Source: Bifidobacterium breve (GTDB lineage: Bacteria; Actinomycetota; Thermoleophilia; Solirubrobacterales; Solirubrobacteraceae). From it: a stretch of DNA of 64,000 nt. The notes under the pieces were generated by a model. That model had not been told where the DNA came from. It saw only the letters and a program-made list of their open reading frames with translations, and did no database searches. Numbering within the stretch: the stretch's first letter is position 1; each line of letters opens with the position of its first letter. Positions 1-64,000 of the stretch are shown here, piece after piece. Where the stretch lies: the NCBI GenBank assembly GCA_945878865.1, contig CAMCUD010000001.1, positions 248,001-312,000 of the forward strand. Direction: 5' to 3'. The translations under genes were made by a program, and so were the position numbers.

Positions 1-325
1 CGAGCGCCTCGACCCCGGTGTCGGTGACCTCGACGATGTGCCGCCGCCGGTCCTCGGGGTCACGGCGGCGCACCACGCACTCGCGTGACTCGAGGTCGTT
101 GAGCGCGCCGACGACGTTCGTCGGGTCCATCCGCAGTGCCTCGGCGAGACCCCGCTGCGTCGCGGTGCCGTGATCGCGCAGCAGCGTCAGCACGACGTAG
201 TGACGGGGACGCAGACCCCGCTCGTCGGGCAGCGACTCGCCCTCGCGCTGGGCGACGCGCGCCAGATGGGCGAGGAGCCCGAGCGAGTGACGGCTCTGCG
301 AGCCCGATGTCGGCGTGGAAGCCAC
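1..325 (-). CDS. MarR-family transcriptional regulator (3' end cut by window edge)
   Basis: Reading leftward from a GTG at 325, about 108 codons are open to the window edge. The product has the MarR winged-helix layout: an N-terminal helix, then LRPRHYVVLTLL, a recognition-helix region TQRGLAEALRMDPTNVVGAL, and the wing DLESRECVVRRRDPEDRR with the family's DxRxR-type signature. MarR proteins are dimeric repressors that release DNA on binding phenolic or oxidant ligands. The gene diverges from the azoreductase at 396, and a 13-bp palindrome lies between them, the classic arrangement for a repressor controlling itself and a redox enzyme. The start is the first GTG giving a full N-terminal dimerisation helix; the C-terminus lies outside the window. 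Confidence 0.85.
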   Translation of the reverse strand, partial: MASTPTSGSQSRHSLGLLAHLARVAQREGESLPDERGLRPRHYVVLTLLRDHGTATQRGLAEALRMDPTNVVGALNDLESRECVVRRRDPEDRRRHIVEVTDTGVEAL

Positions 326-356
326 CCCTGGAGTCTAGCCCGCGCACCATCGATGC

Positions 357-387
357 TTGCTGTAACGATAATCGTTTGTGCTATACC
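357..387 (+). promoter_or_regulatory. Leaderless promoter of the azoreductase gene
   Basis: A -35-like TTGCTG (357-362) and a -10-like TATACC (382-387, spacer 19) end 8 nt before the ATG at 396. No Shine-Dalgarno is present, so the transcript probably begins at or next to the start codon. The MarR-type palindrome 364-376 lies inside the spacer. Confidence 0.5.
364..376. promoter_or_regulatory. 13-bp palindrome, probable MarR operator
   Basis: AACGAT-A-ATCGTT is a perfect inverted repeat with a single central base. It sits between the divergent marR (start 325) and azoreductase (start 396) genes, within the azoreductase promoter spacer. Its size and location fit a MarR dimer site; binding is inferred. 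Confidence 0.5.
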
Positions 388-395
388 AATGATCT

Positions 396-1040
396 ATGGC
401 ACACCTCCTTCATCTCGATTCATCGATGCGCACCGACGGCTCCCGCAGCCGCAAGCTCTCGCAGCACTACGTCGATCTGTGGCTCCGGGCCAATCCGGGC
501 GGGACGGTCACCACCCGCGACCTCGCGGCGGACCCGATCCCCCACATCGACATGACGTCGTTCAGCGCGAACCTCGTCGCGCCCGAGGACCGCACGCCCG
601 AGCAGCAGGCCGCCCGCGCGCTCACGGACGAGCTCGTCGGCGAGGTCCTCGCCGCCGACGTGATCGTGCTCGGCTCGGGCCTCTACAACTTCGGGCCGCC
701 CTCCACGGTGAAGGCGTGGTTCGACCACCTCGTGGTCCCCGGCGTCACGCTTGGACCCGACGGCGGGACGCTCGGCGACAAGCAGCTCGTCCTCACGCTC
801 GCCAACGGCGGCGGTTACGGGCCGGGCTCGCCGAAGGAGGGCTGGGACCACCGCACGCCGTGGCTCGCCCACGCCTTCGAGCAGCTCGGGCTCACGGACG
901 TCGAGGTCTACACCGCCGAGCTCACGCTCTCGCGGGAGAGCCCGGCGATGATTCCGCTCGACCTGGGTGACGCCGAGGACGCGAGCTTCGCCGCGGCGAT
1001 CGCGGCGATGGAGGAGCGCTTTGCCGGCGTGACCGTCTAG
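396..1040 (+). CDS. azoR: FMN-dependent NADH-azoreductase (AzoR family)
   Basis: This 214-residue flavodoxin-fold protein matches the usual length of AzoR quinone/azo reductases, which use NAD(P)H and FMN for two-electron reduction of quinones and azo compounds in the cytosol. Recognisable pieces are the N-terminal strand and phosphate-binding loop LLHLDSSMRTDGSRSRKL, the FMN-contacting GSGLYNFGPPSTVKAWFDHL (family form PMYNFxIPSxLKAWID, here at about residues 91-110), and LTLANGGGYG. The start is fixed by a -10 box 8 nt upstream and no ribosome-binding site. Divergent from a MarR gene, it is probably induced by electrophiles or quinones. Confidence 0.88.
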   Translation: MAHLLHLDSSMRTDGSRSRKLSQHYVDLWLRANPGGTVTTRDLAADPIPHIDMTSFSANLVAPEDRTPEQQAARALTDELVGEVLAADVIVLGSGLYNFGPPSTVKAWFDHLVVPGVTLGPDGGTLGDKQLVLTLANGGGYGPGSPKEGWDHRTPWLAHAFEQLGLTDVEVYTAELTLSRESPAMIPLDLGDAEDASFAAAIAAMEERFAGVTV

Positions 1041-1049
1041 CCTGGGTGG

Positions 1050-1140
1050 TGGCCCGGTCGCCGGGCCATCGCATGCGCGACGCTCGCTGACAGCCGCCAC
1101 GACCCGACGCCGCCCCGTTCGCGGGCGGCGCCCGCGGCTG
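1050..1140 (+). promoter_or_regulatory. Structured leader of the ABC-F gene: two hairpin regions around a 5-codon ORF
   Basis: Between azoR and the ABC-F ATPase lie a hairpin of 8 pairs (TGGCCCGG at 1050-1057, loop TCG, partner 1061-1068), a five-codon ORF (1073-1090), and a nested structure: outer stem CAGCCGC (1091-1097) with GCGGCTG (1134-1140) enclosing inner stem CGCCGCCC (1108-1115) with GGGCGGCG (1123-1130). The nested stem begins at the base after the mini-ORF stop. ABC-F genes are often controlled by ribosome stalling in such leaders; the first hairpin could instead be the azoR terminator. Confidence 0.45.
1073..1090 (+). CDS. Candidate leader peptide MRDAR upstream of ABC-F gene
   Basis: ATG-CGC-GAC-GCT-CGC-TGA encodes five residues. 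It lies between two hairpins and stops right where the second stem begins. No ribosome-binding site is evident, and at this length chance cannot be excluded. It is listed because leader peptides of this size commonly precede antibiotic-responsive ABC-F genes. Confidence 0.25.
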   Translation: MRDAR

Positions 1141-1171
1141 TCTCCGTCCCGTCCTTCGGAAGGAGCACCGC

Positions 1172-2800
1172 ATGCCATCCACCCTTCTCGACGCCCGCGG
1201 CGTCACCAAGCAGTTCGGAGCACGCACGGTCCTGGCCGGCGTCGACCTGCGCGTCGACGCCGGGAACCGCCTTGCGCTCGCCGGGCCCAACGGCTCGGGC
1301 AAGTCGACGCTCCTGCGGATCCTCGCCGGAGCCGAGCCGCCGGACGGGGGAACCGTCGTCGCGCACGGCACGGTCGGGTTCCTGCCGCAGCTCGCCGACG
1401 CCGGTGACGGCCGCACGGTCCGCGAACGCGTGCTCGAACAGGCCGGGCTCGTCGGGGCGACCGCAGAGTTCGAGCGGTGGGCCGCCCGGCTCCAAGCCGG
1501 CGACCTCGCGGCGATCGAGCCGCACGCCGCAGCCCTGGAGCGCTGGCTCGCGCTCGGCGGCGACGACGCCGAGGCGCGGCTCGGCGCCGCCGCGGCGGAC
1601 CTCGGACTCGATCCCGCGATGTTCGACCGGCCGCTGTCCAGCCTCTCCGGCGGGCAGGCCGCGCGGGCCGGGCTCGCTGCGCTGCAGATCGCGCGGTTCG
1701 ACGTCGTCCTGCTCGACGAGCCGACGAACCATCTCGACGCCGACGGGCTCGCGCGACTCACCGCGCTGCTGCGCGAGCGAACGGGCGGGGTCGTTCTCGT
1801 ATCCCACGACCGGGCGCTGCTGGCCGACGTCGCCGACGAGGTCGTCGTGCTCGACCCGCGGACCGGGAGGGCCGAGCATCGCCGCGGTGGATGGGAGGCG
1901 TTCGAACGTGAGCAGGCGGCAGCGCGCGCAGCCGCGCGGGCGGCGCACGACCACGCCGTCGCCCAGAACGTCGCGGCGCAGCAGGCCGCGCGGGAGATCC
2001 GCCGGCGGGCGGCGGCGAAGGTGCGCGGGGCCACGCGCGCGCCACGCGACAACGACAAGTTCCAGCGCGAATGGGCGTCCATGCGGGCGGACGGGATGGC
2101 GAACCGGGCCCGCAAGCTGGCCGACCGCGTCGAGCGGGCGGAGGTCCCGGAGAAGCCGTTCGAAGCGCGAGCGCTGCAGCTCGTCCTCACCGCGGCCGAG
2201 CAGCGAGGCGGCCCCGTGCTCGCCCTCGACGGCGCCGTGGTCCGGCGGGGCGGGTGGACGCTGGGGCCGGTCAGCCTCGCGCTCGCGCACGGGGAGCGGG
2301 TGCTCGTCAGCGGGCCGAACGGCAGCGGCAAGTCGACGCTCCTGCGTGCCGCCGCGGGCGACCTTCCCCTCGACGCGGGGAGGCGAACCGCAGGTTCGGG
2401 CGTGGTGGTCGCCACGCTCGGGCAGCACCGCGACGCGCTGGCGGGCGTCCGGCCGCTCTTCGACGAGGTGCGCGCGCTCACCGGCCTGGACGAGTCCGAG
2501 GCGCGGACGGCGCTCGCCTCGTTCGGACTCGAGGCCGATGCCGTGACCCGGCCGGCGCACACCCTCTCCCCCGGCGAGCGCACGCGGGCGGAGCTCACGG
2601 TTCTCACGCACGCGCGCGCGAAGGTGCTCGTGCTCGACGAGCCGACGAACCACCTCGACGTCGAGTCGCTTGAGGTGCTCGAGTCGGCGCTCGAGGACTG
2701 GCCCGGCGCGCTGCTCGTCGCCACGCATGACCGGCGGCTGCGCGAGGCACTGCGACTCGACCGCGCGCTCGAACTAGGCTCCGAGCGATGCCCGTCCTGA
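1172..2800 (+). CDS. ABC-F family ATPase (ribosome-associated, possible antibiotic resistance factor)
   Basis: 542 residues with two ABC domains and no membrane segments, the ABC-F plan. Domain 1 has Walker A GPNGSGKST (about residue 39), signature LSGGQ and Walker B VVLLDEPTNHLD. The charged interdomain linker (about 245-320) would reach the ribosomal P-site tRNA. Domain 2 has a second GPNGSGKST (about 380), a degenerate signature LSPGE and Walker B VLVLDEPTNHLD. ABC-F proteins bind the E site and modulate peptidyl-transferase geometry; some confer resistance to macrolides, lincosamides, pleuromutilins or streptogramins. The start has a strong Shine-Dalgarno (GGAAGGAG, 1158-1165). Its structured leader suggests attenuation. 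Substrate class cannot be told from sequence alone. Confidence 0.9.
   Translation: MPSTLLDARGVTKQFGARTVLAGVDLRVDAGNRLALAGPNGSGKSTLLRILAGAEPPDGGTVVAHGTVGFLPQLADAGDGRTVRERVLEQAGLVGATAEFERWAARLQAGDLAAIEPHAAALERWLALGGDDAEARLGAAAADLGLDPAMFDRPLSSLSGGQAARAGLAALQIARFDVVLLDEPTNHLDADGLARLTALLRERTGGVVLVSHDRALLADVADEVVVLDPRTGRAEHRRGGWEAFEREQAAARAAARAAHDHAVAQNVAAQQAAREIRRRAAAKVRGATRAPRDNDKFQREWASMRADGMANRARKLADRVERAEVPEKPFEARALQLVLTAAEQRGGPVLALDGAVVRRGGWTLGPVSLALAHGERVLVSGPNGSGKSTLLRAAAGDLPLDAGRRTAGSGVVVATLGQHRDALAGVRPLFDEVRALTGLDESEARTALASFGLEADAVTRPAHTLSPGERTRAELTVLTHARAKVLVLDEPTNHLDVESLEVLESALEDWPGALLVATHDRRLREALRLDRALELGSERCPS
2775..2780 (+). promoter_or_regulatory. Internal -10 box for the sulfurtransferase gene
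   Basis: TAGGCT lies 7 nt before the sulfurtransferase ATG at 2788, inside the last codons of the ABC-F gene, and no ribosome-binding site precedes that ATG. It matches the leaderless spacing seen elsewhere in the window, so the gene may be transcribed alone as well as by readthrough. Confidence 0.4.
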
Positions 2801-3588
2801 TCACCGCAGGAGAGCTGCACGACGACCTGGCACTCCTCGACGTCCGCTGGCAGCTTGGTGGCCCGCCCGGGATCGAGGACTACCGCGCCGGCCACATCCC
2901 CGGTGCGGTGTTCGTCGACCTGGACACCGAGCTGGCCGGACCGCCGTCGGCCGAGCGCGGCCGTCATCCGCTGCCCGACATCGCCGACCTGCAGGCCGCC
3001 GCGCGGCGTTGGGGCGTCCGCACCGGCCAGACGGTGGTCGCCTACGACGCGACCGGGAACCTCGCTGCCGCGCGGGCGTGGTGGCTGCTGCGCTGGGCGG
3101 GGCTCGAGGACGTGCGGCTGCTCGACGGCGGGCTCGCGGCATGGGAGGGCGAGCTGGCCGCCGGCGACGAGCACGCCGCTCCCGGTGACGTGACGCTCAG
3201 CCCCGGGCACCTGCCGACGATCGCGCTCGATGAGGTCGCAACGTTCGCGCAGCGCGCCACGCTGCTCGACGCGCGGGCGGCTGAGCGCTTCCGGGGAGAG
3301 GTCGAGCCCGTCGACCCGCGCGCCGGCCACATCCCGGGCGCTGTCAGCGCGCCGACGACCGAGAACCTCGCCGCCGACGGGCGGTTCCTGCCCGCAGACA
3401 CGCTGCGCACGCGGTTCGAGGCGCTCGGCGCGGACGGACGGGTCGGCGTGTACTGCGGCTCAGGCGTCACCGCGGCGCACGAGCTTGCCGCCCTCGCGAT
3501 CGCCGGGTACGAGGACGCGGCGCTGTACCCGGGCTCGTTCTCGCAGTGGAGCAACCAGCCAGAGTTGCCCGTCGCCACCGGCGACTGA
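2788..3588 (+). CDS. Thiosulfate/3-mercaptopyruvate sulfurtransferase, two rhodanese domains
   Basis: 266 residues holding tandem rhodanese domains. The N-terminal one (about 1-130; LLDVRWQLGG, YRAGHIPGA) has no catalytic cysteine, as is usual; the C-terminal one carries the active-site loop YCGSGVTA with Cys223, the CGSGVTA form typical of mercaptopyruvate-type enzymes rather than CRKGVT thiosulfate types. The reaction is transfer of a sulfane sulfur from thiosulfate or 3-mercaptopyruvate to cyanide or thiols, via a cysteine persulfide in the cytosol. The gene overlaps the ABC-F gene by 13 bp and has its own -10 box. A 15-bp-stem hairpin begins in its stop codon. Confidence 0.9.
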   Translation: MPVLITAGELHDDLALLDVRWQLGGPPGIEDYRAGHIPGAVFVDLDTELAGPPSAERGRHPLPDIADLQAAARRWGVRTGQTVVAYDATGNLAAARAWWLLRWAGLEDVRLLDGGLAAWEGELAAGDEHAAPGDVTLSPGHLPTIALDEVATFAQRATLLDARAAERFRGEVEPVDPRAGHIPGAVSAPTTENLAADGRFLPADTLRTRFEALGADGRVGVYCGSGVTAAHELAALAIAGYEDAALYPGSFSQWSNQPELPVATGD

Positions 3589-3634
3589 TCGGGTCGAGTT
3601 TCGGGGCCTCCTGCACCCAAAACTCGACCCGATC
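3587..3634. terminator. 15-bp perfect-stem hairpin at the end of the sulfurtransferase gene
   Basis: GATCGGGTCGAGTTT (3587-3601) and its exact reverse complement (3620-3634) enclose an 18-nt loop. The stem begins inside the TGA stop (3586-3588). No T-run follows, so it would act as a U-less terminator or a 3' RNA stabiliser. Confidence 0.6.
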
Positions 3635-3644
3635 CCAGGACGAA

Positions 3645-3677
3645 TACGGCAACGCGGCCCGGCAACTACGGCAATGC
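3645..3677 (+). repeat. Direct repeat of an 11-mer spaced 22 bp upstream of the DUF4242 promoter
   Basis: TACGGCAACGC (3645-3655) and TACGGCAATGC (3667-3677) are direct repeats exactly 22 bp apart, two helical turns, so both lie on one face of the DNA. They precede the -10 box at 3706 where no -35 is visible, which would fit an activator site. Confidence 0.4.
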
Positions 3678-3705
3678 CACCGATGGCAGCCCGCCGGCCC
3701 GGACA

Positions 3706-3711
3706 TACGGT
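3706..3711 (+). promoter_or_regulatory. -10 box of the DUF4242 gene
   Basis: TACGGT, the -10 form most used in this window, predicts a start of transcription near 3718 and a leader of about 30 nt containing the Shine-Dalgarno AAGGAG (3736-3741, 7 nt before the ATG). No -35 match is seen at the right distance. Confidence 0.4.
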
Positions 3712-3748
3712 CTTCAGCGTCACCTCAATCCACTCAAGGAGAGACGCA

Positions 3749-4033
3749 ATGATCACCTACCTCATCGAGCGCGAGGTCCCCGGTGCAAGCCAGCTGACCG
3801 ACGAGGAGCTGCTTGGCATTACGACCACCTCGAACGATGCAGTCGAGTCGCTGAACAAGCCGTATACGTGGCTGTACAGCTTCGTGGCCGGCGACAAGAT
3901 CTACTGCCTCCACACCGCCGAGAGCGAGGAGGTCATCCGTGAGCACGCACGCCGCGGCGGCTTCCCCGCCAACGCGGTCAACGTCGTCGCGAACGTGTTC
4001 GGCGCCGACGGCCTGCGCGAGATGCCCCGGTAG
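3749..4033 (+). CDS. DUF4242 family small protein (SCO4226-like)
   Basis: 94 residues, MITYLIEREVPG at the start and NVVANVFGADGL near the end, with the conserved LYSFVAGDKIYCLHTA core. This is the DUF4242 ferredoxin-like fold; the characterised Streptomyces coelicolor member SCO4226 is a nickel-binding dimer. Cellular role is not established. A good Shine-Dalgarno (AAGGAG) fixes the start, in contrast to the leaderless genes around it. It stands alone between a long hairpin on the left and the LAL regulator's own promoter on the right. Confidence 0.8.
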   Translation: MITYLIEREVPGASQLTDEELLGITTTSNDAVESLNKPYTWLYSFVAGDKIYCLHTAESEEVIREHARRGGFPANAVNVVANVFGADGLREMPR

Positions 4034-4095
4034 GACCACCACGGGAGGAGCGCCACTTCGGGAGCGGCGCTCCTCCCTCGGTCCAGAAAACCTCC

Positions 4096-4123
4096 TTGCG
4101 CGCGCATGGCCCCGACGTACACT
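4096..4123 (+). promoter_or_regulatory. Leaderless promoter of the LAL regulator
   Basis: TTGCGC (4096-4101), a 16-nt spacer, TACACT (4118-4123), then 6 nt to an ATG at 4130. This is the best-formed promoter seen here and selects ATG 4130 over the upstream ATG at 4106, which would lie inside the promoter. Confidence 0.65.
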
Positions 4124-4129
4124 CGCGTC

Positions 4130-6991
4130 ATGGAGGACGGCGTCCTCGTCGAGCGCGAGACCGAACAGGCGTGGCTGAGCACACCGCTGCATGCGGCGCT
4201 CCAGGGCCGCGGCTCGCTCGTCCTCGTCGCCGGCGAGGCGGGCATCGGCAAGACCCGGTTGAGCGAGCAGGCCGTCGACGGCATCGACGCGCACATCCTG
4301 CGCGGGACCCCGGGGCCGGGCGCCGTCGCCTACGGGCCGATCATCGCCGCGCTGCGCAGCTTCCTGCGCAACCTCCCCGACGGCTTCGAGCCCAGCGCCC
4401 CACTGCGCCCGCACCTCGCGCTGCTGCTTCCCGAGCTGGGCGAGCCCGCGCCGAGCAGCGACCGCGCGACGCTCTTCGAAGCGATCCGCTGCGCGCTGGT
4501 GAAGATCGTCGAGCGCCGCCCGGCGGTCCTTCTGCTCGACGACCTGCAGGCCTCCGACGACGCGACGCTCGAAGTCCTCGCGGCGCTCGCGGGCCCGCTG
4601 GAGGAGATGCCGCTGCTCGTCGTCGGGACGTACCGCTCCGACGAGGTGCCCCGCACCCACCCGCTGCGACGCCTGCGCGACGAGCTGCGCCGCGAGGCGC
4701 GCCTGCACGAGCTCACGCTGCGCCCACTCACGCGGGAGGGGACGGCGGCGCTCGTCGCGCGGGTGCTCGGCACGACGCCGACGTCGCGCCTCGTCGTCAC
4801 CCTGCACGACCGCACTGGCGGGGTCCCCTTCTTCATCGAGGAACTCGCCGCCGCGCTGCTGGACAGCGGCCGGCTGACGTCGACACCCGTCGGCCTCGAC
4901 CTCGTCGCCGACGACGAGCTCCCGCTGCCCCAGACCGTCCGTGACGCGGGCGCGTTGCGCGCCGCCGCGCTCTCGGCCACCGCGCGCACCACCGCGGAGG
5001 CGGCGTCCGTCGCGGGCACGCGCGTGGATCTCGATCTCCTCGCCGCGATCGGCGCCGAGGGCGGGCTGGAGGAGCTGCAGGCCAGCGGACTGCTCGTCGC
5101 CGCCGAACCGGGCGTGGCGATGTTCCGCCACCCGCTGCTGCGTGACGCGATCTACGAGGACGTGCCGTGGCTGCAGTGCCGCGCGCTGCACCGCCAGCTG
5201 GCCGAGGCGCTCGATCAGCGCGGCGGCCGCCACGCGGAGATCGCCGCGCATCGGCTCGCCGCGCGCGACACGGAAGGGGCGCTCGACGCGCTCGTCCTCG
5301 CCGCCGGGGAGGCCGCCGACGTCTACGCCTACCGCGACGCGACGCGCTTCGGGCGCGAAGCGCTGGCGATGTGGCCCGAGGGCGAACGGCGCGCCGAGCG
5401 GCTGGCGGTGCTCGAACGCCACGCGCGCGTGGCGGAACTCACCGGCGACCTCGCCGAGGCGGCGCGGGCACAGCGCGAGGTCGTCGCCGCGCGGCGAAGC
5501 GAGACCGCCGGACGCGCGCTCGCCGACGCGGAACGGCGCCTCGCCGGCATCTACGAGCTGCAGGGCGACCGCGAGCGGGCGATCGCCGCGCGGCGCGTCG
5601 CCTCCGACGCCTACGCGGCGAACGGGCTGCCAGCCGACGCGGCGACCGAGCGGCTGAACGCCGCCCGTGCGCTGGAGGCGATCGGCGCGTACACCGAGGC
5701 CGCGGCGCTCGCCGACCAGGCGCTCGAGGAGGCCGGCCGCGCCGGGCGGACCGACCTGCGCGCCCGCGCGCTGGGTCAGCAGGGGATCACCCGCGTGAAG
5801 GCCGGCGACACGGACGCCGGGATCGAGCGACTCCAGGCGGGGCTGTCGCTCGCGCTCGAGCACGAGCTGTCGCTCGAAGCCGCGGCGATCTACCAGCGCC
5901 TGGGCACCGCCAACGAGATCTCCGGCGACTACGCGGGCGCGCGCGACGCGCTCGCCACCGCCGTCGGCGTCTGCGACACGCACGGCGACCCCGACCTGCG
6001 CCACCTGTGCCTGAGCTGCATGGCCTACGTGCTGCGCGAGCTCGGCGACTGGGACCGCGCCGTGGAGATCGCCGAGGACCTGCGCCCGCCCGGCGCGACG
6101 CTGCGCGCGACCCTCGTCGCCGACGGGATGCTCGGCGGCATCCTCGCCTTCCGCGGTGACACCGCTGCCGGGCGCCCGCTGCTGCTCACGACACTCGACA
6201 CCGCCACGCGCGTCGACTCGATCTCGATGGCCGTCGACAGCGCCGCCTGCCTGGCCTGGCTCGAGCAGCACGAAGGCAACACCGCGCAGGCGCGCGAGCA
6301 CATCCGCTTCCTGCTCGAGCGATGGGAGCGCAGCGAGGACCACCACTACGCCGTCTGGGGCCTGCGCTGGGCGGCGACGTGGCTGGCCGGGATCGGGGAA
6401 CTCGCCGACGCGCGGGCGTGCATCGAGGCGCTGTCGGCGATCGCCGCCGACACCGGCCACGCCGACGCGCTGGCCGCGCTCGCGCACGCGCTGGGTGAGA
6501 GCGCGCTGGCCGACGGGGAGATCGAGACGGCCGTCGACCAGATCGAGCACGCGTTGACCCTGCACGAGCGCCTCGACATCCCGTTCGAGCGCGCGCAGAT
6601 CGCGCTGCGCGCCGGGATCGCGCTTTCGGCGGCGGGGCGCCCCTACGACGCGGTCGCCCGGTTCCGCGAAGCGCACCGCGCCGCGCGCCGGCTCGGCGCT
6701 GCGCCCCTGGCGGCGCAGGCGGCGGAGGGCGTCGCACGGCTCGGCGCGTCGGTCGAGGAGCAGCTCGGCCGCCGGGCCGCCGCCGACCACGAGCATGCCG
6801 GGCTGTCGCGGCGAGAGCTCGAGGTCATGCGGTTCGTGGCGTCCGGGCGAACGAATCGGGAGATCGCCGACGAGCTCGTCCTCAGCACCCGGACCGTCGA
6901 CATGCACGTCCGCAACATCCTCACGAAGCTGCGGTGCCGCAGCCGGACCGAGGCCGCGACGCGCGCCGGCGACCTCGGGCTGCTCGGCTGA
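4130..6991 (+). CDS. LAL-family LuxR-type regulator with N-terminal AAA/STAND ATPase
   Basis: 953 residues from the leaderless ATG. An N-terminal ATPase module has Walker A AGEAGIGKTR (about residues 33-42) and Walker B AVLLLDDLQ (about 131-139). A long helical middle (about 330-850), rich in Ala/Leu/Glu/Arg, looks like TPR-type repeats that sense a ligand or partner. The C-terminal LuxR helix-turn-helix (about 884-945) reads LSRRELEVMRFVASGRTNRE and VDMHVRNILTKL. This is the MalT/LAL plan: ATP- and inducer-dependent oligomerisation activates target promoters. An esterase gene starts 3 nt after its stop and a VOC gene 3 nt after that, so these are likely co-transcribed. The inducer is unknown. 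Confidence 0.88.
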   Translation: MEDGVLVERETEQAWLSTPLHAALQGRGSLVLVAGEAGIGKTRLSEQAVDGIDAHILRGTPGPGAVAYGPIIAALRSFLRNLPDGFEPSAPLRPHLALLLPELGEPAPSSDRATLFEAIRCALVKIVERRPAVLLLDDLQASDDATLEVLAALAGPLEEMPLLVVGTYRSDEVPRTHPLRRLRDELRREARLHELTLRPLTREGTAALVARVLGTTPTSRLVVTLHDRTGGVPFFIEELAAALLDSGRLTSTPVGLDLVADDELPLPQTVRDAGALRAAALSATARTTAEAASVAGTRVDLDLLAAIGAEGGLEELQASGLLVAAEPGVAMFRHPLLRDAIYEDVPWLQCRALHRQLAEALDQRGGRHAEIAAHRLAARDTEGALDALVLAAGEAADVYAYRDATRFGREALAMWPEGERRAERLAVLERHARVAELTGDLAEAARAQREVVAARRSETAGRALADAERRLAGIYELQGDRERAIAARRVASDAYAANGLPADAATERLNAARALEAIGAYTEAAALADQALEEAGRAGRTDLRARALGQQGITRVKAGDTDAGIERLQAGLSLALEHELSLEAAAIYQRLGTANEISGDYAGARDALATAVGVCDTHGDPDLRHLCLSCMAYVLRELGDWDRAVEIAEDLRPPGATLRATLVADGMLGGILAFRGDTAAGRPLLLTTLDTATRVDSISMAVDSAACLAWLEQHEGNTAQAREHIRFLLERWERSEDHHYAVWGLRWAATWLAGIGELADARACIEALSAIAADTGHADALAALAHALGESALADGEIETAVDQIEHALTLHERLDIPFERAQIALRAGIALSAAGRPYDAVARFREAHRAARRLGAAPLAAQAAEGVARLGASVEEQLGRRAAADHEHAGLSRRELEVMRFVASGRTNREIADELVLSTRTVDMHVRNILTKLRCRSRTEAATRAGDLGLLG

Positions 6992-6994
6992 TCG

Positions 6995-7978
6995 ATGCGG
7001 CTGCGGCGACGCGTCAAGCTCGCGCTCGTCGCGCTCGGGATCCAGCTCACCCTGCCGTTCAGCCCGCGGCCGACGATCTGGCTCATGGGTCGCGTGCTGC
7101 TGCTCGACGGCGCCGGCCCGTCCCCCGAGCTCGAGCGCCACGCACCCGAGGGCGTGACGGTCATGCGCGACGAGGCCTACGGCGACGGCCCCCGCGAGCG
7201 GTTCGACCTGCACCGCCCCGCCGATGCCGACGGCCCGCTGCCGGTGATCGTCTGGCTGCACGGCGGCGGCTGGGTGGGCGGCTCGAAGGTCCAGAGCTGG
7301 CCGTACTTCCAGGTCCTCGCCGCGGAGGGCTATGCGGTCGTCGCCGCCGAGTACGCGCTCGCGCCTGACCACACCTATCCGACGCCGGTCCGCCAGGTCA
7401 TGCGGCTGCTCGCGCGCCTGCAGGCCGAGGCCGCGCGCCTCGGCATCGACCCGGATCGCATCGTGCTCGCCGGGGACAGCGCGGGCGCGCAGATCGCCGC
7501 CCAGGCCGCCGCGCTCGTCACGACGCCGGGGTACGCGGAGCTCGTCGGCGTGGAGCCGACGGTCGCGCTCGAGCAGCTGCGCGGCGTCGTGCTGGCGTGC
7601 GGGCCGTACGACCTGCATGGGATCCCGCGGTCGCGTCGTCACGGCTGGACGCACGCGTTGTTCTGGGCGTACTCCGGCACGCGCCGGTACGCGACCGACG
7701 AGCACTTCGCGACGTGGTCGGTCGCCGATCACCTCAGCGAGCGGTTCCCTCCCGCGCTGCTCACCGTGGGCGACACCGATCCGCTCTTCCGCCACACCGT
7801 GCTGCTGGCCGACCGGCTCCGCGAACTGGGCGCCGAGGTCGAGACCGTCCTGCCCGCGCCCGGCACCGGCGCGGGCCACGAGTACCAGTTCGAGCTCGAC
7901 ACCGCGGACGCGCAGGAGTTCCTGCGGCGGGCGATCGGGTTCCTGGCGTCGGTCACGCCGCGCGCCCCCGCGGTCTGA
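6995..7978 (+). CDS. Alpha/beta hydrolase, HSL-type esterase (acetyl esterase family)
   Basis: 327 residues with the hormone-sensitive-lipase family marks: oxyanion motif WLHGGGWVGG (about 87-96) and nucleophile elbow GDSAGA (about 160-165). The acid is probably the Asp in the VGDTDPLF stretch and the base the His in GAGHEYQF. The N-terminal stretch (about 5-30) is basic then hydrophobic and may be a membrane anchor. It hydrolyses short-chain esters; the natural substrate is unknown. The ATG is 3 nt after the LAL stop, suggesting translational coupling. Confidence 0.85.
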   Translation: MRLRRRVKLALVALGIQLTLPFSPRPTIWLMGRVLLLDGAGPSPELERHAPEGVTVMRDEAYGDGPRERFDLHRPADADGPLPVIVWLHGGGWVGGSKVQSWPYFQVLAAEGYAVVAAEYALAPDHTYPTPVRQVMRLLARLQAEAARLGIDPDRIVLAGDSAGAQIAAQAAALVTTPGYAELVGVEPTVALEQLRGVVLACGPYDLHGIPRSRRHGWTHALFWAYSGTRRYATDEHFATWSVADHLSERFPPALLTVGDTDPLFRHTVLLADRLRELGAEVETVLPAPGTGAGHEYQFELDTADAQEFLRRAIGFLASVTPRAPAV

Positions 7979-7981
7979 CCG

Positions 7982-8413
7982 ATGAGTTCCGACCCCACCC
8001 GCCGTCTACCCCGCATGACCGACACACAGCAGGCCACCACGATCACCAACATCGGCGTGACGATGTTCACCGTCTCCGACGTGGACGCCGCGATCGCTTT
8101 TTACACGCACAAGCTCGGCTTCGAGCTGCGCTCCGACGTGGCGTTCGGCCCGGAGGGCGAGAACCGCTGGGTCGAGGTCGCACCGCCGGGCTCGGCCGCG
8201 CGGCTGTCACTCAACCCGCCGATGGAGGGCGCCGAGGCCGGCCACGGCTCGATCGGCGTCGAGACGCCCGACGTCCGCGGGGAGTACGCGCGCCTGACCG
8301 CGCTCGGCGTCGACGCCGACCCGCCGATGGAGATGCCCGGCGCGCCGCTGCTCTTCATGCTGCGCGACCCCGACGGCAACCACCTCGCCGTCGTCGAGCC
8401 CCAGCCGCAGTAG
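7982..8413 (+). CDS. VOC superfamily protein (glyoxalase/bleomycin-resistance fold)
   Basis: 143 residues (132 if it starts at the second ATG, 8015). The betaalphabetabetabeta modules read ITNIGVTMFTVSDVDAAIAF and, at the end, LLFMLRDPDGNHLAVVEPQ, where the DPDGN turn is characteristic. The superfamily includes metal-dependent lyases, dioxygenases and drug-binding proteins; this subgroup is unassigned. The first ATG is chosen because it lies 3 nt after the esterase stop, the same spacing as between the two preceding genes. Confidence 0.85.
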   Translation: MSSDPTRRLPRMTDTQQATTITNIGVTMFTVSDVDAAIAFYTHKLGFELRSDVAFGPEGENRWVEVAPPGSAARLSLNPPMEGAEAGHGSIGVETPDVRGEYARLTALGVDADPPMEMPGAPLLFMLRDPDGNHLAVVEPQPQ

Positions 8414-8443
8414 TCGACACCCTGTTCAGGGGGCCGGGTGAAG

Positions 8444-8449
8444 TACGTT
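8444..8449 (+). promoter_or_regulatory. Possible -10 box of kup
   Basis: TACGTT lies 10 nt before the kup ATG at 8460, with no Shine-Dalgarno. It would give a transcript starting a few bases before the ATG. Weak: no -35 is apparent. Confidence 0.3.
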
Positions 8450-8459
8450 CCCGGCCTCC

Positions 8460-10370
8460 ATGAGCGACACCCGTACCCACGCCACCGGAGGCGCCGCGCT
8501 CGTCCTCGGCGCGCTCGGCGTGGTGTTCGGCGACATCGGCACGAGCCCGCTCTACGCGCTCCAGGCCGTCTTCGCCGCAGACGACGGGGCGGTCAAGCCG
8601 GTCGCCGGGGACGTCTACGGGATCATCTCGCTCGTCGTCTGGTCGGTGACGCTCGTCGTCTCGATCAAGTTCGTCACGTTCATCATGCGCGCGGACAACG
8701 ACGGCGAGGGCGGCATCATGGCGCTCGTCGGGCTCGTGCGCCGGGCGCACCTGACGAACCCCAAGGCGGCGGTGGCGCTCGTCATGGCCGGCCTGTTCGG
8801 CGTCGCGCTGTTCTACGGCGACGGGATGATCACGCCCGCGATCTCGGTGCTCTCCGCGGTGGAGGGCGTGAAGGTCGCCGCGCCCGAGCTCGACCACATC
8901 GTGCTGCCGGTGACCCTCGGGGTGATCGTCGCGCTGTTCGCGATCCAGTACCGCGGCACCCACACCGTCGGGCGGATCTTCGGGCCGGTGATGGTCGTGT
9001 GGTTCCTCGCGCTCGCCGCGGCGGGCGTCAACCGGCTCGTCGACAGCCCCGGCATCCTGCGCGCGCTCTCGCCCCACTACGCGGTGGAGTTCCTCGTCAG
9101 CCACCCACTCATCGCGTTCCTCTCGCTGGGCAGCGTCGTGCTGACCGTGACGGGCGCCGAGGCGCTGTACGCCGACATGGGCCACTTCGGCCGGCCGCCG
9201 ATCAGCCGCGCGTGGTTCTTCATCGTGTTCCCCGCGCTGACGCTGAACTACATGGGGCAGGGCTCGCTGATCCTCGCCGACCCGGAGGCGATCTCCAGCC
9301 CGTTCTACCTCCTGTTCCCGGAATGGGCGCGCGTGCCGATGATCGTCGTGGCGACCGCGGCGACGCTCATCGCCTCCCAGGCCGTGATCTCCGGCGCGTT
9401 CTCGGTCACCCGGCAGGCGGTGCAGCTCGGGTTCCTGCCACGCGTGGTCATCCGCCACACGTCGGCGTCGGAGATCGGCCAGGTCTACGTGCCGGTCGTC
9501 AACTGGGGACTGCTCGCCGCAGTGGTCGCGCTGGTCCTCGGGTTCGGCTCGTCGGAGAAGCTCGCCACCGCGTACGGCGTGGCGGTCACCGGGACGCTGC
9601 TCATCGACTCGGTGCTGTTCCTCGTCGTCGCGCGGATGCTGTGGGGCAAGCCGAAGTGGATGATCGCCGCGGGCATCCTGGGCTTCGTGACGGTGGACCT
9701 GCTGTTCCTCACGGCGAACCTGCCGAAGATCGACCACGGCGGCTGGTTCCCGCTGCTCATCGGCCTCCTCGTGTTCACCGTGCTGACGACGTGGGATCGC
9801 GGGCGGGAGAAGACCACCGAGGCGCGCGTGCGCGCGGAGGGCCAGATCGAGGACTTCATCGAGCGCATGCACAACCGCGTGCCGCCCATCCCGCGGCTGC
9901 AGGGCGTTGGCGTGTACCTCAACCCGACGGCGGACAGCACGCCGCTGGCGCTGCGGGTCGCCGCCGAGCGCGTCCACGCGATCCCGGAGCTCGCGGTGAT
10001 CGTCACGGTCATCACGACGAACAGCCCACATGTGCCCGACGCCGAGCGGGTGACGTTCGACGACCTCGGGCACGCCGACGACGGGTTCAGCCACTACACC
10101 CTGCGCTTCGGCTACCAGGACGTGCCCGACGTGCCGGGCACCCTCGCGCGCGCACGCACGCGCAAGCGCGGGTTGGAGATGGACTTCAACCCGTATCACG
10201 CGACGTACTTCCTCTCCTCGATCCGCATCGTCACCGACGGGCGCAGCGAGATGCCGATGTGGCGTAAGCGGCTCTTCACGGTGATGGCACGCAACGCCGC
10301 GAGTCCGGCGGACTACTTCAAGCTGCCGGCCGAGCGCGTGGTGACGCTGGGGTCGCGGATCAGCATCTGA
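8460..10370 (+). CDS. kup: Kup-family potassium uptake transporter
   Basis: 636 residues, the usual Kup/HAK length. The N-terminus has the family signature GVVFGDIGTSPLYALQAVF (about residues 20-38), followed by roughly twelve hydrophobic segments to about residue 450 (for example SLVVWSVTLVVSIKFVTFIM and AVVALVLGFGSSEKLATAYG) and a cytosolic C-terminal domain (about 460-636). Kup imports K+ with H+ symport and is used at low external K+ or low pH. The gene is monocistronic by appearance. No c-di-AMP riboswitch-like leader is visible, since only 46 nt separate it from the preceding gene. Confidence 0.95.
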   Translation: MSDTRTHATGGAALVLGALGVVFGDIGTSPLYALQAVFAADDGAVKPVAGDVYGIISLVVWSVTLVVSIKFVTFIMRADNDGEGGIMALVGLVRRAHLTNPKAAVALVMAGLFGVALFYGDGMITPAISVLSAVEGVKVAAPELDHIVLPVTLGVIVALFAIQYRGTHTVGRIFGPVMVVWFLALAAAGVNRLVDSPGILRALSPHYAVEFLVSHPLIAFLSLGSVVLTVTGAEALYADMGHFGRPPISRAWFFIVFPALTLNYMGQGSLILADPEAISSPFYLLFPEWARVPMIVVATAATLIASQAVISGAFSVTRQAVQLGFLPRVVIRHTSASEIGQVYVPVVNWGLLAAVVALVLGFGSSEKLATAYGVAVTGTLLIDSVLFLVVARMLWGKPKWMIAAGILGFVTVDLLFLTANLPKIDHGGWFPLLIGLLVFTVLTTWDRGREKTTEARVRAEGQIEDFIERMHNRVPPIPRLQGVGVYLNPTADSTPLALRVAAERVHAIPELAVIVTVITTNSPHVPDAERVTFDDLGHADDGFSHYTLRFGYQDVPDVPGTLARARTRKRGLEMDFNPYHATYFLSSIRIVTDGRSEMPMWRKRLFTVMARNAASPADYFKLPAERVVTLGSRISI

Positions 10371-10374
10371 GGCG

Positions 10375-10380
10375 TACGAT
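10375..10380 (+). promoter_or_regulatory. Leaderless -10 box, small exported protein gene
   Basis: TACGAT followed by exactly 6 nt and ATG 10387, no Shine-Dalgarno. A clear example of the leaderless arrangement in this window. Confidence 0.5.
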
Positions 10381-10386
10381 CCGTCC

Positions 10387-10758
10387 ATGCGCCGCACCGC
10401 CGCCCTCGCCGCCGCCGTTCTCTGCGTCGCCGCCCTGCCGGCGACCGCCGACGCGGCCAGCACGAAGACCTGCTCCTCGTCGGACCTGCGCTACCCGTTC
10501 CAGCCGGGCGGGCCGAAGGACTTCGGCGTCTTCAAGCTGCGGATCACCGGCGGCTCGTGCCCGACCGCGCACCGCGTCGCCAAGGCCTGGATGAAGGAGT
10601 TCGAGGCCAACCTCGACGCCGGGAAGGTCAAGCTCCCGCGTTCCGTCCTGGGCTACGCGTTCACGACGCTGAAGCCGACCGAGGCGCAGACCTACAACGA
10701 GCGCGGGCGCAAGGGCGAGACGACGATCCGGTTCTCCTACCGGGTGCCCAACGGCTAG
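10387..10758 (+). CDS. Small exported protein of unknown function
   Basis: 123 residues. Residues 1-25 are a Sec signal peptide (basic MRR, hydrophobic AALAAAVLCVAALPA, cleavage after ATADAA). The mature part has two cysteines (in KTCSSSDLR and GGSCPTAHR) that could form a disulfide, and a C-terminal beta-rich end TTIRFSYRVPNG. The pattern SCPTAHRVAKAW is reminiscent of small secreted actinobacterial proteins of unknown role. Its TAG stop is shared with the convergent carboxypeptidase gene within one CTAG. Confidence 0.75.
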   Translation: MRRTAALAAAVLCVAALPATADAASTKTCSSSDLRYPFQPGGPKDFGVFKLRITGGSCPTAHRVAKAWMKEFEANLDAGKVKLPRSVLGYAFTTLKPTEAQTYNERGRKGETTIRFSYRVPNG

Positions 10759-11450
10759 CGGGCCACAGCCAGGATCGCGCGGCGGTGGGCGAACACCGCC
10801 GCCGGTGAGAGCCGGCCGGCCGGGAGCTCGACGACGAACGCCGTCCTCCCGGGAAGCCGGTGGTTCTGCCAGCGCGCGACGGTGCCGGGGAGCAGTGGCG
10901 TGCGCGTGGCGCGCATCCCGGCCACGCGGGCGTAGCGGCGCATGAGCCTTGTGCGGGATCCTGGCTGAAGATCCACCCAGTTCAGCGCCTGGTGGTACCA
11001 GATCGTCACGCTCGGGCGCTCGCGCAGGATGAGCGCCTGCGCGACGCGGGTCTCGGGCTCGGACGACGGCCGCGGACCCGATTCGAACACGCCGTCGAGC
11101 GGCCGCCAGCCCCAGGGGAAGTTGCGGTTGAGGTCGACGCCGCGGGCGTTATGACGTGTACCGCGCGCACAGCCGTCGGGGTTGATCGCGTCGACCACGA
11201 GGAGCTGCACGCCGGCGGGCGGGTCGGCCCGGCGCAGCGCCTTCGTCACCGCAATCCCGGCGGTCTCCGTCCCGTGGATGCACCCGACGACGAGCACCTT
11301 GCGTGGCGCGGCGGGATCGCCGACGCGGACGAGCCGGATCGGGCGATCACGAACGCTGCGCCCGACGATCTCGGCTTGGATCGGCGCAGCAGAGGCAGCG
11401 GAGGGCGAGACGACGAGCGCCAGAGCGAGGGCGGCGAGCATGCGACGCAC
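10755..11450 (-). CDS. M14-family zinc carboxypeptidase, secreted (murein peptide amidase-like)
   Basis: 231 residues from a GTG at 11450 (an ATG at 11441 is the alternative). A signal peptide (1-22, ending SAASAA) is followed by an M14 domain: zinc ligands in GCIHGTETAG (His59, Glu62) and His153 of WYHQ, substrate-binding RHNARGVDLNRNF, and catalytic Glu209 in FVVELPAG. Small M14 enzymes of this kind (MpaA-like) cleave gamma-D-glutamyl-diaminopimelate bonds of murein peptides; being exported, this one would act on wall peptides or extracellular peptides. It converges on the small exported protein gene, sharing a CTAG. Confidence 0.85.
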   Translation of the reverse strand: MRRMLAALALALVVSPSAASAAPIQAEIVGRSVRDRPIRLVRVGDPAAPRKVLVVGCIHGTETAGIAVTKALRRADPPAGVQLLVVDAINPDGCARGTRHNARGVDLNRNFPWGWRPLDGVFESGPRPSSEPETRVAQALILRERPSVTIWYHQALNWVDLQPGSRTRLMRRYARVAGMRATRTPLLPGTVARWQNHRLPGRTAFVVELPAGRLSPAAVFAHRRAILAVAR

Positions 11451-11500
11451 CGGTACATGGTGACGTGTCCAGAGCGGGCGAGGACACGCTCCGCGCCCCG

Positions 11501-11506
11501 TACAAT
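11501..11506 (+). promoter_or_regulatory. -10 box of ftsH
   Basis: TACAAT, close to consensus, predicts a start near 11513 and a leader of about 50 nt. A purine-rich GGAGAGG (11542-11548) is the only ribosome-binding candidate and lies rather far (14 nt) from the ATG at 11563. Confidence 0.45.
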
Positions 11507-11562
11507 CAGCCGCCGTCCACCAATCGCCGGGTCACGCTGGCGGAGAGGAACCTCACCCGAGC

Positions 11563-13428
11563 ATGAAGCTCCCCACCCCGCGCTCGCCCCGCGGCCTGTC
11601 CATCGACGCGATCAGTGTGGCCCTCGGTGGCGCCGTCATCGTGCTCGCCCTGGCGTTCGTGCTGCTCCTGGACTCCACGACGCCCAGCCCCGAAGGGCGC
11701 GAGACCTCGGTCACGGACGTGACGACCCTCGCCAAGCAGCAGAAGCTCACCGAGGGCACCATTCTCGACTACGACCATCTCATCCTCGTGCGGACGGACG
11801 CCGGCGACGAGCTGTGGGCGGGCCTGCCGGCGAACGGGTCGAGCAACGCGTCGCTGCAGAACACGTTCGCGCGCGCGGGCATTCCGCTGCGCTACGACAC
11901 CCAGTCGGGCAAGCAGGCCCGGCGTCTCGTCGTCCAGGTGCTGCTGCCGGTGCTCATCCTGGTGCTGCTGTTCACGCTGCTCGCGCGACTGACCACGCGC
12001 GGCGGGGCCGAGGACGTGGGTGGCTTCTCGCAGTGGCGACGCCGGCGTCACGCCGGTCCGCCGCCCGAGCCGACGACCTTCGCCAACGTCGCGGGCGCAC
12101 CCGCTGCGGTCGCCGAGCTGCGCGAGCTCTGCGACCTCCTGCAGGACACCGCGCGCTACGCCGCGCTGGGCGCGCGTGCGCCCCGCGGCGCGCTGCTTGT
12201 CGGCCCGCCGGGCACCGGCAAGACGCTACTCGCGCGCGCCACTGCCGGCGAAGCGGGCGCGAGCTTCTTCAGCGTCTCCGGCGCGGAGTTCGTCGAGTCG
12301 CTCGTCGGCGTCGGCGCCGCGCGCATCCGGGACCTCTTCCGCCAGGCGCGCGAGCAGGCGCCCGCGATCGTGTTCATCGACGAGCTCGACGCGGTCGGGC
12401 GCAAGCGCGGCGCGGGCGTCGGCCAGGGCAACGACGAGCGCGAGCAGACACTCAACCAGCTGCTCGTCGAGATCGACGGGTTCGACGCCGGAAGCGGCAT
12501 CGTCGTCCTCGCCGCGACGAACCGGCCGGACATCCTCGACCCCGCGCTGCTGCGCCCCGGCCGCTTCGACCGGCAGATCACCGTCGACGCGCCCGACGTG
12601 CACGGCCGCACCCAGATCCTGGAGCACTACCTTGAGGGGCGGCCGATCGCCGACGACGTGGACCCCGCGCGGGTGGCCGCCCTCTGTCCCGGCTTCACGG
12701 GCGCGGAGCTCGAGAACGTCGTCAACGAGGCGGCGCTGCTCGCCGCCCGCGCGCGCCGCGGCGCCATGCTCGAGATCGACCTCGACGAGGCGATCGAGCG
12801 GGTGATCAGCGGGCCGCGCGCAACCGCGCATCGGCTCGCGCCGGAGGAGCTGCGCGCGATCGCGACGCACGAGGCCGCGCACGCCGTCGTCGCCCGCGCA
12901 CTGGGCGGAGACGGCACGCGCCGCCTGTCGATCGTCGCGCGGGGACGGCGGCTCGGCGCAGCCGCGATCGTGCACAGCGACCGGGAGCGGCTCGTGCTGC
13001 GCCAGTCCGACCTCGAGCGGCAGCTGGCCACCACGATGGCCGGCGCGGCCGGGGAGCGCCTGGCGTTCGGCGAGCTCTCCACCGCGGTGCACGACGACCT
13101 CCACGCCGCGACGACGCTCGCACGCTCGATGGTGACCTCGTTCGGCATGTCCGAGCTGGGGCCGATCACGATCGGCGAGCGCAGCGCGGAGGTCTTCCTC
13201 GGCGCGTCCCTGCAGGAGCTCGGCGACGTCGCTCAGGAGACGCTCGCGACGATCGACGCGCAGACCCGCAAGATCGTCGAGCACGCCGAGGAGCGCGCGG
13301 CGGTGACGCTGCGCGCGCACTGGCCGGTGCTCCAGGCCGTCGCCGGCGCGCTTGCCACCCGCGAGACGCTCGGCGAGGACGAGCTCTCCGAGCTGCTGGC
13401 GCCAATCCCCGGGCCCGCCGAACCGTGA
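11563..13428 (+). CDS. ftsH: FtsH-family ATP-dependent zinc metalloprotease
   Basis: 621 residues in the FtsH order: membrane segment (about 20-42), a short extracytoplasmic domain, second membrane segment (about 123-145), AAA+ domain with Walker A GPPGTGKT (about 213), Walker [12 protein letters not shown] and second region of homology [17 protein letters not shown], then the M41 peptidase with HEAAH (about 436-440) and the distal Asp in [15 protein letters not shown]. All catalytic residues are present. It degrades unassembled membrane proteins and regulators in a hexamer at the inner face. The surface-protein gene begins at GTGA overlapping its stop, so the two are translationally coupled. 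Confidence 0.95.
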
Positions 13429-16400
13429 TCCGCCGGCGTCTCGCCCTTGCGGTGGCGCTCGTCGCCCTTGCCGTTTCGCTCGGCGCGCTGGCGATCGCCG
13501 ACGACGATCCCGCCCAGCCCGACCCCGCGCCGCCGAACGTCGTCGTGGCCGAGCAGGTCACCGCGGCGCGAGCGGTCGTGCCGTTCGGGCTGACGAGCGA
13601 GGGAAACACACGGACGGTCTGGGCGACCGGCCGCACCCGGCGGCCATCCACGTACAGCGGCCGCGACGTGACGGCGCCAGGGCGCGACGATCCCGCAGCC
13701 ACACTGCTCCTGCAGGGAACGATCGCCGGGGACGACCGCGCCACCGCCTGGCGTCGAGCGCCTGCCCCGCTCGACCGCGACGGCAATCCCCTGCCGGCCG
13801 GCGGATGGCGCGTCGACGACGGCTCGGCGAGGGCGTCCACCGACGCGGTCTCCGGTGGAGATGCCCTGCATGCCGGCGCGACCACGCCCGCCGGTGCGGC
13901 CGCGCTGCTCGTGCGCATCGGCGGGAGCGCGCCCCGCGCGGCGGTGCTGGCCCGCACGTCGGATGGGCGCTTCCGTGAGCTGCCGGCCCCGCCCGGCGCC
14001 GACCCGTTCGCGGCACCCGCCGGGGCCGTCACGCCGATGGCCGTCGTGGACGTGCCAACCGACGGCGGCACGGCCGACCGCGGACGCACAGGCGTGCTGC
14101 TCGCGCCGGCCGGCGGCGATGGCGTCCTGCGCTGGGACGGCGCAGGGTGGGTCGAGGAGCCGTGGCAGGACGAGCAGGGCGACCCCAGCGGCGCACGTAC
14201 GGCGCTCGCTCTCGGCGCCACGGCGGAGGGCGATGCGGTGGCGCTTTTCGCCGGGACGGCCGGGGCACCCATCAGCCTGGCCCGGCGCGACTCCGCGGCC
14301 GGCGCGTTCCGCCCGGTCCCCGTCGACGGGTCCACCCTGCTGACCGACACCCCGCCGGCCGGCGTCAAGACCGTCGCGCCCGTGGCGGCGCCGGGTCAGC
14401 CGCTGACCGTCGCCACGGACCACTGGTGGCTCGACCTGCAGGTCACCCGCGACGACGACGTCACCGTCAGCACGACGGTGCACCTGCGCCCCGGCGCAAC
14501 CGCCGTGGCGACGGGTACCTGGTGCAGCCCGTCGCTCGCCGGATGCGACCGGGATCTGCGCTTCGGCTTCGCCACGACACGCGGGTATCGCTCGCAGGCG
14601 TTCGCCGATGACGACGCGTCGCACCCCTTCGGGCAGCGCGCGATCACAAGCCCGGTCATCCCACAGGCGCCCGGCGACACCACGGCACGCGAGGCATCAG
14701 CGTCCGGCGGCTTCCTCGAACTCCGGGGCACCGCGTTTACGCTGCGCTCGGGCGTCGGCGACGACGGGACCGCAGCCACGCAGGCCGGGGCGTTTGCCGC
14801 CGGCGGTTTCGCGGTCATCGGCGGAGCGCGGACGGTCGGACGCACGATGCCGACGCGGCGCACCGCGTTCGGCACGTTCGACGACGTCCAGCCCGACGGC
14901 GGGGACGCCATCGTCGACGTCGCCAGCTCGCCGCCCGGGACGCCGGCCGAGCAGGCCGGCCTCCTCGCCATCTCCGCCTACGGCCGGTTCATCCGCCAGC
15001 AGGGGTCGGACCCGTGGCTGGAGTCCGGGATCCGGGCGACGGTCAACGGCGCCCCGGTCAGCGCCGGATCCGTCCCGCTCACGAGCATGGCGTGGGACAC
15101 GCCCTCAACGGTCATCCTCGCCGGGCGGGCGGGGATCCTCATCGAACTGCCGGTACCGACCGTGACGGCCCCCGGTGTCGACGAGGGTCCGACCCCGACG
15201 GCGACGATCGTCCCGGCCGCGGCGGGGCTCGACCTCCTCGACGTGGCGGCCCGCGACACCGACGCGTGGGCTGTGGGCCGCGACGGCGCGGCGCTTCATC
15301 GCAGCGGCGGGCGCTGGACCGCCGTCTCGTTGCCCGCACCACTCGCCGGTGCGCACCTGCAGCAGGTCGCGTACGCGGGGACGCAGGCGCTCGTGGCGTC
15401 CACCGCGGGACTGCTGACCGCGACCCCCAGCGGGGAACTCGCACTCGACACCGCGCTCGCGGACCTGATGCGCGAGGACGGCAGGCCGGTCGCGGCCGCA
15501 TCGGTCGCCGGCCTGCCCGACGGCGCGGCAGTGGTGGACGGACGGTATGTGCGCGAGAGCGCCGCCGGCCCATGGCGGCGCCTGGCCGACCCCGCCGAAG
15601 GGGACGTGGTCGCCATGGCGCTCTGGCGTGACCCCGCCGGCGGCGCGCGCGTGGTCAGCGGCCCGGGCACCGAGGCGCCGACCACGCTGAGAATCGCGGC
15701 GTCCACCGCGGACAGGGGCCGCCCGGTCTTCGGCCGTCTGCTCTCTCTGGACTTCGGCGGCGGAGACGGGTCGGGCGGCCGGTTCACGGTGGAGGCCAGC
15801 GCGACGCCGACGGACGGACGGCTCGCTCTCCTCGGCCCCGAGGGGTGGAGCGACGCCATGGGCGTCGGGCTCAGCCGCAGTACCGGGCGGGACCTCGCGA
15901 CGTGGTCAGCGCCAATCGCCGCGCTGTCGGTCGACCCCGCCGGGAACGGGTGGGCGGTGGGCGGGGAGGGCAGCTTCATCGAGACCTTCGCGGGCACGGC
16001 GGCGTCATCGCCGACGTCGTTCGCCATGCCACTCGGGCAGGTGAGCGTCGACACGCGCCCGCCGGACGTGCGCCAGCCCCCGCCGCCGCGCGATCCGGAC
16101 GTGCCGCTCCGCCTCTTCGTCGGCGGACATCCCGCCTGCCTGGACGAATGCGCCGGCCGCGGCGATCAGGGCACCGCGCCCGACGCGAACGTTCGCGATG
16201 CCCTCGCCACCGTTGCTCGGCTCAGCGACCCTGCGTCTGGTCCGGCGGTCCTCGTCGTCGGCGGAGGACGCGCGTCTTCGGGCGGCGCGCCGCTGACGCC
16301 CGCGGGCGCGCGGCGGTACGCCCAGCTCCTGCGCTCGGATCCGTCGATCACCGTCGCCGCGGCGATCGGGACGGCGGACGCCGCAACCCCCGAGTCCCGG

Positions 16401-18119
16401 GCGGCGTTCCGCTCCGGCCTCGCCGGCCTCTTCCCCGCGGCGGGGACGGGACCCAAAGCGGTCCAGCCGGTGACGGACCCCGCGCCACCGCTGACCGCGC
16501 CGGGCTCGGACACCGTCGCCTACGCCTTCGACGTCCCGGGCAGCGGGTTCGCACCGGGCGCGCGGGTCGCCGTCATCGACAACGCCGGCGGCGAGCTTCG
16601 CGGCGGCGCGAGCGGCGCCCAGGCGCAGTGGCTGTCCGCGGTGCTCTCGAGCCCCTCGGCCACAGGCGTGCCGAAGATCGTGGTCGGCGCGGTGCGCTTA
16701 GACGACGCGCCCGACGCCGCGCGAGACCGCAGCGCGGAGCTCAGCCTGTTGGCCGGCGCCGGCGCGACGGCGTACGTGGCGACGGACGGCATCGACGACG
16801 TGAACGCCGACCTGTTCGGCGGCCACACCGCGGGCAGCACCATCGACGTCGATGGCCGCCGGCTCGGCCTCTACCGCACCTCAGGGCTCGGTCATGCCCT
16901 CCCGTTCTTCACCTTCCTGCGCGCGTTCCGCGATGTCGACGAGGGCGAGGATGACGATGCGAGCGTGCCCGTCCTGCTCGGCCGCAGCGACGGCTGGGAC
17001 GGCCCGGCGCTGCTGTCCCTCGCCGTCGATCCGGCGGGAAGCGCCCGCGGCACGGTCGTCCCGGTGTTCACCCATCTCAACGCCACGGTCGTCTTCGCCC
17101 AGGCCGGCCAGGCCGACCTGTTCAGCGCGGTCGCAACCGGCGGCGCCGGTTCGGGCTTCCTCTGGAACAACCCCACCGAGACGCCGCCAGGTCCGCCCGC
17201 CGAGGCGCGTGCGGGCGGGGTGTTGAGCCTCGCGTCCTTCGCCTGCCAGCTCCTCGTCGACGTTCCGGCCTGCCGGCACCAGCTCCCGCCGGAGGTCAGC
17301 TACACCGTGGCCGACCCGTCGATCGCGGTGTTCGTCCGCGCCGAGCCACAATCGATCCGCACCGGGGCGCCGCCCAAGCTCGTGTTCGACGAGCGGGGCG
17401 ACCCCATCCCGGACCCGGCGTCGGCGGTCCTCTGTCCGATCCGCGCCGGGGTCACGACCATCACGGTCACGGCCTCGGGCAGCAGCGCGACGTATCCCCT
17501 GCGCGTAGGCGGGCCGTCTGCGCCGAGGCCCGGCAGTGCGGCGTGCGCGTTCACCTCCAGCCGACCGCCGACCCCGGCGCGTCCGCCTGAGCCGGCGACA
17601 CCCGCCAAGCCCGCACCGATCACGCCCCCCTCACCCGTGCCCGCGCCGACGCCTCCGGCGCCGACGCTGCCGCCCAGCCCCGTACCCGTTCCGACGCCGC
17701 CGATCCCCACGCCGGCGCCCCCGCTGGCGATCGTCCCGCCCGCCTTCACCGCGGCCCTGATCGCCGGGGGCACGAGCCCACCGGTGGCGCCGAACCCCAA
17801 GCCCGCTCCGGCCGCACCGCCGGCGACCCCGACCGGCATGAGCTCGCAGTACGTGCCGCAGAGCCAGGTCTCGCCGCAGACCCAGGGCGCCCCGCAGACG
17901 CAGCTCTCCCCCGCGCGCCAGCAGCAGCGTGAGGCCGAGCTCGCGCGTGAGGGCACGCGGCTGGGCGCCACGGTGTACGAGCCGCGCGGGCGGGGCGTTC
18001 CTGCGGGCCTGATCCTGGGCGGCGCCGGAGTGCTGCTCGCGGCCGGCACCGGGGGCGTGGTCCTGGGCCAGCGGCGCCGCACCGCGGTTGCGGCCGCACG
18101 CCCGCGTGTCCTGGGCTAG
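13425..18119 (+). CDS. Large cell-surface protein: beta-propeller-like N-terminus, degenerate metallophosphoesterase-like domain, Pro-rich stalk, C-terminal anchor
   Basis: 1564 residues. Signal peptide 1-26. About 30-880: beta-rich region with propeller-like blades (TVWATGR near 64, AWAVGRDGAALHRSGGRW near 614, GWAVGGEGSFIET near 841). About 897-1150: resembles the calcineurin-like phosphoesterase fold (VLVVGGGRASSG; AAAIGTADAATPE; ARVAVIDNAGGELRGG then AQWLSAVL; GGHTAGSTIDVDGRR), but the metal-binding GD, GNHD and GHxH residues are absent. About 1280-1370: Ig-like. About 1378-1480: Pro/Ala-rich stalk, then a Gln-rich stretch. About 1524-1548: membrane helix followed by RRR. It starts with GTGA overlapping the ftsH stop. 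The function is unknown; domain calls are from pattern only. Confidence 0.7.
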   Translation: MIRRRLALAVALVALAVSLGALAIADDDPAQPDPAPPNVVVAEQVTAARAVVPFGLTSEGNTRTVWATGRTRRPSTYSGRDVTAPGRDDPAATLLLQGTIAGDDRATAWRRAPAPLDRDGNPLPAGGWRVDDGSARASTDAVSGGDALHAGATTPAGAAALLVRIGGSAPRAAVLARTSDGRFRELPAPPGADPFAAPAGAVTPMAVVDVPTDGGTADRGRTGVLLAPAGGDGVLRWDGAGWVEEPWQDEQGDPSGARTALALGATAEGDAVALFAGTAGAPISLARRDSAAGAFRPVPVDGSTLLTDTPPAGVKTVAPVAAPGQPLTVATDHWWLDLQVTRDDDVTVSTTVHLRPGATAVATGTWCSPSLAGCDRDLRFGFATTRGYRSQAFADDDASHPFGQRAITSPVIPQAPGDTTAREASASGGFLELRGTAFTLRSGVGDDGTAATQAGAFAAGGFAVIGGARTVGRTMPTRRTAFGTFDDVQPDGGDAIVDVASSPPGTPAEQAGLLAISAYGRFIRQQGSDPWLESGIRATVNGAPVSAGSVPLTSMAWDTPSTVILAGRAGILIELPVPTVTAPGVDEGPTPTATIVPAAAGLDLLDVAARDTDAWAVGRDGAALHRSGGRWTAVSLPAPLAGAHLQQVAYAGTQALVASTAGLLTATPSGELALDTALADLMREDGRPVAAASVAGLPDGAAVVDGRYVRESAAGPWRRLADPAEGDVVAMALWRDPAGGARVVSGPGTEAPTTLRIAASTADRGRPVFGRLLSLDFGGGDGSGGRFTVEASATPTDGRLALLGPEGWSDAMGVGLSRSTGRDLATWSAPIAALSVDPAGNGWAVGGEGSFIETFAGTAASSPTSFAMPLGQVSVDTRPPDVRQPPPPRDPDVPLRLFVGGHPACLDECAGRGDQGTAPDANVRDALATVARLSDPASGPAVLVVGGGRASSGGAPLTPAGARRYAQLLRSDPSITVAAAIGTADAATPESRAAFRSGLAGLFPAAGTGPKAVQPVTDPAPPLTAPGSDTVAYAFDVPGSGFAPGARVAVIDNAGGELRGGASGAQAQWLSAVLSSPSATGVPKIVVGAVRLDDAPDAARDRSAELSLLAGAGATAYVATDGIDDVNADLFGGHTAGSTIDVDGRRLGLYRTSGLGHALPFFTFLRAFRDVDEGEDDDASVPVLLGRSDGWDGPALLSLAVDPAGSARGTVVPVFTHLNATVVFAQAGQADLFSAVATGGAGSGFLWNNPTETPPGPPAEARAGGVLSLASFACQLLVDVPACRHQLPPEVSYTVADPSIAVFVRAEPQSIRTGAPPKLVFDERGDPIPDPASAVLCPIRAGVTTITVTASGSSATYPLRVGGPSAPRPGSAACAFTSSRPPTPARPPEPATPAKPAPITPPSPVPAPTPPAPTLPPSPVPVPTPPIPTPAPPLAIVPPAFTAALIAGGTSPPVAPNPKPAPAAPPATPTGMSSQYVPQSQVSPQTQGAPQTQLSPARQQQREAELAREGTRLGATVYEPRGRGVPAGLILGGAGVLLAAGTGGVVLGQRRRTAVAAARPRVLG

Positions 18120-18709
18120 CCGACCCGCACGCCTTCCAGCAGCCGCGACAGCTCCATCTGGACCTCACGCCCGGACGCGGCGGCGCACCGCTCGTCGGCG
18201 CCCGGCATCCCATGGACGAGGACGATCGAGCGCCGGGCGCCGCGGTGCACCGCCTCGACGCCGAGCAGCAGTTCGGGGTCGTACACCGCGAAGCCCCGAC
18301 CCCCCGCGACGGTTCCGCTCCACAGCCGGCCGGCGTCGAAATCCGCCCCGGCGACGTAGCCGAGCATCTGCCGAGCCCGGTGGTCGACGGACTCGCGCGT
18401 CTCGTCGGGGAAGGCCTTCACCGTGGCGGTGTGGCACCGCGAGGGCGCCGCGAGGAAGAGGAGGTCGCGGTCGCGGCGGGTGACGCCCCAGCCGTTCGGC
18501 AGGTCGACGGCCACACGAGCGCCGTCGCGGGAGCGCAGCGAGACGACCGCGCCGACATCGCGGACCGGCGGGGCGGGCGTGGGCACGGCGTGGTGCGCGG
18601 GCGGGCGCGCGACGTCGTCAATCGCGGCCAACGCGCCGAGCGCCGCGGTCACGCACACCCCCGCCAGGAGGATGGCGAGGGGGCCGCGGACGAGGGACGA
18701 CGTGGACAT
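18116..18709 (-). CDS. Membrane-anchored or exported protein of unknown function
   Basis: 197 residues from ATG 18709. One hydrophobic segment (about 10-32, ILLAGVCVTAALGALAAI) is followed by a Pro-rich spacer and a compact domain of about 140 residues (VSLRSRDGARVAVDLPNGWG to LSRLLEGVRVG) with three cysteines or fewer. LPNGWGVTRRDRDLLFL resembles secreted PsbP/Mog1-like alpha-beta domains, but I do not assign it. The start is supported by TAGAAC 8 nt upstream and the absence of a ribosome-binding site. It converges on the large surface protein gene and shares its CTAG stop. Confidence 0.65.
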   Translation of the reverse strand: MSTSSLVRGPLAILLAGVCVTAALGALAAIDDVARPPAHHAVPTPAPPVRDVGAVVSLRSRDGARVAVDLPNGWGVTRRDRDLLFLAAPSRCHTATVKAFPDETRESVDHRARQMLGYVAGADFDAGRLWSGTVAGGRGFAVYDPELLLGVEAVHRGARRSIVLVHGMPGADERCAAASGREVQMELSRLLEGVRVG

Positions 18710-18717
18710 GCTCGGCG

Positions 18718-18723
18718 GTTCTA
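18718..18723 (-). promoter_or_regulatory. Leaderless -10-like box
   Basis: On the minus strand TAGAAC lies 8 nt before ATG 18709. It ends in C rather than T, like the boxes at 382 and 20775, so the match is partial. Confidence 0.3.
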
Positions 18724-18821
18724 CCCCCCGAGACACCGTGGGTCATCCGCCTCCCGGTCACGGATCGATCGACCGCCGGTCGAACATCGCGACTCAAACC
18801 AGTCTTTTCCTACTTGTTTTA

Positions 18822-18827
18822 TATACT
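18822..18827 (+). promoter_or_regulatory. Leaderless promoter of the response regulator, strong -10
   Basis: TATACT, one base from consensus, lies in an unusually T-rich stretch (18804-18830) and is followed by 7 nt and ATG 18835. No Shine-Dalgarno. It is the most AT-rich promoter of the window. Confidence 0.6.
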
Positions 18828-18834
18828 TTCTGCC

Positions 18835-19482
18835 ATGAGTACCCACCCGGGCCCGTCGCGCCCCCGCGACCCGCACAGCGACCACGCCGTCCGCGTGCTC
18901 ATCGTCGACGCCCACGAGCCCACCCGGCTCGGCCTCGCCCTGCTGCTCCAGCGCCAGTCGTGGGTCGAGCGCTGCTACCTCGCCGGAGGCCAGGAGAAGG
19001 CCGTCGAGCTGGCCGCGCGCTTCCGACCGGCCGTGGCTGTCGTCGACATCTCGAACCTCGGGCCGTTCGTCGCCTCGCTCGCCTCGGCGCTGCGCGGCGC
19101 GCACGCGCCGATCCAGCTGCTGCTGACGTCGCGCTGCAATGGCACCGCCACGGCGCCCGTGCGTCAGGCCGGCGCTGTCGGGTTCCTCCCGCCGGGCACG
19201 CCGGGGGCGGCCGTGGTCGGCGCCGTCCGCGCCGCAGCACTCGAGGAGACGGCGATCGACCTGTCGATCACCCCGTCCTCCGGCGGCGTGCGGCTCAGCG
19301 AGCGCGAGCGCCAGGTGCTCCAGCTCCTGGCGACCGGGGCCACGAACCGGGAGATCGCCGAGCAGCTGCATCTCGGTCCGGACAGCGTGAAGAAGCACGC
19401 GTCGTCGCTCTACCGCAAGCTCGGGGTGCGCAACCGCACCGAGGCCACGCAGCGGGCGCCGGAGGTGCTCGGCGTGGCGTGA
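18835..19482 (+). CDS. NarL/LuxR-type orphan response regulator with atypical receiver
   Basis: 215 residues. Receiver domain (about 18-135): VLIVDAHEPTR supplies Asp25 but Ala26 replaces the second acidic-pocket residue; Asp71 in AVAVVDISN is the likely phospho-acceptor; Thr98 in LLLTSR is the switch Thr; the invariant Lys is replaced in GFLPPG (Pro120). The C-terminal LuxR helix-turn-helix (about 154-205) reads LSERERQVLQLLATGATNRE and HASSLYRKLGVRNRTE. No histidine kinase is nearby. Loss of the Lys and one acidic residue suggests phosphorylation-independent or unconventional control. A stem-loop at 19494 follows the gene, then a degenerate GGDEF protein. Confidence 0.85.
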   Translation: MSTHPGPSRPRDPHSDHAVRVLIVDAHEPTRLGLALLLQRQSWVERCYLAGGQEKAVELAARFRPAVAVVDISNLGPFVASLASALRGAHAPIQLLLTSRCNGTATAPVRQAGAVGFLPPGTPGAAVVGAVRAAALEETAIDLSITPSSGGVRLSERERQVLQLLATGATNREIAEQLHLGPDSVKKHASSLYRKLGVRNRTEATQRAPEVLGVA

Positions 19483-19493
19483 TCCGAGACACG

Positions 19494-19514
19494 GGGGTGT
19501 GTCCTGAACACCCC
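19494..19514 (+). terminator. Stem-loop after the response-regulator gene
   Basis: GGGGTGT (19494-19500), a 7-nt loop, and ACACCCC (19508-19514) form a perfect 7-bp stem 12 nt after the stop at 19482. No T-run follows. Confidence 0.45.
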
Positions 19515-19579
19515 GCAAGTCGTCCACCTTCGAGCTTTCCCACTCCAGATCCTCGCGCAGACAGGCGATCCTGACCGGG

Positions 19580-20752
19580 ATGCCTGAGTCCGTGCTCCCG
19601 ATCATGGACGTCACCGGCGCGTTCAGCCGGGATGCGCTCGAGGCCCGCCTGGCCGCCGAGCGCCACGCGCTTCGCCGCGACGGCACGCCCTGCGCGCTGC
19701 TCGTCCTCGAGCCCGACGACATCGCCACCTACGGCGCGGCCCGGCCCGAGATCATGCGCGGCGTGGCCGAGCGCCTGCGCGAGCGCCACCGCTGCTGGCC
19801 CTACCGCGTGAGCGACGACGCCTTCGTCATCCCGCTCACCGGCGGCGACGAGGCGATGGGCGCCGAGCTCGCCGAGATCGTGCGCGCCTCCGTCGCGATC
19901 CGCCCGATCGCCGGACGCGCGATCACGGTCTCCGTCGGCGTCGCAGCCGGTCAGGGCTGGGACGACCCCGAGCTCGCCGCGCGGGCCGACGCCGCGCTTC
20001 GCCACGGCCAGCGAGCGGGCGGCAACGCCGCCGTCGCCGCAGACTCCGGCCTCGTGACGCCTGCCGCCGAGCGCCCGCCGCGTCCGCGCCGCCTCGCCGC
20101 GCCGAGCGCCGAGGTGACCGAGCAGCGGGAATCCTGGTGGTCCGTGCTCACGAAGCGGGAGCCGCCCGCACCCGCGGTGCCCACCGACCCCGTCGTGGCG
20201 CCCGACCCGAGCGCAGCCGACCCGTTGCACGACGTCGCCGACGACCTCACCGGCGCGCTCACCGCCGACGCGCTCTCGTGGGAGGCCGCCGAGCTCACCC
20301 ACCGCGTCGAGCAGAACGGCACCCCGGCGGCGCTCGTGGTCGCCGACCTCGACGACTTCTCCGCCGTCAACAGCACCTTCGGCCGCGGCGCCGGCGACGA
20401 CGTCCTGCGGGAGATCGCCCGCCGCGTCCAGGCCCAGGACGCCCGCGCCTACCGCGTGGGCGGCGACGCGTTCGCCGTCCTGCTGACGGGCGACGACGCC
20501 CGACGCGCGTTCGCCGTGGCCGAGCGGATCCGCCGCGAGATCGCCGCCGCGTCCACCGAGCGGCTGGCGCTCAGCGCGTCGGTCGGTGTCGCAGCCGTCC
20601 GCCCGGGGGCCGGCTTCGAGCTCGAAGCGGTGGAAGCCCGGGCCCTTGCTGCCGCGAAGGCCGCACCACCGGATGCGGTGCGGATCGACGGCGGGGCAGC
20701 GGCGCCGGTCGGGGGGCCGGCTGCCGCGCCCGGCGTGCTGCGCGTCGCCTGA
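19580..20752 (+). CDS. Tandem degenerate GGDEF-domain protein
   Basis: 390 residues without membrane segments. Domain 1 (about 10-155) has YRVSDDAFVIPL where active cyclases have YRxGGDEF (residues 78-82 read SDDAF). After a Pro/charged linker (about 160-215), domain 2 (about 218-375) keeps DLDDFSAVNSTFGRGAGDD but reads GGDAF at 294-298, so the catalytic Glu is Ala. Known biology of GGDEF domains says the Glu and second Gly are needed for c-di-GMP synthesis; both copies are therefore probably inactive and may bind GTP or act as a scaffold. No ribosome-binding site or convincing promoter is visible. It lies downstream of an atypical response regulator. Confidence 0.8.
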   Translation: MPESVLPIMDVTGAFSRDALEARLAAERHALRRDGTPCALLVLEPDDIATYGAARPEIMRGVAERLRERHRCWPYRVSDDAFVIPLTGGDEAMGAELAEIVRASVAIRPIAGRAITVSVGVAAGQGWDDPELAARADAALRHGQRAGGNAAVAADSGLVTPAAERPPRPRRLAAPSAEVTEQRESWWSVLTKREPPAPAVPTDPVVAPDPSAADPLHDVADDLTGALTADALSWEAAELTHRVEQNGTPAALVVADLDDFSAVNSTFGRGAGDDVLREIARRVQAQDARAYRVGGDAFAVLLTGDDARRAFAVAERIRREIAAASTERLALSASVGVAAVRPGAGFELEAVEARALAAAKAAPPDAVRIDGGAAAPVGGPAAAPGVLRVA

Positions 20753-20774
20753 CACGCCGACACCACCGATTCGG

Positions 20775-20780
20775 TACAAC
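20775..20780 (+). promoter_or_regulatory. Leaderless -10-like box of the methyltransferase gene
   Basis: TACAAC with 6 nt to ATG 20787 and no Shine-Dalgarno. It supports this ATG over upstream in-frame codons that fall inside the GGDEF gene. Confidence 0.4.
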
Positions 20781-20786
20781 GTGTCC

Positions 20787-21608
20787 ATGTCGGACATGTG
20801 GGAGAGCGTCGCGCCCGCGTGGGCCGAACAGGCCGCGTTCGTCGACGAGCACCTCGCCGCCGCGAGCGAGCGGCTCGTCGAGGTCGCCGGCATCACCGAG
20901 GGCGCCGCCGTGCTGGAGGTCGCCTGCGGCCCCGGCGGCGCGGGACTCGTGGCCGCCCGCCGGACCGGCCCGACCGGCTCGGTGCTGCTCTCCGACGACG
21001 CGCCGGGCATGGTCGCGGCAGCCGCCGAGCGCGCGGCCGACCTGCCGCACGTGGACACCGCGCTGTTCGTCCAGACCGCGATCGACAGCGACGACGACCG
21101 GTTCGACGCGGTCATCAGCCGCCACGGCCTGATGTTCGCCGAGCCGCCCGCCGCCGCGGTGCGTGAGGCCGCGCGCGTGACACGCCCCGGAGGCCGCGTC
21201 GCCGTGATGACCTGGGGTCCCCGCGAGGACAACCCGTGGCTCGCCGCGACGCTCGACGCCGTCGCCGACGAGTTCGGCGCGCCGTTTCCGCCACCCCACG
21301 TCCCTGGCCCGTTCGCCTTGGACTCCGAGGACGCGCTCGAGGCGGCGTTGACGGGCGGCGGGCTCGAGGACGTGACGGTCGAGCGCATCGACGCGCCGGT
21401 CACGCTCGCGTCGCTGGAGGAGTGGTGGCACCGGGTCCACCGGCTCGCCGGCCCGCTGGCCATCGCCATGGCGGCGATGCCCGACGAGCAGCGCAGAGCG
21501 ATCGAGCGGCGCGCGTTGGAGAAGGCCGAGCGGGCGGCGCGCACCGAGGGCCACGGCGTGACCCTCGGCGGGTGCGTGCTCGTCGGCTGCGGTCAGGCGC
21601 CGAGGTAG
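20787..21608 (+). CDS. Class I SAM-dependent methyltransferase
   Basis: 273 residues. Motif I AAVLEVACGPGGAG (about 45-58) binds S-adenosylmethionine; post-I acidic loop SVLLSDDAPGMV; motif II FDAVISRHGLMF; motif III VTRPGGRVAVMTWGP. This is the UbiE/COQ5-like small-molecule family (Methyltransf_11/25), typically acting on quinones, lipids or natural products; the substrate is not deducible. The start is set by the leaderless box upstream. Its 3' end overlaps the convergent coiled-coil gene by 16 bp. Confidence 0.85.
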   Translation: MSDMWESVAPAWAEQAAFVDEHLAAASERLVEVAGITEGAAVLEVACGPGGAGLVAARRTGPTGSVLLSDDAPGMVAAAAERAADLPHVDTALFVQTAIDSDDDRFDAVISRHGLMFAEPPAAAVREAARVTRPGGRVAVMTWGPREDNPWLAATLDAVADEFGAPFPPPHVPGPFALDSEDALEAALTGGGLEDVTVERIDAPVTLASLEEWWHRVHRLAGPLAIAMAAMPDEQRRAIERRALEKAERAARTEGHGVTLGGCVLVGCGQAPR

Positions 21609-22618
21609 ACGATCGGCTGGGCGATGCGGTCGCCCGAGATCGCGTAGATCGTCACCGGGATCGCGACCTGCCAGCGCAGGAGCACCGGCGCGCTCTTCGG
21701 GTTCGGCTGGACGAAGACCTTCGCCTTGCCCTTCTCGTCGACCCAGCCCGAGCCGGTGCCGAGCGTCTTGACCGGGATCTTCAGCTCCTTGCGCTGCTTC
21801 TCGGTCACGAGCGCGCGGACGAAGACCGGGCGGTTCGGCGGGCCGGTCACGTTGACCTGCAGGCCGCGCTGCAGCGTGGCGGTGCTCGGCACCGTGACGG
21901 TGAACGTCGTCGCCTCGAGCTTGAGCGCCTTGATCTGGCTGTCGGCCGCGGCCTTGGCCTTCGTCAGATCGTCCTTCTGCTTCGTCAGGTCCGCGATCTT
22001 CGTCTCGAGCGGCGCGGTGACGCCGGCGGCATTGACCGACGCCTTCGAGAGGACCGTGTCGGGCTTGACGAGCGTCCCGCCCAGGCCGGCGCACGCAGCG
22101 TTGAGGTCTGTCGACTCGGTGAGCGTGACCCCGGTGAGCTCCTTGACCTTCGCCAGCCACGCCGTCGGATCGTCACCGACGCCCGCGGACGTCGCCTGGA
22201 ACGGGATGTACCCGTACACCGGCTCGCTGCCCTGCCATGACAGCGCCGCGGCGCTCGTGTTCAGCGAGGCCACGTCGCACGTGGTGTGCAGCTGGGCGCC
22301 CGTCGCCCCCTCCGTCAGCCACCGCGTGGTCGGGAACAGCCCGCGGTAGGTCGAGGGCAGGACGTCGTAGTTGATGACGCCGCCGGTCGTCTTGCTGTTG
22401 CTCTCCGTGAGCGTGACCGGGTAGCCGTTGACGTTCACCGCGTAGCGGGTCTCGTCAGCGAGGTCGGCCTGCGTCCAGGACGCGGTCGGGGTCTGGCCCG
22501 CGGGGACGATCTTCGCCGTGGAAGAGAAGACCGACGGCGCCGCGGCTGCGGAGGCCGGCGCCGCGAGCGCGGCGAGGGCCACCGCCGCGGTGATGCGGCC
22601 GCGGTGGGTGCGTGTCAT
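21593..22618 (-). CDS. Exported protein with a central coiled coil, unknown function
   Basis: 341 residues from ATG 22618, chosen because AAGGAG lies about 10 nt upstream on the minus strand and a clean signal peptide follows (MTRTHRGRITAAVALAALAA, cleavage near APASAAAA). The mature N-terminal half is beta-rich with two Cys (TTCDVAS and NAACAGLG). A heptad-like coiled coil (about 205-240, KIADLTKQKDDLTKAKAAA) leads to a beta-rich C-terminal domain (VTGPPNRPVFVRALVTEKQR onward). It lies 97 bp downstream of the pst-linked operon on the same strand, with its own ribosome-binding site. No family recognised. Confidence 0.65.
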   Translation of the reverse strand: MTRTHRGRITAAVALAALAAPASAAAAPSVFSSTAKIVPAGQTPTASWTQADLADETRYAVNVNGYPVTLTESNSKTTGGVINYDVLPSTYRGLFPTTRWLTEGATGAQLHTTCDVASLNTSAAALSWQGSEPVYGYIPFQATSAGVGDDPTAWLAKVKELTGVTLTESTDLNAACAGLGGTLVKPDTVLSKASVNAAGVTAPLETKIADLTKQKDDLTKAKAAADSQIKALKLEATTFTVTVPSTATLQRGLQVNVTGPPNRPVFVRALVTEKQRKELKIPVKTLGTGSGWVDEKGKAKVFVQPNPKSAPVLLRWQVAIPVTIYAISGDRIAQPIVYLGA

Positions 22619-22714
22619 GGGGATGGTGCTCCTTGGTGTGTTGTGATGCTTCTTGGTCAAGAACTAGGAAATGTCGGTGCGCGACCCCGGGAGCGCCCAG
22701 GGAGACGCGGGCCC

Positions 22715-24091
22715 TCAGTCGTCCCCGGGCTCGATGACCCGCGCCGTGGCGAGGACCGTCGGGACGAGCGACGGCGCCTCCTTGGACTCCGCCAGCGCCT
22801 TGAGGCCCAGCGCGTCCTGCACGGTGCGCAGGAGTGCGTAGGGCCCGAGCTCGGTCTCATCCGTGCCGCCCGCCTTCACGTACCGGGAGAGGACGAGCGC
22901 GCCGTCGACGACCGGGGCGTCGGCCCCCGCCGGCGTCCCGGTGCCTCCCGCCGGCACGATGAGCAGCAGGCCGTCCGCCTTGTACGCCGGCGAGGCGAGG
23001 ATCTTCGGCACCCAGGTCTTCAGGAAGGCGTCGGTCGCCGCGAGACCGCCCGGCGACCCGTCGGCGCACGGGACGTCGCTGCCGTCGCTACACGCGCCCG
23101 GGGCGATCCAGCTCAGCGTCGGGGTGGACTTCTCCGTCTTGAGGTCCGCCTCGAGCGCGGTCAGCGGCCCCGCGTTGCTGTCGCAGTCCGACAGGTCGAT
23201 GAGCGAGCGGAAGTAGACGAACGGGACGTTGCGCGCGGCGTAGCCGTCGCCCGGGCGGCCCTTCTGCGTCTCGTCGACGGCGTTGGACTGGGGGCGGCGG
23301 CACTGGGTCGGCCCCTTCGGCCCCTTCTCCTGGTCCTCGGCGTAGGACTTCCACACCTGACCCGCGCCGGTGACCTGGTCGCCGATCGTCGTGACGGTGT
23401 TCGGGTAGACGCAGCCGTCCTGGGTGATGCGACCCTTGCCGTCGGGCTTCACCGACGCGGGGATCTCCTGGTAGGTCGCGCACTCGTTCTTCGTCGCGGC
23501 GTTCGGGGGCTGGCCGCTGATGAGCGCGATGCGGTCGGCGAGGCCGGCGCGACCGAGCGAGCTGTACTTGGTCAGCAGCGTGCCCTTCGCGCGCAGCTCC
23601 TTGGCCAGATACGGCGCCGCGGAGCTCACGCCGAACGTGGCATCGGCACCGTAGCCGGAGACCGTGATGACGAAGACGTGCTTGATCCGCGTCGGCTTCG
23701 GGGCGGTGCTGGCGGCAGACGTATCGGTGGTCGTTCCCGCCGTGTCGTCGTACTCGCCCACGTCGACGTTCGCGGCGTCCTCGCTCGCGGCGTCGGTCGT
23801 CGTGCCCGCGACGTCCCCGACGGCGTCGGCCGCGACGTCCGTCACCGCCGCGACGGTCGCCGTGTCGTCCGCCGCGGCGCCGCCGGCGTCGGCCTCGGTG
23901 TCGGCCGGCGCGGCGGCGTCCTGCGCGGGGGCGGCCTCGGTCGTGCCGACGGGCACTGCCGCACTGGCGGCAGTCTGCACCTGCTTGGCCAGGCCGCTGA
24001 GGTCCGGGGCCGCGCCCGCCCCGCCGACGAGGACGCCGGCGGTCGAGAGGACGGAGAGCACCGCGACCGCGATGAGGTGCACCGGGGTCAC
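22715..24091 (-). CDS. Phosphoesterase-family (PF04185-like) exported protein lacking catalytic motifs
   Basis: 458 residues: N-terminal membrane/signal segment (about 4-27), a disordered Ala/Asp/Thr-rich linker (about 45-130) and a domain (about 134-430) that follows bacterial phosphoesterases: RIKHVFVITVSGYG, PYLAKELRAKGTLLTKYSSL, IALISGQ, VWKSYAED, YAARNVPFVYFRS, GPYALLRTVQDALGL. Family catalytic positions are altered: EENHS becomes TVSGYG (143-148), SLPNY becomes LADR, HNPF becomes NVPF (288-291), the NDMHD region is CSDGSD (334-339), and TWDEG becomes VPAGG (379-383). It is the last gene of the pst-linked run, starting at an ATGA overlap. I infer a non-catalytic, possibly phosphate-ligand-binding role. 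Confidence 0.7.
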   Translation of the reverse strand: MTPVHLIAVAVLSVLSTAGVLVGGAGAAPDLSGLAKQVQTAASAAVPVGTTEAAPAQDAAAPADTEADAGGAAADDTATVAAVTDVAADAVGDVAGTTTDAASEDAANVDVGEYDDTAGTTTDTSAASTAPKPTRIKHVFVITVSGYGADATFGVSSAAPYLAKELRAKGTLLTKYSSLGRAGLADRIALISGQPPNAATKNECATYQEIPASVKPDGKGRITQDGCVYPNTVTTIGDQVTGAGQVWKSYAEDQEKGPKGPTQCRRPQSNAVDETQKGRPGDGYAARNVPFVYFRSLIDLSDCDSNAGPLTALEADLKTEKSTPTLSWIAPGACSDGSDVPCADGSPGGLAATDAFLKTWVPKILASPAYKADGLLLIVPAGGTGTPAGADAPVVDGALVLSRYVKAGGTDETELGPYALLRTVQDALGLKALAESKEAPSLVPTVLATARVIEPGDD

Positions 24092-24648
24092 GCCGGCGGT
24101 CCTCCATGCCCGTTCCCGTTCGCCGGCGCGTGGCCGTTGGCAAGCGGCAACTCGACCGTCGCGGCCGGCGGCACCGGCGGCTGGGCGACGGTGGGCTGGG
24201 CCTCGGGCGCCTCAGCGGCGGGCGCGGCGAGCTGGAGCACGTAGCCGCAGCGCGAGCAGAACCGCGCCTCCACCCCATGCCGCGCGCCGCAGCCCGGGCA
24301 CGTTCCGGCGACCGGGCCGTCGTCGCCGCGCAGCTGGCGCTCGACGTCGGCGAGCTCGTGGTCGACGCGCTGGAGCGCCGCAGCCTTCTGCGTGAGGACG
24401 TCGAGCCGGATGTGGTCGCGGATCGCCATCTCGTAGAAGATCCCGCCGAGCTCAGCCTGCTGAAGCGTGAACTGCTCGGTCAGCCGGTCGCGGCGCGCGA
24501 CGAGCTCGGCGTCCTGAGGCGCCGGCGCCGCTGGGGGCGCGGCCTGCTTGCGGGCCTGCTCGGCCGCCTTGTCGGCCGGGACCATCCCCTCCGGGACGTC
24601 GGCGCCGGAGCCGAAGCTCAGCTTGCCGGTGACGTCGCGGAGGCTCAC
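24088..24648 (-). CDS. Zinc-ribbon protein with helical N-terminal region
   Basis: 186 residues, no signal or membrane segment. A Pro/Ala-rich start leads to a helical, coiled-coil-like stretch (about 46-107, LVARRDRLTEQFTLQQAELG and AALQRVDHELADVERQL), a zinc ribbon with CPGCG and CSRCG (about 116-135), then a disordered tail with repeated Asn-Gly (ANGHAPANGNGHGG). Predicted cytosolic. It overlaps its neighbours by ATGA on both sides (upstream zinc-ribbon membrane protein, downstream dead phosphoesterase), so the three are translationally linked. The partner bound by the ribbon is unknown. Confidence 0.7.
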   Translation of the reverse strand: MSLRDVTGKLSFGSGADVPEGMVPADKAAEQARKQAAPPAAPAPQDAELVARRDRLTEQFTLQQAELGGIFYEMAIRDHIRLDVLTQKAAALQRVDHELADVERQLRGDDGPVAGTCPGCGARHGVEARFCSRCGYVLQLAAPAAEAPEAQPTVAQPPVPPAATVELPLANGHAPANGNGHGGPPA

Positions 24649-25319
24649 GGGACCACGATCTGGTCAGGCAGGTTGCGCTGCGAGTCCACGTACTCGTCGC
24701 CCTTGCTGCTGTTGATCTGCTTGACGGCGGCCTTGCTCTCCTCGAGATCCTTCTTCGTCGGCTTCGAGCCTTCGAGCTGGCGCGCGCTGCCGGTGGGGCC
24801 CGTCGCGAGGATCTTCGCCGGCTTCGTCGAGGTCTCGATCTTCGTCGGGTCGTCCTTGGCGTCCGCGGCCGCGTCCTTCGTGGCCGCAGACGCCGTGGCG
24901 TCCTCGGCGGGCGTGGCCGCCTGCGCGGTCGTCGCGGCTGCCACGGGCGCAGCCGCCGCGGAGGCCTGCTGCGCCTTCAGCGCGGCGAGGAGCGCCTCGT
25001 CGTTGGAGTTCGTGGTGCCGCGCCCGACGAGGATGCCGACCCCGGCGGCGACCGGCAGCAACGCGATGAGCCCAGCAGCCACGAGCGTGGGAACGGTGCC
25101 CTTGGTGCGCGCTCCGCCCGCGGCCGCAGCCGCCGGCTTCGGCCGCCGCGCCGCCGCGAACCACCGCGCGGCCGGATCGTCGGCGCGCCGCTGGTGCGCG
25201 CCGCACACCACGCAGAAGCGCTGCTGGTCGTCGACCGGGGAGCCGCAGCTGTCGCAGCGCTCCCACGGGGGCTTGGCGATCGGCGGGGTGGCCGCGATCG
25301 CCGGGTCGGTGATGGTCAT
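24645..25319 (-). CDS. Zinc-ribbon membrane protein with extracytoplasmic tail
   Basis: 224 residues. The N-terminal zinc ribbon has CDSCG and CVVCG (about 22-41). A basic spacer precedes one membrane helix (about 76-98, VPTLVAAGLIALLPVAAGVG), then an Ala/Thr/Asp-rich, Lys-rich extracytoplasmic region ending NLPDQIVVP. With the ribbon inside and the tail outside, it could relay between the cytosolic zinc-ribbon protein and the envelope proteins of the same operon. Its start is 10 nt after the lipoprotein gene stop; its end overlaps the next gene by 4 nt. Confidence 0.7.
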   Translation of the reverse strand: MTITDPAIAATPPIAKPPWERCDSCGSPVDDQQRFCVVCGAHQRRADDPAARWFAAARRPKPAAAAAGGARTKGTVPTLVAAGLIALLPVAAGVGILVGRGTTNSNDEALLAALKAQQASAAAAPVAAATTAQAATPAEDATASAATKDAAADAKDDPTKIETSTKPAKILATGPTGSARQLEGSKPTKKDLEESKAAVKQINSSKGDEYVDSQRNLPDQIVVP

Positions 25320-25329
25320 GTCGTGCTCC

Positions 25330-26058
25330 TCACTGGAAGATGGTGGGGACGGCGACGACGTCGAGCTTCGACGCCGCCGGGCGGCCGGCGAGGCGGACGG
25401 TGACCTCGCGCTGCTGATCGCGGTTCAGGCGCTCGACGGTGGCCGCGCCCGCCGCGACCACCCGCCCGCCGGCGCGCCCGACGGCGTAGACCTGCAGGCC
25501 GAACTGCGGGACGTCGGAGACGTTGTCGACGACCACGCGCGCCCGGGCGCCCGTCGGCCGCGTGAGCGCCGATGCCGTGATCTGCGGCAGCGCGTCGGTG
25601 CGCGTGACGACCTTGCCGCCCGGGACGCCGACCTTCGCGAACGCGGTGTCGCCCGCGCGCAGCGCACGACCCGGTGGGACCCGGAAGACCCACGTCGCGG
25701 CGCCGCGCGCCGGGATCGCGGGCAGGTGCCACTGGAACCACTCGAGCTCCTTGCCGGTGTTCAGCGCGACATACCGCTCCCCGCGGCGCACCCCGACCGT
25801 CACCGGCACGTCGGTCAGCGGCGCAACCGCACTGCTGCGGACGTCCACGACGACCGCCGCGCCGCGCGGCCCGCGGACGAGCTGCGCACCCGTCACCTGC
25901 ACGTCCGGGTTCGCCGTTTTCACCCGCTCGGGCTCGCGCGCGGCGATCTCCCGCTGCGCCGTGAGCTTCGCTCGCTCGTTGCGCGTCTGCGTCGAGTCGC
26001 AGCCGGCGAGCGCGAGCATGCCGAGGCCGGCGATCGCCATGGCGTTAGCCGAACGCAC
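25330..26058 (-). CDS. Lipoprotein with FxLYD-like beta domains, pst-linked
   Basis: 242 residues from GTG 26058, chosen over ATG 26040 because it adds an Arg before the hydrophobic core, as lipoprotein signals need. The lipobox is MLALAGC, followed by DSTQTRNER. Two beta-sandwich repeats follow: one ending in VFRVPPGRALRAGDTAFAKV, the other with VVVDNVSDVPQFGLQVYAVG and VTVRLAGRPAASKLDVVAVP, resembling FxLYD or CARDB folds used in extracellular protein contacts. The GTG start overlaps pstB by 14 bp. A role as the membrane-anchored extracellular part of a phosphate-linked complex is inference. Confidence 0.65.
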   Translation of the reverse strand: MRSANAMAIAGLGMLALAGCDSTQTRNERAKLTAQREIAAREPERVKTANPDVQVTGAQLVRGPRGAAVVVDVRSSAVAPLTDVPVTVGVRRGERYVALNTGKELEWFQWHLPAIPARGAATWVFRVPPGRALRAGDTAFAKVGVPGGKVVTRTDALPQITASALTRPTGARARVVVDNVSDVPQFGLQVYAVGRAGGRVVAAGAATVERLNRDQQREVTVRLAGRPAASKLDVVAVPTIFQ

Positions 26059-26935
26059 CGCTGATGTACTCCCTGGTCCGCTCCTGGCGCGGCGCGCCGA
26101 AGAGCTGCTCGGCCGGCCCGTACTCGACGAGCTCGCCGAGGTACATGAACGCGACGTAGTCGGCGATCCGGTGCGCCTGCTGGAGGTTGTGGGTGACGAT
26201 CACGACCGCCACCTCCTCGCGCAGCTGCACGATGAGGTCCTCGATGACCTTCGTCGACTGGGGGTCGAGCGCCGAGCACGGCTCGTCGAGCAGCAGCACC
26301 TCGGGATTCGCCGCGAGTGCCCGCGCGATGCACAGGCGCTGCTGCTGGCCGCCGGAGAGGCGCAGCGCAGGATGCGCGAGGTCACCCTTGACCTCCTCCC
26401 ACAGGCCCGCACGGCGCAGTGCGCTCTCGACCTGGCCCTTGAGGTCGCGCTTGCGCGGCCGGCGCGAGGCCTGCTCGCGCAGCACGAACGCGACGTTGTC
26501 GAACACGCTCATCGGGAACGGGTTCGGCTGCTGGAAGACCATCGTCACGCGCCGGCGCAGCGACGTGGGCTCGAAGCCCGCGATGTCGTCGCCGTCGAGC
26601 GTGATGCGCCCCTTAAGCGACGCCGTCTTCGTGAGCTCCGTCAGCCGGTTCAGCGAGCGCAGCAGCGTCGTCTTGCCGCAACCCGACGGGCCGATGAGGG
26701 CGAGCACCTCGCCTTGGCGGATCGGCAGCGAGACGCTGTCGACGGCGACCTTCGAGCCGTAGGCGATCGAGAGGTCCTCGACGGCCATCCGGTCGATCGC
26801 CAGCGACGACGGCGCCACCTTGCGGCCGGCCGAAACGAAGCCGTTGCCGTTGCCGTTCCCGTTGGGGACGACGACCTTCGGCTCCTCACCGGTGAGCGGG
26901 AGCGTGCGGACCGGCGGGGGGCTCAGGAACCCCAT
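26045..26935 (-). CDS. pstB: Phosphate ABC transporter ATP-binding protein
   Basis: 296 residues, about 40 longer than typical PstB because of a low-complexity N-terminal extension (VVVPNGNGNGNGFVSAGRK within residues 1-45). The ABC domain is complete: Walker A GPSGCGKTT, Q-loop FQQPNPFPMSVFDNV, signature LSGGQQQRLCIARAL, Walker B VLLLDEPCSALDP, H-loop VTHNL. VFQQPNPFPMSV is diagnostic of PstB. It energises phosphate import through PstCA. Start ATG 26935 has AAGGAG 6 nt upstream and overlaps the pstA end by 13 bp. Confidence 0.95.
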   Translation of the reverse strand: MGFLSPPPVRTLPLTGEEPKVVVPNGNGNGNGFVSAGRKVAPSSLAIDRMAVEDLSIAYGSKVAVDSVSLPIRQGEVLALIGPSGCGKTTLLRSLNRLTELTKTASLKGRITLDGDDIAGFEPTSLRRRVTMVFQQPNPFPMSVFDNVAFVLREQASRRPRKRDLKGQVESALRRAGLWEEVKGDLAHPALRLSGGQQQRLCIARALAANPEVLLLDEPCSALDPQSTKVIEDLIVQLREEVAVVIVTHNLQQAHRIADYVAFMYLGELVEYGPAEQLFGAPRQERTREYISGAFG

Positions 26936-27876
26936 GTGAGTCTCCTTCCTCGGCGGACCACGAAGTCCATGACGACGTTGAGCACCAGCACGAGCGAGAG
27001 CAGGACGAATGCGGCGGCGTACGCCTTCTCCGGCTGGTTGGCCTCGCCCGTGGGGGCGTTCTGGAACACGAAGCTCGTGAGCGTGCTGCCGGTGCCGCGC
27101 GCCTCGCCGAGGAAGCCCTCGGCCGGGTTGATTCGCAGGGTGGCGCCGAGCAGGAGGATGATCACCGCGGTGTCGCCGACCACGCGGCCCACGCCGAGCA
27201 TCGCGCCCGTGACGACCGACGGCCGTGCGGCGGGGAGCAGGACGCGACGGGTCGTCGCCCACTTCGTCTTGCCCACGGCGTAGGACGCCTCGCGCACGTG
27301 GCCGGGGATCGCCTGCAGGCCCTCGCGCACGTTGGCGACGACGAGCGGCAGCGCGATGAGCGACAGCATCGCGGCCGCGGCGAAGAACGACCGGCCGAAC
27401 ACGATCCCCTCGTTCTTCTGGCTGAACGCGGCGAGCACCGGGCTCTGGAACAGCAGCACGCCGAAGAGCGCGAAGACGATCGACGGCGTGCCGGCAAGCA
27501 TCTCGACGGTCGACTCCGTCAGGCGCGCCAGCCAGGTCGGCCGGCCGTACTCGCTGAGCCACACGCCGACTCCGAGGCCGACCGGAAACGCGATCGCCAT
27601 GGCCATCGCGGTGACCTGCAACGTCCCGATGAGCGGATCGAGGAATCCCCCGGTCTCGCTCTCGCTGAAGCCCGCCGACGGGGACGTGACGAAGTACTCC
27701 GGCTTGACGAACCGGATGCCCTGGACCATGAGGTAGATGACGATGCCGACCGTCACGACGAGGAAGAGCAGCCCGAGGAACCACGCGAACGCGAGGCCGA
27801 GGCGGTCGGTCCACCGCCAAGACGAGGAGGAGTCGCGCGCGCTGCGGCGCGCGGTGGGGGTCTGCGCCACGGCCAT
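26923..27876 (-). CDS. pstA: Phosphate ABC transporter permease PstA
   Basis: 317 residues with about six membrane helices, the first after a Ser/Arg-rich cytosolic start (WFLGLLFLVVTVGIVIYLMV). The permease EAA-type loop is seen in VREGLQAIPGHVREASYAVG with KTKWATTRRVLLPAA, which contacts PstB. STVEMLAGTPSIVFALFG and VVGDTAVIILLLGA are typical of PstA. It forms the membrane channel with PstC. The ATG overlaps the pstC stop as TAATG. Confidence 0.95.
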   Translation of the reverse strand: MAVAQTPTARRSARDSSSSWRWTDRLGLAFAWFLGLLFLVVTVGIVIYLMVQGIRFVKPEYFVTSPSAGFSESETGGFLDPLIGTLQVTAMAMAIAFPVGLGVGVWLSEYGRPTWLARLTESTVEMLAGTPSIVFALFGVLLFQSPVLAAFSQKNEGIVFGRSFFAAAAMLSLIALPLVVANVREGLQAIPGHVREASYAVGKTKWATTRRVLLPAARPSVVTGAMLGVGRVVGDTAVIILLLGATLRINPAEGFLGEARGTGSTLTSFVFQNAPTGEANQPEKAYAAAFVLLSLVLVLNVVMDFVVRRGRRLTWGS

Positions 27877-28880
27877 TAGGCACGCACCCCGTACTTCTTC
27901 ATCGGCTGCTTGGCGACCCACCCGGCGAACGACAGGAACAGCGAGCTGAACAGCAGCAGCGACGCCATCGCGAAGATCGTGTCGCGCATCGGCGGCGACG
28001 TGAGCTCCTCTGACGCCTGCAGGATCGCGGCGGGGATCGGCTTGGCGGGCTCGACGAAGAAGATGAGCCCGTCCTTCGGGTTGGGCGCGAAGCCCACGCC
28101 GCCGCAGACCATCGCCAGCATGATCGACTCGCCGATCGCCCGGGCCGTCGCGAGCACCGTCCCGGCGATGAGCGCCGGCCGCGCGGTGCGCACCCCGATC
28201 TTCCAGAAGGTGCGCCAGCGGTTCACGCCGAGGCCCAGCGCGCCCTCCAGCCAGTTGCGCGGCACGCTGCGCAGCCCGTCGACGAACACCGCGATCATGA
28301 GCGGCGCGATCATGAGGCTGAGGATCAGCACGCCCGCCAGAACGCTGTAGCCGCTCAGCGAGATGATGTACGAGACCTCGCGCCGGCTGTCGTCGCTGAT
28401 GATGTGGTTGCCGATGAACGGCACGAGGACGAGGACGCCGACGAGGCCGAGGATCACCGACGGCACGCTGGCGAGGAGGCGGATGATCGGCTCGAGGATC
28501 CGCCGCATCCAGTCCGGCGCGAACTCGACGACGAAGACGCTGACGAACAGCGCAGAGACGAAGCTGATCGACACCGCGAGCGTCGTGATGACGATCGTGC
28601 TCCAGATGATCGGCCACGCGCGGAACTCGTAGACCGGCTCTTGGAGCAGGTTCGCCGACATGAAGATCTTCTCGACCTGCCGATCGAAGTCGTCCGGATT
28701 GGCGAACCACAGCAGGCCGTTCTCCCGGAACGACGGCCAGGCCTCGCGGAACACGAAGACGATGAGGAAGAGGACGAACAGCAGGACGGCGACGACCAGC
28801 GCGCCGAGCAGGAACTCGGCGCGCCGGTCGGACCGCAGGGCCCGCTGGCCGGCGTCGAGATGGTGGGTCTCGGTGGCCAT
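27876..28880 (-). CDS. pstC: Phosphate ABC transporter permease PstC
   Basis: 334 residues. The first helix (about 23-46) is FLLGALVVAVLLFVLFLIVF, followed by a periplasmic-side loop (about 50-95) and five more helices. The EAA-type loop is VDGLRSVPRNWLEGALGLGV with NRWRTFWKIGVRTARPAL, and LASVPSVILGLVGVLVLVPF and ATARAIGESIMLAMV are characteristic PstC segments. It pairs with PstA. The gap to pstS is 11 nt. Confidence 0.95.
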   Translation of the reverse strand: MATETHHLDAGQRALRSDRRAEFLLGALVVAVLLFVLFLIVFVFREAWPSFRENGLLWFANPDDFDRQVEKIFMSANLLQEPVYEFRAWPIIWSTIVITTLAVSISFVSALFVSVFVVEFAPDWMRRILEPIIRLLASVPSVILGLVGVLVLVPFIGNHIISDDSRREVSYIISLSGYSVLAGVLILSLMIAPLMIAVFVDGLRSVPRNWLEGALGLGVNRWRTFWKIGVRTARPALIAGTVLATARAIGESIMLAMVCGGVGFAPNPKDGLIFFVEPAKPIPAAILQASEELTSPPMRDTIFAMASLLLFSSLFLSFAGWVAKQPMKKYGVRA

Positions 28881-28891
28881 CGGGGTCCGGG

Positions 28892-29743
28892 CTACTTCTT
28901 CTTCTTCTTGCTCTTCTTCGTGGCGTTGAACGCCGGGACCGCGCCGAGCTTGTCGATGATCACGCCCGCTTCGTAGCTCGACCGGATCCAGTCACCGAAC
29001 TTCAGCGCCTCCTTGCTCGGGTTCGTCGCCGACGTGACGAGCCACGCGTAGCGCGAGAGCGGGTACTTCAGCGACTTGATCGTCGCCTGCGTCGGCGGGA
29101 TGCCGTTGAGCGAGAGGCGCTTGACGCCGCTGGCGGGCTTGGAGTTCGCCAGGCCGACGTAGCCGATGCCCTGCGGGTTCTTCGAGACCGCGACGGCGAC
29201 CTCACCGTCCTTGTCGAGCGGGGTGACGTTCGTGCCGTGCGCCTCGCCGTCGAGGACGGCGGAGGTGAAGAACGTGTAGAGGCCGGCGGTCGACGGGCGG
29301 CCGAAGGCGGCGATGGGCTGACTGAAGCCAGAGTTCGGGAAGGCCGACCACTCGGTGACCTTGCCGGTGAAGATGTCCTTGACCTGGCTGACCTGCAGGT
29401 CGTTGAGCTTGTTCGCCGGGTTGACCGAGATCGTGAGCGCGTCGAGGAACAGCTTGGAGTACGCCAGGCCGGAGTCGGAGGGCAGCGGCGGACGGGTCTG
29501 GATGGCGAAGGCGCTACGACCGGCCTGAACGTCCTTCGCCCCGGCGTTGCCGTTGTTCGGCAGGTACGTGATCTTCACGTTCGGGTTGACCTTCTTGTAG
29601 CCCTTGGCCAGCGCCTCGACGTACGGAGTGCTGGCGCTCGAGCCGGAGCCCGCGAGCGTGATCGCCGCCTGCGCGCTCGCCGGCAGGGCGGCGAGCCCGG
29701 CGGCCGCGGCGAGCGTGGCCGCGACCTTCGTCCTCTTCTTCAT
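28892..29743 (-). CDS. pstS: Phosphate-binding protein PstS, secreted type with poly-lysine tail
   Basis: 283 residues from ATG 29743 (AAGAGGG upstream). Signal peptide 1-26 ends PASAQA; there is no lipobox and no cysteine anywhere, whereas Gram-positive PstS proteins are normally lipoproteins. The binding-protein core shows LAGSGSSASTPYVEALAKGY (phosphate loop), DIFTGKVTEWS, NPQGIGYVGLA and PLSRYAWLVTS. The C-terminus reads NATKKSKKKKK, encoded by a CTT-rich stretch. It delivers phosphate to PstCA. The basic tail may hold it to anionic wall polymers in place of a lipid anchor (inference). Confidence 0.93.
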   Translation of the reverse strand: MKKRTKVAATLAAAAGLAALPASAQAAITLAGSGSSASTPYVEALAKGYKKVNPNVKITYLPNNGNAGAKDVQAGRSAFAIQTRPPLPSDSGLAYSKLFLDALTISVNPANKLNDLQVSQVKDIFTGKVTEWSAFPNSGFSQPIAAFGRPSTAGLYTFFTSAVLDGEAHGTNVTPLDKDGEVAVAVSKNPQGIGYVGLANSKPASGVKRLSLNGIPPTQATIKSLKYPLSRYAWLVTSATNPSKEALKFGDWIRSSYEAGVIIDKLGAVPAFNATKKSKKKKK

Positions 29744-29811
29744 GCGTCCCTCTTTCGTGAAAGCCCGGGCGCCCGCTGGGGTCGGGCGCTCCAATCTCGT
29801 ATTCCCGATCA

Positions 29812-29817
29812 ACTTTA
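29812..29817 (-). promoter_or_regulatory. Probable -10 box of the pst operon
   Basis: On the minus strand TAAAGT lies directly downstream of the 29-bp dyad. Transcription would start near 29805, giving a leader of about 62 nt with a ribosome-binding site. No consensus -35 is present; the dyad occupies that place, as expected for an activator-dependent promoter. Confidence 0.4.
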
Positions 29818-29818
29818 T

Positions 29819-29847
29819 CTGGTTCTCGCACGATGTGCGTTTTCCAG
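29819..29847. promoter_or_regulatory. 29-bp compound dyad upstream of pstS
   Basis: CTGG-N4-CGCAC-N3-GTGCG-N4-CCAG: two nested inverted repeats around one centre, every named arm perfect. It ends 2 bp from the -10 box of pstS and is the obvious regulatory site of the operon. It does not look like the direct-repeat PHO boxes of Streptomyces PhoP or E. coli PhoB, so the regulator may be different. Confidence 0.55.
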
Positions 29848-29910
29848 ATCGGTTTAGTGGGTATTACGAGCGGCTTCTCACGTCGTCCCGAGGCCGCGTC
29901 CGCGGCCTGC

Positions 29911-30765
29911 TCAGTCGAGATCGATCGAGATGGGGAGCCCGTCCTCACCGCTGCCGAGCACCTTCGCGCTCGTGACAGTGAGGGTGCCGCCGGCCGTGCC
30001 CAGGAGCGTCGCGGACACCGACGACGCGGTCGGCTTGATGGTCGCCGTGAAGAGCATGGTGATGACGTTGGGTCCCTGGCCGGAGTACTGGACCGTCCAC
30101 CCCAGCTGCGTCGGCGAGAAGGTCGGCGTGGTCAGGAACGGCGTCCCGGGGAAGGCCGTGATGATCGGCGCCCCGCCCGTCTGCGCGAAGGTGGCCCCCT
30201 TCAGCGTGAGACCGAAGCGCAGCGAGCTCGCGTTGTTCTGGTTGTCGATCTCGATGGCGAACTGGAGCGGGACCGACGACGGCAGGCCCGCGTCGTCGAC
30301 GAACAGCGACGCCGCGGCGAACCGCGTCGCCCGCAGCCGGTCGGCGCCGCGCAGCTGATCGGCGAGCGCCCCCGCCTCGCCCCGCAGGGGGCGGGCGTCA
30401 AACGCCAGCCGCCCGCCGGACAGCACCCGCGGGCGCCGCAACGTCAGCGCGAACACGTTCGCATTGCGCGGCGCGTCATCGACCACGAGCGCGGCGTTCG
30501 GCGGGTTGTCGGCGAAGCCGTAGGACGCCCACCGCCGGACCAGCGATCGCGGGTCGATGGAGGAGACCCGCCGCGCGGGCCGGTCGGTGAACGCGGTCGT
30601 GCGCCCCGAGGGCCGCACGCTGAGCACGTAGCCGCCCTTTCCGTCACCGCGCAGCTCGCCTGACCGAACGCCCTGGGCGAACAGCAGGCCGGAAGCCGAG
30701 GCCGCGGTAGGCGCAGCGGCGAGCACCGCGACGATGGTGAGCACGAGCGCAGGCAGACGCGTCAT
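29911..30765 (-). CDS. Exported protein of unknown function upstream of pstS
   Basis: 284 residues from ATG 30765. Signal peptide (about 1-24, LPALVLTIVAVLAAAPTAAS). The mature part is beta-rich without cysteines: YVLSVRPSGRTTAF near the start, VPLQFAIEIDNQNNASSLRF in the middle, and SVSATLLGTAGGTLTVTSA near the end, suggesting a beta-sandwich. No family recognised. A leaderless -10 (TAGAGT, 7 nt) precedes it, and the 167-bp gap to pstS holds the pst control region, so it is probably a separate unit. Confidence 0.65.
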   Translation of the reverse strand: MTRLPALVLTIVAVLAAAPTAASASGLLFAQGVRSGELRGDGKGGYVLSVRPSGRTTAFTDRPARRVSSIDPRSLVRRWASYGFADNPPNAALVVDDAPRNANVFALTLRRPRVLSGGRLAFDARPLRGEAGALADQLRGADRLRATRFAAASLFVDDAGLPSSVPLQFAIEIDNQNNASSLRFGLTLKGATFAQTGGAPIITAFPGTPFLTTPTFSPTQLGWTVQYSGQGPNVITMLFTATIKPTASSVSATLLGTAGGTLTVTSAKVLGSGEDGLPISIDLD

Positions 30766-30772
30766 GCCCAAC

Positions 30773-30778
30773 ACTCTA
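30773..30778 (-). promoter_or_regulatory. Leaderless -10 box, exported protein gene
   Basis: Minus-strand TAGAGT followed by 7 nt and ATG 30765; no Shine-Dalgarno. It supports this start over in-frame codons further upstream, which would run into the MFS terminator hairpin. Confidence 0.5.
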
Positions 30779-30783
30779 GACAA

Positions 30784-30830
30784 GGGTGTGACCCCGAACG
30801 CGACGATCTGTCGCGTTCGAGGCCACACCC
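30784..30830 (-). terminator. 21-bp-stem hairpin terminator after the MFS gene
   Basis: A 21-bp stem (left arm 30784-30804, right arm 30810-30830) with a 5-nt loop starts 8 nt past the MFS stop codon. The two imperfect positions (30791/30823 and 30794/30820) are A-C mismatches on the plus strand but G-U wobbles on the minus strand, exactly the strand on which the MFS transcript runs. No T-run follows. Confidence 0.65.
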
Positions 30831-30837
30831 CCTGGCG

Positions 30838-32304
30838 CTACGCGGCGTCTTCGGCGAAGGCGGGATCTCCCGCCGTCACCTCAGCCCGAGCGCCGTCGGG
30901 CCGCAGCAGCGCCGCGCCGATGACCAACGCGACTCCGACGAAGCCGGCGGCGACGATGAAGGCGAGGCGGTAGCCCTCGGTGAGCGCCTCGGCCCGCGCC
31001 ACGCCGTCGGCGAGCAGCCCGTCGGTGTGGGTCGTCGACAGCGTTGCCAGGACTGCGAGGCCCAGCGCGCCGCCCATCTGCTGGGTCGTGTTGACCAGGC
31101 CCGACGCCAGGCCGGCATCGTCCTGATGCGCGCCCGACATCGCGAGCGTCATGAGCGACGGGAACGCCAGGCCGGCGCCGACGCCGATCGCCAGCATCGC
31201 CGGGAACAGGTCGACCCAGTACGACGCGTCGATCGGCGCGCGGCTGAACCAGCCCAGGCCGATGGCGACGAGCAGCAAGCCCGGAAGGAGCGTCGCCCGC
31301 GCGCCGTTCCGCGTGATGAGCCGGGCGGAGAAGCCGACCGACAGGACGCCGATGCCCAGGGCGACCGGGAGGAACGCGAAGCCGACCTCGACGGCGTCGT
31401 AGCCCTGGATCTGCTGGAGGTACAGCGCTCCCAGGAAGAAGACGGCGAACAGGCCGCCGACCATGAGGATCTGCACCCCGTTGGCCACCGACACGTTGCG
31501 TGAGCCGAAGATCCGCAGCGGCATGAGCGGGTACGACGCGCGGGACTCGCGCAGGACGAAGCCCGCCAGCAGCGCCACCGCCACCACGCCGAGCACGAGC
31601 GTCTGCGCATCGCCCCAGCCCACCTCGGCGGCCTGGACGATCGTGTACACGCCGAGCATGAGCGACGAGACGATGAGCACGGCGCCCGGGACGTCGGCGC
31701 CCTCGCGCAGCCCGATGCCCTCCTCATGACGCAGCAGCCGCAGCGCGAACACGCCGGCCGCGATGCCGAACGGCACGTTGATGAAGAAGATCCAGTGCCA
31801 GCTGATGGCCTGGGTCAGCACGCCGCCGAGCAGCAGCCCGATCGATGCGCCCGCAGACGCGACGAAGGAGTAGATCCCGATCGCCTTCGCCTGCTCGACG
31901 GGCTGCGGGAACATCGTCACGATCATGCCCAGGATCACGGCGGACGTCAGCGCGCCGCCGACGCCCTGGACGAAGCGGGCGCCGATGAGCATCTCCTGAC
32001 TATTGGCCAGGCCGCAGAGGACTGAGGCCGCGGTGAAGATCGTCAGGCCGACGAGGAAGACCCGCTTGCGGCCGAGCAGGTCGCCGATGCGACCGGCGAG
32101 CAGGAGCAGCCCGCCGAAGGCGATGAGGTAGGCGTTGACGACCCAGGCGAGGCTCGACTGCGTGAAGTCGAGGTCCTCCTGGATCGACGGGAGCGCCACG
32201 TTCACCACGGTGGAGTCGAGGATGATCATGAGCATCCCGACGCACAGGACCACCAGGGCGGTCCAGCGCTGGCGGTCGTTCAGGGGAGGGGCGGTCTCGG
32301 TCAT
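30838..32304 (-). CDS. MFS drug-efflux transporter, DHA2 (14-helix, EmrB/QacA) family
   Basis: 488 residues with about 14 hydrophobic helices. Motif LDSTVVNVALPSI is the DHA2 signature in helix 1 (about 29-41), GRIGDLLGRKRVFLVG is MFS motif A in loop 2-3, and GIYSFVASAGASIGLLLGG matches motif C of antiporters. It exports hydrophobic or cationic compounds using the proton gradient. Start ATG 32304 has a leaderless TACGGT box 7 nt upstream and a 9-bp-arm inverted repeat next to it. The MarR gene lies immediately upstream on the same strand. Confidence 0.9.
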   Translation of the reverse strand: MTETAPPLNDRQRWTALVVLCVGMLMIILDSTVVNVALPSIQEDLDFTQSSLAWVVNAYLIAFGGLLLLAGRIGDLLGRKRVFLVGLTIFTAASVLCGLANSQEMLIGARFVQGVGGALTSAVILGMIVTMFPQPVEQAKAIGIYSFVASAGASIGLLLGGVLTQAISWHWIFFINVPFGIAAGVFALRLLRHEEGIGLREGADVPGAVLIVSSLMLGVYTIVQAAEVGWGDAQTLVLGVVAVALLAGFVLRESRASYPLMPLRIFGSRNVSVANGVQILMVGGLFAVFFLGALYLQQIQGYDAVEVGFAFLPVALGIGVLSVGFSARLITRNGARATLLPGLLLVAIGLGWFSRAPIDASYWVDLFPAMLAIGVGAGLAFPSLMTLAMSGAHQDDAGLASGLVNTTQQMGGALGLAVLATLSTTHTDGLLADGVARAEALTEGYRLAFIVAAGFVGVALVIGAALLRPDGARAEVTAGDPAFAEDAA

Positions 32305-32311
32305 GCCGAGG

Positions 32312-32317
32312 ACCGTA
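32312..32317 (-). promoter_or_regulatory. Leaderless -10 box of the MFS gene
   Basis: Minus-strand TACGGT, 7 nt before ATG 32304, no Shine-Dalgarno. The operator 32320-32343 begins 3 bp upstream and so covers the -35 region. Confidence 0.5.
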
Positions 32318-32319
32318 GC

Positions 32320-32343
32320 AGATCGTCTAGAAGCAGACGATCT
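32320..32343. promoter_or_regulatory. MarR operator of the MFS gene
   Basis: AGATCGTCT-N6-AGACGATCT, a perfect 9-bp-arm inverted repeat between marR and the MFS gene, covering the MFS promoter. A related but degenerate copy lies upstream of marR (32869-32893), so MarR probably represses both. Confidence 0.65.
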
Positions 32344-32359
32344 ATTTTTCACCGACTGG

Positions 32360-32851
32360 TTACGTGGTGCGTGGCCGCCGGGGCGCGGACATGCACGTCG
32401 CCGGCTCATTGAGCCGTTCGCAGGTGAGCTTGGCCAGCGCATGCATGAAGCCGTCGCGCTCCTCGCGCGGCAGCGCGCTGAGTACGTCGTCGCGGACGCG
32501 CTCGACGACGCCGTCCGCCTCGCGGACCTTCTTCTTCCCCGCCGCCGTGACGGCGATCACGCGCTTGCGCCGGTCATCGGGCGCCGGCCGGCGCTCGGCC
32601 AACCCCGCCGCCTCGAGCTCGTCGAGCAGCGTGACCATCGTGGTCTTGTCTACGCCGATCGCGCGGGCGAGATCGATCTGCGTGAACTCCCCCTCCTGCG
32701 CGCCCTTCAACACACAGTGCGCGCGCGGACCGAGGCCGATGCCCTCCAGCGCCGCCGTGATCTCGGTGTTGAGGTTGTGGCTCGCGCGGGCCAACAGCCA
32801 GGCGAGGTCCTCGGCGAGCACGGCGGGCGGGGCGGACGGCGATGCGGCCAT
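32360..32851 (-). CDS. MarR-family regulator of the adjacent MFS exporter
   Basis: 163 residues. MarR fold: N-terminal dimerisation helix (LAEDLAWLLARASHNLNTE), then LGPRAHCVLKGAQEGEF, recognition region TQIDLARAIGVDKTTMVTLL and wing ELEAAGLAERRPAPDDRRKR with the conserved D-R-R. It sits upstream of the DHA2 exporter with a perfect 9-bp-arm operator in the 55-bp gap, so it most likely represses the exporter until a toxic substrate binds. The start is supported by TATCCT 6 nt upstream and no ribosome-binding site. Confidence 0.88.
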   Translation of the reverse strand: MAASPSAPPAVLAEDLAWLLARASHNLNTEITAALEGIGLGPRAHCVLKGAQEGEFTQIDLARAIGVDKTTMVTLLDELEAAGLAERRPAPDDRRKRVIAVTAAGKKKVREADGVVERVRDDVLSALPREERDGFMHALAKLTCERLNEPATCMSAPRRPRTT

Positions 32852-32857
32852 AGACCG

Positions 32858-32863
32858 AGGATA
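32858..32863 (-). promoter_or_regulatory. Leaderless -10 box of marR
   Basis: Minus-strand TATCCT, 6 nt before ATG 32851; no Shine-Dalgarno. Confidence 0.5.
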
Positions 32864-32868
32864 CCGCG

Positions 32869-32893
32869 AGGTCGTTCGGCGGGTAGACGATCC
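32869..32893. promoter_or_regulatory. Degenerate second MarR operator (autoregulation)
   Basis: AGGTCGTTC-N7-AGACGATCC. The right arm keeps AGACGATC of the perfect operator at 32320; the left arm is imperfect and the spacer one base longer. It lies just upstream of the marR -10 box, as expected for weak autorepression. Confidence 0.4.
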
Positions 32894-32970
32894 GCTGGCG
32901 GACGTTCCGGCCAGTGGAAGGTCGACCGCCCCTGATTGCCATCCGGTCGAACAACGATCCCGGGACATTG

Positions 32971-32985
32971 GACAGACGGTCTGTC
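32971..32985. promoter_or_regulatory. 15-bp palindrome GACAGAC-G-GTCTGTC, TetR-like site
   Basis: A perfect 7-bp-arm palindrome with one central base, 85 bp before the secreted hydrolase start at 33070 and 120 bp upstream of marR. The form is typical of TetR-family operators, but no TetR gene occurs in the window. Which flanking promoter it serves is unclear. Confidence 0.4.
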
Positions 32986-33069
32986 TAGAACGGGGCGCGG
33001 TCCGCTTACGGTGAGTTGGCCGCCCCTCGCGGGCGCCCCACCGCCGTTCCCTGAGAAAGGTCCTCGAAG

Positions 33070-35514
33070 GTGCATTCCGCTCCCTCCCCCGAGGGTGTGC
33101 CGCCGCGTGCACGAAGCGCGCGACGACGCACCCGCATCGCCCTGGCCGTCACCGCCATGCTCCTCGCGAGCGCGGCCACGGCGCCTCTCGCATCAGCCGC
33201 CGACGTTCCCGATCCGCTGAAGGACGGGCCGTACGAGACCAAGAAGGTCGACTACGAGGCGGGCACCATGCTGCTCACCCTTCCGGAGACCCCCGGCGGG
33301 ACGACGTCCATCCCGCTCCGCGGCTCGGTCACCTACCCGGTGAAGGCCAACTCGTCGAAGATCATCGTCTTCGTCCACGGCCGCCACAGCGTCTGCGTCG
33401 GCACGCCGGCGACCGGCAGCTACGTCTGCGACGACCAGACCGATCCCGACGGCACGCCGACCCGCACGGACATCAAGTCCTACGGCGGCTACGACTACAT
33501 GGCGCAGAACCTGGCGAGCCACGGCTACCTCGTGCAGAGCATCGAAGCCAACGTCACGAACTTCGACAACAACTACTCCGACGCGGGCGCCAACGCGCGA
33601 TCGCAGCTCATCCAGGCCCACCTGAACCTCCTGTTCCGCTGGAAGTACGGCTATGGCCCGATCGTCGCCGGCGACGACTCGCGGACCATCGGCCTGAAGC
33701 TCGTCGGCAAGGCGAACTTCTCTGACGGCATCGGCTTCATGGGCCACTCTCGCGGCGGCGACGCGGTCACCGACTACATCGCCTACAACCGCGGTCTGAC
33801 CGGATCGCAGCGCTACCCGGTCGGCGCCGTGCTCGCGCTCGCGCCGACGAACTACACCGCCAACAAGACGCCGTACGGCACGAACTACGGGATGCTGCTG
33901 CCCGCGTGTGACGGCGACGTCTCCACGCTCCAGGGCGCCCGCCTGTTCGAGAACGCGAAGTACGTCAGCGGCGGCGACACGTTCGCCAAGGTCCAGTTCT
34001 ACGTCGAAGGGGCGAACCACAACTACTTCAACTCGACCTGGACCAGCGACGACAACTCCAACGCGACGGACCTCGGGTGCAGCCGCCAGCAGACGGCGAC
34101 CACGAAGCGCCTGACGCCGAACGACCAGCGTCGCGTGGGTCAGGCCCTCATGAACTCCTTCCTGCGCCGCTACGTCGGCAACGAGAAGAAGTTCGACCCG
34201 CTTATGACCGGCGAGGTCACGTTCCCGGAGGCCGCGGCCCCCGAGGAGAGCGGCACGGCCGTCGACGACCTCGTCAAGACGTCGTACATCGGCCCGGCGT
34301 CGCAGCGCCTCGACGTGCTGCGCCCGACGCCGAGCGTCGACCCGCTGCCCGATCCGCTGCCGGCCGTCGATCCGGACGCGCTGACGAAGACCGCGCAGGG
34401 CGGCCCGCTGACCGCGACCGACCTCAAGCTGTTCAACGTCTGCCGCCCGGCGGCGGCGAACGGCCGCGGCCTGCCGACGCTGATCAGCAACTACCCGACG
34501 TGCCCGGCCGACAACCGCAACCGGGCGACCGGCACGCAGTTCACCGTCGCGTGGGACAAGCCCGCGTCGATCTCGGCCGCGCTCGGCGCGGACGGGGCGA
34601 CGAAGGACGTCTCGAAGTTCGGCGTCCTCGACCTGCGTGTCGCGTTCATCCGCGAGGACAACCTCGGTGACCCGCTCACCGTGGGCGGCCCGGCCACCCT
34701 GCTCAACCCGGTGCCGGACGGCTACACGCCCGGCAGCGCGAAGCAGGACTTCGACGTGACCCTCGTCGACGCCGACGGCAAGACGGCGACGACGAACGCG
34801 GCGAAGTGGGGCAAGGCCGTCCAGTCATCGATCGGCACGCGCATCCCGCACAACCAGCTCAACGGGCTGCGGATTCCGCTCGAGGCGTTCAGCGGCGTCA
34901 ACCTGACGAAGATCGCCTCGGTGCAGTTCGGCTTCGGTGAGCGCACCGCCAAGGGCGCGATCCAGCTGGCCGACGTGATGTTCCAGGAGGCGCCGAAGCC
35001 GGTCACCCCGGTGGAGGATCCCGACCCGGTCGACACGCCGGAGGAGAAGCCGACGGAGCCGTCGCCGGTGCCGATCATCGTCACCACGACGCCGCCGCCG
35101 GCGACGACCCCCGCCGCGTCGACGACCACGACGTGCGCGGCGGACACGATCAAGCCGACGACGAGCATTACGACGCTGGCGCTGACCCGCACGCGGATCC
35201 TCGTCAAGGGCATCGCGGCCGACAAGGGCTGCCCGGAGGGCAAGGGCATCGACGCCGGCGGCGTGCGCCGCACGGTCGTCGAGATCTCGCGCCCCGCGGG
35301 CAAGCTCTGCAAGTTCGTCGGGACGAGCGGCAAGCTCCGCCCCGCGTCGGACTGCAGCCAGCCGTTCGGCCTCTACGCCAAGAAGGCCGGAGACTGGTCG
35401 CTCTCGCTGAAGAAGGCGAAGCTCCCGAAGGGCACGTACGCCGTCCGCGTCAAGACGTTCGACAAGGCCGGCAACCTGACGGTGCTGAATACCCGCAAGG
35501 TGCAGGTGGTCTAG
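33070..35514 (+). CDS. Secreted multidomain alpha/beta hydrolase
   Basis: 814 residues from a GTG with AAAGG upstream. A basic start and hydrophobic stretch (about 24-45, ALAVTAMLLASAATAPLASA) form a signal peptide. Hydrolase domain (about 65-390): oxyanion region IIVFVHGRHSV, nucleophile elbow GFMGHSRGGD (Ser about 228) and a likely catalytic His in VEGANHNYFN. About 440-660: beta-rich domain ending IASVQFGFGERTAKGAIQLA, resembling carbohydrate-binding jelly rolls. A Pro/Thr linker (about 665-695) leads to a C-terminal Ig-like domain (about 700-814) with disulfide-forming Cys. Substrate unknown; polyester or cutin-type esters are possible. A strong hairpin follows the stop. Confidence 0.75.
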   Translation: MHSAPSPEGVPPRARSARRRTRIALAVTAMLLASAATAPLASAADVPDPLKDGPYETKKVDYEAGTMLLTLPETPGGTTSIPLRGSVTYPVKANSSKIIVFVHGRHSVCVGTPATGSYVCDDQTDPDGTPTRTDIKSYGGYDYMAQNLASHGYLVQSIEANVTNFDNNYSDAGANARSQLIQAHLNLLFRWKYGYGPIVAGDDSRTIGLKLVGKANFSDGIGFMGHSRGGDAVTDYIAYNRGLTGSQRYPVGAVLALAPTNYTANKTPYGTNYGMLLPACDGDVSTLQGARLFENAKYVSGGDTFAKVQFYVEGANHNYFNSTWTSDDNSNATDLGCSRQQTATTKRLTPNDQRRVGQALMNSFLRRYVGNEKKFDPLMTGEVTFPEAAAPEESGTAVDDLVKTSYIGPASQRLDVLRPTPSVDPLPDPLPAVDPDALTKTAQGGPLTATDLKLFNVCRPAAANGRGLPTLISNYPTCPADNRNRATGTQFTVAWDKPASISAALGADGATKDVSKFGVLDLRVAFIREDNLGDPLTVGGPATLLNPVPDGYTPGSAKQDFDVTLVDADGKTATTNAAKWGKAVQSSIGTRIPHNQLNGLRIPLEAFSGVNLTKIASVQFGFGERTAKGAIQLADVMFQEAPKPVTPVEDPDPVDTPEEKPTEPSPVPIIVTTTPPPATTPAASTTTTCAADTIKPTTSITTLALTRTRILVKGIAADKGCPEGKGIDAGGVRRTVVEISRPAGKLCKFVGTSGKLRPASDCSQPFGLYAKKAGDWSLSLKKAKLPKGTYAVRVKTFDKAGNLTVLNTRKVQVV

Positions 35515-35523
35515 CCGTCTGAG

Positions 35524-35558
35524 CTCGGCGCGCCGCGGGCGGTCCGCGGCGCGCCGGG
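35524..35558 (+). terminator. GC-rich hairpin terminator after the secreted hydrolase
   Basis: A perfect 13-bp stem (CGGCGCGCCGCGG at 35526-35538, partner 35544-35556) with a 5-nt loop, extendable by two pairs to 35524/35558, starts 9 nt after the stop. No T-run. Confidence 0.65.
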
Positions 35559-35576
35559 TGGCCCCGCAGAGGCAAT

Positions 35577-35607
35577 TTGGCTAAAGCCGATTGCTTTTGT
35601 GTAGATT
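35577..35607 (+). promoter_or_regulatory. Promoter of the amidohydrolase operon with overlapping dyad
   Basis: TTGGCT (35577-35582) and TAGATT (35602-35607) with a 19-nt spacer, in an AT-rich island. A near-dyad GCAAT-TT-GGCT-AA-AGCC-G-ATTGC (about 35572-35594) overlaps the -35. A Shine-Dalgarno AAGGTGG (35608-35614) precedes ATG 35621. Confidence 0.45.
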
Positions 35608-35620
35608 AAGGTGGACGGCC

Positions 35621-36571
35621 ATGGTCACCGACCTCCACCAGCACCTCTTCACCGAGCCCTTCGTCGAAGCCCTCACCCGGCGGGTCACGCCGCCGCGCGT
35701 GCGCAAGGTGGACACGGAGTGGGTGCTCGCGCTCCCCGGCGAGCCGCGGTACGTGCTCGATCTGCCCGACGACGCGGAAGCGCGTATCGCCGCCGCGGAC
35801 GCGCACGGGATCGACCGGATCGTGCTCGCCCCCTCCTCCCCGCTGGGCATGGAGGGCCTCCCGCCGGACAAGGCGCGTGACCTCATCGACGCCTACGACG
35901 CCGGCGTCGACGAGCTCGACCCCGACCGCTTCCGCGCGTGGGGCACGATCCCGCTGCAGGAGATCGACCTCGCCGACGTGGACATCGCGCTGGCGCGTGG
36001 CCGGGTCGGCCTGTGCCTGCCGTCGGGCGCGTTCGCCTCCCTCGAGCACCTCGAGCGGCTCGGCCCGGTGCTGGAGCGACTCGAGCAGCAGGGCGCCCCG
36101 CTCTTCATCCACCCCGGCCCGGATCCGTGGGCGCGGCCCGCGCGTGCACAGGCGGGCCGGTACACCCGGTCGTGGTGGCCGGCGATGGTCGACTACCCCG
36201 CCTCGATGAACGCCGCGTGGCACGCGTGGATCGCAGCCGGGCGGGAGGCCCACCCGTCCCTGCGTGTGGTCTTCGCCGCGCTGGCCGGCGGCGCCCCGCT
36301 GCACCTCGAGCGCCTCGCGCAGCGCGCGACCCCGGAGCTCGCGGCGAGCGCCGCGGACGATCCCAACCTCTTCTACGAGACCTCGAGCTACGGGCCGCTC
36401 GCCCTGGCCGCCGCCGCGGGAGCGGTCGGCGCGTCGCAGCTCGTCTTCGGCTCGGACGCCCCGTACGCCGACGCCCACCTCCCCACGGGCGCCCGCGGAC
36501 GGGAGCTGTCCGTCATCAACCCGGCGCGGATCCTCACCCGCGCCCCGACCCGGCAGGAGATCACGGCATGA
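35621..36571 (+). CDS. Amidohydrolase-superfamily protein (amidohydrolase 2 type)
   Basis: 316 residues, the TIM-barrel metal hydrolase family. The metal motif appears as DLHQHLF at residues 4-10, FIHPGPDPWARP holds a further His (about 165), the beta-strand 6 element is FYETSSYG, and the catalytic Asp is in VFGSDAPYAD near 290. Family members hydrolyse or decarboxylate cyclic amides and aromatic acids. The start follows AAGGTGG. The cysteine-dioxygenase-like gene begins at an ATGA overlap, so the two form an operon and probably act in one catabolic path, perhaps of a sulfur- or nitrogen-containing compound (inference). Confidence 0.82.
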   Translation: MVTDLHQHLFTEPFVEALTRRVTPPRVRKVDTEWVLALPGEPRYVLDLPDDAEARIAAADAHGIDRIVLAPSSPLGMEGLPPDKARDLIDAYDAGVDELDPDRFRAWGTIPLQEIDLADVDIALARGRVGLCLPSGAFASLEHLERLGPVLERLEQQGAPLFIHPGPDPWARPARAQAGRYTRSWWPAMVDYPASMNAAWHAWIAAGREAHPSLRVVFAALAGGAPLHLERLAQRATPELAASAADDPNLFYETSSYGPLALAAAAGAVGASQLVFGSDAPYADAHLPTGARGRELSVINPARILTRAPTRQEITA

Positions 36572-37050
36572 TCGAGCCGCACGGCCGCGACCTGGAGACC
36601 CAGGAGCTCCAAGCGCTCGTGCAGGGCATCGCCGCACGGCGCGAGCTGTGGGTGCCCCACGTCGCACACGACCCCGAGCAGCGGATGTTCACCCGCCTGC
36701 ACCAGGACGACTTCGTGAGCGTGTGGCTGATCTGTTGGATGCCGGGCCACGACACGGGCTTCCACGATCACGACGGCTCGTCGGGCGCGGTGGCCGTGCT
36801 GGCGGGAAGCGTGGTCGAGGAGCGACTGCGTCTGCTGCGCGACCCGATCAGCGGGGTGCACGGCGCGGGCGCGTCGTTCACGTTCGACGGCGCCGAGATC
36901 CACCGCGTCGCGCACGCGGGGACCGGCCCCGCGGTGACCGTGCACGCCTACTCGCCGGTGCTGCGGCGGATGGGCCAGTACGTTGCCGACGACGACGGGC
37001 AACTGCTGCGCCACGCGCTGGACGAGGACACCGAGCTCGTGGCGGCCTGA
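36568..37050 (+). CDS. Cysteine dioxygenase-family cupin protein
   Basis: 160 residues with the CDO-type cupin: VWLICWMPGHDTGFHDHDGS supplies iron ligands His66 and His68, and EIHRVAH the third (about 112). The conserved GHDTGFHDH form marks the bacterial thiol dioxygenase group, which oxidises cysteine or 3-mercaptopropionate to sulfinates using O2 and Fe(II). Substrate specificity cannot be set from sequence. It overlaps the amidohydrolase by ATGA. A long hairpin follows. Confidence 0.82.
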   Translation: MIEPHGRDLETQELQALVQGIAARRELWVPHVAHDPEQRMFTRLHQDDFVSVWLICWMPGHDTGFHDHDGSSGAVAVLAGSVVEERLRLLRDPISGVHGAGASFTFDGAEIHRVAHAGTGPAVTVHAYSPVLRRMGQYVADDDGQLLRHALDEDTELVAA

Positions 37051-37067
37051 CCCACCCGCTTTCGCGC

Positions 37068-37113
37068 CGAACGTCTGATCACCGTCGCCCCAGCAACGGT
37101 GATCGGACGTTCG
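37068..37113 (+). terminator. 18-bp-stem hairpin terminator after the thiol-dioxygenase gene
   Basis: Left arm 37068-37085 and right arm 37096-37113 pair over 18 positions around a 10-nt loop, starting 18 nt after the stop. The only imperfect position (37076/37105) is a T-G, a wobble pair in plus-strand RNA, the strand of the upstream genes. No T-run. Confidence 0.62.
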
Positions 37114-37150
37114 CGGATCACGCGCGGGCGGTCTCCGGCGTTCTACGTGC

Positions 37151-38038
37151 ATGGAACGCCTCGACGTCTCGTTCACCTCCGGCGACGCACGCTGCGCCGC
37201 GTGGCTCTACCCGGGCGCCGGCCCGATCGTCGTGATGGCCCACGGCCTGTCCGGCACCCGGCGCGACCGGCTTGGTCCGTTCGCCGAGCGGTTCGCCGCC
37301 GCCGGCTATGCGGCGCTCGTCTTCGACCACCGCGGCTTCGGCGACAGCGAAGGCGAGCCCGACCGTTTCTCGCCGCGTCTCCAGCGGGAGGACTGGCGGG
37401 CGGCGATCGCGTTCGCGCGTGAGCTGCCGGACGTCGACCCCGAGCGGGTCGTGACGTTCGGATCGTCGATGGGCGGCGGCAACGCGCTCGCGGCCGCCGC
37501 GGGCGACCCGCGCGTGGCGGCGGCGATCAGCCAGGTGCCGTTCCTCGACCTCCCCCGCCAGGCGTACCACTCGTCGCCGCGGGTGCAACTGCGGATGCTC
37601 GCCGCCGCCGTGCGCGGGAGCCATCTGCCGGCCGTGGGCGCCCCGGACGAAGCCGCGTTCATCAACGCGCCGGACAGCGAGGACGGCTGGCGCCGCGTCG
37701 TCGCCGGCGGGGAGGACTCGCGCTGGCGCAACCGCGTGTCAGCCCGTTGGCTGCTCGCTCCGCCGTACCGCCCGGCGCGTCACGCCGCCCGCCTGCACTG
37801 CCCGTGGCTCGTGTGCGTCGGCGGGGCCGACCAGGTCGCGCGGCCGGACGCGGCGATCGCGGCGGCGCGGCGGGCGCCGCACGGGGAACTGCGGGTGTAT
37901 GACGGCGTCGACCACTTCGACATCTACGACGGCGAGGAGCACGAGACAGTGGTACGCGACCAGCTGGCGTTCCTCGCCCGACACGTCCCCACCGGCGCCG
38001 AGCGTCCGATCGGGGTCGCCCTGACCACACCGATGTGA
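37151..38038 (+). CDS. Alpha/beta hydrolase (serine aminopeptidase S33 / dienelactone hydrolase-like)
   Basis: 295 residues. IVVMAHGLSGTRRDRLGPFA (about 25-44) gives the oxyanion hole, VFDHRGFGDSEG the strand-4 turn, and FGSSMGGGNAL (about 103-113) the nucleophile Ser in GxSxG. The acid is probably the Asp in VGGADQVARPDAA and the base His of GVDHFDIYDGE. Hydrolases of this type act on esters or peptides; the substrate is unknown. No ribosome-binding site is obvious. It is separated from the preceding operon by a hairpin. Confidence 0.83.
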   Translation: MERLDVSFTSGDARCAAWLYPGAGPIVVMAHGLSGTRRDRLGPFAERFAAAGYAALVFDHRGFGDSEGEPDRFSPRLQREDWRAAIAFARELPDVDPERVVTFGSSMGGGNALAAAAGDPRVAAAISQVPFLDLPRQAYHSSPRVQLRMLAAAVRGSHLPAVGAPDEAAFINAPDSEDGWRRVVAGGEDSRWRNRVSARWLLAPPYRPARHAARLHCPWLVCVGGADQVARPDAAIAAARRAPHGELRVYDGVDHFDIYDGEEHETVVRDQLAFLARHVPTGAERPIGVALTTPM

Positions 38039-38057
38039 CGTTCGCGGGGAGGGGCGG

Positions 38058-38063
38058 TACCGT
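38058..38063 (+). promoter_or_regulatory. -10 box upstream of the mutarotase
   Basis: TACCGT lies 8 nt before an in-frame ATC (38072). It matches the leaderless spacing used by other genes here and is the main reason to consider ATC as the start. Confidence 0.35.
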
Positions 38064-38071
38064 GCCGGGGT

Positions 38072-38950
38072 ATCGCCGACCTCGCCGCCCTCACCCTCAC
38101 CGCCGGCGACCTCGCCGCCGACTTCATCCCCGGCGCCGGGATGGTCGGCGCATCGCTGCGCCACCGCGGCGATGAGCTGCTCGGCCAGCGCGGTGGAGTG
38201 GAGGCGTACGTGGAGCGCGGCTCGACCTTCGGCATCCCGCTGCTGCACCCCTGGGCGAACCGCCTCGGCGCCGACGGCTACGGGGACGTCAGCCTCACCG
38301 ACGTTCCCCGCGTGCGCCGCGACGAGCACGGCCTGCCGATCCACGGGCTGCTGCACGCCTGGCCGCACTGGGAGGTCCTCGACCACACCGCCGACCGCCT
38401 GCGCGCCCGCACGGAGCTCGACGACCTGCCCGGCTTCCCGTTCCCCCACGCGCTGGAGCTGCACGTCCACCTCAGCGAGACAGTGCTGTCGATCGCCACG
38501 CTGCTGCGCGCCACCGGGGACGTCGCGGTGCCTGTGGCCTTCGGCTTCCACCCGTACCTCGCGCCGCCGGGCGCGCCGCGCGGAGACTGGCTGCTCGACC
38601 TGCCCGCCCGCCGCCAGCTGCTGCTCGACGACCGCGGGCTGCCGACCGGCGTAACGCACGACGATCCCGCCGAGACGGCACCGCTCGGTGCCCGCGCGTT
38701 CGACGACCTCTACGACACCCTTCCGGCTGTGCCCGAGTTCGCCGTCACCGCCGGCGGCCGGCGCATCGCCGTGCGCTTCGACCACGGCTACCCCGTCGCG
38801 CAGATCTACGCGCCGGCCGGCCAGGACCTCCTCTGCTTCGAACCGATGACCTCACCCACCGACGCGCTGCGCACCGGCAGCGCCCTGCTCACCGTCGACC
38901 CCGGAGCCACCTTCATGGCCACGTTCTCGATCACCGTCACGCCGTCATGA
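38072..38950 (+). CDS. Aldose 1-epimerase-family protein (mutarotase); probable non-canonical ATC start
   Basis: 292 residues from ATC 38072, or 269 from the first ATG (38141). Homology to the fold begins before the ATG: LTAGDLAADFIPGAGMVGAS is the first strand pair and the conserved G-A-x-L turn of aldose epimerases. No ATG, GTG, TTG or CTG lies in frame between the previous stop (38038) and 38141. Other family marks are HPWANRLG, IHGLLH (catalytic His), GFHPYLAPPG and a C-terminal CFEPMTSPTDAL. It interconverts sugar anomers. Its end overlaps the molybdoenzyme gene by ATGA. A sequencing frameshift is the alternative explanation for the start. Confidence 0.72.
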   Translation: MADLAALTLTAGDLAADFIPGAGMVGASLRHRGDELLGQRGGVEAYVERGSTFGIPLLHPWANRLGADGYGDVSLTDVPRVRRDEHGLPIHGLLHAWPHWEVLDHTADRLRARTELDDLPGFPFPHALELHVHLSETVLSIATLLRATGDVAVPVAFGFHPYLAPPGAPRGDWLLDLPARRQLLLDDRGLPTGVTHDDPAETAPLGARAFDDLYDTLPAVPEFAVTAGGRRIAVRFDHGYPVAQIYAPAGQDLLCFEPMTSPTDALRTGSALLTVDPGATFMATFSITVTPS

Positions 38951-39567
38951 GCGGCGGCTTCATCTCCCGCGGCTTCTTCGGCAAGCGCCGGCCTCCCGAA
39001 GGCATGGAGGGCCGCCTGCCGCCCGGCCAGTACTACGAGTCCGGCTTCCCCGTGCTCACCGTGGGGCCCACGGAGAAGATCGAGACGGACGCGTGGACCC
39101 TGCGCGTCGACGGGCTCGTCGAGCACGCCGTCGAGTGGAACTGGAACAGCTTCCAGGCGCTCCCGCGCACGACGTACGAGGGCGACATCCACTGCGTGAC
39201 GAAGTGGAGCAAGCTCGGAACGAACTTCAGCGGCGTGTCGGTGGACGAGCTGCTCAAGCTCGCGCAGCCGCAGCCCGAGGCGAAGTACGTCCTGGCAACG
39301 AGCTTCGGTGGGTACACGACGAACGTCCCGCTCGCCGACCTCGTCGACGGCAAGGCGTGGGTCGCCGACACGCACGAGGGCCAGCCGCTCCCGCGCGAGC
39401 ACGGCGGCCCGGCCCGGCTGCTCGTCCCGCACCTCTACTTCTGGAAGAGCGCGAAGTGGGTCACGAAGCTCACGTTGCTCGCCGAGGACGAATGGGGCTT
39501 CTGGGAGCGCAACGGCTACCACCACCGGGGCGACCCGTGGAAGGAGCAGAGGTACACCGGTGACTGA
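38947..39567 (+). CDS. Molybdopterin-dependent oxidoreductase (sulfite oxidase-like, cytosolic)
   Basis: 206 residues of the SUOX fold. The molybdenum-ligating cysteine is Cys83 in DIHCVTKWSK, followed by the substrate-loop GVSVDELLKLAQPQ and the conserved HGGPARLLVPHLYFWKSAKW. There is no Tat signal or haem domain, so it should be cytosolic, unlike YedY/MsrP. It belongs to the short standalone group often paired with a flavin reductase, which here overlaps it at 39560. Substrate unknown; sulfoxides are plausible. Confidence 0.85.
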   Translation: MSGGFISRGFFGKRRPPEGMEGRLPPGQYYESGFPVLTVGPTEKIETDAWTLRVDGLVEHAVEWNWNSFQALPRTTYEGDIHCVTKWSKLGTNFSGVSVDELLKLAQPQPEAKYVLATSFGGYTTNVPLADLVDGKAWVADTHEGQPLPREHGGPARLLVPHLYFWKSAKWVTKLTLLAEDEWGFWERNGYHHRGDPWKEQRYTGD

Positions 39568-40264
39568 CGCGCCCTCCGTCACCGGCTGGCAGATCGCCGA
39601 CGTCGTGGCCGCGTGGCCCGAGACGCCGACCGCCAAGACGCTGCGCCTGAAGCTCGCCGAGCCGTGGCCGTTCCTGCCCGGCCAGCACGTCGACGTGCGG
39701 CTCACCGCGCCCGACGGCTATCAGGCGCAGCGCTCGTACTCGATCGCGTCGTCGCCGGCGGACGCGCATGCGATCGAGATCACCGTGCAGCGCCTGGAGG
39801 ACGGCGAGGTCTCGCCGTACCTCTGCGACGTCCTGGAGGCCGGCGACCAGCTCGAGCTGCGCGGCCCGATCGGCGGCTACTTCGTCTGGCGCGGCGAGGG
39901 GCCGGTGCTGCTCATCGGCGGCGGCTCCGGCCTCGTGCCGCTCATGAGCATCCTGCGCCACCGCCGGCTGACCGCGCCCGACGTGCCGATGCGCGCGCTC
40001 GTCAGCGTCCGCACCCCGGGCGACCTGCTGTACGCCGGAGAGCTCGGCGACGACGCGCGGCTGCTCTACACCCGGGCCGGCCCGCCCGGTTGGGCCGAGC
40101 CGCCGCGGCGCCTGACGCCCGCCGACGTCGCCGACGCCGCGTACCCCGACGGCCTCGCGTTCGTCTGCGGCCCCACCGGGTTCGTCGACCGGGTCGCCGA
40201 CCTGCTCCTGCAGGCGGGCTACCCGGCCGAACGCATCCTCACCGAGCGGTTCGGACCGACGTGA
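39560..40264 (+). CDS. FAD-dependent ferredoxin/flavin reductase, partner of the molybdoenzyme
   Basis: 234 residues from GTG 39560 (AAGGAG at 39541-39546, and the codon overlaps the previous gene end). FAD-binding RSYSIASSP (about 60), NAD-binding GGGSGLVPLMSILRHR (about 120) and CGPTGFVDRVADLLL place it in the FNR family without a 2Fe-2S domain. It would pass electrons from NAD(P)H to the molybdoenzyme encoded just upstream. The 3' end overlaps the convergent giant exoprotein gene by 26 bp. Confidence 0.88.
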   Translation: MTDAPSVTGWQIADVVAAWPETPTAKTLRLKLAEPWPFLPGQHVDVRLTAPDGYQAQRSYSIASSPADAHAIEITVQRLEDGEVSPYLCDVLEAGDQLELRGPIGGYFVWRGEGPVLLIGGGSGLVPLMSILRHRRLTAPDVPMRALVSVRTPGDLLYAGELGDDARLLYTRAGPPGWAEPPRRLTPADVADAAYPDGLAFVCGPTGFVDRVADLLLQAGYPAERILTERFGPT

Positions 40265-43200
40265 CCCGGCCGTCGCGCCCGGCGTAGAGCATCCGGCCCG
40301 ACACCCGCAGCGCGCGGTACTCGTCGCGCGAGAACGACCCGAGCGTGATGCGGAACGCGCCGTTGGGCAGGCGCCGGGAGGTGTCGCGGTCGACGTGACG
40401 CTCGACCCGCCGGCCCGACGAGGTCTGGGCGACGATCTCGAACGACGTCGCGGGGTCGCTGAGCGGGCCCGCGCTGCCGGGCTTGACGTCGAGGGTCACC
40501 CGGCCGTCCTCGTAGTCGACGTCGAGATCCGGTGCGCTCGGCTGCGGAACCGGCGGCGAGGCGAACGTGTCGACGCGGACCGACCGCCGCGGCGTGCCGT
40601 CCTCGTGCAGGACGAGCGCCCGCAGCTCGTGGGTGCCCGGGTCGGCCGTCGGGGTGAAGACGACCGGCAGCCGGCGACCCGCGTAGCGCTCGAGGTCGAC
40701 TTTGCGCACGACCGTCGTCGACGCGGGGGTGACGTCGGCGAGGACCATCGTGCCGGTCAGCCCCTTCGGCACCTTGATGATCGCGCCGCGCTGGCGCGGG
40801 CGCTCAATCGCGGGCTCGGCGCGCAGGTCGGCGTCGTCCGTGCGCACGACGGTGCTGCCGATCCGCACGCGGTCGCGGCCGACAAGGTCGGCGTCGCTGA
40901 CGTTCGCCCGCAGGTCACGGTCGTCGAGCGTCTCGCCGAGCGCGAAGTCGGCCTTCGCCAGCGGCGGCTGACCCGGGGCGAGTGCCACCTTCCAGTCCCC
41001 CGCGGGCGGGTTGACGACGAGGATCGTCGTGGTCTTCGTGATCGGGTCCTCGTCGACGAGGGCGCCCGGGGTCGGGGTGGCGCGGCCCGCGTTGTCGCTG
41101 GCCAGCGCCCCCGCGCCCGGGGGCGCGAAGGCGTAGTCGCCGGGAACGCCGCCCGTGGAGAACGTCCGGCCGTCGGGCGCGGTGAGCGTGAGCTTCGGCG
41201 CGCCAGCGAGCCCGGGTTGGCCGCGGAACCGGAACGCCGCCTGCTCGGCCCCGCGCGGGACCTTCATCGGCCCCGCTGGCGCCTGGGCGGCGTCGGCCGT
41301 CACCCCGCCGCGCACGCGGAAGACCGCCGGCCGGTAGGGCTGCAGATCGCAGCCCCAGAAGACCTCGAGCCCGTCGCCGAACACGTACGCGAACCCGGCG
41401 GCGATCTCGCCGAACAGGAGGTCCACCGACCCGCACGCCGCGAGCGCCTTGTTCGAGATGAGCGCGTCGACGCCCAGGCAGATGAACAGGCACGCGTTGC
41501 CGCGGCCCTGCACGAAGAAGTCCCCCGTCTCGAAGGAGATCCCGCCGTCGAGGCTCGCCTGCACCGACACCGGCCCGAAGTCCACCCCGAGATTGCCGCC
41601 GAACGTCAGCGTCTTCGCGCTCGCCGCGTCGTACTGCACGTACGCGCCGCCGAGCGGCAGGCTCAGCAGGCTGATCTTCCCCGTCAGGCGGAACAGCACC
41701 GGGTCGGTGCGGATCATGAGGTCGAGGTCGCCGCGCAGGACCTTCACGACGGACGCGCTCGCGCCACCGCCGATGGTCAGCGGGTCGCTGATGATCGTGA
41801 AGCGCAGCTCGTCGAGCGTGACGCCGGCGAAGATCGGCACGGTGAACCGCGCCGCGCCGCGCGCCTCCTTCAGTCCGCCGTCGGCGATCACGAGGTGCAT
41901 GTCGATGCCCTCGATCGGGCTGGCCACGGTGAGCGACACCTTCAGGTCGCCGGAGAAGTACCCGCGGTCGGGGTCGAACGTGAGCTTGCCCTCGTCGATG
42001 GAGACGGGGCCGAGTGTCGTCCCGGAGAGGTCGAGCGTCGACGGCTCGTCGGCGGCGGCCCGCGCCTTCGCCCGCTTCTTCGCGGAGGCGATCTCGGCGT
42101 AGCGGTTGGTCTCCAGTTCGGTGCTGCGCGGCGTGTCGCGGTTGCGCAGGATGACCTCGGACGTCGGCGACGTGTCGCCGTTCTCGCGGCTGAACTCCGT
42201 CGGCAGGACGGTGTTGAAGCGCACGACCGACCGGCCGGTGTCGTCGGCGAAGAGCACGTCGAACGCGTCCGGATCCGGGCCCGGATTCGCGGGCCGCGCG
42301 ATCGGCGAGCCGAAGAACTTCGCGCCCGCGGGCACGGTCGGGTCGATGCGGTTGAGCAGGAAGTCCCGCGCGCGATCGGAGGTGAGGTCGGAGAGCCGGG
42401 CGACCGGCTGGCCGCTCATGAGGATCTCGACGTCGGCCGGCCGGGCGTTCATCGCGCTGACGCTCGCGCTCGCGAGGTTCGCCGGCCGCGCGGTCGTCGC
42501 GATGAGGTGACCCGCCGTGTCGATGTAGATGCCGCCGCTCACGGCGCGCAGCCCGACGCCGTTGACGCTGACCGCGCGGTCGCTCCAGAACCGCGTGCGG
42601 CTGGCGGCGAACGACACGCACTGCCCGGAGAAGCCGAACGTCCGGCCGCCGACCTTCAACGGCTCGCCGCCGATGTTCTGACACGTCCCCTGCGCGGCGA
42701 AGACCTGGAGGCCGTCGGTGCGCTGGATCGCCCCGAGGCCCGCCTCGTCGTACGCACCGATCGCCACCGAGTACGTGCCGGGGTTCGGGATGCGGAAGCG
42801 CAGGTCGCCGGGGTTGCGCGTGACGATCGCGCTCGTCGGGAACTCGAGGCCGGCCTTCTGCGGGGTCAGCAGGTCGCCGCTGACCGAGCGGATCGCCGGG
42901 CGCGAGATCTGCGCGGGGCGCACCATGAACGTGCCCGGGTCGACGTTGCGCTTCGTGTACTCGAAGCAGCTATGGCGCAGCGGCGAGGAGCCGAGCAGCG
43001 TGGCGAGCGGCTGCAGCGGCGCGCCAGCCACCCGGAACGCGGCGCCCGGTGTCCGGGGGTTCGGCCCCTTGACCGGCAGGTTCCCCAAGCGCCCGGAAGG
43101 CAACGTGGGGCCGGTGCCGATCGCCGGCCCGCCGGGGAACGCCTCGCCGGGCCGGACCTCACCGGGCGTGGGGATCGGCGAGAACCCGGTCGGCACGGCG

Positions 43201-45464
43201 CCCGGGACCTTCGGGATGCAGAGGCTCTTCGCCTCGCCGAACGGCGCGCCCACCTCGAGCGTGTAGTACGCGACCTTGCCGTCGGGGTCGGTCGTCGATC
43301 CCGCGTCGAACGCGATCTCGTCGGCGGTCGTCAGCGTGTAGCCGAGCTTCTGCACTTCGGCCTGCCGGAGTTTCGTGCGGCCCGGGAGGAACACGCTCGG
43401 GGTCCGCGCGTTGGGGTCGCGGTTGACAAACTGCGCCTGGAGCTTCGGCGCGGCGTCGGGGACGAGCGGGAGCGCCTGGGAGATCGCCTCGCGCCGGCCG
43501 GTCGTGTCGACCGCGGTGAGCGTGACCCGGCGCCACGCCAGCCGCTTGGACTCCAGCAGCAGCTTGGCCTGGCGGCGCACCGCAGCGCTGTTGAGCTTCG
43601 CCGACGGATCGCGCCGCACCCGCAGCGAGCCCGCGGAGAGCTTCGCCCCGGTCGCCTCACCGGCATCGGTGTTGAAGGAGCTCTGCTGCAGCAGCGTGGC
43701 GTTGTCGTAGAGGTAGGCCAGCCGGGGGTCGCGGGGGGAGAACACCGTGCCGCCGCCCGCCGCGGAGACGGCGATGCCGCCCTGCGTGGGCGGAAGCTGG
43801 TCGAGGTTGATGAGCGCGAGCGGAAGCAGACCGTGCGCCGCCAGGCCGCGCTGGAAGAAGTTCACGGTGATCGCGCCGCCCGCGCCGGCCGAGAACCACG
43901 GGCCCAGCGGCGCGCCGCCCGGCCCCGCGCAATTCGCGCCCGCGCCGTCGCACACGATGTCCGCGGCGCCGTCGCTGTCGAGGTCCCACTCCAGACGGGC
44001 GAGGCCGTCGTCGGGGTCGCGGGCCTGGGGCAGGAAGGTCACGGGGCTGTTGACGCCCGTCGACGTGCGCTTGACGGCGAAGTCGGCGAGCGGCGCCTCG
44101 TTGGGCATGACGACGACCTGGTGCTCGACCTCGGTCTGCGTGCCGTCGGCCGCCGTCGCGCGGACGCGGACGACGTACGTGCGACGGCGCTCCCCAGTCG
44201 CGCCGTCGGCGCGGTTCGTGTCGTGCGCGCCGTCGGCGGTGAAGACGTGCTCGGGCGTGCGGCCGCCCGCCGCGGGGCGGAACCCGTCGGCGGCGCGGTA
44301 GTCGAAGTCCCACGCGTAGGCGACGCCCGGCCCGTCGGTCGCGGCGAAGCGCACGGTCTCCCCCGCGACCAGCGGCTCCCGGCGCGGATCCCAGCCGAAG
44401 TCCACGGAGGGTGGCAGGCCGGGGGCGTTGGTCTCGGGCGCCAGCGTCGTGAACGTCACGTCCTCCCCCGCGACGCCGTCGGCCACGACCCGCGCGTGGT
44501 ACGTCGTCGCCGCGTTCAGGCCGCCGAGCTCGGCGGTGACGGTCTGCGCCGCGCCGCCGGCGAGTGTCTGCGTCGCGCTGCGGCTGCCGTACGCGGTGGT
44601 CGGCCCGAACTCGACGTACCAGTCCCGCGGAAGCCCGGCGGGATCGATCGTCCCGGTCACCCGCGCGCTGGAGAGCGTGACCTGGTCGGCGCCGGTCGTG
44701 CGCGCGGTCGGCGCCGGCGCGGGCAGATCGCGCGGCGGGTCGGTCGTCGAGCCGTGCAGCCACGCGACCTCGGAGCCGCGCAGCGCGCTGTCGTAGATCC
44801 GCACCTCGTCGATGAGCCCGGGCCACGCCGGGTTGGCCTCGCACCCGAGCGCACCGGGGAACGTCCCGATCGTCAGGCTGTCGTCGGTCAACCCGTACTC
44901 GATCGCCGGCGCCGCGGTCCCCGCGCCGACCTGCACGCCGTCGACGTACAGCCGCACCGTCGACCCGTCGAACGTGCCGGCCACGGCGTGCCACGCGTTG
45001 TCCCAGAGCGAGAGCGGCGCGGCGGGCGAGCGCGTCATCGTCACGCCGCTGCCGACCCCGAACGTGAGCCGCCCGCTCGTGTCGTTGCCCAGCCAGTACG
45101 AGCCGATGATGCAGCCGCGCGCCCCCTGGGCGACCACCGTCTTCAGCGGGCCGGGGCTCGCCGCGGCCCGCACCCACGCGACGACCGTCACCCGCGCGGG
45201 CCGCAGCCGCGCACTCGGCGCGACGACGAGGCCGGAGCGGGGATCCGTCCCGGGGCTCGTCTGCAGCGCGCCGCTGAACCGGGCGCCCCCGGAGACGAGG
45301 CTCGCACCGAACTGCGGGCTCGCACTCTGCCCGCCGCCGGAGAAGTCCGGCGCGACGCCGCCGATGAGGTCATCCAGAGACCACCGCGCGGCGAGATCCG
45401 CGGAGGCCGAGGCAGGCACGACGAGGGACGCGAGGACGATGAGGAGGGCGGTGAGGAGGCGCAT
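40239..45464 (-). CDS. Giant secreted multidomain protein (LamG, Fn3-like, PKD domains)
   Basis: 1741 residues. Signal peptide 1-22. About 23-240: LamG/concanavalin-like jelly roll (ARWSLDDL at the start, WHAVAGTFDGSTVRLYVDGV and GLIDEVRIYDSAL at the end). About 250-345: Fn3-like (VEFGPTTAYGSRS, TTYHARVVADG). About 350-520: two PKD-like domains (FAATDGPGVAYAWDFDY; LARLEWDLDSDGAADI). The rest is beta-rich with two more PKD-like stretches and a Cys-containing region (GNACLFICLGVDALI, about 1285). No membrane anchor or sortase motif is seen at the C-terminus, which ends in beta-rich repeats. Likely an adhesive or matrix protein. A leaderless TACGGT precedes it. Confidence 0.8.
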   Translation of the reverse strand: MRLLTALLIVLASLVVPASASADLAARWSLDDLIGGVAPDFSGGGQSASPQFGASLVSGGARFSGALQTSPGTDPRSGLVVAPSARLRPARVTVVAWVRAAASPGPLKTVVAQGARGCIIGSYWLGNDTSGRLTFGVGSGVTMTRSPAAPLSLWDNAWHAVAGTFDGSTVRLYVDGVQVGAGTAAPAIEYGLTDDSLTIGTFPGALGCEANPAWPGLIDEVRIYDSALRGSEVAWLHGSTTDPPRDLPAPAPTARTTGADQVTLSSARVTGTIDPAGLPRDWYVEFGPTTAYGSRSATQTLAGGAAQTVTAELGGLNAATTYHARVVADGVAGEDVTFTTLAPETNAPGLPPSVDFGWDPRREPLVAGETVRFAATDGPGVAYAWDFDYRAADGFRPAAGGRTPEHVFTADGAHDTNRADGATGERRRTYVVRVRATAADGTQTEVEHQVVVMPNEAPLADFAVKRTSTGVNSPVTFLPQARDPDDGLARLEWDLDSDGAADIVCDGAGANCAGPGGAPLGPWFSAGAGGAITVNFFQRGLAAHGLLPLALINLDQLPPTQGGIAVSAAGGGTVFSPRDPRLAYLYDNATLLQQSSFNTDAGEATGAKLSAGSLRVRRDPSAKLNSAAVRRQAKLLLESKRLAWRRVTLTAVDTTGRREAISQALPLVPDAAPKLQAQFVNRDPNARTPSVFLPGRTKLRQAEVQKLGYTLTTADEIAFDAGSTTDPDGKVAYYTLEVGAPFGEAKSLCIPKVPGAVPTGFSPIPTPGEVRPGEAFPGGPAIGTGPTLPSGRLGNLPVKGPNPRTPGAAFRVAGAPLQPLATLLGSSPLRHSCFEYTKRNVDPGTFMVRPAQISRPAIRSVSGDLLTPQKAGLEFPTSAIVTRNPGDLRFRIPNPGTYSVAIGAYDEAGLGAIQRTDGLQVFAAQGTCQNIGGEPLKVGGRTFGFSGQCVSFAASRTRFWSDRAVSVNGVGLRAVSGGIYIDTAGHLIATTARPANLASASVSAMNARPADVEILMSGQPVARLSDLTSDRARDFLLNRIDPTVPAGAKFFGSPIARPANPGPDPDAFDVLFADDTGRSVVRFNTVLPTEFSRENGDTSPTSEVILRNRDTPRSTELETNRYAEIASAKKRAKARAAADEPSTLDLSGTTLGPVSIDEGKLTFDPDRGYFSGDLKVSLTVASPIEGIDMHLVIADGGLKEARGAARFTVPIFAGVTLDELRFTIISDPLTIGGGASASVVKVLRGDLDLMIRTDPVLFRLTGKISLLSLPLGGAYVQYDAASAKTLTFGGNLGVDFGPVSVQASLDGGISFETGDFFVQGRGNACLFICLGVDALISNKALAACGSVDLLFGEIAAGFAYVFGDGLEVFWGCDLQPYRPAVFRVRGGVTADAAQAPAGPMKVPRGAEQAAFRFRGQPGLAGAPKLTLTAPDGRTFSTGGVPGDYAFAPPGAGALASDNAGRATPTPGALVDEDPITKTTTILVVNPPAGDWKVALAPGQPPLAKADFALGETLDDRDLRANVSDADLVGRDRVRIGSTVVRTDDADLRAEPAIERPRQRGAIIKVPKGLTGTMVLADVTPASTTVVRKVDLERYAGRRLPVVFTPTADPGTHELRALVLHEDGTPRRSVRVDTFASPPVPQPSAPDLDVDYEDGRVTLDVKPGSAGPLSDPATSFEIVAQTSSGRRVERHVDRDTSRRLPNGAFRITLGSFSRDEYRALRVSGRMLYAGRDGRVTSVRTAR

Positions 45465-45472
45465 CGCGGCGG

Positions 45473-45478
45473 ACCGTA
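45473..45478 (-). promoter_or_regulatory. Leaderless -10 box, giant exoprotein gene
   Basis: Minus-strand TACGGT with 8 nt to ATG 45464; no Shine-Dalgarno. The divergent STAND regulator promoter lies only about 60 bp away. Confidence 0.45.
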
Positions 45479-45499
45479 TGAGCCGCCGCGCGCCCGGTC

Positions 45500-45519
45500 A
45501 GTGCCACCGGAGTGCCACC
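45500..45519 (+). repeat. Tandem 9-mer direct repeat with 11-bp period
   Basis: AGTGCCACC at 45500-45508 and again at 45511-45519, one helical turn apart. The second copy overlaps the -35 position of the TACGCT promoter (45536). Two direct repeats of 11-bp period next to a promoter resemble activator sites such as PHO boxes, though the sequence differs. Confidence 0.45.
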
Positions 45520-45535
45520 TCGGTCCCACGCGGAC

Positions 45536-45541
45536 TACGCT
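45536..45541 (+). promoter_or_regulatory. -10 box of the STAND regulator gene
   Basis: TACGCT predicts a start near 45548 and a leader of about 16 nt before ATG 45564, too short for a normal Shine-Dalgarno. The direct repeat 45500-45519 occupies the -35 side. Confidence 0.4.
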
Positions 45542-45563
45542 GCGGCGCATCGCCCGCCCGGAC

Positions 45564-47510
45564 ATGACCTCCCCCACCCTCGCCGACCGGCTCGCAGCGC
45601 TCGACGGCGACCGCTTCCGCGGTCGGGCGGCGGAACTCACCGCGCTGGAGGGCGTGCTCGACGGCGGCACCGGGCACCGCGTGGCGTTCGTGCACGGGCC
45701 GGGAGGCATCGGCAAGAGCGCGCTCATCCGCGAGGCCGTCCGCCGCGCCGCATCCCGCGGCTTCACCACGCGCGTCATCGACGGCCGCGACGTCCTGCCC
45801 GTGCCCGGCGACATCGAGCGGGCGCTCGACGGCATCGCCGGCAGCCCGCGGCCGCTCGTCGTCTTCGACTCCTACGAGCGCATGACGGGCGCCGACGGCT
45901 GGCTGCGCCAGACCCTGCTGCCCTCGCTGCCGGACGCCACCGTCGTCCTCGTCGCCAGCCGGGAGCCGCCGGCCGACCAGTGGCGGCGGGGCGGCTGGGA
46001 GCACCTTCTCGCCGAGCTCGAGCTGGCCCCGCTGTCGGCCGAGGACGCACTCGCGCTCGTCCGCGCGCGCGGCGTCGACGACGACGGCTCCGCCGCGGAC
46101 CTCGTCGCCTGGGCGCGCGGGTGGCCGCTCGCCCTGTCGATCGCGACGGAGTCTCCGCGCGGCGCGGTGCCGCGCACGGCGGAGGACCTCGATCGCGACG
46201 ACGACGTCCTGCGGACCGCCGTCGCCCGCATCGCTCGCGCCGAGCTGCGCGACGGGGACCTCGACGCGATGACCGTCGCGGCGCTCGCGCGCTGCTGTGA
46301 CCGCCCGCTCCTGGCCGCCGTGCTCCCGGATGCCGACCCGGACGAGACGCTCACGTGGCTGTCGCGCTTCACGTTCGCCGAGCCGGTGCGGGGAGGGATC
46401 TCCCTGCACGAGGTCGTCCGCCGGGCGGTCCGCGCGGAGGTCGAGGCCCGGCGCCCCGACGACGTACGCGAGCTGCGCCGCCGCATCGCCGACCACCTCC
46501 ACGATCGCGCGGCGGCCGGGCAGCTCGACACGCTCATCGACCTCACCGAGCTCATCGGCGACCCGATCCTGCGCTGGGGACTCGGCGCGGAGGGCTCGGT
46601 CCACTACCGCGTGAGCGCGGTGCGACCCGAGGACCGCCCGGCACTGGCGCCCTGGTACGCCGCGCGGCCGACATGGTGGGCCGACCTCGACGCGTTCCTC
46701 TCGGCCGCACCCGAGTACGCCGTCCTTGCCCGCGACGAGCTCGACCGGCTCGCTGGCCTCACCGTCGCCGTCCCGCTCTCCGACGTCCCGCCAGTGGCCG
46801 AGCGCGACGCGGTCCTGTCCCGCTGGCTGCCCTACGCCCGCGGCCTCGGCACCGACGCGGTGCTCCTGTGGCGCGACGCCGCCGACTTCCGCCGCGACGG
46901 CGATCCGACCTCCCCCGTCGTCTCGCTCATGAACACCGCGGCGATCCTCGGCTCCGGCCTGGCGAACATCCGCTACTCGTTCCTGCCGCTGGACACGAGC
47001 AACGACGCCGCCGTCCTGTTCAGCGCCGGCACGGGCGCGCAGCCTGTCCCCGAGCTCACCGTCGAGATCGACGGGATGCAGCTCGCCTGCCACGTCATCG
47101 ATCACGGCGAAGGCGGGATGATCGGCCATCTGCGCGACGTGCTCTACGCCGATCTCCAGCTGCCGCCGGGGTTCACGCTGCCCGCCCCGCCGCCGGTCTC
47201 CGTCGAGGAGGTGCGTGACGCGCTGCGGGACTTCCACCGCCCCACGCGCCTGGCCGCCAGCCCGCTCGCGCGCGGCCGGACGCCTGAGGAGCGGGCCGCG
47301 TCGGTGCGCGCGCGCCTGACGGGCGGGGTCGCGACGGCGTTCGGCGACGCGCCGGACGAGGTCGCGCTGCGCGAGATCCTCGAGCGCGGCTACCTCGCCC
47401 CCGGCGCGCGGCACGAGGAGGTCGCCGACGCGCTCGGCCTCACCCGCACGACGTACTTCCGGCGTCTACGCCAGGCGACCGAGCGGCTCGCCGCCTGGCT
47501 GTCGCCCTGA
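45564..47510 (+). CDS. STAND-type ATPase regulator with C-terminal helix-turn-helix
   Basis: 648 residues. The ATPase domain has Walker A HGPGGIGKSALIREAVRRAA (about 45-64) and Walker B LVVFDSYERM (about 97-106), followed by WARGWPLALSIATE, the GxP motif of NB-ARC/STAND proteins, and a winged-helix region (ISLHEVVRRAVRAEVE). The middle has a GNAT-like alpha-beta segment (RWLPYARGLGTDAVLLWRD). The C-terminus (about 600-645) has ARHEEVADALGLTRTTYFRR, a predicted helix-turn-helix. It is likely a signal-dependent transcription factor; its targets may be the divergent giant exoprotein gene. Signal unknown. Confidence 0.78.
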   Translation: MTSPTLADRLAALDGDRFRGRAAELTALEGVLDGGTGHRVAFVHGPGGIGKSALIREAVRRAASRGFTTRVIDGRDVLPVPGDIERALDGIAGSPRPLVVFDSYERMTGADGWLRQTLLPSLPDATVVLVASREPPADQWRRGGWEHLLAELELAPLSAEDALALVRARGVDDDGSAADLVAWARGWPLALSIATESPRGAVPRTAEDLDRDDDVLRTAVARIARAELRDGDLDAMTVAALARCCDRPLLAAVLPDADPDETLTWLSRFTFAEPVRGGISLHEVVRRAVRAEVEARRPDDVRELRRRIADHLHDRAAAGQLDTLIDLTELIGDPILRWGLGAEGSVHYRVSAVRPEDRPALAPWYAARPTWWADLDAFLSAAPEYAVLARDELDRLAGLTVAVPLSDVPPVAERDAVLSRWLPYARGLGTDAVLLWRDAADFRRDGDPTSPVVSLMNTAAILGSGLANIRYSFLPLDTSNDAAVLFSAGTGAQPVPELTVEIDGMQLACHVIDHGEGGMIGHLRDVLYADLQLPPGFTLPAPPPVSVEEVRDALRDFHRPTRLAASPLARGRTPEERAASVRARLTGGVATAFGDAPDEVALREILERGYLAPGARHEEVADALGLTRTTYFRRLRQATERLAAWLSP

Positions 47511-47513
47511 CGC

Positions 47514-48005
47514 CTACGCCGCCGGCTCGGCGACCCGCGCGCTGATCCGCGCGAGCTCGCGCGGCTGCAGCAGGCACAGCAGCTCCCCGCGACCGCCGTG
47601 GCAGCGCATCCCGGCGACCGACCCTTTGCGCAGCCGCACATGCGCGCCGGTCATGTCACCGATGAGCTGGGCGAAGTCCGGGTTGTGGCCCACCAGGAGA
47701 ATCCGGCGGTCGTGGCCGACGATGTGCATGAGCTCGCGCAGCGCGTCGGTCCCGAAGCCCGACGCGAGCGGCTCGTGCACCTCCGGCGTCATGCCGATCG
47801 CCTGACACGCCAGCCGCGCCGTCTCGGCGGCCCGCACCTTCGGGCTGGTGAACACGTGCTGGAACGGCAGCTCCAGCGCGACGAGCGCCCGGCCCGCGGC
47901 AGCGGCCTGCTCCTCCCCGCGCGGCGTCAGCTGGCGCTCGGGGTCGGGGCGGGCGTCGTGTGGCTCGGCCTCACCGTGGCGGAGCAACCAGACCTGATGC
48001 GACAT
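47514..48005 (-). CDS. sixA: Phosphohistidine phosphatase SixA family
   Basis: 163 residues, histidine phosphatase (phosphoglycerate mutase) fold. Catalytic LLRHGEAEP (His10), second-strand RQLTPRGEEQAAAAGRAL, VFTSPKVRAAETARLA, and the second His in LLVGHNPDF. SixA removes phosphate from phosphohistidine in phosphotransfer proteins in E. coli; actinobacterial members are less studied. It has its own leaderless box and lies 16 nt after the glycosidase gene; its stop is 3 nt from the convergent STAND gene end. Confidence 0.88.
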   Translation of the reverse strand: MSHQVWLLRHGEAEPHDARPDPERQLTPRGEEQAAAAGRALVALELPFQHVFTSPKVRAAETARLACQAIGMTPEVHEPLASGFGTDALRELMHIVGHDRRILLVGHNPDFAQLIGDMTGAHVRLRKGSVAGMRCHGGRGELLCLLQPRELARISARVAEPAA

Positions 48006-48011
48006 GGCGGA

Positions 48012-48017
48012 ACCGTA
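48012..48017 (-). promoter_or_regulatory. Leaderless -10 box of sixA
   Basis: Minus-strand TACGGT with 6 nt to ATG 48005, no Shine-Dalgarno. It falls inside the 16-nt gap between the upstream glycosidase stop and sixA. Confidence 0.5.
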
Positions 48018-48021
48018 GCGG

Positions 48022-49407
48022 TTAGATCACGTACGCGCGCACGGCAGGCGACGTGTACGTGGTGCCCGCCGGCGAGGTCCACTTCAGGCGCCAGCGCTTT
48101 TTCGACCCGCCGGCCGACAGGACCGTGAAGCTGCCCCGCGCGTCGGTGGTGATCGTCTTCAGCGTGCGGAACGCGCCACCGGTGCTGACCTGCAGCTCCG
48201 CGCTGGTCGCCGCCCGAGCGGGCCGGACGAGCCCCCAGATGCTGACCCGGCCGTCCTTGCGCTTCTTCACCGCCAGCGGGAGGCGGAAGCCCTGCAGCGA
48301 CGGCTTGGCCTTCCCGTTGGCAAAGCGCAGGCCGGTCTCAAAGCCGCCGTAGCTGTTCTCGCCGGTCGCGTCGTCGTCGCGCAGCAGGTACTGGCTGAAG
48401 GCGACGACCCGCGGGTTCTCCCACGCGATCCGCTCGCTGATCGCGCGGTACTCGTTCTGCTGCAGGAGGCTGACGCCGAAGAGCTTGTCGGGGACCGACT
48501 GGATGCCGAACTCCGTGAGGTAGAGCGGGACGTCCGCGCTGATCGCGCCGGCCTTCGCGGCCTTGTCGAGTGCCTTGGAGAGCCGCGGGACGACGCGGAT
48601 CGTCACGTCGTCGGGGTTCTTCGGCACGAACGACGGGCCCTGGCGCGTGGTGTACGCGTGGTGGGCGACGCCCTCCGTGACGAGCTTCTCGCAGCTGCCC
48701 TGCTTGACGTACTTCGTGCTCAGGCAGAGCGCGCGGCGCAGGAACTCGATCGGGGTCAGGCGCCCGGTGCTGCCCTTCGGCGCGGTCTCGCCGAACAGGA
48801 TCCTGTCGCCGGCCTGGCCGGCGTCGAGCAGCCCGGCGCGACCCGCGAGGTAGAGCTCGCGGTAGAGCGTCGGCCCGACGGGCTTGCCGCGGGAGATCTG
48901 GGGGCGCAGGAAGTCCGGGAGGTTCGGCTCGTTCCAGATGGACCACGTGCTCACCTGGTCGCCGAAGTGCCGGCCGGCGGCGGTGGCGAACTGGCGGAAC
49001 TCCTGGGGGTCGGGGCGGGTGACCGTGTCGCGCTTCGACGCTGTCGCCCACTTCGGGACGGGGCTGGAGAGGGTGAGCAGCACGTTCCACCCGCGGGCCT
49101 TCGCCGCCCCGAGCAGCGCGTCGTACTGGCCCCAGCCGTAGGCGGCCGGATCGGTCGCGTCGAACTGCGGGCGGGCGGAGGAGTCGCCCCCGGGCGCAAC
49201 GTCCTTCCAGCGCAGGATCACGCGGAGGTTCGTCACGCCGAGGCTGTCCAGCTCGGCCAGCGCGGCGTCGCGCTTGGCGGGATCGAGCAGGTCGCGCGGA
49301 GCCTCGAAGGTCATCTCCTGCCCCGGGCGCGCGTCGGCGGCGGGGGCGGTCAGGCCGAGGAGGATCAGCGCCACGAAGGCGAGCAGGACAGGGCGAAGCG
49401 ACGGCAT
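48022..49407 (-). CDS. Secreted glycoside hydrolase, clan GH-A (cellulase/GH39-like)
   Basis: 461 residues from ATG 49407; a GTG at 49422 overlaps the -10 box and is less likely. Signal peptide 1-26 (LLAFVALILLGLTAPAADA). TIM barrel with LGVTNLRVILRWKDVAPGGD, acid/base Glu in WSIWNEPNLPDF and nucleophile Glu in LYLTEFGIQS. A C-terminal beta-domain (about 365-461) may bind carbohydrate. The catalytic pair is intact. It hydrolyses beta-glycosidic bonds of a polysaccharide; the substrate is unknown. It resembles in plan the glycosidase at 56805 next to the exopolysaccharide genes. Confidence 0.82.
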   Translation of the reverse strand: MPSLRPVLLAFVALILLGLTAPAADARPGQEMTFEAPRDLLDPAKRDAALAELDSLGVTNLRVILRWKDVAPGGDSSARPQFDATDPAAYGWGQYDALLGAAKARGWNVLLTLSSPVPKWATASKRDTVTRPDPQEFRQFATAAGRHFGDQVSTWSIWNEPNLPDFLRPQISRGKPVGPTLYRELYLAGRAGLLDAGQAGDRILFGETAPKGSTGRLTPIEFLRRALCLSTKYVKQGSCEKLVTEGVAHHAYTTRQGPSFVPKNPDDVTIRVVPRLSKALDKAAKAGAISADVPLYLTEFGIQSVPDKLFGVSLLQQNEYRAISERIAWENPRVVAFSQYLLRDDDATGENSYGGFETGLRFANGKAKPSLQGFRLPLAVKKRKDGRVSIWGLVRPARAATSAELQVSTGGAFRTLKTITTDARGSFTVLSAGGSKKRWRLKWTSPAGTTYTSPAVRAYVI

Positions 49408-49420
49408 CAAGAAGACAGAC

Positions 49421-49426
49421 ACCGTA
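49421..49426 (-). promoter_or_regulatory. -10 box of the glycosidase gene
   Basis: Minus-strand TACGGT, 13 nt before ATG 49407 (10 nt before an in-frame TTG at 49410). It overlaps the GTG at 49422, arguing against that start. Confidence 0.4.
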
Positions 49427-49450
49427 GAGCAGGCTGTTGTTGCGCTGTTT

Positions 49451-50365
49451 CTAGCCGCCTCGTTCGATGCGGGCGCGCAGCTCGGCGCCCCGCCCGGCCG
49501 CTGCGGCCCGGCGGGCGCGGCCCTCCGGCAGCGGCGCGCCGCGTGCGATCGCGAGCTCGTCGAGCTGCTGGGCCTCCTCCTCCTCGCGCCCGGCCTGCAG
49601 GAACAGCCAGCAGAGGATGCACAGGGTGACGATCGAGCCCTCGATCATCATCACGCTGCCCGCCGCGACCTGGTCGGAGAGGGGGTCGATGCCCCAGGAG
49701 CGCTCGCCGGGGCGGTAGGCGTCGTAGAAGGGCGTGCCCGCCCAGGTGAAGACGTTGGCGATAAGCGTGCCCGTCAGGCGCAGCGCGACGACGTAGCCGA
49801 GCTTCGCCCACGTCCCGAACCAGGCCGGCTTGGGCAGCGGCCCGAGGAGCGCCATCCACGCGTTGAACGCGCACCCGATGAAGAGCATGTGCTGCAGCGC
49901 GTGGACCGGGTCGCTGCGCAGCGCCGCCTCATGCGGACCTGGGATGTGCCAGAAGACCATGTTCGCGGCCCACAGGACGAACGCCGGCCCCGGCTGGGCC
50001 AGCCGCTCGAGCCAGCGGAACTCGGGGACGCGCAGGATCGGGACGAGCACCGGCCCGGTCAGCCCGAGGACGAGCAGCAGCGACGCGAGTTCGCCGATGA
50101 GCAGGTGCTCGGCCATGTGCGCGACGAAGAGCTCGTCGGAGATCCGGGCGAGGGGCGAGACCAGCGCGCCGCCGATCACCACGAGACCCGCGTACCAGGA
50201 CACCTGCCGCGCGACCGGCACCGGCCGTCCCTCGTGCGCGAGCGTGCGCGCCCGCAGGGCGTACATCGCCGCCGCTGCCAGCAGCGGCACCAGCTGCAGG
50301 GTCACCTCCACCGCTGCGGAGGCTACCTCCGCGCGGGGCCGCTGGCGAAAGTGAACCGTTTTCAT
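49451..50365 (-). CDS. ctaG: Cytochrome c oxidase assembly protein, CtaG (caa3-type) family
   Basis: 304 residues with seven or so membrane helices, for example VTLQLVPLLAAAAMYAL, SWYAGLVVIGGALVSPLARI and MIEGSIVTLCILCWLFLQAG, and family marks AHMAEHLLIGELASLLLVLG, VFWHIPGPHEAALRS and FTWAGTPFYDAYRP. Conserved His residues in the AHMAEH and HALQH segments probably handle copper. It helps insert copper into subunit II of aa3/caa3 oxidases. A charged cytosolic tail (about 262-304) is present. Its ATG lies inside an inverted repeat shared with the divergent asparagine-synthase-like gene. Confidence 0.88.
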   Translation of the reverse strand: MKTVHFRQRPRAEVASAAVEVTLQLVPLLAAAAMYALRARTLAHEGRPVPVARQVSWYAGLVVIGGALVSPLARISDELFVAHMAEHLLIGELASLLLVLGLTGPVLVPILRVPEFRWLERLAQPGPAFVLWAANMVFWHIPGPHEAALRSDPVHALQHMLFIGCAFNAWMALLGPLPKPAWFGTWAKLGYVVALRLTGTLIANVFTWAGTPFYDAYRPGERSWGIDPLSDQVAAGSVMMIEGSIVTLCILCWLFLQAGREEEEAQQLDELAIARGAPLPEGRARRAAAAGRGAELRARIERGG

Positions 50366-50384
50366 ATGGAAGTGAAAACCGTTC
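50353..50384. promoter_or_regulatory. 12-bp-arm inverted repeat between ctaG and the asparagine-synthase-like gene
   Basis: GAACCGTTTTCA (50353-50364), 8 nt, TGAAAACCGTTC (50373-50384): 11 of 12 positions match. It covers the ctaG start codon on the minus strand and the promoter region of the plus-strand gene. A single regulator could control both genes. Confidence 0.5.
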
Positions 50385-50398
50385 AGCGATTTCCGATC

Positions 50399-50404
50399 TA
50401 TCGT
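50399..50404 (+). promoter_or_regulatory. Leaderless -10 box, asparagine-synthase-like gene
   Basis: TATCGT with 6 nt to ATG 50411, no Shine-Dalgarno. It sets this start rather than an upstream in-frame codon inside ctaG. Confidence 0.5.
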
Positions 50405-50410
50405 CGGCGC

Positions 50411-51919
50411 ATGTCACGGGGAGACGAACGGGTCGCGGTCGCCGGCTGGCTGCCGACCACGCCGCAGGCGTTCCTGCGCCGGGTGCGGCGCGGCGTCGGC
50501 CCGGACGCGCTCCCGGGCGACGCGGTGGTGGTCGGCGAGCGCGCCGACGAGGTCACCGTCGCGACGACGCTCACCGCCGCGCGCCCGTACTACTGGACGC
50601 GCGCCGCGACGCCGAGCGGGATCGTCCACGGCGCGGACGTCTTCGACGTGGTCCGCCGCGCGCAGCTGGACTGGCGATGGGACCGCGAGGCGATCCGGAG
50701 CCTCGCCGTCATCCGCCACCTCACCGATGATCAGACGCTGCACCCGCAGGTCCGGCGGGTTCCCGGCGGCGCGGTGCTGCACGCGCGCGGCGGCGAGGTG
50801 TCGCTCCGGCGCACTGACCTGCTGACCCGCGCGCTGGACGCCGACGACGCCACGCCCGTCGAGGTCGTCCGGGCGCTGCGACGCGTCGTCGCCGAGGTGC
50901 CGGCCGATCCGCTGCTGGCGATGACCGCCGGCCTGGACAGCCGGCTGCTGCTCGCCGCGCTCCTGCGGGAGGGCCACCGCCCCACCCTGTGGACCGCGGG
51001 CCCAGCCGACTGCCCAGACGTCCTCGTGGCGCGGGCGATCGCACGGGCCACCGGACTGCCACACCACGTCGTCGAACTCGACGCAGCCGGCTACCTCGAG
51101 CACGCGCCGGCGATCACCCGTGCGACGGGCGGCGCGTACCTCGCAGGCGACTGGCACTCCCGGCTCCTCTTCGAGGGCGCCCAGTCGCTTGAGGCGCCGG
51201 TGGTGATCAAGGGCACGAACGGTGAGCTGGCCCGTAGCTTCTACGCGGGGTTTCCCGGCGCCGCGCTCGCAGACCGCCTCCCCGGGGGCGTCGCCCGCGC
51301 GCGGCTGGCGATCACGGTGCGCCGCGGACGGCAGTCGTTCCCGACCCGGCCCGCATTCCTCGAAGGTGCCGGCGGTCTTGCCGCGGAGCTCGCCGCGCTC
51401 TGCGCCGGCCCCGCCCGGCCGCTCGACCGCCTCGATCACTTCTACGCCCTCCAGCGCATCCGGCACTTCTGCGGGATGGGCGTGCGCCTCAGCGACGAGG
51501 CCCTGCCCGTCGCCGCGCCGTTCCTCGACGCCCGCTGGTCCCTGGCAGCGGCGCGGCTGCCCCGCCGCTGGAAGCTCGAAGGCCGGCTGCACCGCGTCGC
51601 CATCGCGCGGCTCGCACCCGATCTGCTGCGTCACCCGTTCGGCGGGGCGACCCCGGCGCCGCGTCGCGGGCGCGACACGCGCGTCGACTACGGCCCGTTC
51701 GACCGGGTGCTGCGCGACCCCGCGACGCTCGAGCGCATCCGCTGGTCGCCGCACCTCGGCCACCTCGCCGATGACGACGCCCGCGTCCATGCGATCGAGA
51801 CGGGTGACCGTTCGCTGCTCGAGCTGCTCCTCACCCTCCACGAAGCGGGCGAGGCGGCGACTCAACCCGCGGCGATGAGGACCACGCCCGTGAGCGCCGC
51901 GACGACGCCCACCGCCTGA
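50411..51919 (+). CDS. Asparagine-synthase-like ATP-dependent amidotransferase/ligase, no glutaminase active site
   Basis: 502 residues. The synthase domain has the PP-loop in LLAMTAGLDSRLLLAALL (about 165-182; SGGxDS is altered to TAGLDS), and conserved KGTNGELARSFYAG and RHFCGMGVRLSDEALPVAAPF. The N-terminal part (about 1-150) resembles the Ntn-fold region of AsnB in layout, but the catalytic Cys2 is missing (MSRGDE), so it cannot use glutamine. Such proteins amidate or cyclise peptides or modify glycans. No lasso-peptide precursor was seen nearby. The leaderless start is supported by TATCGT. It overlaps the EamA gene 3' end by 58 bp. Confidence 0.7.
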   Translation: MSRGDERVAVAGWLPTTPQAFLRRVRRGVGPDALPGDAVVVGERADEVTVATTLTAARPYYWTRAATPSGIVHGADVFDVVRRAQLDWRWDREAIRSLAVIRHLTDDQTLHPQVRRVPGGAVLHARGGEVSLRRTDLLTRALDADDATPVEVVRALRRVVAEVPADPLLAMTAGLDSRLLLAALLREGHRPTLWTAGPADCPDVLVARAIARATGLPHHVVELDAAGYLEHAPAITRATGGAYLAGDWHSRLLFEGAQSLEAPVVIKGTNGELARSFYAGFPGAALADRLPGGVARARLAITVRRGRQSFPTRPAFLEGAGGLAAELAALCAGPARPLDRLDHFYALQRIRHFCGMGVRLSDEALPVAAPFLDARWSLAAARLPRRWKLEGRLHRVAIARLAPDLLRHPFGGATPAPRRGRDTRVDYGPFDRVLRDPATLERIRWSPHLGHLADDDARVHAIETGDRSLLELLLTLHEAGEAATQPAAMRTTPVSAATTPTA

Positions 51920-52719
51920 CTACCCCGCACCCGCTCGTGGAGCACCACGGCGGCGAGCATCACGGTGACAACCGGGTACAGCGCTGCGGCGACGGCCACG
52001 CCCGACAGGTCGCCCATCGTGCTGGCCACGTTGTAGAGCGCGTTGGCGACGAGATCGAGCATCCCGACCCCCGCGAGCACGAGCAGCGTCTTCGGCTCCC
52101 TCGGGATCGCGGCGACCCCGACAACGAGCAGCACGACGCCGATGAGCAGCGGCGTGGACACCAGGCGGGTGAGGAACAGCGCCCAGGTCACCGAGCCCTC
52201 CGACGCGATGTCGGCGAACGTGAAGTACGCGCCGAACGCGACGCCCGACGCGATCGCCAGCAGCACCGACATGCGCTGCGCGTGCTGGTCGATCGGCGGC
52301 GCGTCCTCAGGCCGCGACTCGCGCGAAGCGAGCACCACACCGACGACCGCGAGCACGAGCCCGACGGAGGTGATCGCGCTCGGGTCGTCGCCCTGGGCGA
52401 GCCCGACGACGACCGGCAGCGCGACGCCCGTCGCGCTGATCGGCGCGACGATCGACATCGTCCCGATCGCCAGCGCCCGGTAGAAGGCGACGAGGCCGGA
52501 GATGCCGGCCAGGCCGGCGATCGCCGCCGCGCCGACGTACTTGCCCGCGGGCAGCGGCTCCCCCGCCACGGCGATGACCACCGCCATGACGAGGAAGCTC
52601 GAGAGGTACATCGCGCCGAGCACCACGGGCACGGCGATCGTGCGGCTCTTCAGGCCGCCGACGAAATCGGAGGCCCCCCACACGAACGCGGAGCAGAGGG
52701 CCAGGGCGATGGCGGTCAG
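51862..52719 (-). CDS. EamA/DMT-family transporter, probable CTG start
   Basis: 285 residues from CTG 52719. The preceding aldehyde dehydrogenase stop is the overlapping CTGA, and no ATG, GTG or TTG gives the first helix: the next candidates cut it away. TAIALALCSAFVWGASDFVGG is the usual DMT first helix, and about ten helices in two EamA repeats follow (second repeat from about 146, LLAIASGVAFGAYFTFADIA). EamA proteins export small metabolites or amino acids; the substrate is unknown. Translation is probably coupled to the dehydrogenase. Confidence 0.8.
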   Translation of the reverse strand: MTAIALALCSAFVWGASDFVGGLKSRTIAVPVVLGAMYLSSFLVMAVVIAVAGEPLPAGKYVGAAAIAGLAGISGLVAFYRALAIGTMSIVAPISATGVALPVVVGLAQGDDPSAITSVGLVLAVVGVVLASRESRPEDAPPIDQHAQRMSVLLAIASGVAFGAYFTFADIASEGSVTWALFLTRLVSTPLLIGVVLLVVGVAAIPREPKTLLVLAGVGMLDLVANALYNVASTMGDLSGVAVAAALYPVVTVMLAAVVLHERVRGSQAVGVVAALTGVVLIAAG

Positions 52720-54278
52720 TCGCGCTTCCCGCGCCCGTACAGGACCTTCGAGACCCGCTGGAACATGCCCGCCTTGAGCTTGTTGTGCGGGAACATGTAG
52801 AGGTCCTTGTTCATCGGGAACCGGTTGACGAGGATCGACTGCTGGCGGCAGTACTTGCGGATGCCGCCCTTGCCGTGGCGCTGGCCGATGCCCGACGTCT
52901 TCCAGCCGCCCATCGGCAGCGCGAGCGCGAAGTAGTTGACGAGCGCGTCGTTGACGCACACCGCGCCGGCCTCGATGCGCCGCGCGATCTGCTCGCCGCG
53001 CTTCGAGTCCCCGGTGAACACCGACGCCGCCAGGCCGTACGGCGAGTCGTTGACGAGGCGCAGCGCCTCCTCGGCGTCCTTGACCTTCATGATCGGCAGC
53101 GTCGGGCCGAACGTCTCCTCGGTCATCGCCTCCATGGAGTGGTCGACGTCGACGAGGACGGTCGGCTCGTAGAAGCGGCCCTTGCCCGAGCCCTGGTGAC
53201 CGCCCGTCAGCGCCTTCGCGCCCTTGGAGACGGCGTCGCGGACGTGGCTGTCGATGATGTCGAGCTGCTTGGCGAACGTGATCGCGCCGACCTCGACCGT
53301 GCCCGGCCCGCCGGACGGGTCGCCCTGGCGCAGCGCCTTGACCTTCTCGACGACCTTCGCGACGAACTCGTCGTAGACGCCCTCTTCGACGTAGACGCGC
53401 TCGATGCTGATGCACGTCTGCCCGCCGTTGAACATCGAGAAGTACGCGGCCGCGTTGGACGCGCGCTCGAGGTTGGCGTCGTCGAGGACGATCATCGCGT
53501 CCTTGCCGCCGAGCTCCAGCGACACCGGCGTGAGCGTCTCCGACGCCTTCGCCATGACCTTCTTGCCGGTCGCCGTCGACCCGGTGAACATGATCATGTC
53601 CACCTCGTCGATGAGCGCCGCGCCGGTCTCACCGCGGCCGGTCGCCACGATGAGGACGTCGTCGGGCAGGCCGCACTCCTGGAAGGCCTTCTCGATGAGC
53701 AGCGACGTGAGCGGCGTGACCTCGCTGGGCTTGAGCACGACGCTGTTGCCGGCCATGAGCGCGGGCAGCGCGTCACCGATGGAGTTCGTGAACGGGTAGT
53801 TCCACGGGCCGATGACGCCGATGACGCCGAGCGGGCGGAAGCGGACCTCCATCTTGCGCCCCGGGATCATCGGGGAGCCTTCCTTGATCTTCTCCGGCGC
53901 GAGGTACGGCTCGGCGTTCTTCGCCCAGAAGCCGAACGCGGCGGCCGCGTAGCCGACCTCGGCGCCGAACGCGTCCTCGAAGGTCTTGCCCGTCTCGGAG
54001 ACGATGGTGTTCATGAGCTCCTGGGAGTGATCCAGGATCCACTTCTGCATCCGCAGGAACACCTGCGCGCGACCGGTGAAGCCCATGGCCTCCCAGGCCG
54101 GCTGCGCGGCGCGGGCGCGGACCACCATGTCGCGGACCTCGTCGGGCGACCGGTCGGGGACGTGGGCGACGACCTCGCCCGTCGCCGGGTTCTCGACGGC
54201 GATCGGCTCTCGCGCGGCGTGGGTGTCGTTGGTGCTGCCGTTCGCGCTCGGGGTCACAGCGGTGTCCGCGCTGGCCAT
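52716..54278 (-). CDS. NAD(P)-dependent aldehyde dehydrogenase (succinate-semialdehyde dehydrogenase-like)
   Basis: 520 residues. GPWNYPFTNSIGDALPALMA is the cofactor-side loop, FTGSTATGKKVM the Rossmann turn, LELGGKDAMIVLDDANLERA carries Glu255 and FNGGQTCISIERVYV carries catalytic Cys289. All core ALDH residues are intact. The C-terminal extension RGKRD and the N-terminal 24-residue extension are unusual. It oxidises an aldehyde to the acid; substrate likely a semialdehyde or fatty aldehyde. The start ATG 54278 has GGAGGAG 8 nt upstream. A palindromic operator covers its promoter. The EamA gene overlaps the stop. Confidence 0.9.
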   Translation of the reverse strand: MASADTAVTPSANGSTNDTHAAREPIAVENPATGEVVAHVPDRSPDEVRDMVVRARAAQPAWEAMGFTGRAQVFLRMQKWILDHSQELMNTIVSETGKTFEDAFGAEVGYAAAAFGFWAKNAEPYLAPEKIKEGSPMIPGRKMEVRFRPLGVIGVIGPWNYPFTNSIGDALPALMAGNSVVLKPSEVTPLTSLLIEKAFQECGLPDDVLIVATGRGETGAALIDEVDMIMFTGSTATGKKVMAKASETLTPVSLELGGKDAMIVLDDANLERASNAAAYFSMFNGGQTCISIERVYVEEGVYDEFVAKVVEKVKALRQGDPSGGPGTVEVGAITFAKQLDIIDSHVRDAVSKGAKALTGGHQGSGKGRFYEPTVLVDVDHSMEAMTEETFGPTLPIMKVKDAEEALRLVNDSPYGLAASVFTGDSKRGEQIARRIEAGAVCVNDALVNYFALALPMGGWKTSGIGQRHGKGGIRKYCRQQSILVNRFPMNKDLYMFPHNKLKAGMFQRVSKVLYGRGKRD

Positions 54279-54312
54279 GGTCCGTTCTCCTCCGGGATCG
54301 ACGCTCTCGACC

Positions 54313-54318
54313 ACCTTA
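54313..54318 (-). promoter_or_regulatory. -10 box of the aldehyde dehydrogenase operon
   Basis: Minus-strand TAAGGT gives a leader of about 28 nt holding the Shine-Dalgarno GGAGGAG. The 14-bp palindrome lies immediately upstream in the spacer. Confidence 0.4.
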
Positions 54319-54319
54319 C

Positions 54320-54333
54320 TGGCCAGCTGGCCA
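54320..54333. promoter_or_regulatory. 14-bp palindrome TGGCCAGCTGGCCA, operator of the aldehyde dehydrogenase
   Basis: A perfect palindrome placed between the -35 and -10 of the ALDH promoter, the ideal place for repression. The regulator is not encoded in the window; a TetR-type protein is a guess. The flanking 54334-54419 holds only a weak 6-bp hairpin (TCGTCG-N5-CGACGA, 54387-54403). Confidence 0.5.
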
Positions 54334-54419
54334 AGGGTCTGTCAGAACCGGACAACCGGGGGTGAACTTTTGTCTGTGGCGCCTAGTCGTCGGTATGCGA
54401 CGAAAAACGACCACACACC

Positions 54420-55037
54420 TCACCCACCCCGCTTGATCACCACCGCCGGGTTGCCCGCGATCACGTCACCGACATGGTCGATCTCCAGCGACCGCGTCAC
54501 CACCGCGCCCGCGCCGACCACCGCGCCCCGCGGGATCGTGCAGTGCACGAGCGTCGCGCGCGCGCCGATGTACACGCCCGATTCCACGGTGAGCGTCTTG
54601 GGCGCCAGCAGCCGCTCGCCCGACCGCGTGAAGCGCGAGTGGCTCCACAGCTGCGAGTCGCGCCCGCCGACGTTGACGTCGTCGGCGATGACGATGTCGC
54701 CCGAAAGGTCGAAGAAGTGGCGGCTCATGATCCGCGACTCGGCGCCCATGACGAACGTGCACGTCGGGAAGTGGTGGTCGTGCAGGCCCGGACCGAGGAA
54801 CTGGTTGAAGTTCTTCATGTACGAGTTCCGGCCGATCTCAAAACGCCGCGCGCCCTTGATCATGTTGAAGTGGCCGATCCGCACGCCGGGCGCCAGCACG
54901 ACCTGCTCGACGTCGATCCACGACAGCCCGATCACCACGTCGTCGGCGATGTCCCAGCCGAACACGCGGCGGTAGACCAGGCGCTTGACGACCTGCGGCA
55001 TCGGGACGACGGCGATGGACAGGAGCTTGCGGAGCAT
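54420..55037 (-). CDS. Hexapeptide-repeat acyltransferase (exopolysaccharide or serine acetyltransferase-like)
   Basis: 205 residues, left-handed beta-helix type. The hexapeptide pattern is seen in VVIGLSWIDVEQVVLAPGVR, IVIADDVNVGGRDSQLWSHS and VYIGARATLVHCTIPRGAVV, with a WSHS catalytic-His region and C-terminal VIAGNPAVVIKRGG. Such enzymes acetylate sugars of cell-surface polysaccharides. The ATG overlaps the upstream glycosyltransferase stop as TGATG, so it belongs to the exopolysaccharide unit. Confidence 0.83.
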   Translation of the reverse strand: MLRKLLSIAVVPMPQVVKRLVYRRVFGWDIADDVVIGLSWIDVEQVVLAPGVRIGHFNMIKGARRFEIGRNSYMKNFNQFLGPGLHDHHFPTCTFVMGAESRIMSRHFFDLSGDIVIADDVNVGGRDSQLWSHSRFTRSGERLLAPKTLTVESGVYIGARATLVHCTIPRGAVVGAGAVVTRSLEIDHVGDVIAGNPAVVIKRGG

Positions 55038-55849
55038 CAGGCGGCATCCCTTCCCCAGGTGGCGGGCGTCTCGTCCTCGGCGGGCCCGCCGCGCAGCTGG
55101 AGCTCCCAGAGCTTGGCGTAGCGGACGAAGTCGCCGAATCCGCGCATCGACGCGTACATCAGGCCGCGGCCGCGCAGGCGGATCGCGCCGCGGAAGAAGA
55201 GCACCCACCCCATCCGCGCGACGGGGCGGACGAAGACCTCGAGGACGTTCGTGCGCTTGCCGGCGACGTAGAGCTCGCGCGCCTCGGTCGTGGCGTAGCG
55301 GTTGAACATCGAGACGAACTGGTCGATGGTCAGGTCGTTCCAGTGCAGGAGCTTGCCGGGAAGCGGGCGCACCGTCCCCTCGACCCGAACCAGCTCGTGG
55401 ATGTCCATGTCCTCGTCCCAGCGCGAGTGCGCGCGGTGGTACAGGCGGACGTTCGCCGCGCGGTTGGCCTTGCGCTGCGGATTGGGAAGGACCGCGCCGA
55501 GGAAGTCGCCGCGCCGGTCGACGAGGAACGCGTCACGGGGATCCGGATTCCCCGAGAGCGCCGCGACGATCGCCGCACCCAGTTCGTCGTCGACGATCTC
55601 GTCGGCGTCGAGGCTCAGCACCCAGTCGTGGGAGGCGAGCTCCGCCGCGCGGTTCTTCTGCTTGGAGAACCCCAGCCAGTCCTGGTGCTCCACCCGCGCC
55701 CCGAGCTCCCGCGCGCGTTCCACCGTCCCGTCGGTGCTCCCGCAGTCGAGGACGAGGATCTCGTCGGCGAACCCGACGTGCTGGATCATCCGCTCGATCC
55801 GCGCGGCCTCGTTGAGGGTGCAGACGATGACGGACAGGCCCGGGCGCAC
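55037..55849 (-). CDS. Glycosyltransferase family 2 (WaaE/KdtX-like)
   Basis: 270 residues from GTG 55849. GT-A fold: LSVIVCTLNEAARIERMIQH, VLDCGSTDGTVERARELGA, nucleotide-binding LSLDADEIVDDEL (DxD-like DAD), and the C-terminal helical region with MGWVLFFRGAIRLRGRGL that may be membrane-associated. It resembles the WaaE/KdtX glycosyltransferases used in outer polysaccharide synthesis. A divergent glycosyltransferase starts 33 bp away. The start is supported by TAGCAT 8 nt upstream. Confidence 0.85.
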   Translation of the reverse strand: MRPGLSVIVCTLNEAARIERMIQHVGFADEILVLDCGSTDGTVERARELGARVEHQDWLGFSKQKNRAAELASHDWVLSLDADEIVDDELGAAIVAALSGNPDPRDAFLVDRRGDFLGAVLPNPQRKANRAANVRLYHRAHSRWDEDMDIHELVRVEGTVRPLPGKLLHWNDLTIDQFVSMFNRYATTEARELYVAGKRTNVLEVFVRPVARMGWVLFFRGAIRLRGRGLMYASMRGFGDFVRYAKLWELQLRGGPAEDETPATWGRDAA

Positions 55850-55857
55850 GGCGCGGG

Positions 55858-55863
55858 ATGCTA
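55858..55863 (-). promoter_or_regulatory. Leaderless -10 box of the minus-strand glycosyltransferase
   Basis: Minus-strand TAGCAT with 8 nt to GTG 55849. The divergent plus-strand gene starts at 55882, so both promoters crowd into 32 bp. Confidence 0.4.
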
Positions 55864-55881
55864 TGGCAGAGTGCCGCCGCG

Positions 55882-56808
55882 ATGAGCGACCGTCCCCTCG
55901 TCTCGGTGTGCATGCCCGCGCACCGAGACTCCGACCTGCTGCGCGCCGCGGCGCGCTCCGTCCTCGACCAGGGCGTCGAGGACCTCGAGCTCATCATCAG
56001 CGACGACTCCGGCGGCGGGCTGCGCGAGGCGGCCGCCGCGCTGGACGACCCGCGGGTCGTCTACTTCGCCAACGACCGCCAGCTCGGGCTGGCCGGCAAC
56101 CACACCGTGGCGCTCAATCGCGCGCGCGGGAAGATCATCGCCTTCCTGCACGACGACGACGAGTGGCTGCCGGGGTACCTGGCCACGGCGCTGGGCGTGC
56201 TCGAGCGCGACCCCGGCGTGGGGGTCGTCTGCTTCGACGTGTGGATCGACCGCGCCGGCCCGTGGGAGCGCCGCCGGCGGCCCGAGCCCGGCCGCTACCA
56301 GGACTGGATCCCCGTGCTCATGGGCCACAACACGTTCATCCCGTCAGCGACGGTGATGCGCCGCGAGGTCTGGGAGGCGCACGAGCGCGAGATGCCCGAC
56401 CTCCCCGTGGGCGACGTCGTGATGTTCATCGAAGCCGCGAAGTCCGGGTGGGCGCTGCAGTGGATCGACGAGCCGCTCGTGCGCTACCGGATGCACCCGG
56501 GCAACGCCGGGGCCAAGGAGGAGGCGAGGTTCCGCGACGCGCTCGTGCAGATCTTCGACTCCTACACGTTCGACGACCCCATCGACGAGGCCGCCCGCAA
56601 GGGCCGGGTCGCCCGCCAGCTCATCGCCCGCGCCGGGCTGAGCCTGCGCGACGGGGACCCCGACGCCGCCCGCGCCGATCTGGCCCGGGCGGCCGAGGTC
56701 GACCCCGCCGCGATGCGCTCGCGCCGCCTCGCGCTCGGGGTGATGCTCGACCACCCCGGGCTGCGCGACGGCGCGCGGCGCGTGCGGGACCTGTTCCCGC
56801 GGATCTAG
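55882..56808 (+). CDS. Glycosyltransferase family 2
   Basis: 308 residues. GT-A fold with LVSVCMPAHRDSDLLRAAAR, LIISDDSGGGLREAA, and the DxD motif in AFLHDDDEWLPGYL; acceptor-side EPLVRYRMHPGNAG is conserved in polysaccharide glycosyltransferases. A helical C-terminal region (about 225-305) with two short repeats (GDPDAARADLARAAEVDPAA) looks TPR-like. It transfers a sugar to a lipid-linked or polysaccharide acceptor. The stop is shared with the convergent glycosidase as CTAG. Confidence 0.85.
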   Translation: MSDRPLVSVCMPAHRDSDLLRAAARSVLDQGVEDLELIISDDSGGGLREAAAALDDPRVVYFANDRQLGLAGNHTVALNRARGKIIAFLHDDDEWLPGYLATALGVLERDPGVGVVCFDVWIDRAGPWERRRRPEPGRYQDWIPVLMGHNTFIPSATVMRREVWEAHEREMPDLPVGDVVMFIEAAKSGWALQWIDEPLVRYRMHPGNAGAKEEARFRDALVQIFDSYTFDDPIDEAARKGRVARQLIARAGLSLRDGDPDAARADLARAAEVDPAAMRSRRLALGVMLDHPGLRDGARRVRDLFPRI

Positions 56809-58334
56809 CGCGCCTTCGAGCGCTTCTTCGACTTCGCCTTGGCCTTCGCCTTCGCGCGGGCCTTGGCCTTCTTCGCCGCCGCCTGCTTCTCGGCGGTGCG
56901 CAGGCCCAGCCGGCGCTTGAGGTTGGCCAGCGCCTGCTGCCACTGCTGCTGGAGCGTCGGCTTGGCCGTCGGCGCCGGGGCGGGCGGAGTCGGCGCCGGG
57001 GTCACCGGGGTCGTCGGGGCCTTGTCCGTGACGCCGCCGTCGGCCGGCGGCGGCGCCGGGGCGCCGGTGGGCCGGATGACGACGACGAGCGCGTCGCCGC
57101 CGGGCACGGAGACCGAGGCCGACGTCGCACCGTTCGCGACGGCGGTCAGCCCGGTGCCCGCCTGGGGGCGCCCGGTCGAGACATCCGCCGGCGCCGCAAG
57201 CGACACCTTCACCGTCTTCGGCGCGACGCCGATCTCGCGGCGGCCGTAGGCGTCCCACACGGGCGCGGTCTGCCACAGCACGAGCGCGAACGCCCCGTCG
57301 TTGCGCCGCAGCAGCACCTGCTGCACGCCGCTGTTGCCGGACAGCGAGTACTCCAGGGCGCCCGCCGCGGTGTCCGCCGTCTGCGGATCGGTCAGCGCGA
57401 TGAGGTTCTTCAGCGCGCCGTACACGGGCTTCGGCGACCAGTCGTTGCGCAGCAGCCCGAAGTTGTAGTTCGCGCTCATCTTCACCGGGTCGTTGAAGGT
57501 GTTGATGAGCTCGTAGGCGAACGTCCGCGGGATCCCGCGCCGGAAGTTGTCGAGGAACATGCGCTGCGTGTACGTCGCCGTCGCGGCCTCGCTCGTCGGG
57601 GCGTGCCCGCCGGGCTGATACATCGCGTTGTGGTAGCCCGTCTCGGTGATGACCGCCGGCTCGCCGCCGGAGACCTTCTGCGCGAGCGACGACAGGCCGT
57701 CGTCGAACGTCCCCGGCGCACGTCCGCCCGGGTACAGGTGCAGGTTGGCCTGGTCGGTCCACGCGCCGACGTTGCCGAGCGTGTCGGCACGGTCGTTGTA
57801 GGCGAGGCTCGGGCCGAGCACCGGGACGCCGGACAGGCCGGGCTGGGCCTTCGCGGCCGTGTAGAGCTGCTGCTGGTAGGTCCGGACCTCGGACGCCCAG
57901 TTCGCCCGGCCCGAGTTGTCCCACTCGTTGGGACCCTCGATGCCCGAGATCACCCGGGTGCCCTCGTCCTTGATGCTGTTGACGTACGCGGCCGCGTTCT
58001 CGCCCGGCGAGCCCATGATGAGCTCGGAGCGGATCCCGGCATTCGCCAGGTTCGCGCGGAACTGCTTCTGGCGCGTGACGACGCTCGGCGCGCCCGTGGG
58101 GGTGAAGAGCCCGTCCCGGACGTTGCGGACCCCGAGGTCCTTCAGCGTCGCGAGCACGCGGGCGTGGTCGTCATACGGGGTGTTCCCGAAGGAACTGTGG
58201 ATGTTCACGCCGATCGAGTCGACGAAGGCCGCGGAGCTGCGGGCCGGTTGCGGGGAGGCTGATGCGGTCGCGGGGACGAGCACGCTGATGGCAGCAGCGG
58301 CAGCGACGGCGAGCCTGAGGGGAGGTGGAGCCAT
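56805..58334 (-). CDS. Secreted glycoside hydrolase, clan GH-A, with basic Ala/Lys C-terminal tail
   Basis: 509 residues from ATG 58334 (GAGGG 6 nt upstream; the ATG at 58340 has no spacing). Signal peptide ends ATASA. The TIM barrel has SIGVNIHSSFGNTPYDD, acid/base Glu in GIEGPNEWDNSG and nucleophile Glu in VITETGYHNAMYQ. A beta-domain (about 320-410), a Pro-rich linker and a tail rich in Lys/Ala/Arg (about 455-509, KKAKARAKAKAKAKSKKRSK) follow. The tail may bind anionic polymers. Because it lies by the exopolysaccharide genes it may trim the polymer made there. Confidence 0.82.
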   Translation of the reverse strand: MAPPPLRLAVAAAAAISVLVPATASASPQPARSSAAFVDSIGVNIHSSFGNTPYDDHARVLATLKDLGVRNVRDGLFTPTGAPSVVTRQKQFRANLANAGIRSELIMGSPGENAAAYVNSIKDEGTRVISGIEGPNEWDNSGRANWASEVRTYQQQLYTAAKAQPGLSGVPVLGPSLAYNDRADTLGNVGAWTDQANLHLYPGGRAPGTFDDGLSSLAQKVSGGEPAVITETGYHNAMYQPGGHAPTSEAATATYTQRMFLDNFRRGIPRTFAYELINTFNDPVKMSANYNFGLLRNDWSPKPVYGALKNLIALTDPQTADTAAGALEYSLSGNSGVQQVLLRRNDGAFALVLWQTAPVWDAYGRREIGVAPKTVKVSLAAPADVSTGRPQAGTGLTAVANGATSASVSVPGGDALVVVIRPTGAPAPPPADGGVTDKAPTTPVTPAPTPPAPAPTAKPTLQQQWQQALANLKRRLGLRTAEKQAAAKKAKARAKAKAKAKSKKRSKAR

Positions 58335-58409
58335 GCCCATCCCTCGGACGCCGGGCCGCAGGAATCCATCCGGTGCTACAGATGTTCGACGTTCGGCCGA
58401 TCACCTCGC

Positions 58410-58435
58410 GGTATGGACAAAAAGCCCTCCATACC
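58410..58435. promoter_or_regulatory. 8-bp-arm inverted repeat upstream of the Wzz-like gene
   Basis: GGTATGGA (58410-58417), 10 nt, TCCATACC (58428-58435), perfect arms. It lies between the divergent glycosidase (start 58334) and the Wzz-like gene (start 58469), so it could serve either. Confidence 0.4.
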
Positions 58436-58468
58436 CGTCCCCAACCCGGGTGTGTCAGGATTGCGGGG

Positions 58469-59956
58469 ATGACGGACCAGCCCACTTCGGTCTCCGGCGG
58501 GGGGGACGGGCAGGGATTCATCAGCACGCTGCTGCGGCGTGCGTGGATCCCTCTGCTCTGCGGCGCCCTCGTGGGCGGCCTCGCGTTCATGATCCTCAAC
58601 AGCCGCGAGAAGTCCTATGAGACCTGCTCGTACCTGAAGGTCAACAGCGGCCCGGTGGACCAGGCGATCCTCGGTCTTCCCGCGGCGAACAAGCCGATCA
58701 ACAACATCATCGGCGAGACCGCGTCGGAGGTCGAGCAGTACCGCGTGGCCGAACGCGCGGTGGAGTTCCTCCAGCTCAAGCCCTACGCGAACGCCAACCA
58801 GATCCTCAAGGTCATCAAGGCCGAGGCCGACCAGAACTCCGGCCTCATCACCGTCTGCGCGAAGGGCCGCACGCCGCGCGAGGCGCAGCGCATCGCCAAC
58901 GCGGTCGCCAACGCGTACGTCGACATCAGCCGCGCCCGCCAGAAGGCGAGCCTGCGATCGGCCCGGCGCGAGCTGCAGCGCCTGCAGCGCACGCGCATCG
59001 CGTCCGTCCGCCAGCAGGCCAAGCAGGGCGGCGCCAGCTCGGCGGCCATCGACTCCGTCCAGGAGACGCAGGACCAGATCGAGCGCCTGACCCTCGCGGA
59101 GAAGATCAACACGGACTCCGTCGTCGTGGCCAAGCCGGCCGAGCTGCCCGAAGGCCCGGCCGGGATCCCGCCGTGGGCGATCGGCATCCTCGGCTTCATC
59201 ATCGGCGCCGCGCTCGGCGGAGCGCTCATCGCGGTCCGCGAGCAGAACGACAAGCGGATCCGCTCCTCCAAGCAGCTCGAGCGGATCGTCGGCGCGCCCG
59301 TGCTCGCCTCGATCCCCGGCAAGAGCCTGGTCCGCCAGCGCCGGCCGCTGGACAGCCTCAGCCGCAAGGAGGCCGAGCCGTTCCGCCTGCTGTTCGCCAA
59401 GCTGCGCAACTCGACGGGCGCCGAGCACCTCGAGACGCTCGTCATCGCCTCGATCGAGGACGACGGCGCGAGCAGCAGCGTCACGTGGTACCTCAGCGCC
59501 ACCGCCGCGGCGTCGGGCGCGCGGGTCCTCATGCTCGAGGCCGACGCGGACCGCCCGAGCGCCGTCGACAACGGCAACGGCCGGCCGGCCGGCGTCACGG
59601 ACATCCTCGCGGGCCGCAACCGGCTCGACGAGGTGCTGTTCCACATCGCCGCCGACGAGCGCCACGCCGTCGACGTCGTCTCGCCCGGCGAGCGCAACGG
59701 CGGCGCGCACCTGCGCGGCGGCTCGGCCATCCAGGACCTCATCGCCCAGGCGCACGCCAACCACGACCTCGTCCTCATCGACGCCCCGCCGGTCGCCGAC
59801 GCCGACGCCGTCCCGTTCGTGCGCAACGCGCAGGGCGCCGTCCTCGTCTACCGCCGCGGCGGCGCCGACCAGGACGCGCTGCGCGACGCCCGCGACGAGC
59901 TGGCGAGCGTCGGCACCCCGCTGCTGGGCATCGTCGCCGTGGGGTTCGGCCGGTAG
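58469..59956 (+). CDS. Wzz/BY-kinase-like polysaccharide co-polymerase with degenerate P-loop
   Basis: 495 residues. Chain-length domain: membrane helix 1 (about 25-45), extracellular stretch with helical coiled region (about 130-210), membrane helix 2 (about 232-252, WAIGILGFIIGAALGGALIA). The cytosolic kinase-like part (about 270-495) keeps Walker B VLIDAPPVADADAV, but Walker A reads EDDGASSS (330-337), so the invariant Lys is Ala334, and Walker A' reads MLEADAD. The C-terminal Tyr cluster of BY-kinases is absent. It should still set chain length but lack tyrosine-kinase activity. An inverted repeat lies in its promoter. Confidence 0.78.
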   Translation: MTDQPTSVSGGGDGQGFISTLLRRAWIPLLCGALVGGLAFMILNSREKSYETCSYLKVNSGPVDQAILGLPAANKPINNIIGETASEVEQYRVAERAVEFLQLKPYANANQILKVIKAEADQNSGLITVCAKGRTPREAQRIANAVANAYVDISRARQKASLRSARRELQRLQRTRIASVRQQAKQGGASSAAIDSVQETQDQIERLTLAEKINTDSVVVAKPAELPEGPAGIPPWAIGILGFIIGAALGGALIAVREQNDKRIRSSKQLERIVGAPVLASIPGKSLVRQRRPLDSLSRKEAEPFRLLFAKLRNSTGAEHLETLVIASIEDDGASSSVTWYLSATAAASGARVLMLEADADRPSAVDNGNGRPAGVTDILAGRNRLDEVLFHIAADERHAVDVVSPGERNGGAHLRGGSAIQDLIAQAHANHDLVLIDAPPVADADAVPFVRNAQGAVLVYRRGGADQDALRDARDELASVGTPLLGIVAVGFGR

Positions 59957-59967
59957 GGGGCTGACGC

Positions 59968-61518
59968 GTGGCCACGCCGGAGCAGGTCGAGCGGTACCTG
60001 CCCGCGCCCCAGAAGCGGGTGACGGGTCTCGGTCAGCGCCTGCGGGTCGAGTGGCGGCGCATGAAGACCTCCGAGCTGCAGTTCGTGCCGTGGATCGTCC
60101 TCGCGGCGATCGTCCTGGCGCCCGGCGTGGCGATCGAGAACTGGCAGTACGTGGGCCTCCTGGTCTCCGTGGTCGCGGCCGCCGCGCTCTACGTCCGCTG
60201 GCCCACCGCGGGGCTCGTGATGCTCGTGCTGCTGTGGACGGTCACGCCGCTCATCCGGCGGCTGCTGGACTACTACGCCGGCTATTCGTCGGGGCCGGAC
60301 ATCCTCTCGCTCGCGCCGTTCTTCGCGACCCTGCTCGTCGGCGCGATCGCGTTCCGCGCGCAGCCGCCGAGCAAGGCGGTCCTCATCGTCCTGGGCATGT
60401 TCGGCGCGGGCCTGCTGTACGCGGTGCCGCTCGGCGTCGACGACCCGTTCGCGCTGCTCTTCGCCCTCTTCAGCTACCCCGCCGCCGCCGTGGCGCTGCT
60501 CATCGGCTACCGGGACTGGAAGCGCCAGCACCTCACGCTGGAGAAGGTGCTGATCGTGTTGATCCCGATCATCGCGGCGTACGGGATCTACCAGTACATC
60601 ACCAAGCAGCTGCCGCCCTGGGACGCGCTGTGGCTGAAGACCGACGCGCCGATCTCCACCGGCAGCAAGGAGACCGGGGACTTCCGTGCCTTCAGCGTGC
60701 TGAATTCCCCGGGCTCGCTCGCCGGCGTGCTCGCCCTCTTCGGACTCATGCTGCTCGTCGCCCCGCGGATCACGCCGTGGAAGGTCGTCGCGGGCGCGCT
60801 GACGATGGGGGCGCTGGCGTTCACCCAGGTCCGCAGCGCGTGGCTGGCGATGGGCGTCGCGATGGTCGCGCTCATCCCGCTCTCCCGCGGGGGGATCCTC
60901 ATCCGGGTCTTCGCGCTGGCGCTCGTGCTCGGCGCGATGTACGCCGTCGTGGGCGGCAGCACCGCGGGCCAGGCGGTCGTCGACCGTGCGACGAGCGTGA
61001 AGAAGGGCGAGGACGACGGCTCGGTGAAGTCGCGCATCGACGCGATCACGGAGTTCGGGCCGAAGGCGATCGTCGCCCCGCTGGGCAACGGCCTCGGCTC
61101 GGTCGGCCAGGCCGCGCGCGTCAGCACGAAGGGCGACCCGCCGTTCGTCGACAACGGCTACCTGACGATCCTGTGGCAGGGCGGGCTGCTCGGCTTCGTC
61201 CTCATGATGGGCAGCCTCGTCTACGGGACGATCTACGGCCTGCGCAACCTCAATCACTACAAACGCCGAGAACGGTTCCCGTTCCTGGCGGTCATCGTGG
61301 TGAGCGCCGTCATGCACCTCTCGGGCGACACGCTGTTCGGCCTGCCCGCCGTCATCCTCTGGTACTCGCTGGGCGCGCTCATGGCCTCGTCGGAGGACCC
61401 GAAGTCCGAGGAGATGACGCTGCGGCGCAAGATGCGCAAGCGCGCGGCGCCGCCGCCCCGGCCGGCGGTGGGCGGCGGCATCGAGAGTGCAGGGCGCCAG
61501 CCCGTCGGCGTCGCGTGA
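59968..61518 (+). CDS. O-antigen ligase/polymerase-like membrane protein (Wzy/RfaL family)
   Basis: 516 residues from GTG 59968 (AGGGGG upstream). About eleven membrane helices, such as VLAAIVLAPGVAIENWQYVG and VAAAALYVRWPTAGLVMLVL, with a large extracellular loop (about 205-235, containing TGDFRAFSVLNSPGS) and a second with LGNGLGSVGQAARVSTKG and NGYLTILWQGGLLGFVLMM, the Wzy_C type signature. It polymerises or ligates polysaccharide repeat units at the outer face of the membrane. It lies 11 nt after the Wzz-like gene and overlaps the next gene. Confidence 0.83.
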   Translation: MATPEQVERYLPAPQKRVTGLGQRLRVEWRRMKTSELQFVPWIVLAAIVLAPGVAIENWQYVGLLVSVVAAAALYVRWPTAGLVMLVLLWTVTPLIRRLLDYYAGYSSGPDILSLAPFFATLLVGAIAFRAQPPSKAVLIVLGMFGAGLLYAVPLGVDDPFALLFALFSYPAAAVALLIGYRDWKRQHLTLEKVLIVLIPIIAAYGIYQYITKQLPPWDALWLKTDAPISTGSKETGDFRAFSVLNSPGSLAGVLALFGLMLLVAPRITPWKVVAGALTMGALAFTQVRSAWLAMGVAMVALIPLSRGGILIRVFALALVLGAMYAVVGGSTAGQAVVDRATSVKKGEDDGSVKSRIDAITEFGPKAIVAPLGNGLGSVGQAARVSTKGDPPFVDNGYLTILWQGGLLGFVLMMGSLVYGTIYGLRNLNHYKRRERFPFLAVIVVSAVMHLSGDTLFGLPAVILWYSLGALMASSEDPKSEEMTLRRKMRKRAAPPPRPAVGGGIESAGRQPVGVA

Positions 61519-62690
61519 AGCTCCTCCTGCTGACGAACGAGTTCGCCCTCCCGGTGAACGCCGGTGGCGTGCGCCGCCAGCTCGGTCTGGTCGAGGCGCT
61601 GTCGGCCCGCCACGAGGTCCACATGCTCGCCCGGGAGCGCGAGGCCGACACGCCCGCGACGCTCGTCGAGGAGCTGCGTGGGCGGCTCGGCGCGCCGGTC
61701 GAGACGTTCCCCGCCCGCGCCGCGGCGTGGGACACCGGCAAGGTGGCGACGGCGCGCCGGTGGGGCCGCGCGATCCGTCGTGGCGCGCCGACGTGGACCG
61801 AGCGCGCGCTGAGCGGGCCGCTCGTCGCGCGGGCCCGGGAGCTCGCGCCGGGATTCGACGCCGCCGTGACGCTCGACGACACCGCCCACACCTACGCCAC
61901 CCTCGTTCCCGGCGTCCCCTTCGTGCTCGACAAGCACAACGTCTTGGCCTGGTCGCGGCGCATCGAAGGCGGCGGCTTGGCGCCTGGCGCGCGCCTGGAG
62001 TACGCGCTGCTGCGCCGCTGGGAGGCCGAGACGGTCGCGGCCGCAGGCGCCGTCGTGGTGACGAGCGACGACGAGGCCGTGCGCTTCCGCGACCTCTACG
62101 GAAGCGAGCCGGTCGTCGTTCCCAGCGCCATCCCCACGCCGCCGCGCGTCGCGGACCCGGCCGCCGCGGAGAAGAACGTCGTCTGGCTCGGCGATCATCG
62201 CTACGCGCCGAACGCCGACGGGCTGCTGCGCTTCGCGCGCGCCTGGGCGCCGTTGGGCGAGGCCGGCGCGCGACTGCTCGTCGTGGGCCGCGACCCGTCT
62301 CCGGCCGTGCAAGCGCTTACGGACCTGCCGGGCGTCGAGATCCTCGGGTTCGTCGACGACCTCGACGCGCTGCTGGCGACGTGCCGCGCCGCGGTCGCGC
62401 CCGTCTGGGAGGGCGCCGGGATCAAGATGAAGACGCTGACGCTCATGGGGGCCGGCCTTCCGGTCGCGGGCACGACCGTCGCCTTCGAGGGGATCGCGGT
62501 CCGCGACGACCAGGACGGCCTGGTCGCCGACGACGAGGACCGGCTGGCGGCCGCGCTGGCACGCGTGCTCGACACGCCCGCCGAGGCCGCGCGGATCGGC
62601 CTGGCGGCGCACGAGACGATCGTGCGCGACCACACGTGGGGAAGCGTCGTCGCGCGCTACGACGACGCGCTGGCCCGCGCCGTCGCGTAG
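61515..62690 (+). CDS. Glycosyltransferase family 4-like
   Basis: 391 residues from GTG at the GTGA overlap with the Wzy stop. Two Rossmann-like domains: N-terminal KLLLLTNEFALPVNAGGVRR, and C-terminal VVWLGDHRYAPNADGLLRFA, VGRDPSPAVQALTDLPGVEI, and the EGAGIKMKTLTLMGAGLPVA loop with the E-x7-E-like motif. GT-B enzymes of this type use nucleotide sugars for surface-polysaccharide assembly. Its 3' end overlaps the convergent lipase-like gene by 34 bp. Confidence 0.85.
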   Translation: MKLLLLTNEFALPVNAGGVRRQLGLVEALSARHEVHMLAREREADTPATLVEELRGRLGAPVETFPARAAAWDTGKVATARRWGRAIRRGAPTWTERALSGPLVARARELAPGFDAAVTLDDTAHTYATLVPGVPFVLDKHNVLAWSRRIEGGGLAPGARLEYALLRRWEAETVAAAGAVVVTSDDEAVRFRDLYGSEPVVVPSAIPTPPRVADPAAAEKNVVWLGDHRYAPNADGLLRFARAWAPLGEAGARLLVVGRDPSPAVQALTDLPGVEILGFVDDLDALLATCRAAVAPVWEGAGIKMKTLTLMGAGLPVAGTTVAFEGIAVRDDQDGLVADDEDRLAAALARVLDTPAEAARIGLAAHETIVRDHTWGSVVARYDDALARAVA

Positions 62691-63862
62691 GCCGCGCGCT
62701 CGCTGCGCACCACGTCGATGAGGTTCCCCAGCGGGAAGTTCAGGTCGCCGAGGTGCAGGCCCCAGTCGGGGTACGGCGCGGGGAACGGCAGGATCGTCGC
62801 GCTGTTCGCGGCACGGACCCGGAGCACGTGCGCGCCGTTGGTCGCCCGCACGCACGATGCCGTGTACTTCTCGCCCGGGACCACCCACGGCGTGCTCGCC
62901 CGCGGCGGCAGGCCGTAGAAGAGCAGCTGGAGGCCGAGCCCGATGACGCCCGGGAACGGCTCGGTCCGGGTGATCGGCCGCAGCCGCCCGCCGTCACCCG
63001 ACATCTCGGCGGGGTTCACGCAGGCGACCTCGGCATCGGGCGGGGTCGGGATCCCGGTCGACTCGCGCAGCGACGAGTTCGCAAAGCCGAACACCGCGTT
63101 GCGGCCCGGCAGCTGCCCGAACAGCGACCACGCCATGACGCAGCCGGTCTCCGTCGCGCTCGCACACGTCGGGATGTGCTGGAGGTCGCCGCCGACCCGC
63201 TGCCCCGCCGGCACGACGAGGTTGCCGCCCGGGACGATCGCCGAGACGAGCAGCGCGCGCTGCGCCGGGTTCGGATCGATCTCCTCGCGCAGCAGCCGGA
63301 TGAGCATCCCGCTGCCCTGCGAGTGTCCGATGAGCACGACGCCGCGGCCGTGGTTCTCTTTGGCGAGGTAGTCGCGCCACGCGCCGAGCACGTCGCCGTA
63401 CGCGCGGTCGAACACCCGCCGCGTCTGCTCCAGCGCCGACGCGCTCTCCCCCTGGAAGACGGGCGCGGCGATCCCCGCGAGCGTCGCCTGCCGGTAGATC
63501 GGCGCGTACACCTTGCAGACCTGCGAGAAGCGCGCGGCCTGGTAGCGGTAGATCGACCGCACGTCGCTCGTCATCCGCTTGGGCGCGGACGCCGCCGTCG
63601 ACGTGACGACCGTGGGATACACGTAGAAGCAGTCGATGGACCGGTCGGCGTCGGGCGCCGGCGTCGCGACCCCCGCGACCTTCCGCGGCTGGATCGTCGT
63701 CGAGCTCAGCGTCGTGGTCGCCAGCGAGCCCTCGCACGGATTGGGCGTCGCGCCCGGATAGCAGCCCCAGACGGTGTCGGGCGAGGGCGTGACGTCGGCG
63801 CGCGCGGTCGCCGGGATCAGCGCGAGCGCGACCGCCGCCAGCAGGGTGAGACGCGGGAGCAT
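62657..63862 (-). CDS. DUF3089-family secreted lipase-like alpha/beta hydrolase
   Basis: 401 residues from ATG 63862. Signal peptide 1-22 (LTLLAAVALALIPATARA). Domain DUF3089: DCFYVYPTVVTSTAAS, RFSQVCKVYAPIYRQATLAG, GYHxH-type nucleophile elbow GVVLIGHSQGSGML (Ser about 198), and Cys pairs likely in disulfides. The catalytic acid and His are not certain. Members are lipase- or esterase-like and extracellular. The start is supported by TATGGT 6 nt upstream and no ribosome-binding site. A palindrome precedes it. Confidence 0.8.
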   Translation of the reverse strand: MLPRLTLLAAVALALIPATARADVTPSPDTVWGCYPGATPNPCEGSLATTTLSSTTIQPRKVAGVATPAPDADRSIDCFYVYPTVVTSTAASAPKRMTSDVRSIYRYQAARFSQVCKVYAPIYRQATLAGIAAPVFQGESASALEQTRRVFDRAYGDVLGAWRDYLAKENHGRGVVLIGHSQGSGMLIRLLREEIDPNPAQRALLVSAIVPGGNLVVPAGQRVGGDLQHIPTCASATETGCVMAWSLFGQLPGRNAVFGFANSSLRESTGIPTPPDAEVACVNPAEMSGDGGRLRPITRTEPFPGVIGLGLQLLFYGLPPRASTPWVVPGEKYTASCVRATNGAHVLRVRAANSATILPFPAPYPDWGLHLGDLNFPLGNLIDVVRSERAAYATARASASS

Positions 63863-63868
63863 GCGCGA

Positions 63869-63874
63869 ACCATA
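63869..63874 (-). promoter_or_regulatory. Leaderless -10 box, DUF3089 gene
   Basis: Minus-strand TATGGT with 6 nt to ATG 63862, no Shine-Dalgarno; the palindrome 63874-63886 begins at its edge. Confidence 0.5.
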
Positions 63875-63886
63875 CACATCATGTGT
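63874..63886. promoter_or_regulatory. 13-bp palindrome ACACAT-C-ATGTGT
   Basis: A perfect 6-bp-arm palindrome that abuts the DUF3089 -10 box and overlaps the stop codon of the upstream gene. It fits a GntR- or MarR-type operator. Confidence 0.4.
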
Positions 63887-64000
63887 TCTCATCCGCGCGG
63901 GCACTGACGCGATCGATGAGACGGTCCAGCGGTACCCAGAAGCGGCGCTGCTCGGCGAGTCCCGTGCGCGTCGGCGCGAAGTGGTCGCCGTAGGCGAACT
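63879..64000 (-). CDS. C-terminal end of an unknown protein (cut by window edge)
   Basis: Reading leftward from the window end, about 39 codons are open to a TGA at 63881-63879: the visible residues include FAYGDHFAPTRTGLAEQRRF and RLIDRVSARADENT. The codon pattern is coding-like. I do not recognise the family. The stop overlaps the palindrome upstream of the DUF3089 gene. Confidence 0.5.
   Translation of the reverse strand, partial: FAYGDHFAPTRTGLAEQRRFWVPLDRLIDRVSARADENT

What the first reader, a model, noticed from the sequence alone, without database searches (positions are those of the whole stretch)
22715..24091. Phosphoesterase-family protein with every catalytic motif replaced
The fold is readable from start to end (KHVFVI, IALISGQ, VYFRS, LLRTVQDALGL) but EENHS is TVSGYG, HNPF is NVPF, the NDMHD region is CSDGSD and TWDEG is VPAGG. 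Loss at all positions while the scaffold stays intact suggests selection for binding rather than decay.
Basis: partly seen in the sequence, partly recalled or inferred. Interest (0 to 1): 0.6.

Follow-up and report, generated by a model that had tools for sequence, protein, structure and literature searches.

The report
Dead phosphatase in phosphate-import operon
In a group of soil actinobacteria, a protein with the fold of an acid phosphatase but none of its catalytic residues is encoded as the last gene of the phosphate-importer operon, and it has been kept that way across many genera, which suggests it works as a non-enzymatic part of phosphate uptake.

Summary
The gene (22715-24091, minus strand) encodes an anchored, exported AcpA-fold phosphoesterase (AlphaFold pLDDT 92.6; AcpA is the best match, Z 27.1). 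Among 176 distinct homologues, 100 keep 7/7, 75 keep 0-2/7, and one truncated row keeps 5. In a tree built without the catalytic columns, the degenerate proteins form one side of one branch (support 96). They were found only in Solirubrobacterales, where 63 of 72 degenerate genes lie beside Pst phosphate-importer and/or linked zinc-ribbon genes, against 0 of 32 catalytic paralogues (Fisher p 5e-19). In the window it is the last of eight tightly packed genes: pstS-C-A-B, lipoprotein, two zinc-ribbon proteins, pseudophosphatase. In a sister clade, 36 of 50 carry a zinc ribbon and transmembrane helix fused to the same dead domain. Six cysteines and the scaffold are kept and dN/dS is below 1, so this is not decay. 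In the window's own clade the old pocket drifts freely, which favours a structural or partner-binding role over ligand binding there. Best reading: a Pst-linked membrane pseudophosphatase; its exact function is inferred.

The parts
22715..24091 (-). Pseudophosphatase: N-terminal hydrophobic anchor (about residues 5-27), low-complexity linker, AcpA-fold domain (about residues 131-450) with all catalytic residues replaced
24088..24648 (-). ZR186: predicted cytoplasmic protein with C-terminal zinc ribbon (CPGC...CSRC); 4-base overlap with the pseudophosphatase gene
24645..25319 (-). ZR224: N-terminal zinc ribbon (CDSC...CVVC), one transmembrane helix, tail beyond it; zinc ribbon matches the N-terminus of sister-clade pseudophosphatases
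   Evidence: profile match 30.9 bits, E 1.2e-7 at Z=5000
25330..26058 (-). LP242: putative lipoprotein (lipobox LAGC), conserved in the pst operon
   Evidence: homologues in the same place in other genera; lipobox read from the sequence
26045..26980 (-). pstB, phosphate ABC importer ATPase (start approximate)
   Evidence: PF00005
26923..27885 (-). pstA, permease (start approximate)
   Evidence: matches across related pst operons
27876..28880 (-). pstC, permease
   Evidence: PF00528
28892..29812 (-). pstS, phosphate-binding protein
   Evidence: PF12849, E 1.2e-29

Best explanation
The gene encodes a membrane-anchored, extracytoplasmic pseudophosphatase of the PF04185/AcpA fold. It cannot work by the family's Ser/metal mechanism and is maintained as a non-enzymatic component of the Pst phosphate-import operon in Solirubrobacterales. 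Most likely the dead domain is an outward-facing structural or partner-binding module, for example for PstS, the lipoprotein or a wall component. It would act together with a transmembrane zinc-ribbon protein (ZR224; a like zinc ribbon is fused to the same domain in the sister clade) and a cytoplasmic zinc-ribbon protein (ZR186), so that events outside the membrane are linked to the importer or to signalling inside. Shown here by computation: fold, loss of all catalytic residues, single origin, conserved scaffold, operon linkage and the zinc-ribbon fusion. Inferred: topology, absence of activity, physical contact with Pst, direction of signalling.
For: Fold: AF2 pLDDT 92.6, pTM 0.92; best solved match AcpA, Z 27.1, 280 residues aligned. 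Catalysis: single mutants of the SapM residues E59, N60, S95, H160, H204, D238 and E239 abolish activity (PMC6635428); the window has none of the corresponding residues. Bimodal split 100 / 75, with one truncated row between. One origin: one change on the tree, SH-aLRT 96, catalytic columns removed. Operon: pstS-C-A-B-LP242-ZR224-ZR186-PHOS in the window, with the same order recurring in several other genera; linkage 63/72 against 0/32, p 5e-19, and all nine unlinked copies are on short or contig-end stretches. Fusion: 36/50 of the sister clade carry CxxC...DQRYCxxC before a TM helix; 0/49 catalytic paralogues do; 0 in shuffles. Constraint: six Cys kept; dN/dS 0.15-0.54 for the ten closest clade-A pairs.
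Against: No experiment shows binding, interaction or a phenotype. Pocket residues in the window's clade are not conserved, so no specific ligand can be named. One genus-mate (Svornostia abyssi) carries a frameshift in the gene and another genome of the genus gave no match, so it may be dispensable in places. dN/dS here is a crude count in high-GC genomes and is higher than in the catalytic paralogues, which indicates some relaxation. A superfamily member once judged dead (YejM) was later reported to have Mg-dependent phosphatase activity (PMC7576196).
Confidence: 0.6

Rival explanations
1. It is a ligand-binding receptor that uses the old active-site cleft to bind phosphate esters, phosphate or a phosphate-rich wall polymer without cutting it, and delivers or reports it to Pst.
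For: Sister clade keeps a consistent recast pocket: R at 288 (86%), D at 381 (80%), H at 417 (86%), Q at 382 (60%). Genomic link to phosphate import.
Against: In the window's own clade the seven catalytic columns drift, with entropy percentile 0.47-1.0, and no new polar site is conserved.
Confidence: 0.25
2. It still is an enzyme, with an alternative metal site or another chemistry in the same cleft.
For: Two Asp of the CSDGSD motif remain in the window protein; YejM is a precedent for a wrongly assumed dead member.
Against: Nucleophile, all metal ligands and both substrate histidines are gone, and no new Asp/Glu/His/Cys site appears in the clade.
Confidence: 0.06
3. It is a relic under relaxed selection, carried along in the operon and on the way to loss.
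For: Frameshifted in S. abyssi; no match in the third genome of the genus; dN/dS higher than in catalytic paralogues.
Against: Single old loss followed by retention across families of the order, dN/dS below 1, six Cys and scaffold kept, start codon overlapping the upstream stop.
Confidence: 0.09

Closest known systems
PF04185 acid phosphatase family (AcpA of Francisella, SapM of Mycobacterium)
   Same: Same fold (AcpA Z 27.1), exported; Pfam score over the cut-off.
   Different: None of the seven residues essential in SapM is kept; member of a pst operon, which the catalytic paralogues of the order are not.
YejM/PbgA, alkaline-phosphatase-superfamily membrane regulator of LPS synthesis
   Same: Works-like precedent: membrane-anchored AP-fold domain whose role is regulatory and whose catalytic residues were judged misplaced (PMC7773988).
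   Different: Different subfamily (arylsulfatase/LtaS-like), five TM helices, partner LapB, and phosphatase activity has been reported (PMC7576196). No shared ancestry claimed below the superfamily.
PstSCAB operon with PhoU
   Same: The pst genes are ordinary.
   Different: phoU is not among these operon genes; it lies elsewhere (own genome G000:C2:121182) and was found in 140 of 151 genomes of the order, so the extra genes do not replace it.

Membership tests
PF04185 phosphoesterase family (by fold and descent) | Profile match over the curated cut-off | tested here: met
   25.6 bits against 23; 13 of 13 pst-type relatives match at E<=0.01
PF04185 phosphoesterase family (by fold and descent) | AcpA-type alkaline-phosphatase-superfamily fold | tested here: met
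   AF2 pLDDT 92.6; AcpA Z 27.1, rmsd 3.1, 280 residues
Catalytically active AcpA/SapM-type phosphatase | E-N and D-E metal ligands | tested here: not met
   S145 G146 and A381 G382
Catalytically active AcpA/SapM-type phosphatase | Serine/threonine nucleophile | tested here: not met
   G183; Asp, Gly, Pro and others in relatives
Catalytically active AcpA/SapM-type phosphatase | Substrate-binding histidines | tested here: not met
   N288 and S338; third conserved His is P417
Catalytically active AcpA/SapM-type phosphatase | Measured phosphatase activity | not testable with these tools
   Needs purified protein
Pst operon component | Conserved co-directional adjacency to pstSCAB | tested here: met
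Pst operon component | Co-transcription or functional effect on phosphate uptake | not testable with these tools
   Gene overlaps suggest one transcript; no expression data

The most novel reading that the evidence does not exclude
An order-wide transmembrane receptor class made of an external dead phosphatase domain, one TM helix and a cytoplasmic zinc ribbon (fused in one clade, split into two neighbouring genes in the window's clade) that controls or assists the Pst phosphate importer.
Probability: 0.25. Interest if true: 0.75.

Novelty: new variant of a known kind. Interest (0 to 1): 0.55.

Why it matters
Pst is among the best-studied nutrient importers, and no phosphatase-fold non-enzyme was found described as part of it in the papers searched. 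A dead phosphatase kept in the phosphate importer's own operon across an order, with a zinc-ribbon partner whose like is fused to it in a sister clade, makes a clear test case for how pseudoenzymes are reused and may reveal an unknown layer of phosphate sensing or uptake. It also warns against annotating these genes as phosphatases: they match the Pfam phosphatase family.

Tried and rejected
A one-sequence scan of genome contigs found no relative; a scan with an alignment did. A single-sequence search of PDB sequences gave only chance matches to serum amyloid A. Random decay was rejected (see evidence). A replacement of PhoU by the zinc-ribbon genes was considered and rejected: PhoU is present in nearly all these genomes. 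An alternative metal site was looked for as new conserved Asp/Glu/His/Cys columns and not found. Spread beyond the order: the sampled homologues outside the order that could be scored are all catalytic. A sigma-70/terminator scan gave nothing useful in this GC-rich DNA. Paper searches for a described Pst-linked pseudophosphatase found none, in an open-access library only. The AcpA/SapM sequences themselves were not fetched; the correspondence rests on published residue roles, motif order and spacing.

Full report
What is there. The ORF at 22715-24091 on the minus strand encodes 458 residues: a hydrophobic N-terminal anchor, a low-complexity linker of about 100 residues, and a domain from about residue 131. 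Third-position GC is 0.963, as expected of a real gene in such DNA. The domain passes the PF04185 cut-off only narrowly (25.6 against 23 bits), while a catalytic paralogue scores 82.8.

Fold. AlphaFold2 on the window domain with 54 relatives gives mean pLDDT 92.6 and pTM 0.92. The second-look structural alignment ranks AcpA first (Z 27.1, rmsd 3.1, 280 residues), followed by non-specific phospholipases C, then sulfatases and NPP enzymes of the same superfamily.

Catalytic residues. In SapM, mutating E59, N60, S95, H160, H204, D238 or E239 abolishes activity (PMC6635428); in plant NPC4 the set is E23, N24, H79, T158, H264, D299 and E300 (PMC9837106). Catalytic paralogues in the same order read ENSHHDE at the corresponding columns; the window reads SGGNSAG.

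Distribution. I gathered homologues from 232 genomes of the order, from a scan of the species-genome collection and from regions fetched around them. Of 176 distinct, near-complete domains, 100 score 7/7, 75 score 0-2/7 and a single truncated one scores 5. A tree built without the catalytic columns puts all 73 degenerate rows on one side of one branch (SH-aLRT 96) and the window in a 23-row subclade (support 100). This is a quick tree with one support measure. Sampled homologues outside the order that could be scored are catalytic.

Neighbourhood. In the window the genes pstS-pstC-pstA-pstB-LP242-ZR224-ZR186-pseudophosphatase run in one direction with overlaps or gaps of at most about 12 bases. 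The same order recurs in G195, G087, G086, G085, G161, G159 and G111, and without a detected LP242 in G048, G041 and G037. In other genomes of the order the degenerate gene lies upstream of pstS in the opposite direction, or beside a pst-like ABC transporter with the zinc-ribbon genes. In the order sample 34 of 72 degenerate genes are pst-linked and 29 more are linked to ZR186; none of 32 catalytic genes is linked to either. The nine unlinked degenerate genes are on short or contig-end stretches. One catalytic gene from a Frankiales bacterium outside the order does lie near pst genes.

Zinc ribbon. In the sister clade, 36 of 50 proteins carry CxxC...DQRYCxxC upstream of the transmembrane helix in the same frame; 0 of 23 window-clade and 0 of 49 catalytic proteins do, and shuffled sequences never did. 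A profile of that segment finds ZR224 of the window (E 1.2e-7 at Z=5000). The aligned part is mainly the zinc ribbon itself, so this supports but does not prove that ZR224 is the split-off half.

Selection. Among the ten closest pairs of each group, dN/dS is 0.15-0.54 in clade A, 0.07-0.28 in the sister clade and 0.09-0.23 in the catalytic paralogues (simple counting method). Cysteines 204, 227, 264, 303, 334 and 342 are at least 96% conserved in the degenerate clades, consistent with three disulfides. Of 59 columns at least 95% conserved in catalytic proteins, 35 are kept at 90% or more in the window's clade. The catalytic columns themselves drift there, and no new conserved Asp/Glu/His site arises.

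Mechanism. Shown by computation: fold, loss, single origin, retention, linkage, fusion. Inferred: no catalysis; domain outside, zinc ribbons inside; contact with Pst. The drift of the pocket in the window's clade makes a structural or partner-binding role more likely than ligand binding in the old cleft; the sister clade's coherent Arg/Asp/His/Gln pocket leaves binding open there. YejM shows that an AP-fold membrane protein can be a regulator (PMC7773988) and that 'dead' must be tested (PMC7576196).

Verdict. It is a new variant of a known kind: a conserved, Pst-linked pseudophosphatase.

Noticed in passing
L053 about 9630 (Svornostia abyssi J379), also L005 about 1507: The orthologue in this related genome is split by a frameshift in a GCGCGCGGGGGAGG stretch; sequencing error or a real disruption cannot be told apart here.
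   Followed up: partly
L262:8072-8989: The window genome has a second pst operon (contig C2) whose zinc-ribbon/TM protein ends in what looks by eye like a SPOR-like domain.
   Followed up: partly
L262:4675-7764: In that second pst operon the gene after ZR186 looks by eye like a large cell-wall hydrolase (transglycosylase plus peptidase-like parts), hinting at a link between phosphate import and the wall.
   Followed up: no
window 21593-22660: Secreted 355-aa protein of no known family; homologues sit upstream of pstS in S. abyssi (L032:1589-2668) and Conexibacter (L035:15375-16322), so it is also pst-linked.
   Followed up: partly
L124:8851-10038: A Frankiales bacterium has a fully catalytic PF04185 gene near pst genes, a possible picture of the ancestral arrangement.
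   Followed up: no
L048, L049, L051, L132, L133, L136, L151: One genus (g11) has sister-clade pseudophosphatases, nucleophile Ser replaced by Gly or Ala, near pst genes; where the orientation was read (L048, L049, L051) they run in the opposite direction.
   Followed up: partly
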